Shown here in pieces: positions 1 to 20,138 of a stretch of DNA of 20,138 bases. Source of the stretch: a virus; IMG/VR virus record IMGVR_UViG_3300027754_000539, positions 1 to 20,138 of that record; one strand, 5' to 3'. Within the stretch, counting starts at the first letter, position 1. Each line of letters starts with the position of its first letter. Both the position numbers and the translations under genes were made by a program. Below the pieces are notes generated by a model. That model saw only the letters and a list, made by a program, of their open reading frames with translations, did not search any database and was not told where the DNA came from.

Positions 1-1330
1 TTGCAACAGAAGACGAATTTTGCGAAGTTTCGCCCCTACCGTAATCAAAATTGACTATAGAATTTACAACCGCACTGCCATCGAGCTTTATAGTATTTCT
101 ATAGCTATTTACTACTTTTTCTTGCGGGCTTCCTAAATTATTATAAGCGGCTTGAATGTCACAAACAATATTTGCACCATTATCATTGTAGCCATCATCG
201 GCTTTATAAACTTTACCATTTCCGCCAAAATAAAGATTATTGTTATACATTCCCCAAGTGCTGGCATTCATTCCTGTAAATTTGCAAGCTGCGCCCGTAA
301 TTGTATTTAGAATGTATTGGTGATAAGTTGTGTTAGTTGCCACTGGCACATTAATTAACAGCCAACCGCCTTTTGGATACATCGCAACTTCCCAACCGTA
401 ATTGGAACTATAATCATTAACCGCCTTAATTGCTGCGCCTGATAATTTACTTCTTTGCGTAACCGAGCCGTCATTTTTAAATACTTCGCTAAAAAACACG
501 AAATCTTGATCGGTTATAATGACGATATCGCCAGCAACTTTTTTAGCTCCTCTAATTGCTATTGGACGACCTATTTTATAGGTTCCAAGCAAAGCCCAAG
601 TGCTAGGATCAGAACCTTGGTAAAGAAGCACATCACCACTTGACATTAAAAACACCGCATAATCATCAACGCCGTTTCCACCATCTAAATTCCATGTCAT
701 CATCGAAACAAGATTGCCACCAAACGGCGCAACTCTAGATAATTGAAATTTTGTAAATACACCACCGATTGCGTTGGTTGCTCCATACCAAACATCTTGA
801 GCGTTAGAGTTCCAAACATAGACTCTATTTTTATGCAAATTTATGCCGTTTAATTCGGTAACCGTTAAACCAGTTCCGCTTATGGTACTTGCGGTTAAAG
901 TAGTGCCGTCAAATGTTTGCGGTGTATCGGCACCATTTACCATTATTAAATTAGCGTTAAAATTTACCCACTGAAATCTCGCGTTAGTAAATCCAGTGCC
1001 TACACTTACAATGCTTGCGGGGTTTGTGATGTCATTTAGCGTGCTTCCATTAGCACAAATAAGCTTTCTAACTGTATTGGCGTTGTATTCCATCAAGGTC
1101 TCAACATAGCCAGACAAACCAGTTGCATATTGTGTAAATCCTTTTCTAGTTGTTACAGAACCCTGACCAGGAAACCAATTTTCCATAATTATAGCATCGG
1201 TTGGTTCCATCGCACTTTCGCTATCTTTAGTGTTTAATCCACCAGAAGGAGAAGGGACATTTACTCTAAGAGCCTGCCCGTTTCTTTCTTGGTCTAGTGT
1301 TGGATAAGATTTACCTAAAGTTAATACCAT
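1..1330 (-). CDS. Tail hub/nozzle-like structural protein, P22 gp10-like (partial, 3' end outside window)
   Basis: Translating the minus strand from the ATG at 1330-1328 gives 443 uninterrupted codons running off the window edge, so the C-terminus is missing. The N-terminus has the pattern SGGLNTKDSESAMEPTDA followed by ENWFPGQGSVTTRKGF, which is typical of podovirus tail proteins that open with a statement of the head-tail interface and continue as beta-rich repeats. The rest is rich in G, N, T, W and Y with short beta-strand-like stretches (for example VYVWNSNAQDVWYGATN and NNLYFGGNGKVYKADDG), consistent with a beta-propeller-like hub that closes the portal channel after packaging. The start codon shares one base with the stop of the adaptor gene upstream (TAATG), implying translational coupling. 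The structural class is fairly sure; equivalence to P22 gp10 is inferred from gene order and overall look. Confidence 0.72.
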   Translation of the reverse strand, partial: MVLTLGKSYPTLDQERNGQALRVNVPSPSGGLNTKDSESAMEPTDAIIMENWFPGQGSVTTRKGFTQYATGLSGYVETLMEYNANTVRKLICANGSTLNDITNPASIVSVGTGFTNARFQWVNFNANLIMVNGADTPQTFDGTTLTASTISGTGLTVTELNGINLHKNRVYVWNSNAQDVWYGATNAIGGVFTKFQLSRVAPFGGNLVSMMTWNLDGGNGVDDYAVFLMSSGDVLLYQGSDPSTWALLGTYKIGRPIAIRGAKKVAGDIVIITDQDFVFFSEVFKNDGSVTQRSKLSGAAIKAVNDYSSNYGWEVAMYPKGGWLLINVPVATNTTYHQYILNTITGAACKFTGMNASTWGMYNNNLYFGGNGKVYKADDGYNDNGANIVCDIQAAYNNLGSPQEKVVNSYRNTIKLDGSAVVNSIVNFDYGRGETSQNSSSVA

Positions 1331-2022
1331 TATGGAACAATTTGAGTTGGATAACCGACTTTAATTTTATTGTCGTAATAATAATGTTTTATTGTTCTTC
1401 TTTGACCGTTGGCTCTTGCTCTTTCGGCGACTGCATTATTAGCAACTTTTTCTTCTTCACCATAAGGGCGACCTTGATTTTTAAGCCATCTCCAAGTTGC
1501 ATCTAGTCTAACAATATGTGCGTCAATAGCTGGTACATCTGTATCTGCTAACCATTGCGACTGCCCAACTAGTGTAGAACTTAACACAACTAAATTACTT
1601 ACATATTCGTAAATGTGCGCTTCAATTGATGCGGGTGTTGGAAATAAAACAATTTGTTTTCCTCGTATTCTCGAATAACCATAACCAGTTCCGCCAGTAA
1701 TATTTTGGTTTTTTAGGATTCTCCATTCTTCAGGAGTTACTGGCATTACTGCGTGTTGCGTGGTAGTGTTCCAAAAAGTATTATTAATAAGCCTGTCAAA
1801 ATCACTTGGCAAATCATAGCCATCTTGAGAAGCGACGGTGTTAAATGTCTTTTCTTTTTGAAGCTCCTGCCAATCAAAAGCGCGCGATAATTCAGCGATT
1901 GACACCGTCATCACTTCTAAAATTTGTTTTGCAACATCCTCAGTATTGCCAATAATAGAAGTTGGGACGTTTCCAGACTTGGTTTCTTTTAAAATTGATT
2001 GTGCGATTGTTAAAAGGCTCAT
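1330..2022 (-). CDS. Head-tail adaptor (connector) protein
   Basis: This 230-aa protein lies directly between capsid genes and the tail hub gene, where P22-like phages encode the adaptor ring that docks under the portal. It starts with helices (SLLTIAQSILKETKSG, then AKQILEVMTVSIAELSRAFDWQEL), continues with the pattern YDLPSDFDRLINNTFWN, common in phage adaptor proteins, and contains IRGKQIVLFPTP followed by a helical segment ending in a basic YYYDNK stretch. Length and layout agree with phage adaptor proteins of the gp4/SU10 adaptor type. Its ATG directly follows the TAG stop of the upstream gene, and its stop overlaps the next start by one base, so the three genes are probably translated as a coupled set. 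Confidence is good for the role and lower for the exact family. Confidence 0.72.
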   Translation of the reverse strand: MSLLTIAQSILKETKSGNVPTSIIGNTEDVAKQILEVMTVSIAELSRAFDWQELQKEKTFNTVASQDGYDLPSDFDRLINNTFWNTTTQHAVMPVTPEEWRILKNQNITGGTGYGYSRIRGKQIVLFPTPASIEAHIYEYVSNLVVLSSTLVGQSQWLADTDVPAIDAHIVRLDATWRWLKNQGRPYGEEEKVANNAVAERARANGQRRTIKHYYYDNKIKVGYPTQIVP

Positions 2023-2490
2023 CTATTTTTTTAGTAGGGTTAATAAAACTTCTTTTGAAGCATTTCCTTTATATTCGATACCTAAAATATCAAGTTCTGC
2101 TTTAATTTCAGAAGCGGTTCTTTTATCTTCTTCTGCATTTTCTAAATTAGCAACAGAAAGCGCTGAAGCTTTTAATGCTTCATTTTCTGCCCTTAATTTA
2201 TCTAATTCAGTTTGAAGATCTGGTTTACCATTTTTTTTCAAATTAAGATATTTATTAAAAGCGCTTTTATATAAATCTTTTTCGTGGACTAAAATTTTTT
2301 CGCCTTCAACATAAATATTTTTTTCAGTGGCTTTTCTAATAATTATTGTTCCTGGGTCGTTCGGAATTGTGATATGAACCCAAAGGTCATAATTTTTAGT
2401 GGTTTCATTTTGTTTATCAAAAAAAGCGATCATTAAACCTTGATCAGCTACTAATTGGTTTGGCTCAACATTAAGAACTAAATTTGTCAT
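2023..2490 (-). CDS. Virion-region protein with C-terminal HeH/SAP-like helix pair
   Basis: This 155-aa protein is of unknown function. Residues 1-85 look like a small beta-rich domain (VLNVEPNQLVADQGLMIAFF, LWVHITIPND). Residues about 93-115 form a short coiled coil (LQTELDKLRAENEALKAS). The last 30 residues (SEIKAELDILGIEYKGNASK, then EVLLTLLKK) match the pattern of HeH/LEM- or SAP-type helix-extended-helix motifs, often seen at the ends of small phage structural or DNA-binding proteins. It sits between the decoration and adaptor genes, so a head or head-completion role is plausible but unproven. Its start has no Shine-Dalgarno sequence. Instead it carries an ATTAAT-type element exactly 15 nt before the ATG, like several plus-strand genes here, and a GC-rich hairpin lies further upstream. 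Confidence 0.6.
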   Translation of the reverse strand: MTNLVLNVEPNQLVADQGLMIAFFDKQNETTKNYDLWVHITIPNDPGTIIIRKATEKNIYVEGEKILVHEKDLYKSAFNKYLNLKKNGKPDLQTELDKLRAENEALKASALSVANLENAEEDKRTASEIKAELDILGIEYKGNASKEVLLTLLKK

Positions 2491-2515
2491 TTTTTTTTAT
2501 TTTAAATTAATATTA

Positions 2516-2538
2516 AGAGGGGTTTTTTAAGCCCCTCC
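2516..2538 (-). terminator. GC-rich hairpin after the decoration gene, weak terminator or attenuator
   Basis: On the minus strand GAGGGG pairs with CCCCTC (6 bp, plus a possible outer G-U pair) around a 9-nt loop. It is one of the few GC-rich hairpins in the window. It lies between the stop of the decoration-like gene (2556) and the start of the next gene (2490). The bases after it are TTAATATTAATTT, not a pure U tract, so it would be a leaky terminator at best. It could instead protect the 3' end of capsid mRNA. Confidence 0.45.
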
Positions 2539-2555
2539 AAATAATTTAACTACAA

Positions 2556-3059
2556 TTAAGCAGCTAAACCATCATCAACGAATGGATAAGCTATTTCAAG
2601 CTCAGCCAAACCAGTTGAAGGCGTATCGATTGCAGAAGCGCCTTTGCACTTCTTGATTCTATCGCCAGCAACAATCGCATCATCAATAGATCCAGCAGTA
2701 GCAGTTCCATAGCAATTTGCGTTGTCAGCAAAAGCGGCCAAAACTTTACCTACAGCTTTACCATAGATTTGATACCAACCATAACTAGAAGCAACATTTA
2801 TAGACATTGAAAAACCAACATCACCAATATCATTAGCGGCCAATAAAGAAGTTGAAAAATCATCTGGATTAATAAGAACGCATGAACCTACGACAGTAGA
2901 TGCAACGCCTTTTAAATAGATAAATTCGCCTTCACCGTAAGCAGTGGAAGCAATATCAACAGCTTTAACTCTAGTGCCTAATGGCAAGAGTTGAGTTGTT
3001 GAAGTATCGGCAATGGCTTGTGGAATCACTTTACCATCGACAGGAGAAAAAGTAGACAT
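2556..3059 (-). CDS. Head decoration-like / minor capsid protein
   Basis: This 167-aa protein is encoded immediately after the major capsid gene. It is small-residue rich and beta-type, with the run GEGEFIYLKGVASTVVGSCV and then IYGKAVGKVLAAFADNANC. This pattern (an early-position polar tail, 'G.F.YLKGV..T..G', then a 'Y.I.G.A' strand) recurs in small phage proteins next to P22-like or related capsid genes that are thought to decorate or stabilise the head. No catalytic motif is visible. The start at 3059 has an A-rich leader and no Shine-Dalgarno sequence. The function is assigned from position and composition, so treat it as probable, not certain. Confidence 0.6.
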   Translation of the reverse strand: MSTFSPVDGKVIPQAIADTSTTQLLPLGTRVKAVDIASTAYGEGEFIYLKGVASTVVGSCVLINPDDFSTSLLAANDIGDVGFSMSINVASSYGWYQIYGKAVGKVLAAFADNANCYGTATAGSIDDAIVAGDRIKKCKGASAIDTPSTGLAELEIAYPFVDDGLAA

Positions 3060-3085
3060 ATTTTTTATTTATAAATTGTTATTAA

Positions 3086-4048
3086 TTAAGCGTGCATTAC
3101 GCCGTGAACTCTTGCATTATCAATAGTCATGTTTCCGAAGAAAGTCATCGGAACGACATAAGCTGCTTGATTATAAGGGCGAGTTGCCTCTCCTTTTGTA
3201 AACAATGATTCCCCTAAATATTTCAGAAAAATGTTATTTGTATTTATAAAATATGCGTGTTCAGCAGGGCATTCTGGATCATAGAATACATCGCTTGACT
3301 TATATTTTAAATTGTCAAAACCCATCGCGCCAATTTTATCAGAAGAAATTCTTTGAATAGTTTGGGTTGCGGTTTCAAAATAACTAAAATATACGGAATC
3401 GGCGGCAATCATATCAGGAAGTTTACCCATTTGGGCTTGACATCTTAGATATAATTGGTTAAAAGCGGCAAGAATAGTAGTGGCAGAAGGCGTTACTGAT
3501 TCGACTGAGAAATCATATAATTTATTTTGCCAGAAAGAATAATTTGCACGGTTAATTTGTCCTACAGTTCCAGTAGTTGGAGCGTCAGAAACTAAAAGTT
3601 TCAAACCACCGACTTCTTTACCACCAATACCAGTTCCGTCAGCATAAATTGAAGTTCCAATTTGGTTAGATAATGAAGCTTCAAGAACTTTCATTTTTTC
3701 GGCTAACAAATCAACAATTTGTTCAGGACCAGCATTTTGCGCATACTCTAAATCAGTCATGGTAACGGTACCAGTTAAGATTTTTTGTGCGAAAGTTGCG
3801 GTCGAAATTACATCTTGAGGAGTTGTATTATAAGTGTCATACTCGCCTTGATATTGAACAGTTCCGTTTGTTGCGTAACTAATTTTTTCTTGGAAAGTAG
3901 CACCGCCTGATTTTTTAACGATGTTTCCTTTTGCTTTCAATTTTTCAAGCAAAGGGTGGTTGTTGGTGATGTTATCGATAATACTAGGAGCGTAATTATC
4001 CAAAGTAGTAGTCAATAATTGTCCAACGGTTGAATTTGGATTCGGCAT
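3086..4048 (-). CDS. Major capsid protein
   Basis: This 320-aa protein shows the usual features of HK97-fold coat proteins of podoviruses. It has an N-terminal helix with repeated NHPLLEKLKAKG-type residues, then GGATFQEKISYATNGTVQYQ, a helix with DLEYAQNAGPEQIVDLLAEK, and the stretch SIYADGTGIGGKEVGGLKLL followed by VGQINRANYSFWQNKLYDF. The last of these is a strong recurring signature ('GGL.LLV.D.PT.GTVG.I.R....FW.N') of one phage major capsid family. It assembles the icosahedral head around the scaffold encoded just upstream. The 39-nt gap to the scaffold gene contains only AT-rich leader. The protein has no long acidic N-terminal extension because the scaffold is separate. Confidence 0.88.
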   Translation of the reverse strand: MPNPNSTVGQLLTTTLDNYAPSIIDNITNNHPLLEKLKAKGNIVKKSGGATFQEKISYATNGTVQYQGEYDTYNTTPQDVISTATFAQKILTGTVTMTDLEYAQNAGPEQIVDLLAEKMKVLEASLSNQIGTSIYADGTGIGGKEVGGLKLLVSDAPTTGTVGQINRANYSFWQNKLYDFSVESVTPSATTILAAFNQLYLRCQAQMGKLPDMIAADSVYFSYFETATQTIQRISSDKIGAMGFDNLKYKSSDVFYDPECPAEHAYFINTNNIFLKYLGESLFTKGEATRPYNQAAYVVPMTFFGNMTIDNARVHGVMHA

Positions 4049-4087
4049 TTTATGTATTTTTTAAGGTTGTTAAAAATTTGTAAAAAT

Positions 4088-5062
4088 CTATAACGCGCCA
4101 GCAAAATGCTTAGAAACAATATCTTTTAGTGCGGCTCTTGGATTGGCGGGAGCAACATTCACACTTGAAGTTCTACCTGAGAATTTTTTAAGCCTTTTGG
4201 CTTTTTCTAATTCTTCTTTACGCTTTTCTGTTGCCTTTCTAGTGATTTCAGCATCTCTCAATTCAACAAGCTCATCATCAAGCATCACTGCCTTTTTATA
4301 AGCTTGCTCCAGAGTTAAATCAGGATTAAATAACGGGCTTTCTTCAATAAAAAAAGTAGCCATAGTGTTCCTAACTTTCTCAAAATGAGGGAATTTAATT
4401 TCACCATCACTATTTTTAGCAGATCTAAATTGCTCAATTTCTCTTGCATTTAAATCTGCTGTTTCGTCTTGTTTCTGTCTTTCTATCTGTGCGAGCCTAG
4501 ACTCAATGTTCTTGTAATGGTTGTCTCTAGCAATCTCTTCAGGGGTGCGATAATCGTACTCATCCTCAACAGGTTCTATTAAACTTGTTAAATCAATTTT
4601 AGCGTATTTCGCTAAATCTTTTAATGCTTGGATTGGGTTCTTTTTTAAAGATTCGTCAAAAGCTTTAAAATTAGCCATCTCCTTTTTTGTGTTACCTAAC
4701 TCAAGTCTCACTTGGTCTTCCCTAGCACGCAAAATTTTGCCTGCTTCTATAACCTTGGCTTGTGCTTCGGGGTCTTTAATTAATTCAACGGCTTCCCTAA
4801 ATTCTCGTGGTTGTCCACTAAGAGTTTTTTTTAGGTCAATGCCCTTGGTTTCAATATTCTCTTTTACTTCTTCTTCTGGCTCTTCTTCTGTATTATCAGT
4901 AGATTCCGCCTCTTCTTTTAAATCAATTACTTCTTCTTCAATATTTTCTTCAATATTTTCTTTTATTTCTTTTTCAACTTCAACAATTGGATTTTTAGAA
5001 TCCTCAATCTTGGTAACACTTTCTAACAATTTTTCTCTTAATTGATCTTGAACTTGATTCAT
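4088..5062 (-). CDS. Capsid assembly scaffold protein
   Basis: This 324-aa protein is located directly upstream of the coat gene and is highly charged throughout. Residues about 20-75 are almost all acidic or lysine-containing (EKEIKENIEENIEEEVIDLK and similar), then a helical core (REAVELIKDPEAQAKVIEAG onward, residues 90-140), a linker, and a basic C-terminus ending in KKFSGRT with a final helix KDIVSKHFAGAL. Acidic-helical composition with a basic C-terminal coat-binding helix is the known design of P22-type scaffold proteins, which guide procapsid assembly and then leave. No protease motif is seen, so this is a scaffold and not a scaffold-protease. A candidate promoter lies 32-59 nt upstream of the start. 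Confidence 0.82.
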   Translation of the reverse strand: MNQVQDQLREKLLESVTKIEDSKNPIVEVEKEIKENIEENIEEEVIDLKEEAESTDNTEEEPEEEVKENIETKGIDLKKTLSGQPREFREAVELIKDPEAQAKVIEAGKILRAREDQVRLELGNTKKEMANFKAFDESLKKNPIQALKDLAKYAKIDLTSLIEPVEDEYDYRTPEEIARDNHYKNIESRLAQIERQKQDETADLNAREIEQFRSAKNSDGEIKFPHFEKVRNTMATFFIEESPLFNPDLTLEQAYKKAVMLDDELVELRDAEITRKATEKRKEELEKAKRLKKFSGRTSSVNVAPANPRAALKDIVSKHFAGAL

Positions 5063-5093
5063 ATATTATTGTTTGTTAATAAAATTTAGAATT

Positions 5094-5121
5094 AAAATAC
5101 TTTAATATAAATAATTGTCAA
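5094..5121 (-). promoter_or_regulatory. Candidate sigma70-type promoter upstream of scaffold and coat
   Basis: On the minus strand a perfect TTGACA (5121-5116) is followed 16 nt later by TATTTT (5099-5094), 32 nt before the scaffold ATG. It lies in the gene-free gap 5063-5129. It would give extra transcription of scaffold, coat and later genes. The -10 match is only 4 of 6, so this is a prediction. Confidence 0.45.
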
Positions 5122-5129
5122 ATAGTTTT

Positions 5130-5360
5130 TTAATAATCTTTAATGTGGCAACCAGCTTCTTTAATAGATGCTAAATAATTTGCCTTAGTTTTATAAACTT
5201 TATTGTCTAAATGGCTATAAATTCCGCCTTTCTCGTTTATTTGTTGGTCAATAGTCGGGTCTTTGCCGAGAAATTTTCTTGTATTTTTACTTATTGGTCG
5301 GCTATCCACTTCCAACCAATGAGCCTCGCCGTTAATGTAAGTAAGTCTTTTAGTGGTCAT
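5130..5360 (-). CDS. Small conserved-type phage protein between portal and scaffold
   Basis: This 76-aa protein is of unknown function. The second half, GGIYSHLDNKVYKTKANYLA and then SIKEAGCHIKDY, follows a pattern I recognise from small proteins encoded beside podovirus portals ('s...g..I.SRs.hr..L+..G'), which generally carry no assigned function. The first half is basic with RPISKNTRKFLGKDP. One Cys and one His near the end do not make a zinc site by themselves. The gene abuts the tiny basic ORF at 5361-5411: that stop codon is immediately followed by this ATG, suggesting coupled translation. The gene call is sound, but the role is open. Confidence 0.6.
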   Translation of the reverse strand: MTTKRLTYINGEAHWLEVDSRPISKNTRKFLGKDPTIDQQINEKGGIYSHLDNKVYKTKANYLASIKEAGCHIKDY

Positions 5361-5411
5361 TTAATAACCTTTTCCACCTTTTTTAGTGCCTTTTTTTGTA
5401 GATTTTTTCAT
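5361..5411 (-). CDS. Possible 16-aa lysine/glycine-rich peptide
   Basis: The minus-strand frame reads MKKSTKKGTKKGGKGY and stops at TAA, ending exactly where the next gene's ATG begins. Eight of 16 residues are lysine or arginine-like, and the KGGKGY tail resembles tiny basic peptides I recall next to portal genes in other podoviruses. It fills an otherwise odd 60-nt gap in a tightly packed operon. There is no Shine-Dalgarno sequence. It may be a real micro-protein or only a leader that couples translation; coding status is uncertain. Confidence 0.4.
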   Translation of the reverse strand: MKKSTKKGTKKGGKGY

Positions 5412-5420
5412 ATAGATTAA

Positions 5421-5684
5421 TTAAAAATTTATTTCTTGAAGTAAATTATTGTTAAACATTGCATTTACAACCTCTTCAATAATTAATGGACTTTGTAATT
5501 CTGCTTTTATTATAGTTTGTAAAATTTCTTTTCCATCTTTTTTTAAAATCAACTCTATATATCTATCAATATCAGCATTAATAAATTGATTTAAAAAGTC
5601 TTGGCTTAACTCTTCTTTTTTAGTAAAATAAATAGCCAACATTTTGCCTTTTTGAGGGCAATTAAAATAACAAGTTTCTATCAT
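5421..5684 (-). CDS. Hypothetical protein downstream of portal
   Basis: This 87-aa protein was not recognised. It is mostly helical and mixed-charge (TKKEELSQDFLNQFINADID, then KDGKEILQTIIKAELQSP), with no membrane segment. Its N-terminal MIETCYFNCPQ contains two Cys but no second pair. The start ATG overlaps the portal stop (ATGA), which implies translational coupling to the portal. By position it may be an assembly or head-completion factor, but nothing in the sequence shows this. Confidence 0.55.
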   Translation of the reverse strand: MIETCYFNCPQKGKMLAIYFTKKEELSQDFLNQFINADIDRYIELILKKDGKEILQTIIKAELQSPLIIEEVVNAMFNNNLLQEINF

Positions 5685-7846
5685 ACAAAAGTTTGTTTAT
5701 TAGAGTCCCTAATAGTTTGATTTATATGTTCCGTTTGCGCTAAAGATTGTGCGTTCATTAATGCCGTTCTTGCACCAGTAATATTTTTTACTAGTTCATG
5801 CTCTCTATCGGCCGCTTTATTAGCGTCGTCAAACTCTAAATTGTCTTGATGAAGTGCTTGCTCTTGCAATAACGCCGCTTTTTTAATGTCTAATTCTTGT
5901 TGCGTAAATTGCGCGTCAGTTGCTTGTTTTTCAGCCTTTAATTGCAATTCTTGTTGTCTAATTTGCATTTCAGCCTGTGCAAGCATTTCCTCGACGCTTG
6001 GTCCTTTTGGCTCTTGTTCTTCTTGCGCAATTAAACTTTCTTCAACATTGCGACCAACTTTATAAGGCTTAGAAATAAATAACATAAATTGCTTAAAAGC
6101 ATCTTGCGTAATAATGCCAGACTGCACCAACGGAAAGAATGAGCTTGAAAACTCTGAAATTGAACGGATGTATTCAATGCGATCAGTTTTTTCTTGTTGT
6201 TGGTCAATTTTAATAGTTGAATCGGTTTCAACATCAATCGCAAAAGTTCTTAGTTTATCATCTTTAATAAGTTTTTGTAACTCGGCGCCTTGCTCTGGCG
6301 TAATTGCGTAGCCTTTTAAATCTTCCAAAGGCTTTTTCATTGTTTTTTTGAACTGCTCTTTGGCTTGCTCGTTAAGTTGCTCTAAGCTAGCAACTTGCTC
6401 AGGATTATTGGGGTCGGTTAATGATTGAGCCTCTTTTAATAAAGCATCTAATTTGGCTGTTTGCGCTTTTTCAATTGCTAAAATGTCAACGATTTTAAGT
6501 TGAGTCATTTGTGCTAATTCTTCAATAGAATAATTTTCAACGGTTAATTCACAAAGTAAACGGATTAAATCACGAACCCAAAATTCTAACTCTTTTTGAA
6601 GCGGTTGAATTCGACTAATTGCAAAGTTACCCTTTAATTCTTGAGCCGTTGCCGTTTCTGAGGCGGTGGTTACGCCCCGCACAATATCACTAATGCCCGT
6701 AATATCTCTAATTGAAAAAATTACGCGGTCTTTCCTGTCGTTTAGTTGTGCAATTGTGGCAATGATTTCGCCGAGAGGTTTAAACATCACTAAATCTTGA
6801 ATCTTTTGACCTCCAGTTGAGAGCATTGGCGTCATAGTGCCATCATCACCATTAAATAAATTAACCATATCAGAATTTTCAGCGATTGACGAATAAAGAC
6901 CAGTCGCCTTGCACTGTTCAACTAGAGAGCGTATGCGGGTGTCAATTGTGTTTAATTCTTCTGCTTGAGTTTTGTATTGTCTGTAAAGCGGAATTGGTCG
7001 CAAATCAATTGGATTAGAATTTGAGCCAAGTGGCGCGGCTATCGGAAAAAAATCTTTTAAATTATAAGGGTCTTCATCGTTTGATAAAAGAATACCCCCG
7101 CCGTTCAGCGTTAAAAATAAACAAGATTTTGTTTCTTTGTCCCAAACTTCCCACACTTCAGCCATGGAAAATAATTCATTGTTGTTTTTTTTATTTTTAT
7201 CTTCACCCAATCTTGTCGCATTTAAAGCAACTGCGTTTCCTTTTTTTTCACCAAAATCTTCAACTAATTCATCGCGGGTTTTATAATGTCTAAAGGCTAT
7301 CCATCGAACTCTTGACCATTCTTTGTCAGTTGACATTTTAAAATCTTTCCAATCAACATATTCAATGCGACATTTCTTTTCAGAAGCATCTATTTCTTTT
7401 TCGCCATTTTCTAATGTAATTTCTTTTTCTGGATCATAGCAAACACGAGCCACGCCACGCCCACCAATTAAAAAATCATCGCGACATTTAGAGATTACGG
7501 TTTCCGCATCGGAATCTTTCAAATATAAATCAATCGAACGTTCCATCATTTCGGAAGCAACGCGATTAGTTTCGTTAGAGTCTAAAAATCTTTGCGTTAT
7601 ATTTGTTTTCGGAAGCCTAGAAAATAAAAGCGGGCGAAGTGTTTGCGTATTTGACCAGAAAACATTGTAGCGCTCTTCTGATTGTCCCTCATTGCTGTAA
7701 ACTGTAAAATTTTCGCCCGCTTCTGTTTGCCATTTTTTCTCGTATTTGTCGGCATTCTCAATTTCTTTCGTCCATATTTCAACAAGCCCAGCATCACCCT
7801 TAGAGTGCGTTAAATCTTCTTTATTTTCAACTTGAACACTTTGCAT
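5681..7846 (-). CDS. Portal protein (P22-like)
   Basis: This 721-aa protein matches the size of P22-type portals (about 725 aa). It begins with a long helical region (EIWTKEIENADKYEKKWQTE), then YNVFWSNTQTLRPLLFSRLP, a signature of this portal family. It continues with DDFLIGGRGVARVCYDPEKE and VDWKDFKMSTDKEWSRVRWI, also typical ('D.L..GRGv..v.Y', 'v.w.DF..s.....WV.Wva'). Residues after about 580 are a long Gln/Glu-rich helical tail (AQAEMQIRQQELQLKAEKQA), as expected for the C-terminal barrel that projects into the head. Twelve copies would form the DNA entry channel and dock the terminase. The gene sits right after terL, and its stop overlaps the next start. Confidence 0.9.
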   Translation of the reverse strand: MQSVQVENKEDLTHSKGDAGLVEIWTKEIENADKYEKKWQTEAGENFTVYSNEGQSEERYNVFWSNTQTLRPLLFSRLPKTNITQRFLDSNETNRVASEMMERSIDLYLKDSDAETVISKCRDDFLIGGRGVARVCYDPEKEITLENGEKEIDASEKKCRIEYVDWKDFKMSTDKEWSRVRWIAFRHYKTRDELVEDFGEKKGNAVALNATRLGEDKNKKNNNELFSMAEVWEVWDKETKSCLFLTLNGGGILLSNDEDPYNLKDFFPIAAPLGSNSNPIDLRPIPLYRQYKTQAEELNTIDTRIRSLVEQCKATGLYSSIAENSDMVNLFNGDDGTMTPMLSTGGQKIQDLVMFKPLGEIIATIAQLNDRKDRVIFSIRDITGISDIVRGVTTASETATAQELKGNFAISRIQPLQKELEFWVRDLIRLLCELTVENYSIEELAQMTQLKIVDILAIEKAQTAKLDALLKEAQSLTDPNNPEQVASLEQLNEQAKEQFKKTMKKPLEDLKGYAITPEQGAELQKLIKDDKLRTFAIDVETDSTIKIDQQQEKTDRIEYIRSISEFSSSFFPLVQSGIITQDAFKQFMLFISKPYKVGRNVEESLIAQEEQEPKGPSVEEMLAQAEMQIRQQELQLKAEKQATDAQFTQQELDIKKAALLQEQALHQDNLEFDDANKAADREHELVKNITGARTALMNAQSLAQTEHINQTIRDSNKQTFV

Positions 7847-7931
7847 TTATATGAAATCTAATATTGTCATTTCGGTGACGCGTGCAAGCCTCTAATCTTT
7901 ATTTTTACTAAATAATTATATTTGTCAACAA
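7847..7931 (-). promoter_or_regulatory. Gap before portal with a candidate promoter
   Basis: An 85-nt gap separates terL from portal. On the minus strand a perfect TTGACA (7928-7923) directly follows the terL stop, with AAAAAT (7906-7901) 16 nt later, a weak -10. The rest is a leader with a short GTCA/TGAC hairpin (7866-7879). It may supply extra transcription of portal and assembly genes. Evidence is limited to the -35 box. Confidence 0.35.
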
Positions 7932-9359
7932 TTATTTTTTACTGTGTGCATAATTTTTAGGAGTAAAATCTCGATACCATTGCTCTTCTAAAGCCATTTG
8001 AGTTTTAGGAACTTCAACAACAATAGGGCGAGACATACATAGATACCGCAAAGTATCGACGGCATGATCTTCTAAATCACTATTTAAATCTTCGGGCTTA
8101 GAATTGTCATATTGCATAATTGGAAGCGTCCTGATTAAGTTTTTGCAAGTGTTGACAAAATATAAAAGCGGTTTGTTATCTTGTCCGCTAAACCTTGCCC
8201 TTATTTGTTGCCAGCCCGCAACCCGTTTATTGTCCGCTGATTGCCAATAAATTTTTTCTTTACTCATTTGCTCCGCAATTGATTCGCCACTCGAAACATC
8301 AAATATCGCAGGATCCGCAACCATATTGTCCATTTTTTCACCCTGTTGCATTTCCTTTGTATTTTTAGCGATATCGCCAGCGTGCATTTTTAAGCCTTCA
8401 TTTGCTTTGCCCGTGCAACCGTAGAACTCACGATAAATAATAATCGCACCCCTTGGAAAGCTTCGTTTTATACCGCCACAATTAACAAGTGAGCCGTCCG
8501 ACACCGCACCCCAAAGAACACAAAAAGGTTTAGAATAACCCCAATCGAAAGCACGAATTTTAAACCATTCGGGAGGAATAAAAAAAGGCTCGACAATATG
8601 CTTATTTTTGTCAAAGTTATCAAAATAAGCCCCGTCGATGCAATCCCAATCTCCATCTAACATTGCGCGCGCTAATGCACCGCCCAAGCCTTCGAGTTTA
8701 GCAGCATAAAGTGGATCGTTTAAAGTCATCGTTGGATTATCAGCAAGTTTAGCGGGAATAAATTGCCTTAGCATTCCGCCTTCACTATCTGGCATCCTTC
8801 TTATTTCCATTGGTTTACAGCCGTCAATAAAAGTTTGTTTAACAAAATCATGTCCAACGCCCCCGGGATTTGAACCGCAAATAATTAATGGTAATTTTTG
8901 TTTAAATTGTGCAGGGACTACAAGCGAGCCAATACGACAACGACCCCGTAAAAACCTATAAATCTTTTCGCTGAAGTGCGTAAGCTCATCTATGAGCAAA
9001 ATATGAATTTCGGCACCCTGATATTTTACAACATCTTTCTCATGCTGGCAATGGCAAAGGTAAATTTTAGAACCATTCCAAAATGTTATTTCATCGCTAG
9101 TAATTGTTGCGTGCTTCGATTTAAGAAAATCAACTAATAGCGCATTAAAACCGCTTGCCCCTTCTATATGATTTTTAGCAAGATCAGAAAATATTCGACG
9201 AAATAAATAAATTTGACAATTAGGAACTTGAAGTGCATATGATATTGCAATTAATCTCATTGCGTGGGATTTACCACCTCCTGCCGCACCACCGTATAAA
9301 ATCTCAGTAGCTTTACTAAAAAACAAATCTTGTTGGCGCTTGTGTAGTTTATTTGCCAT
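7932..9359 (-). CDS. terL: Terminase large subunit (DNA packaging ATPase-nuclease)
   Basis: This 475-aa protein has all expected parts. Walker A is at residues 23-31 (GGAAGGGKS), Walker B with catalytic acid at about 119-125 (HILLIDE), and a coupling motif CGSNPGG at about 161-167. The C-terminal RNase H-like nuclease has metal-binding aspartates in AFDWGYSKPF (D272), MVADPAIFD (D349) and EDHAVDTLRY (D431/D435). It pumps DNA into the prohead through the portal and cuts the concatemer. Its start lies 4 nt after the terS stop, the usual terS-terL arrangement, and portal follows. The family belongs to the P22/T7-like group of terminases in the broad sense; the exact packaging mode (headful or cos) cannot be read from the sequence. 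Confidence 0.95.
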   Translation of the reverse strand: MANKLHKRQQDLFFSKATEILYGGAAGGGKSHAMRLIAISYALQVPNCQIYLFRRIFSDLAKNHIEGASGFNALLVDFLKSKHATITSDEITFWNGSKIYLCHCQHEKDVVKYQGAEIHILLIDELTHFSEKIYRFLRGRCRIGSLVVPAQFKQKLPLIICGSNPGGVGHDFVKQTFIDGCKPMEIRRMPDSEGGMLRQFIPAKLADNPTMTLNDPLYAAKLEGLGGALARAMLDGDWDCIDGAYFDNFDKNKHIVEPFFIPPEWFKIRAFDWGYSKPFCVLWGAVSDGSLVNCGGIKRSFPRGAIIIYREFYGCTGKANEGLKMHAGDIAKNTKEMQQGEKMDNMVADPAIFDVSSGESIAEQMSKEKIYWQSADNKRVAGWQQIRARFSGQDNKPLLYFVNTCKNLIRTLPIMQYDNSKPEDLNSDLEDHAVDTLRYLCMSRPIVVEVPKTQMALEEQWYRDFTPKNYAHSKK

Positions 9360-9363
9360 TTAT

Positions 9364-9741
9364 TTAATCATCGGAAACAATTAGTTGAAATATCGGAACC
9401 GTTAAATGTTCAATCTCATTCTTTAAACTAAACTCATCTTTTGCCTTACGCTCTAATAACCATTTTGAATCTAAAACACTACCGCTTTCTATAGCGTCAA
9501 AAACATTAATTTTGGATTGCATGACTAGATGACTTTTAAGAATCTCTTTTTTAGTCGAGAATTCTGGGTGCACCTTACAGTAGTTGTAAAGCGTGCTTTT
9601 ATCTATACCTGCATGAAAACTTGCTTGCTCATCATTAAATCCTCTCATAAAAGCATGTTCTAATTTATCGACTACCTCTTTTGTCATTATAGTAGGTCTT
9701 CCAGCTTCTTTATGTAAATGTTTTGGTTTCTTTTTAGTCAT
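9364..9741 (-). CDS. terS: Terminase small subunit
   Basis: This 125-aa protein is encoded just before terL. After a basic N-terminus comes AGRPTIMTKEVVDKLEHAFM, then RGFNDEQASFHAGIDKSTLY and NYCKVHPEF, a helix-turn-helix of the type found in small terminases ('G.t...aa..agis..T.y.w...hpef'). The middle is helical (SHLVMQSKINVFDAIESGSV) and could mediate ring assembly. It would recognise the packaging start site and regulate TerL. The start is 5 nt after the stop of the upstream small gene. A generic HTH regulator is a less likely alternative because of gene order. Confidence 0.85.
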   Translation of the reverse strand: MTKKKPKHLHKEAGRPTIMTKEVVDKLEHAFMRGFNDEQASFHAGIDKSTLYNYCKVHPEFSTKKEILKSHLVMQSKINVFDAIESGSVLDSKWLLERKAKDEFSLKNEIEHLTVPIFQLIVSDD

Positions 9742-9746
9742 TATTT

Positions 9747-9956
9747 TTAACCATGTTTTTTCTTTGATTTACCCTTTAACATTTTATTAAAATCATTCAC
9801 TTCTAAGTTAATCATCAACTTCCTTTTCGGTTGCCTATCTTTCCTAAAAATTCTGCATTCAATCTTTGGTTTCCAAACACTATTTTTCAATTGCTCTTTT
9901 AAACTAGCAATTTCTTTTTCTTTTGCGATAAACTCGCCAATAGTAATTTCGGACAT
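9747..9956 (-). CDS. Hypothetical basic protein, first gene of the packaging block
   Basis: This 69-aa protein was not recognised. Residues 1-25 form a short helix or coiled coil (IGEFIAKEKEIASLKEQLKN). The rest is strongly basic (RIFRKDRQPKRKLMINLEVN, then KGKSKKKHG), so nucleic acid binding is possible. It is the first gene of the minus-strand block, preceded by AT-rich leader and candidate promoters, with terS 5 nt downstream. It may be a packaging accessory, but that is inferred only from position. Confidence 0.5.
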   Translation of the reverse strand: MSEITIGEFIAKEKEIASLKEQLKNSVWKPKIECRIFRKDRQPKRKLMINLEVNDFNKMLKGKSKKKHG

Positions 9957-10009
9957 AATTTTTTTTTATTTTTAACCAAGTGCTAAAAAATTATTAAATT
10001 AGTTTTAAT

Positions 10010-10015
10010 TGTCAA
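10010..10015 (-). promoter_or_regulatory. Possible second -35 box close to the packaging block
   Basis: A perfect TTGACA reads on the minus strand 54 nt before the first packaging-block ATG (9956). The best downstream -10 candidates (TAATTT at 16 nt, or AATAAT at 14 nt) are poor in sequence or spacing, so only the -35 box is reported. Confidence 0.25.
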
Positions 10016-10149
10016 GTTAAATTTAAAGAAAAAAAAGTAATCAAAAAAAAGAAACATTATACACAATTAAGAAAAAGCTTTTTATTTTTTCTTTTGTTTA
10101 ACTAAACTATTTTTTGTTTAGTTTATTTATTTTGTTTTTGTTTTTTTGT

Positions 10150-10177
10150 ATCTTATCACATGATCTCACTTTGTCAA
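10150..10177 (-). promoter_or_regulatory. Promoter for the minus-strand packaging/structural block
   Basis: On the minus strand TTGACA (10177-10172) is followed after 16 nt by TAAGAT (10155-10150), preceded by TG one base upstream (TGATAAGAT), so it is an extended -10 form. Transcription would start about 10143, leaving a leader of about 190 nt before the ATG at 9956. That leader contains the AACTAAAC/GTTTAGTT inverted repeat. Confidence 0.55.
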
Positions 10178-10363
10178 CTTATTATATTATATATTTCTTA
10201 ATAACTTCTAATAATCCACTCTTTTTAATCACAATCTAAAACATTTTATTCACAAATCTTTTTTAATCTTTTTTTTGTTATTATCTTTTAATAGTCCCGC
10301 AAGCCCTTGTCTCTCTAGTCTTATCCCATTTTGAACAATCTTTAAAATAATTTAAATAAGTGC

Positions 10364-10392
10364 TTGACATTGGTAATTTAATGTTTCATAAT
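10364..10392 (+). promoter_or_regulatory. Strong sigma70-type promoter for the plus-strand early genes
   Basis: A perfect TTGACA (10364-10369), a 17-nt spacer and CATAAT (10387-10392, 5 of 6) lie 54 nt before the first plus-strand ATG (10447). This is the best promoter in the window. It is preceded by TGC, as is the promoter at 18261. Confidence 0.7.
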
Positions 10393-10446
10393 GTGTTTTA
10401 TGAAATGAAATAAATTTCTTTCAAATATTAACTTAAACAAAAAAAT

Positions 10447-10662
10447 ATGAAAACTATAAATTACGCAAAAAGAATTGAAAATGATTTTTTCGACATCACA
10501 AAAGAAGAAGCTTCAAAGCTTGATAATTATTATATCTTCTACACTTTACTTAATGCAACAATAACTGCATTAATCACTTTACAATCGACAACAATAGAAA
10601 TGCGTTCAGAAAATTTAGGGCTTGGCGAAGCTCTAGATATTATTGATGAATATATCGCATAA
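10447..10662 (+). CDS. Hypothetical small early protein
   Basis: This 71-aa protein was not recognised. It is mostly helical and mildly acidic (ENDFFDITKEEASKLDNYYI, then LGLGEALDIIDEYIA), with a moderately hydrophobic middle (FYTLLNATITALITLQ) that is too polar to be a confident membrane segment. It is the first gene after the strong promoter at 10364, typical of host-takeover genes. It lacks a Shine-Dalgarno sequence; an AATATTAAC element ends 15 nt before its ATG. Confidence 0.55.
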   Translation: MKTINYAKRIENDFFDITKEEASKLDNYYIFYTLLNATITALITLQSTTIEMRSENLGLGEALDIIDEYIA

Positions 10663-10697
10663 AAACAACAATTAATATTAACTAAATTAAAAAAAAT

Positions 10698-11024
10698 ATG
10701 AAAAAATTACAACATTTAAAAAACGAACGCGAGTGCGTAGAAAAAATAAGAGACTCAAAAGTAAAAGAGCTTGAAATTTTACACAAATATCTTTGGGACA
10801 TTGATAAAAAAATACAAGGAATTAAAGATAATGAAATATTTTTTTCAAAAATTCAAGAAGCTCTTGAAATCGGCTGGGCAAGTAATGATGATGAAAAAAA
10901 TCATTGGCTCAAGCTACTCACTGAAGCAAGAAACGGCAATGAAGATTCATTAATATTGCTTCGTGCCGAATTTAAGCCAAACGAATCTTTCAAAAAAGAA
11001 ACGGCGAGGTTCAAAAATGTATAA
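10698..11024 (+). CDS. Hypothetical coiled-coil protein
   Basis: This 108-aa protein was not recognised. Residues 5-45 are a charged heptad-like helix (LKNERECVEKIRDSKVKELE onward), followed by a mixed helical region with WASNDDEKNHWLKLLTEARN and a basic tail. It is cytoplasmic by composition. The start shows the same AATATTAAC element, 16 nt upstream. Its last codons overlap the ATG of the next gene (ATGTATAA), so the pair is coupled. Confidence 0.6.
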   Translation: MKKLQHLKNERECVEKIRDSKVKELEILHKYLWDIDKKIQGIKDNEIFFSKIQEALEIGWASNDDEKNHWLKLLTEARNGNEDSLILLRAEFKPNESFKKETARFKNV

Positions 11025-11175
11025 AATATTTTTAACAATCGCTTTAATCGCAATCTTTTTGTTCAAGCAATCGCATGAAGCAAAACAATATAAAGCTGAA
11101 TTTGAAAATAAACTAGAATTCAACGCTAACAAGCTTCACGCAGTAATTGCTGAAGTTTGGAATATTAACAATTAA
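11017..11175 (+). CDS. Small membrane protein, one N-terminal segment
   Basis: This 52-aa protein is MYKIFLTIALIAIFLFKQSH followed by a charged helix (EAKQYKAEFENKLEFNANKL) and VWNINN. The hydrophobic residues 4-16 form one membrane segment or an uncleaved signal anchor. I chose ATG 11017 and not the in-frame ATG at 10963 because a GCGAGG ribosome site lies about 8 nt before it and the upstream codons lie deep inside the previous gene. The function is unknown. Confidence 0.6.
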   Translation: MYKIFLTIALIAIFLFKQSHEAKQYKAEFENKLEFNANKLHAVIAEVWNINN

Positions 11176-11184
11176 CTTAAAAAT

Positions 11185-11334
11185 ATGAAACTTATAAAAA
11201 AAACTATTTGGGTAATAATTTTGTTTTTAATCACAATTTTTGAAATGTTTTTTGTAAACAAAGAAAATAGAAAATGGATTAATAACCAATGGAACAATAT
11301 TAATAAAAAATGGCAAGATTTAGATAATAATTAA
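11185..11334 (+). CDS. Small membrane protein, one segment (49 aa)
   Basis: The frame encodes 49 residues: a short basic start (MKLIKK), a hydrophobic segment (TIWVIILFLITIFEMFFV, residues 7-24), then a Trp/Asn-rich tail with four Trp in a repeating pattern (RKWINNQW, NKKWQDLDNN). The start has an AATATTAAC element 16 nt upstream and the A-rich ATATG context shared with neighbours. The tail would face the opposite side of the membrane from the N-terminus or form an amphipathic helix. The role is unknown; inner-membrane location is inferred. Confidence 0.55.
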   Translation: MKLIKKTIWVIILFLITIFEMFFVNKENRKWINNQWNNINKKWQDLDNN

Positions 11335-11344
11335 TTTAAAAAAT

Positions 11345-11530
11345 ATGAAAAATCAAAATAAAAAAGTAATAAATCAAAATTACTACAAAAAAAACAAACA
11401 CATAATCAGCGAAAGAAACAAGCACAATCGTAAACGCCAAAAACTAATAGACAAAATTTACTTTTACGGGTTTTGGCTTTTACTTACGGCGGTTCTTGCC
11501 GATACATTTATCAACCAAATTTTAAAATAA
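11345..11530 (+). CDS. Small basic protein with C-terminal membrane segment
   Basis: This 61-aa protein has residues 1-36 strongly basic and Asn-rich (NQNYYKKNKHIISERNKHNR), then a hydrophobic segment FYGFWLLLTAVLADTFI near the C-terminus. This is the layout of a tail-anchored protein with a cationic cytoplasmic face. It lies in a row of single-segment membrane proteins. There is no Shine-Dalgarno sequence; the leader is A-rich. The function was not recognised. Confidence 0.5.
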   Translation: MKNQNKKVINQNYYKKNKHIISERNKHNRKRQKLIDKIYFYGFWLLLTAVLADTFINQILK

Positions 11531-11531
11531 T

Positions 11532-11744
11532 ATGATTATAAAACTAAAAAAAGACTCAACTTTACAAATTACAGTCGAAACACAAGTAAAAGAAGCCCTC
11601 GCACTTAGAAAGGGTAGCGTAGGTGGCACAAAGTCTTTAATTGACGAAAGTAATAATTATCATTTTACGATAACTAAGCGGGAAATTAAAAAAATTGCCG
11701 ACGCTAACGGTATAGCAACTTTAAAAAGGGGGAAAAATGACTAA
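11532..11744 (+). CDS. Hypothetical protein
   Basis: This 70-aa protein was not recognised. It has two beta-like stretches (MIIKLKKDSTLQITVETQVK and NYHFTITKREIKKIADANGI) around a Gly/Ser/Lys linker, and a basic end. The C-terminal ITKREIKKIADANGIATLKR could form a helix that contacts nucleic acid, which is a guess. It starts one base after the previous stop and overlaps the next gene by 8 nt (ATGACTAA), so it belongs to a coupled run. Confidence 0.5.
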   Translation: MIIKLKKDSTLQITVETQVKEALALRKGSVGGTKSLIDESNNYHFTITKREIKKIADANGIATLKRGKND

Positions 11745-11952
11745 AGAAGAATTTGACACAACATACACCGACAATTTAACTTGCCCGCATTGCGGTTACG
11801 AGCATGATTCGGCGGATTTCGAGAAAGAATATAACGAAACAATAACTCATGAATGCGATAATTGCGAAAAAGAATTTGTTTTTGAAGCTGAATGTGTTTT
11901 AAAATTCACGAGCAAAAAAAAATTAACTGAAAACGAGGAGAAAAATGTCTAA
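11737..11952 (+). CDS. Zinc-ribbon protein
   Basis: This 71-aa protein has two CXXC knuckles: CPHC at residues 16-19 and CDNC at 40-43. The order is beta-knuckle (LTCPHCGYEHD), acidic helix, beta-knuckle (THECDNCEKEF), then beta strands. This is the classic layout of small phage zinc-ribbon proteins, for which no single function is known; they often bind nucleic acid or a host protein. The Shine-Dalgarno sequence is strong (AAAAAGGGGG just upstream). Its end overlaps the next start by 8 nt. Confidence 0.7.
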   Translation: MTKEEFDTTYTDNLTCPHCGYEHDSADFEKEYNETITHECDNCEKEFVFEAECVLKFTSKKKLTENEEKNV

Positions 11953-12154
11953 CAATAAATATAAATTTCAAGATGCTTTCTACACTTTAAGAGATTGCAT
12001 AGACTATTTAAAACTTTTAAAAGATAGCAATGCAAGAAGTTTATCTTCTTCGGAAGGAACATTTGCGAAAAGATTACCAAATCTTTTTGAAGAATATTTA
12101 GAACTACTTGAAGAATATCTAAAGCTAATTGAAAATGAGGAGAGCAATGGCTAA
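11945..12154 (+). CDS. YCRF-type phage protein, divergent copy
   Basis: This 69-aa protein resembles the next gene's product: YKFQDAFYTLRDCIDYLK lines up with YCRFHNTFSDLKDCVESLQ, and both end in an acidic helix containing LYLKL or EYLKLIE. This copy has lost the first Cys and keeps the DC. The family is widespread in phages ('MSYCRF.NT..dL.dC') but has no established function. The start has GAGGAG 5 nt upstream. A tandem gene pair, with this copy the more divergent one, is the simplest reading. Confidence 0.6.
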   Translation: MSNNKYKFQDAFYTLRDCIDYLKLLKDSNARSLSSSEGTFAKRLPNLFEEYLELLEEYLKLIENEESNG

Positions 12155-12332
12155 TATGTCTTACTGCAGATTCCATAACACTTTTTCAGATCTAAAAGAC
12201 TGTGTTGAGTCTTTACAATGGGAAGTAGGAATTAACGACTTAACAGTAAATGAAAAAGATTATGCTTTAAAAATGCGTGAACTTTGCGAGCTATATTTAA
12301 AATTAACAGAAATAAAGGGGGAAAATGATTAA
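12147..12332 (+). CDS. YCRF-type phage protein, canonical copy
   Basis: This 61-aa protein starts MANMSYCRFHNTFSDLKDC, the hallmark opening of a very common small phage protein family of unknown function. The rest is helical (NEKDYALKMRELCELYLKLT). I chose ATG 12147 because GGAG lies 4 nt upstream and it restores the normal family start; the in-frame ATG at 12129 lies inside the previous gene. It overlaps the preceding gene's end by 8 nt and the next gene's start by 8 nt. Confidence 0.7.
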   Translation: MANMSYCRFHNTFSDLKDCVESLQWEVGINDLTVNEKDYALKMRELCELYLKLTEIKGEND

Positions 12333-12480
12333 AATCTTTCTTTTACTCTCAATAATCACTCTTAGTTTATTCTCACACTTCTACGCGAACAAGAATAATA
12401 AACTAACGGCTGAGGCTTACTCTAACTACGCTTGCACGAAATATTACGATGTTTCTTGCGACAATATTAATTTAAAGTAA
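12325..12480 (+). CDS. Small exported or membrane-anchored protein (51 aa)
   Basis: The frame reads MIKIFLLLSIITLSLFSHFY, then ANKNNKLTAEAYSNYACTKY and a short end with two Cys in the exported part. The first 20 residues look like a signal peptide or anchor, with FYA as a possible cleavage site. The two Cys (at about residues 36 and 45) could form a disulfide outside the cytoplasm. There is a strong ribosome site, AAAGGGGGAAA. It is followed by a membrane/coiled-coil gene, a pairing that recalls spanins, but no lipobox is present, so that is not claimed. Confidence 0.55.
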   Translation: MIKIFLLLSIITLSLFSHFYANKNNKLTAEAYSNYACTKYYDVSCDNINLK

Positions 12481-12485
12481 AAAAT

Positions 12486-12785
12486 ATGAAAATCACAAAC
12501 AACAACAAAAGACTTATTAAACTTGGTGCCGTGCTTTTAGCAATAATTCTCTCACTTTACATTTTTAATTTACAAAAATATAAAACTAATTGTAAGTCGC
12601 TTGAAAATATCGATAAAATTGAATTAGAAACACGATTAAGAGAGTTAAGCGATAAAAATGAGGAATTAGCAAAACAAATTGATTACGATGCTGTAGCGAT
12701 TAAACACGCGCAAAATCAAATTAATGAATTTAAAGTTAAGTGTAAAAATTGCATTTATCATTTATCAACTAATTGGGAGAATTAA
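12486..12785 (+). CDS. Membrane-anchored coiled-coil protein
   Basis: This 99-aa protein has a short basic start, a membrane segment at residues about 12-27 (LGAVLLAIILSLYIF), then a long charged coiled coil (ENIDKIELETRLRELSDKNE onward) and a tail with CKNC. The topology is N-in, C-out, the same as inner-membrane spanin subunits, though that is only a topological similarity. An AATATTAAT element ends 15 nt before the ATG. Its last five residues, TNWEN, and the following ribosome site recur exactly at the end of the next gene. Confidence 0.55.
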   Translation: MKITNNNKRLIKLGAVLLAIILSLYIFNLQKYKTNCKSLENIDKIELETRLRELSDKNEELAKQIDYDAVAIKHAQNQINEFKVKCKNCIYHLSTNWEN

Positions 12786-12789
12786 TATG
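12766..12789 (+). repeat. Gene-junction repeat, copy 1 (24 nt)
   Basis: A 24-nt sequence starting CAACTAATTGGGAGAATT spans the last codons (TNWEN), stop, GGGAG ribosome site and next ATG. It is identical to positions 13034-13057. Confidence 0.85.
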
Positions 12790-13053
12790 AGTGAAAAAAT
12801 AATAAATTTTCCAAAAGACAAAATCGTCAGGAATCCCGAGAATTTAAATGCGCAAAAACCAAAAGGCTTCCATCAAAAAAAAATAGAAGAATTGCTTTGG
12901 CAACTTGAATATGAATTTTTAAAAGGGCATGAAGCTAAAGAATTTGATTTAAATACAGAATTTTACTTTAATAAAATTTTACCAATTAGCAGAGAAGACC
13001 AAATGTTTGCAAAATTGATGGTAGTTATTTACCCAACTAATTGGGAGAATTAA
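12787..13053 (+). CDS. Hypothetical protein ending in TNWEN
   Basis: This 88-aa protein was not recognised. It contains MSEKIINFPKDKIVRNPENL, a basic linker, then a helical region (KIEELLWQLEYEFLKGHEAK) and FDLNTEFYFNKILPI. I chose ATG 12787 because GGGAG lies 7 nt upstream; the upstream in-frame ATG (12724) lies inside the previous gene. It looks soluble and mixed-charge. Its end (YPTNWEN) and the following ribosome site repeat those of the previous gene, although the protein bodies do not look alike. Confidence 0.6.
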   Translation: MSEKIINFPKDKIVRNPENLNAQKPKGFHQKKIEELLWQLEYEFLKGHEAKEFDLNTEFYFNKILPISREDQMFAKLMVVIYPTNWEN

Positions 13054-13057
13054 TATG
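13034..13057 (+). repeat. Gene-junction repeat, copy 2 (24 nt)
   Basis: This is a second exact copy of the junction at 12766-12789, again covering the last codons, stop, GGGAG and the next start codon. Confidence 0.85.
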
Positions 13058-13336
13058 CAAGAGTTAAAAGAAATACAAATCGAGATTAAAAAAGAGCTAG
13101 GCGGGGCGAGTTTAACTCATTTGCTTAATTATTTAGAAAAAGAAATTGGATTTATAATTTTGATAAATTGCAGGGGTTGTCTTTATATTTGTTTTGAAAT
13201 TGACGCAGAATTTGAACAAGATTTTATGTTACTCAACGATAAAAACCAAGCCCTTAACATTTTCGGACAGTCGGAAGAGTTCCAAAGAGAACTTTACGAG
13301 AGAATACAAATTATTAAAAATATTAAGAATAAATAA
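13055..13336 (+). CDS. Hypothetical protein
   Basis: This 93-aa protein was not recognised. It begins with an amphipathic helix (QELKEIQIEIKKELGGASLT), then LLNYLEKEIGFIILINCRGC and LYICFEIDAEFEQDFM, which look like beta strands with CRGC, and ends in a helix (FQRELYERIQIIKNIKNK). It is likely soluble and alpha/beta. Its start lies inside the second 24-nt junction repeat, giving a strong GGGAG site. No known enzyme motif is seen. Confidence 0.55.
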   Translation: MQELKEIQIEIKKELGGASLTHLLNYLEKEIGFIILINCRGCLYICFEIDAEFEQDFMLLNDKNQALNIFGQSEEFQRELYERIQIIKNIKNK

Positions 13337-13341
13337 AACAT

Positions 13342-13509
13342 ATGCACATTTATTTAACACTTATTTTAATATTATTCGGCACAGTTTTAGCATTCACAAA
13401 CCATTTTTTATTCATGGTTTTTATGTTTATTTGCTTTTGCTTATTGATAAATATCATAGTAGACGCCGTTTCATCGATTATTGAAAATGAGAAAGATATT
13501 GACAAATAG
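13342..13509 (+). CDS. Small membrane protein, two segments (55 aa)
   Basis: The frame encodes MHIYLTLILILFGTVLAF, NHFLFMVFMFICFCLLINII and a short charged tail VDAVSSIIENEKDIDK. Two hydrophobic segments are separated by only TNH, so both could span the membrane with the charged tail in the cytoplasm, or they may form one long reentrant segment. Size and layout are compatible with small class II holins or superinfection-exclusion proteins, but no lysis enzyme is in view. The start has an AATATTAAG element 15 nt upstream. It ends just before the promoter at 13525. Confidence 0.55.
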   Translation: MHIYLTLILILFGTVLAFTNHFLFMVFMFICFCLLINIIVDAVSSIIENEKDIDK

Positions 13510-13524
13510 ATTTGGATTTATAAA

Positions 13525-13554
13525 TTGACAAAGAATGATTTTTTTTCATATCAT
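13525..13554 (+). promoter_or_regulatory. Sigma70-type promoter for the replication block
   Basis: TTGACA (13525-13530), an 18-nt spacer and TATCAT (13549-13554, 5 of 6) lie upstream. Transcription would start near 13561, about 240 nt before the first ATG at 13800, producing the structured leader described next. Confidence 0.6.
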
Positions 13555-13560
13555 TTTTTA

Positions 13561-13799
13561 GTTAAAAGTTAATATTTTGGCAAAGGGGGGTTTCATATCC
13601 CCTCTTCGCTTACTTGTGATAATGATTTTTTGGTTGCTAATCATTATCGCTGGGTAGCGAAAAGCCAAGCGGTTCGATAAGATACAACTGCGAGAAACGA
13701 AGTATGCTATCCTTCTTTTAAATCTGGTGGATCAGGTTTATATTTTTATATGGGGTCAAGAATCCACGCTTGACCTCGCCAAATCAAAGCGTGGAGCAT
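13561..13799 (+). promoter_or_regulatory. Structured mRNA leader with competing hairpins over the ribosome site
   Basis: No gene lies here. A hairpin with GATAATGATT (13618-13627) and AATCATTATC (13639-13648) is extended by two outer pairs and by TTCGCT/AGCGAA (13605-13610 with 13656-13661). GGGTAGC (13652-13658) can instead pair with GCTATCC (13706-13712). Near the end, GGTCAAG (13754-13760) pairs with CTTGACC (13769-13775), while TCCACGCTT (13763-13771) pairs with AAGCGTGGA (13787-13795), which contains most of the ribosome site. The last two stems share CTT, so they exclude one another. This is the layout of a translational switch; a ligand or trigger is not known. Confidence 0.6.
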
Positions 13800-13991
13800 A
13801 TGAGAGACATCTTATTTTTAAATATACAAACAACAGGATTTTGTTTTAGACTATTTGGTTATGGTATTTGCATTATTTACTTAAAAAAATCTTCTAGTTA
13901 TTTCGATAGTTATTTCGATAAGTCTAATTCTGATGTTAATTTCTTAAAAATCGGTAAATTTTACATTTATCTTTTGACTAATAAAAATTAA
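13800..13991 (+). CDS. Hypothetical protein controlled by the structured leader
   Basis: This 63-aa protein reads MRDILFLNIQTTGFCFRLFG, YGICIIYLKKSSSYFDSYFD and a beta-like end FLKIGKFYIYLLTNKN. It is rich in aromatic residues and Ser/Lys, with no recognised motif and no confident membrane helix. I chose ATG 13800: GGAG lies just upstream and the codons from the ATG at 13770 would overlap the leader hairpins. The spacing between GGAG and ATG is short (3 nt). The last five residues LTNKN and their codons reappear at the end of the next gene. Confidence 0.5.
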   Translation: MRDILFLNIQTTGFCFRLFGYGICIIYLKKSSSYFDSYFDKSNSDVNFLKIGKFYIYLLTNKN

Positions 13992-14002
13992 CCGTGGAGC
14001 AT
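13990..14002 (+). repeat. Repeated ribosome-site element CGTGGAGCAT (second copy)
   Basis: CGTGGAGCAT at 13993-14002 repeats 13790-13799; both stand just before an ATG. The leader segment TCCACG (13763-13768) is complementary to either copy. Confidence 0.65.
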
Positions 14003-14004
14003 TA

Positions 14005-14358
14005 ATGAATAATCTTTTACCACTCACTTGGAGAATACTAGATGAAGAAATAAAAGTAATTAACAAAGCTTGTGGAAATGTCATTGGCGGTAAGTTAGTT
14101 TATGCAAAAGATAAAACTTTTTTAGTAAGATATTTGAGCAGAAACAAACAAAAACTTTTAATAAGATTTGCTGAAAAAATCACAGATAAAAAGTTATCAG
14201 ATATTGATTTTGGAGAAAATAAAATTGATCAATTAAAAGTAAGAATAATTTTAAGAAAATATCTTAGTAAAATTATTTTTAGAATTGGTTTTGCTAGATT
14301 TTATTTAAGATTGATGTCGGTAAATATTTATATAAACAATTTGACTAACAAAAATTAA
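14005..14358 (+). CDS. Hypothetical basic protein
   Basis: This 117-aa protein was not recognised. It opens with PLTWRILDEEIKVINKACGN, then a beta-like GGKLVYAKDKTFLVRYLSRN, and a strongly basic helical second half (LKVRIILRKYLSKIIFRIGF, then ARFYLRLMS). It may bind nucleic acid by charge, which is inference. The start uses the second CGTGGAGCAT copy. It lies just ahead of the replication genes. Its end repeats the LTNKN codons of the previous gene (17 of 18 bases match). Confidence 0.5.
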   Translation: MNNLLPLTWRILDEEIKVINKACGNVIGGKLVYAKDKTFLVRYLSRNKQKLLIRFAEKITDKKLSDIDFGENKIDQLKVRIILRKYLSKIIFRIGFARFYLRLMSVNIYINNLTNKN

Positions 14359-14366
14359 TAAATATT

Positions 14367-14597
14367 ATGAAAGGGCATTTTATGCAAATACAGGAAATAG
14401 GTTTTAATATGGAAGAACAAATAAATAGGTTGCACAATAGACATTTAGCAAAGTTATTATCTCAATTAAACGAGATTAACACACCGCAAATAATCATTGA
14501 TACAATTAAAAAACAACTTTCATTTTACACTAAGGATATTAAGGAACAAGTTTTAACAAGTAATTTTTCTAATCATGACAATTCAAACACAAAATAA
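14367..14597 (+). CDS. Hypothetical helical protein upstream of the replication genes
   Basis: This protein is up to 76 aa, helical and charged (EEQINRLHNRHLAKLLSQLN, then KKQLSFYTKDIKEQ). It was not recognised. The start is uncertain: ATG 14367 has only an A-rich leader, ATG 14382 has AAAGGG 6 nt upstream and ATG 14409 has ATAGG 7 nt upstream. Its end overlaps the next gene by 23 nt, so the two are probably coupled and it may serve in replication initiation, though nothing in its sequence proves this. Confidence 0.45.
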   Translation: MKGHFMQIQEIGFNMEEQINRLHNRHLAKLLSQLNEINTPQIIIDTIKKQLSFYTKDIKEQVLTSNFSNHDNSNTK

Positions 14598-15204
14598 ATC
14601 TTTTATACTACACAAAGATAGTTTATCAATCTTAAATAAACTATCAGATGAAGAAGCTGGAAAACTTTTTAAAGCAATTTATAACTTCCAAACTCAAAAC
14701 ATTTTGCCTACTGAAAAAATGATTGATTGCATTTTTGAGCCGTTTTTAAATCAATTTAAAAGAGATGAAGAAAAGTATCAAAATGTTGTTGAAAGGAATA
14801 AAATCAATATTGCAAAGAGGTGGAATAAACCTAATACCAAAAATACCACTCGTAAAACTCGTATACCAAAAGATACCAAAAATACCGATAGTGATAGTAA
14901 GAATGATAGTGATAGTGATAGTGATAGTAAGAATGATAGTGATTTACCAATCTTTATAAATAAAGATTTATTTAACGCTTTTGTTGAAATGCGTATAAAG
15001 ATTAAAAAACCGCTGACAGAAGTAGCAAGAGAGTTGTTAATAAAAAACCTAATAAAATTTGAAACAAAACAAAAAGGCTTTGCCAATGAAGCTTTAGAAA
15101 ATTCAATCCAAAATTCCTATCAAGGAGTATTTGAACCAAAGCAAAATAACAACTTTCAAAACAAAACACAGGGGGTATCAGAATGGAAACGTATAATCAG
15201 TTAA
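14575..15204 (+). CDS. DUF6291-like replication protein (initiator or helicase-loader type)
   Basis: This 209-aa protein has three parts. Residues 8-35 (SFILHKDSLSILNKLSDEEA, then GKLFKAIYNFQ) match the N-terminal DUF6291-type helical domain of phage replication proteins. Residues about 85-125 are a basic patch followed by a Ser/Asp repeat linker. Residues 125-190 (LFNAFVEMRIKIKKPLTEVA, then ENSIQNSYQGVFEPK) match the C-terminal pattern common in phage replication proteins ('W..F...R.k.kkp.t', 's...gw.G.f.p'). These proteins are usually encoded just before a helicase or loader and help start replication. Here the gene overlaps dnaB by 22 nt, supporting that role. Confidence 0.72.
   Translation: MTIQTQNKSFILHKDSLSILNKLSDEEAGKLFKAIYNFQTQNILPTEKMIDCIFEPFLNQFKRDEEKYQNVVERNKINIAKRWNKPNTKNTTRKTRIPKDTKNTDSDSKNDSDSDSDSKNDSDLPIFINKDLFNAFVEMRIKIKKPLTEVARELLIKNLIKFETKQKGFANEALENSIQNSYQGVFEPKQNNNFQNKTQGVSEWKRIIS
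14887..14943 (+). repeat. GATAGT/AAGAAT microsatellite inside the replication gene
   Basis: Hexamers GATAGT and AAGAAT repeat in frame, encoding the SDSKNDSD linker twice. An 18-bp unit (GATAGTGATAGTAAGAAT) occurs at 14887-14904 and again at 14917-14934. Slippage would change linker length by two residues per hexamer. Confidence 0.9.
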
Positions 15205-16565
15205 ATCAAGAAATTTGCAATGTTGATGCAGAGCAATCATTACTTGGTGCAATAATTTTAAATAATAATTATTTAATTACTGTTCAAGATATTCTAAAGC
15301 CTGAACATTTTCATTATACTACGCATCAAAAAATTTATTCTCACATAATTTATTGTGTTGAAAAAAATAATATTGTTGCTGATAGAATCACATTAAAACA
15401 ACTTTTTGAAACCGATCCCGATATTAAAAATGATGGAGGAGTTAAATATTTGTCAGTTTTACTTAGTGGAGCTAGTAGTTTTGGAATTAGGGATTATGCC
15501 GATATTATCATTGATTGCTGGAAAAGAAGGGAGTTAAAAAATTATATTCAAAAAATCTTAGAAAAAATTTCTATTCCCTCAAATTCTTTTCACGATTTAT
15601 CTTCCGAGCTATCCCAAAAGATTGAAAATCTTGATATCGATGAACAAACTCAACCAAGACCAATTGCAAATGTTGTTGCTGAAAAATTGTGGGATATGGC
15701 AAATAAAAAGAATGATGAAATTGTTTCAACTGGATTTATAGGGCTAGATGACAAAACGGGAGGGTTTAACAAGGGTTATTTAGTAATTATAGCTGGTAGA
15801 CCATCTATGGGTAAAACTACCTTCTCATTGTGCTTAGCAAAGGAAATTGCAAAAAATGACCATGTTCTTTATATTTCAATCGAAATGACATCAAAACAAA
15901 TCATTTCAAAAATAATTGGAAACGAAGCTAGCATAAATTTAAAAAAAATAAAGTTAAACGATCTTGATAAATCCGAATTAGAAACCGCTTGTAATGCTGG
16001 AGAAAGAATTGGAGAATTAAAATTTAATATCGATTATCCAACCAAGGGAATAACTATTAGAAGTTTAAAAACTAAGATTAAAAGACAAGTTGAAAAATTT
16101 AAAACTAAAGTTGTTTTTATCGACCATCTTGGAAAGATTAAATCAGAAGGTAAAACTTGGAGTAAAAACGAAGAAGTTTCGCAAATAACCAATTCATTAA
16201 AAGATATAGCCAACGAACTTGGAATAGTTATCGTAGTATTATCTCAATTATCAAGAGCTGTTGAACAAAGACAAGATAAAAGACCGCAATTAAGTGATTT
16301 AAGAGATTCTGGAAGCATTGAGCAAGATGCCGATATAGTTATGTTTTGCTTTAGAGCTGAATACTATCTTGAAAGATGCATGCCTAGCAAAGTTTATGAA
16401 CCGAACGATTATGCTGAGTGGGAGCGTGAATTAAGTAAGGTAAGAGGGTTATGCGAAATCATAATCGCAAAAGCAAGGGAAGGAGAACCACAAACCGCTA
16501 GATTTAATTTTAACGGAAGCTATGGAAGATTCACTGAAATACAGGAGCAAAATGACTCATATTAA
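15183..16565 (+). CDS. dnaB: Replicative DNA helicase (DnaB-like)
   Basis: This 460-aa protein has full DnaB architecture. The N-terminal helical domain is at residues 9-115 (NVDAEQSLLGAIILNNNYLI, FHYTTHQKIYSHI). The RecA-like motor has Walker A GRPSMGKTT at 205-213, catalytic Glu in SIEM (E234), Walker B VVFIDHL at 310-316, LSQLSR at 353-358, and the block RPQLSDLRDSGSIEQDAD at 367-384 that contains the conserved hairpin and arginine region. It is a 5'-3' ring helicase at the fork. The length is normal (about 450-475). The start has GGGGG 7 nt upstream and overlaps the previous gene. No primase is fused, so priming must come from elsewhere. Confidence 0.95.
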   Translation: METYNQLNQEICNVDAEQSLLGAIILNNNYLITVQDILKPEHFHYTTHQKIYSHIIYCVEKNNIVADRITLKQLFETDPDIKNDGGVKYLSVLLSGASSFGIRDYADIIIDCWKRRELKNYIQKILEKISIPSNSFHDLSSELSQKIENLDIDEQTQPRPIANVVAEKLWDMANKKNDEIVSTGFIGLDDKTGGFNKGYLVIIAGRPSMGKTTFSLCLAKEIAKNDHVLYISIEMTSKQIISKIIGNEASINLKKIKLNDLDKSELETACNAGERIGELKFNIDYPTKGITIRSLKTKIKRQVEKFKTKVVFIDHLGKIKSEGKTWSKNEEVSQITNSLKDIANELGIVIVVLSQLSRAVEQRQDKRPQLSDLRDSGSIEQDADIVMFCFRAEYYLERCMPSKVYEPNDYAEWERELSKVRGLCEIIIAKAREGEPQTARFNFNGSYGRFTEIQEQNDSY

Positions 16566-16767
16566 ACACATACTTGCGAATGTTGTTGAAAATGCAAGTA
16601 AAGCAAAACTTTATCATCAGAATAGAGATATTTTTTTAAAATACTTCGACAGCATTGAGCAATACGAAGCTTTAATATCGGCTGGTAATTTTAAGAAAAT
16701 CGACGAGATTATAAAACAAAATTCATCTTTTAACTTAGATGAGTTTCTTATTAACTTTAAAAACTAA
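16552..16767 (+). CDS. Hypothetical helical protein after dnaB
   Basis: This 71-aa protein reads MTHIKHILANVVENASKAKL, YHQNRDIFLKYFDSIEQYEA and LISAGNFKKIDEIIKQN. It is a compact, all-helical, charged protein that was not recognised. I chose ATG 16552 because AGGAG lies 4 nt upstream; the in-frame ATG at 16522 is inside dnaB. It overlaps the dnaB end by 14 nt, so it is translated with the helicase and may help replication; this is inference only. Confidence 0.55.
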   Translation: MTHIKHILANVVENASKAKLYHQNRDIFLKYFDSIEQYEALISAGNFKKIDEIIKQNSSFNLDEFLINFKN

Positions 16768-16771
16768 AATT

Positions 16772-17113
16772 ATGAAAACATTACAAGAAATTATTAAACA
16801 AAAACCAATCTATTTAAACAATTGGAGCAATAAAGAAGACGTCGCAAGAGATTTTGAATATGATGATATAAAAAATTTAAATATTCTCTTTGCAGATTAT
16901 CAATACGGAAGTTACGACGGTGAAGCGTTTGTTCTTTTTGAAAAAGATGGTAAACTTTTTGAAGTTATCGGCAGTCATTGCAGTTGTTATGAGTTAGAAG
17001 GGCAATTTGACCCAGAAGAAGTTTGTTTAGAAGCATTAGAACACAGATTAATAAAAGGAAATTATAGTAGAGATATATTTTCTACTCAATTAAAAGAATT
17101 TTTAGGATTTTAA
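16772..17113 (+). CDS. Conserved phage protein with GSHCSCYxLEGQ motif
   Basis: This 113-aa protein contains NILFADYQYGSYDGEAFVLF, EKDGKLFEVIGSHCSCYELE and GQFDPEEVCLEALEHRL. The pattern 'AFVLFEKDGKLYEVnGSHCSCYgLEGQW.PE' is one I know from a widely spread small phage/plasmid family without assigned function. The two nearby Cys and the His may bind metal. The start is ATG 16772, with an ATTAAC element 17 nt upstream; the in-frame ATG at 16739 lies in the previous gene. It is cytoplasmic. Confidence 0.68.
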   Translation: MKTLQEIIKQKPIYLNNWSNKEDVARDFEYDDIKNLNILFADYQYGSYDGEAFVLFEKDGKLFEVIGSHCSCYELEGQFDPEEVCLEALEHRLIKGNYSRDIFSTQLKEFLGF

Positions 17114-17130
17114 CTTTAAAAATAAAAATT

Positions 17131-17403
17131 ATGATAAAACTACATTTAGTCGAACCAAAAACAGGAAAACGCCTTAAACTTGGTGAGGATTTTGTTTTTG
17201 GTGGACATTTTATTGAAGTTTATTTTATTGAAGTTTGGTTTGAGCCAAAAATCAGAGAAGGTTTAGAAATTCAAGAATTGGTAAAAGAGAAAACTTGCCA
17301 ACATTATTTACAAGACCCAATAGACCCACTCGGCGACGATCCTATGTTTAATGGTAGGACTTACGGCAACGGCAGGTTTATTTTATGCGAAGGAGAGGCT
17401 TGA
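17131..17403 (+). CDS. Hypothetical acidic protein
   Basis: This 90-aa protein was not recognised. It is beta-rich at the start (IKLHLVEPKTGKRLKLGEDF, VFGGHFIEVYFIEVWFEPKI) with a direct FIEVYFIEVWF repeat, then an acidic, Gly/Asp-rich end (DPIDPLGDDPMFNGRTYGNG). It may fold as a small beta barrel. The start lacks a Shine-Dalgarno sequence and shows TTAAC 17 nt upstream. Its stop (TGA) overlaps a possible TTG start of the receiver gene. Confidence 0.5.
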   Translation: MIKLHLVEPKTGKRLKLGEDFVFGGHFIEVYFIEVWFEPKIREGLEIQELVKEKTCQHYLQDPIDPLGDDPMFNGRTYGNGRFILCEGEA

Positions 17404-17729
17404 AAATTCTATTAATTGAAGATTCCAAAATTTTAACAATGTTATTAAAACACCAAGCTAAAATATTAAAAGTTAATTTAACTTGCGTCGATAATTTTGT
17501 TGATGCAATTATTGAACTTAAAAATAATGTTTTTAGTTTTATAATTCTGGATAATTTTCTTGAAAAAGAAGATATAAAAGGAGTTGATAAAGCCGAAACA
17601 TTAAAAGGCTATTCGCAAGCAAAAATTATTCTTTCAAGTGCTGATAGTTGTATTATTAAAAATGAGTGGATTGACGAGGTAATTCCGAAATCACAATTAG
17701 AATTAGTGAATGTTATTAACTTAAAATAA
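17385..17729 (+). CDS. Stand-alone CheY-like receiver domain protein
   Basis: This 114-aa protein contains only a receiver fold. KILLIEDSKILTMLLKHQAK gives beta1 with the acidic pair E12/D13. FSFIILDNFLEK gives beta3 with the phospho-acceptor D56. AKIILSSAD gives beta4 with the Ser switch at 84/85, and DEVIPKSQ gives the conserved Lys at 102. Spacings fit the CheY pattern. There is no output domain. The start is uncertain: ATG 17385 or TTG 17400, which has AGGAG closer upstream and a TTGA overlap with the previous stop. A phage receiver could tap host phospho-signalling or bind a host kinase; this is inference. Confidence 0.75.
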   Translation: MRRRGLKILLIEDSKILTMLLKHQAKILKVNLTCVDNFVDAIIELKNNVFSFIILDNFLEKEDIKGVDKAETLKGYSQAKIILSSADSCIIKNEWIDEVIPKSQLELVNVINLK

Positions 17730-17735
17730 AAATAT

Positions 17736-17798
17736 ATGGAATTAGTAATTGTAATTTTACCATGCTTAATTGTAATAGTTGGGATTTTAGTAACATGA
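17736..17798 (+). CDS. Possible 20-aa membrane micropeptide
   Basis: The frame reads MELVIVILPCLIVIVGILVT and stops with TGA that overlaps the next ATG (ATGA). It is almost wholly hydrophobic, as expected of a single-span micropeptide. TTATTAAC ends 16 nt before its ATG, the same start context as neighbours. Coding status is unproven, but overlap and start context favour it. Confidence 0.45.
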   Translation: MELVIVILPCLIVIVGILVT

Positions 17799-18052
17799 GA
17801 AAAATATTTAATTTTATAGTGTTATTAGTTTTGATTAAAAGAAATAACATTAAGAAAAAATATACAGTTTTTGAAAAACTACCTAATTATTATTTTGGCA
17901 AATATATTTTTCGCAAAAAAATATATGGCTCTTACGCGAAGTATGAAGCGACAACAGAAAAATTCAAAAAATATAAATTTAATCTTTGGAACTGGCAGGC
18001 AAAGTTTTTATATAAAATGGCTCAAAACAAATATTTAAAATCATGGAAATAA
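17795..18052 (+). CDS. Basic protein with N-terminal hydrophobic segment
   Basis: This 85-aa protein reads MRKIFNFIVLLVLIKRNNIK, then a Lys/Tyr-rich body (KYTVFEKLPNYYFGKYIFRK, EATTEKFKKYKFNLWNWQAK). The short hydrophobic residues 5-14 may anchor it to the membrane or act as an amphipathic helix. It is very basic. I chose ATG 17795 because it overlaps the micropeptide stop; the in-frame ATG at 17762 lies inside that small ORF. The function was not recognised. Confidence 0.5.
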   Translation: MRKIFNFIVLLVLIKRNNIKKKYTVFEKLPNYYFGKYIFRKKIYGSYAKYEATTEKFKKYKFNLWNWQAKFLYKMAQNKYLKSWK

Positions 18053-18264
18053 AACTTACCGCAGAAAATATTAAGCAAATAATAAAGATTAAAAAACTTA
18101 TTAAACTTGAGGAGGACTTAATAGATTTTAATGTAGAACATGATGATATAACAACTGAAAAAATAAGGTCTTGTGGGGTTATTTTAGAGAGAGAAGTTAA
18201 AGATTTTTTTAATAACTTCGAGCTTGAAATAAAAAATATAATTATTTTTAAAAATAATGCTTGA
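18043..18264 (+). CDS. Hypothetical helical protein
   Basis: This 73-aa protein reads MEIKLTAENIKQIIKIKKLI, then an acidic middle with DLIDFNVEHDDITTEKIRSC and a helical end (REVKDFFNNFELEIKNIIIF). It was not recognised, looks soluble and overlaps the previous gene by 10 nt. The promoter for the RNA cluster begins at its stop codon. Confidence 0.5.
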   Translation: MEIKLTAENIKQIIKIKKLIKLEEDLIDFNVEHDDITTEKIRSCGVILEREVKDFFNNFELEIKNIIIFKNNA

Positions 18265-18289
18265 CACATTAAAACACTTAGTATAGCAT
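18261..18289 (+). promoter_or_regulatory. Promoter of the tRNA/RNA cluster
   Basis: TTGACA (18261-18266) is perfect and, like the promoter at 10364, is preceded by TGC. TAGCAT (18284-18289) lies 17 nt later, or TATAGC (18282-18287) at 15 nt; neither -10 is strong. The first tRNA starts at 18338. Confidence 0.5.
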
Positions 18290-18337
18290 ATGTTACAAGA
18301 GTTTGTAAAAAGACTTTTAAAAATATAAATCGTAAAT

Positions 18338-18413
18338 ATCAGATTAGCTCAGCGGTTAGAGCAAAACACTCATAATGTTTGGGTCGGTGGTTCAAATCCA
18401 TCATCTGATACCA
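18338..18413 (+). tRNA. tRNA with CAT anticodon (Ile2 or elongator Met)
   Basis: The tRNA is 76 nt and all stems form. The acceptor is ATCAGAT/ATCTGAT, D-arm GCTC-AGCGGTTA-GAGC, anticodon arm AAACA-CTCATAA-TGTTT, T-arm GGTGG-TTCAAAT-CCATC, discriminator A and an encoded CCA. The anticodon stem lacks the GGG/CCC of initiators. The 8-nt D-loop and the GGTCG.TGG junction resemble tRNA-Ile2 (CAT, modified to lysidine) more than elongator Met, which would suit ATA-rich genes. The first pair A-U is unusual for both. Confidence 0.9.
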
Positions 18414-18428
18414 ATTAAATCGTAAATT

Positions 18429-18506
18429 CAGGGGGTAGGATAATCTGGTTATTCCGCTTGTTTTGGAAACAAGAGATTGGAGGTTCAAATCCTCCCTCCC
18501 TGACCA
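18429..18506 (+). tRNA. tRNA-Pro(TGG)
   Basis: The tRNA is 78 nt with acceptor CAGGGGG pairing CTCCCTG (one G-U), a weak D-stem (GGA/TCC), anticodon arm CTTGT-TTTGGAA-ACAAG giving anticodon TGG, T-arm GGAGG-TTCAAAT-CCTCC, discriminator A and an encoded CCA. The first base C fits bacterial tRNA-Pro. Confidence 0.9.
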
Positions 18507-18512
18507 AAATCG

Positions 18513-18729
18513 TAAATATTTAGATGGCTAGTGTTGTGGCGGAATATAGACGCTAACTTTTGAGTGAAAAACTCAATACACTGCTTTATTGTTAAGCGTC
18601 CCGACGAATACGCTACCCACTAAATCGGAACTTTGTGCAAGATTTCAATTTTGCACGAAATGAATAGCGATAACGAGTAGTATTGCAAAGGTGTGAGTCC
18701 TTTGCCAACACTAGCTTTATAAATATTTA
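18513..18729 (+). ncRNA. Large tRNA-like structured RNA of unknown class
   Basis: A perfect 10-bp terminal stem GCTAGTGTTG/CAACACTAGC (18527-18536 with 18706-18715) stacks directly on a 7-bp hairpin GCAAAGG-TGTGAGT-CCTTTGC (18685-18705), like a T-arm on an acceptor. An outer TAAATATTTA pair (18513-18522 with 18720-18729) is also possible. Inside are GTGGCGGAAT/ATAGACGC, close to the tRNA-Leu D-arm but lacking the loop GG; a GACGCTAAC/GTTaAGCGTC arm (18549-18600) topped by TTGAGT/ACTCAA; and GTGCAA/TTGCAC (18635-18656). There is no CCA and no canonical T-loop. I see no reading frame. A degraded or reused tRNA-Leu is the best guess. Confidence 0.65.
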
Positions 18730-18739
18730 AAAATAAAAA

Positions 18740-19009
18740 ATGGAAAACAAAAACAAAGTTAAAATCTTAAAAATAACAAATAATCTTATTTTAAAAGATG
18801 AAGTAAAAATTCAAGCATTAGGAGATTGTGGTAGCATTTTTAGTAGCATGTTCGGTAAAAGAATATTTTATCTAAAAAAAAATGATAAAATAATTATAAA
18901 AATGCGGTCAAAAGATGCTAAACTTTTAGATGTAGGAGAAATAGTAAATTTTGAAGATATTTGCAACGGAGAAACTGCTTGGCAGTTTAGTTGGGATTGG
19001 CATTATTAA
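18740..19009 (+). CDS. Hypothetical protein downstream of the RNA cluster
   Basis: This 89-aa protein reads MENKNKVKILKITNNLILKD, then a beta-rich body with GDCGSIFSSMFGKRIFYLKK and KIIIKMRSKDAKLL, and an acidic end DICNGETAWQFSWDWHY with three Trp. It was not recognised and looks soluble, possibly a small beta barrel. The start has an A-rich leader without Shine-Dalgarno. It would be co-transcribed with the upstream RNAs unless they end in a terminator that I cannot see. Confidence 0.5.
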   Translation: MENKNKVKILKITNNLILKDEVKIQALGDCGSIFSSMFGKRIFYLKKNDKIIIKMRSKDAKLLDVGEIVNFEDICNGETAWQFSWDWHY

Positions 19010-19021
19010 TTATTTAAATAT

Positions 19022-19105
19022 TCGGCGAGTCATTCTCGCAAGTGGTTTTTGAACGGAGAAATCCGCACCAGTCAAAAACGGCTATACAGCTGGGAAAGAC
19101 CGCAC
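19022..19105 (+). promoter_or_regulatory. Folded leader with pseudoknot potential
   Basis: The gap 19010-19129 holds GCGAG/CTCGC (19025-19039); then an 8-bp stem GTTTTTGA/TCAAAAAC (19045-19052 with 19072-19079) capped by CGGA-GAAA-TCCG (19054-19065, a GNRA tetraloop); then CTGG (19090-19093), which can pair with CCAG (19068-19071) to make a pseudoknot. It stands 25 nt before the ATG at 19130. The region could also be read from a TTG at 19049, but no ribosome site supports that. Confidence 0.5.
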
Positions 19106-19129
19106 AATATTAACTTAAAACAAAAAAAT

Positions 19130-19696
19130 ATGAGATTTGAAATTTTTAAAACAAAAAAAGAATTTGTGCAATATGCTAACGACATTTTTGATGAATGTTT
19201 TGTCAGATTATCTTTAAACAATGGCAATCCCAATATTCCCTATGTAGCCTACGCTCGCTACATCGAAAAAACAATACATGGCGAAGATGCGAGCGAATTA
19301 AGAGGATTTAAGCCAAGTCAGAATCAAAAGATTACTGATAGATTGCAGGAGGAATTGATTAAGCTTTTAACTAAAGATGCGGAAGAAATTGTTTTAGATA
19401 GTGAATCTTATAGAGTTATTATTAAAAAATCAGAAGGTAATTTACAAACAGCGATTAATAGATTAATTAACATTATTTTTAATTTTAGAAAATATCAGGA
19501 CAAAAAGCACTACCCAAGCGAAAATGTTTTTCTTTACATAAACGATCACGAAGTTTATTTGTCGAAAAGACAAACAATAAAATTCAACCAAGCGATTCAA
19601 GATAAGCTTGATGAGTATTGGGCAGAAAATCAAACAGAAGACGAGAAAGAAGCGACTAGAGCGGAAAGGCTTTGGGAAATGAATGAGGGGAGATAG
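19130..19696 (+). CDS. Hypothetical phage protein, 188 aa
   Basis: It reads MRFEIFKTKKEFVQYANDIF, then NIPYVAYARYIEKTIHGEDA, a helical central part (KITDRLQEELIKLLTKDAEE, INRLINIIFNFRKYQDKKHY), and a charged C-terminus (DEYWAENQTEDEKEATRAER, LWEMNEGR). It is soluble and mostly helical and was not recognised. ATG 19130 is preferred to the TTG at 19049: an AATATTAAC element ends 16 nt upstream and the earlier codons lie in the folded leader. The gene end overlaps the ribosome site of the next gene. Confidence 0.6.
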   Translation: MRFEIFKTKKEFVQYANDIFDECFVRLSLNNGNPNIPYVAYARYIEKTIHGEDASELRGFKPSQNQKITDRLQEELIKLLTKDAEEIVLDSESYRVIIKKSEGNLQTAINRLINIIFNFRKYQDKKHYPSENVFLYINDHEVYLSKRQTIKFNQAIQDKLDEYWAENQTEDEKEATRAERLWEMNEGR

Positions 19697-19697
19697 T

Positions 19698-19949
19698 ATG
19701 AACGAATGGCAACCAATTGAAACGGCACCAAAAGACGAAACTAAAATTTACGGAACTAGAATTTTAGCTTTTTTTCCACTTGAAGAGGAAAGCGATTATT
19801 CTAGTCAAATTGTAATAATAAGATGGAGTTATTACAAACGATGGGAGTTGGCTGAGTATAGTGGAGAATTAGATCATGAATTTTATTCACAACCAACTCA
19901 CTGGATGCCTTTACCAAACCCACCAAAACAAGAAAAGGAGATAACATGA
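19698..19949 (+). CDS. DUF551-like small protein
   Basis: This 83-aa protein has the family frame: MNEWQPIETAPKDETKIYGT at the start ('W.PIETAPKDgt.iL.') and THWMPLPNPP near the end ('hWmPLP.pP'). This small family is common in phages and prophages and has no known function. ATG 19698 was chosen because GGGGAG lies 5 nt upstream; the in-frame ATG at 19683 lies inside the previous gene. Its stop overlaps the next start (ATGA). Confidence 0.8.
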   Translation: MNEWQPIETAPKDETKIYGTRILAFFPLEEESDYSSQIVIIRWSYYKRWELAEYSGELDHEFYSQPTHWMPLPNPPKQEKEIT

Positions 19950-20138
19950 CAAAAACATTACAAGAAATCCAAGAATTTAATCGCAGGAAAATCATTTGTG
20001 CGGTTAATGGAACTGAGAATTATCAGGAGGCTTTGAAAAAAGAACTTGGGGTTGGTTGCAAGGTTAAAATTAAAAATTTTATAACTAATAATGAATTTAA
20101 TGAAGAAATATTTGTCATTGATGAATATTGCGATTTTT
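19946..20138 (+). CDS. Hypothetical protein (partial, 3' end outside window)
   Basis: The frame is open from ATG 19946 to the end: MTKTLQEIQEFNRRKIICAV, then NGTENYQEALKKELGVGCKV and a beta-like KIKNFITNNEFNEEIFVIDE. GGAG lies 6 nt upstream and the start overlaps the DUF551-like stop. The opening TLQEI resembles the start of the gene at 16772 (MKTLQEIIKQK), probably by chance. The function was not recognised. Confidence 0.55.
   Translation, partial: MTKTLQEIQEFNRRKIICAVNGTENYQEALKKELGVGCKVKIKNFITNNEFNEEIFVIDEYCDF

Follow-up and report, generated by a model that had tools for sequence, protein, structure and literature searches.

The leader and its place in the phage genome

The locus raises a simple question: does the structured leader in front of the replication genes control their translation, and if so, by which pairings? 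The window (the whole stretch of DNA analysed here, a 20.1-kb IMG/VR phage record) carries the terminase, the portal and other head genes on its minus strand; small genes, together with an O-like initiator and DnaB, occupy the plus strand. The first-pass annotation had placed a promoter at 13525 and a structured leader before the ATG at 13800, with two mutually exclusive hairpins, one of which would mask the ribosome site of the next gene.

We observed that the general setting was correctly seen. The leader opens the operon to which the replication genes belong, and the proposed promoter matches the consensus well (Table 1), in a region where promoter-like sites occur overall without excess (6 found against 5.0 expected). 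Transcription of the leader probably begins near 13561. The leader folds at -78.7 kcal/mol (z -4.1), a value equalled by none of 200 shuffles. We also looked for intrinsic terminators, and attenuation through such a terminator was rejected, as there were 0 terminator-like sites within 13300-14100.

Table 1. Features of the leader and the operon behind it (window coordinates)
Feature	Position	Strand	Letters	Remarks
Probable promoter	13525-13554	+	TTGACA-18-TATCAT	11/12 consensus letters
P1	13584-13605	+	AGGGGGG/CCCCTCT	G+C-rich hairpin; position kept, letters differ among homologues
P2	13606-13660	+	TCGCT 13606-13610 / AGCGA 13656-13660	encloses long hairpin P2b
P4	13652-13712	+	GGGTAG 13652-13657 / CTATCC 13707-13712	pseudoknot crossing P2
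P3	13669-13691	+	GCGGTT-CGATAAGATAC-AACTGC	
H1 hairpin	13719-13740	+	TAAATCTG-GTGGAT-CAGGTTTA	8/8 pairs in 20/21 homologues; three pairs with two-sided change
H1 loop, X copy 1	13727-13732	+	GTGGAT	proposed decoy and kissing partner; tracks H2 loop in every code
H2 hairpin	13752-13777	+	GGGGTCAAG-AATCCACG-CTTGACCTC	9/9 pairs in 21/21 homologues; six pairs with two-sided change
H2 loop, X'	13761-13768	+	AATCCACG	anti-start-site
A-rich linker	13778-13788	+	GCCAAATCAAA	near-invariant in window clade; length differs by one or two A (alignment)
X copy 2	13789-13796	+	GCGTGGAG (including CGTGGAG)	contains Shine-Dalgarno of next gene; complementary to H2 loop, tracks it in every code
First gene, putatively regulated	13800-13991	+		63 aa, function unassigned; slot holds many unrelated small genes in other phages
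Second operon gene	13992-14358	+	orphan X CCGTGGAGC 13992-14000	before ATG 14005; without H1/H2 of its own
Replication genes of the operon	14575-16565	+		DUF6291 / O-like initiator and DnaB helicase

One loop with two partners

The core of the module (13719-13802) consists, in order, of H1 with X in its loop, H2 with X' in its loop, an A-rich linker, and X once more, at the ribosome site that serves the ATG at 13800. Both complementarities noted earlier in this part are present (GGTCAAG 13754-13760 with CTTGACC 13769-13775, and TCCACGCTT 13763-13771 with AAGCGTGGA 13787-13795). Their reading as two exclusive stems did not hold: the three-letter overlap (CTT/AAG) is not kept in relatives with the loop CCCGCACG, and all that every homologue retains of the supposed 9-bp start-site helix is the pairing of the loop letters 13763-13768. 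The two-hairpin scheme had also missed the true competitor, which is the loop of H1. The H1 loop and the start site compete for one set of letters in the H2 loop, and this is the truly exclusive choice. The idea that one structure would cover the ribosome site of the next gene, and that an alternative would free it, stands in this altered form.

H-type pseudoknots are usually built of a 9-bp stem, one or two letters and a second helix of 6-7 bp, with no spacer and an 11-13 nt A-rich strand. We observed that the H2 stem is 100% paired in the homologues with six compensated pairs, and that the pairing of its loop with the start site has two compensated positions; stem and loop pairing are predicted to be compatible as an H-type pseudoknot. 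The length of the linker would suit the third loop of such a fold.

As nearest-neighbour duplex values without tertiary terms, the energies for the window module are -8.5 for the kiss between the two loops and -8.6 for the start site. With flanking letters included, most modules (the window's among them) pair more strongly at the start site than in the kiss, so that the off state could be the default.

An ATG lies at the 5' base of H2 (13750-13752 in the window), after a T-rich run, in all modules including the distant ones. A leader peptide starting from it was considered and rejected, since neither frame nor length is kept (by-eye check of the sequences).

Close homologues keep the pairing while the letters change

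Relatives were collected from IMG/VR, where the terminase as protein query led to 80 loci and DnaB to three. A profile of the leader DNA (nhmmer) matched loci L006, L054, L044 and L003, and pattern scans brought the total to 22 distinct homologues, of which one ends before H2, leaving 21 complete. All 21 have an ATG within a few bases after the module. Most members of the family are metagenome contigs.

The first-pass annotation had itself named a lack of covariation in related phages as a finding that would refute it, and the idea of a switch survived this comparison. The 21 complete homologues hold 11 distinct 3' modules, and H2 is paired at 9/9 positions in every one of them, with arms that vary from GGGGTCAAG/CTTGACCTC to GGGGCTAAT/ATTAGCCTC, GAAGTGTAG/CTACACTTC, GACACTAAG/CTTAGTGTC and GAGGTTTAG/CTAGACCTC. 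The H2 loop itself occurs as AATCCACG, CCTCCACG or CCCGCACG. In step with it, the H1 loop reads GTGGAT, GTGGAG or GTGCGAG, and the start site CGTGGAG or CGTGCGG (GTGCGG in L003 and L054). One loop position (A or C) is tracked by the H1 loop only. In a formal count over 18 distinct rows, 96% of the cells were paired and 11 pairs showed two-sided change, counts that are not corrected for shared descent; none of 500 shuffles was as good, and a slid register gave 23-43% paired.

Natural deletions were also seen. L196 (1095-1172) and L200 (900-977), two identical copies that stand beyond the 22, are without the H2 3' arm and the start-site X, and L025 (2640-2735) is without the second X only. The module is therefore dispensable in some phages.

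We further searched for the leader elsewhere. A pattern scan of genome contigs from hosts gave 41 stretches, none of them a full homologue by profile, and a DNA search of isolated phages gave no similar leader. Isolated phages with the nearest helicase-loader or terminase genes yielded no convincing triple match (two weak matches lie away from an initiator gene), and the letters between P4 and H1, used to extend the family, gave chance matches only. All members known so far come from environmental phages of lakes and the sea that are related through their terminase.

Distant members carry private codes

A covariance model (R1) of H1, H2 and the tail gave weak matches in four loci, each just 5' of replication genes. 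We observed that the letters differ in all four, and that the X-X'-X rule is identical: GTAGGGC - GCCCTAC - GTAGGG in L055, GTGCGG - CCGCAC - GTGCGG in L027, GTTCGGG - CCCGAAC - GTTCGGG in L060, and AGGGGAC - GTCCCCT in L025, where the last copy is lost. A scan with the box TTCTTAGRAAYAGGGGTTRAGAG, which is common to these loci, added L274, L275, L276 and L281. The members recognised by R1 and the triple match are L055, L027, L060, L274, L275, L276, L281 (two modules), L328, L069 and L302/L305, all of unrelated sequence. At least nine diverged modules exist beyond the 21 complete close homologues. These distant members are weak by R1 alone (E 0.004 to 0.5) and their assignment rests on the code match, L275 being detected by the code rule only.

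There are nine versions of the code (among them GTGGA, GTGCGG, GTAGGG, GTTCGGG, AGGGGAC, GGTTCAC, GGACTGAT and AGGTTCAA), and X' tracks both copies of X in each. When the H2 loops were permuted among the nine codes, 1 and 3 of 200,000 permutations reached the observed match. The matching letters thus appear to change together between phages, like a private lock-and-key code. Two phages have tandem modules with different codes, each before a gene of its own: L281 (AGGGGAC and GGTTCAC, at 6900-7520) and L328 (second module; 13201-13947). In L069 and L302 the module is followed by one and the same DUF6291-like gene, near-identical at its start (ATGACA[AC]ATCAAAATACTAGAGAT), and their codes differ at all three sites.

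We also scanned whole records for the bare rule (X, a hairpin with X', X, a start codon). In nine records, the scan returned modules before genes of the replication operon and one false match, with none in shuffles; in further records, it returned the second module of L328, the marine-type L069/L307 (GGACTGAT) and L302/L305 (AGGTTCAA), against 0.33 in shuffles. Because it demands six identical letters on each side, the scan misses some modules of the window clade that the profile had recovered. Among about 1,030 anchored hairpins outside the family, 2 satisfy the rule by chance. At the level of sequence comparison, these results show the RNA itself, its three-way pairing, the joint change of its letters and its place in the genome.

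In L025, L030, L055, L060 and L274-L282, the stretch 5' of the box TTCTTAGRAAYAGGGGTTRAGAG is noncoding, conserved over as much as 300 nt and apparently structured (e.g. CGAACCCGAAAGGATCGCACCAGYGGGGGACA); Rfam has no match for it.

A switch acting in cis is the favoured reading

The reading that we favour, with a probability of about 0.6, is a translational switch that acts in cis on genes of the replication operon through a single loop that two partners match. Both hairpins would fold while the leader is being made. If X' of H2 then kisses the X of H1, the start site of the next gene would be free (on); if instead it takes as its partner the second X, the one at the start codon or ribosome site, the start site would be hidden (off), in an H-type pseudoknot made from the intact H2 stem and the A-rich linker. 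Pairing at the start site would presumably block translation, and the direction of the switch is likewise presumed. Because the two copies of X have the same or almost the same strength, slight influences could set the balance, and these could be the timing of transcription, ribosomes, the 5' domain or a protein. The target would be the first gene of the replication operon, which in several relatives is the initiator or helicase loader itself.

Such a switch resembles the anti-Shine-Dalgarno hairpins of type I toxin mRNAs (aapA3, PMC6733600), in which successive alternative structures gate a ribosome site during transcription. It differs from them in its decoy, which repeats the ribosome-site letters in a loop of its own, and in a code that changes from one relative to the next.

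If true, the leader belongs to a family of regulatory RNAs that is new for phages and missing from Rfam, and that guards the entry to replication in uncultured lake and marine phages. It would be a case of a regulatory RNA in which three segments stay exactly complementary through many changes of letters. The private codes predict that swapping six to eight letters would switch control on or off, and such a code swap would separate control in cis from self-recognition in trans.

Comparison with antisense RNAs that act in trans

The main rival, which we consider unlikely, is a trans-acting antisense RNA for self-recognition in the style of P4 CI or P1/P7 c4. The H2 part would be excised from the leader, and through pairing of its X' with the X of further transcripts from that phage it would silence the replication genes of sibling or superinfecting genomes; the codes would then be immunity or incompatibility types. 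In P4, replication genes are shut off by the CI RNA, which pairs with one target on its upstream side (seqA) and one on its downstream side (seqC) (PMC4825925). The c4 RNA, which determines the heteroimmunity of P1/P7, blocks access to a ribosome site (PMC12197685).

The order X - X' - X is that of P4 (seqA, seqB in the CI RNA, seqC): in all intact modules the targets, in H1 and at the start site, flank the complementary loop, within one untranslated leader before replication genes, and specificity comes from a short complementary stretch. This analogy rests on the cited papers. As in the c4 RNAs of P1/P7/N15 (RF01695), a complementary target coincides with the ribosome site of the gene that directly follows, and the codes differ between related phages; the diversification of the codes, including those of tandem modules within one phage, would fit immunity types.

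Several features argue against this rival. Unlike in P4, the whole X - X' - X arrangement fits into less than 100 nt, with the first X carried by a hairpin of its own (H1) and the second forming the start codon or ribosome site; neither a terminator, which would bound a small RNA, nor an integrase was found. The X in H1 adjoins X' and would block it unless removed. Unlike in c4, there is one loop rather than two complementary segments, and the structure is another one. RF01695 gave no match at the gathering threshold in the window and 10 related loci, nor in the leader at E up to 5. Lysogeny is unsupported as well: no tyrosine integrase (PF00589) was found in 14 records and no serine recombinase (PF00239) in 11, although these records may be fragments.

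We also examined where X occurs elsewhere in the genomes. In 15 records scanned, X stands at no ORF start besides the module's own, with few exceptions (the second gene of the window, and a minus-strand GTAGGG at 12047 in L274); a second minus-strand site in L274, at 32072, is the reverse complement of its own module. In L302 and L069 this search missed the module itself, since X runs into the start codon. A regulon in trans within one genome was therefore rejected. The near-uniqueness of the start-site X to the module's own gene speaks for self-recognition by an RNA in trans.

A combined form, self-recognition in virulent phages, is in our view rather doubtful. The H2 loop would act in cis and also on transcripts of siblings or competitors with the same code, code divergence would set compatibility groups among environmental phages, and the modules would travel as coded cassettes together with exchangeable genes.

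The 5' domain and the riboswitch reading

That the leader is a ligand-binding riboswitch, with P1-P4 as the aptamer and H1-H2-X as the expression platform, is improbable. In its favour, the window clade has a conserved, pseudoknotted 5' domain directly before H1, with invariant loops (GGTTGC, in P2b, and GATAAGATAC). The upstream complementarities that had been pointed out (P2 and P4) are present, with a strong hairpin between them. P2 changes from TCGCT/AGCGA to TCACT/AGTGA in other homologues and has 5/5 pairs in all 22; P4 changes from GGATAG/CTATCC to GGAAAG/CTTTCC and has 6/6. Thus, both partners claimed for GGGTAGCGAA are kept and each is compensated, but they are not exclusive: the two helices share only AG and are largely compatible. 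P3 reads ACTGCT-TGATAAGATAC-AGCGGT or GCGGTA/TACTGC in homologues. All of P1-P4 are kept in the window clade with compensatory changes, the exception being L131 and L115, where P3 is replaced.

Against an aptamer, the 5' domain is unrelated in a second clade, which has a TTCTTAGRAAYAGGGGTT box instead, and is absent from the second module of L281 and from L069, where a promoter lies directly 5' of H1. As the domain differs or is missing in other members, a classical riboswitch is unlikely, and from these comparisons the 5' domain appears to be a non-essential part of the module. The genes downstream share no pathway. The first-pass annotation had likened the leader to riboswitches and RNA thermometers, a likeness left unsupported by this varying would-be sensor domain, and had recognised no known riboswitch class in it: cmscan against Rfam, at the gathering threshold and at a permissive E-value, returned nothing credible for a riboswitch or small RNA, and no aptamer domain is conserved across the members. 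There was no Rfam match to a thermometer either, and the conserved pairing runs from the loop to the start site across the A-rich linker. A group I intron, suggested by the letters AACTGCGAGAAAC, was rejected, as no Rfam intron matched.

Two insertions were seen beside these elements: AAAACTCACCTCGCTCATGAGTTT between P4 and H1, common to L122, L124, L095 and L131, and 38 nt between H1 and H2 in L132.

The genes behind the module

Autogenous control, in which a phage protein would bind the H2/X pseudoknot and repress its own operon as T4 gp32 does, is very improbable. The pseudoknot does sit at the ribosome site, and the operators of T4 and RB69 diverge in sequence and yet work with either protein (PMC535899), which would allow for letters that change. 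Like the gene 32 operator of these phages, the module is a phage H-type pseudoknot in the initiation region of a replication gene that diverges between relatives; unlike it, the pseudoknot here covers the ribosome site, has an RNA competitor in the H1 loop, and implies no protein. The exact match of the H1 loop to X is unexplained by a protein.

The first genes themselves argue against a common product as repressor, as they belong to at least 12 unrelated families across phages. The gene behind the module is a DnaD-like helicase loader in L060 and L281, a DUF6291-like or primosomal protein in L027, L069, L302 and L275, and a PDDEXK nuclease followed by a helicase loader in L274; HNH is also among these genes. 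In the window clade a small gene comes first and the replication genes lie further 3'.

A purely structural role, with the triple complementarity serving, for example, dimerisation or RNA stability, is hardly credible: kissing loops can also join two RNA molecules, but in every case X coincides with the start codon or ribosome site of the next gene, and its letters follow those of the loop.

Many of the first genes in the window clade end in TTTGACTAAYAAAAATTAA. In the window, this sequence is a direct repeat that closes two successive small genes (13974-13990 and 14341-14357), and it probably marks the right-hand end of gene cassettes that can be exchanged behind the RNA. The orphan X before the second gene of the window matches the window's H2 loop and has no hairpins of its own, and L006 and L102 have similar orphan start-site segments, mismatched to their own H2 loops. 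The shared TTTGACTAAYAAAAATTAA ends, together with these orphan segments, suggest that gene and module are inserted or exchanged as cassettes.

Two tRNA genes, Met(CAT) and Pro(TGG), lie 3' of the replication genes at 18338-18506 of the window.
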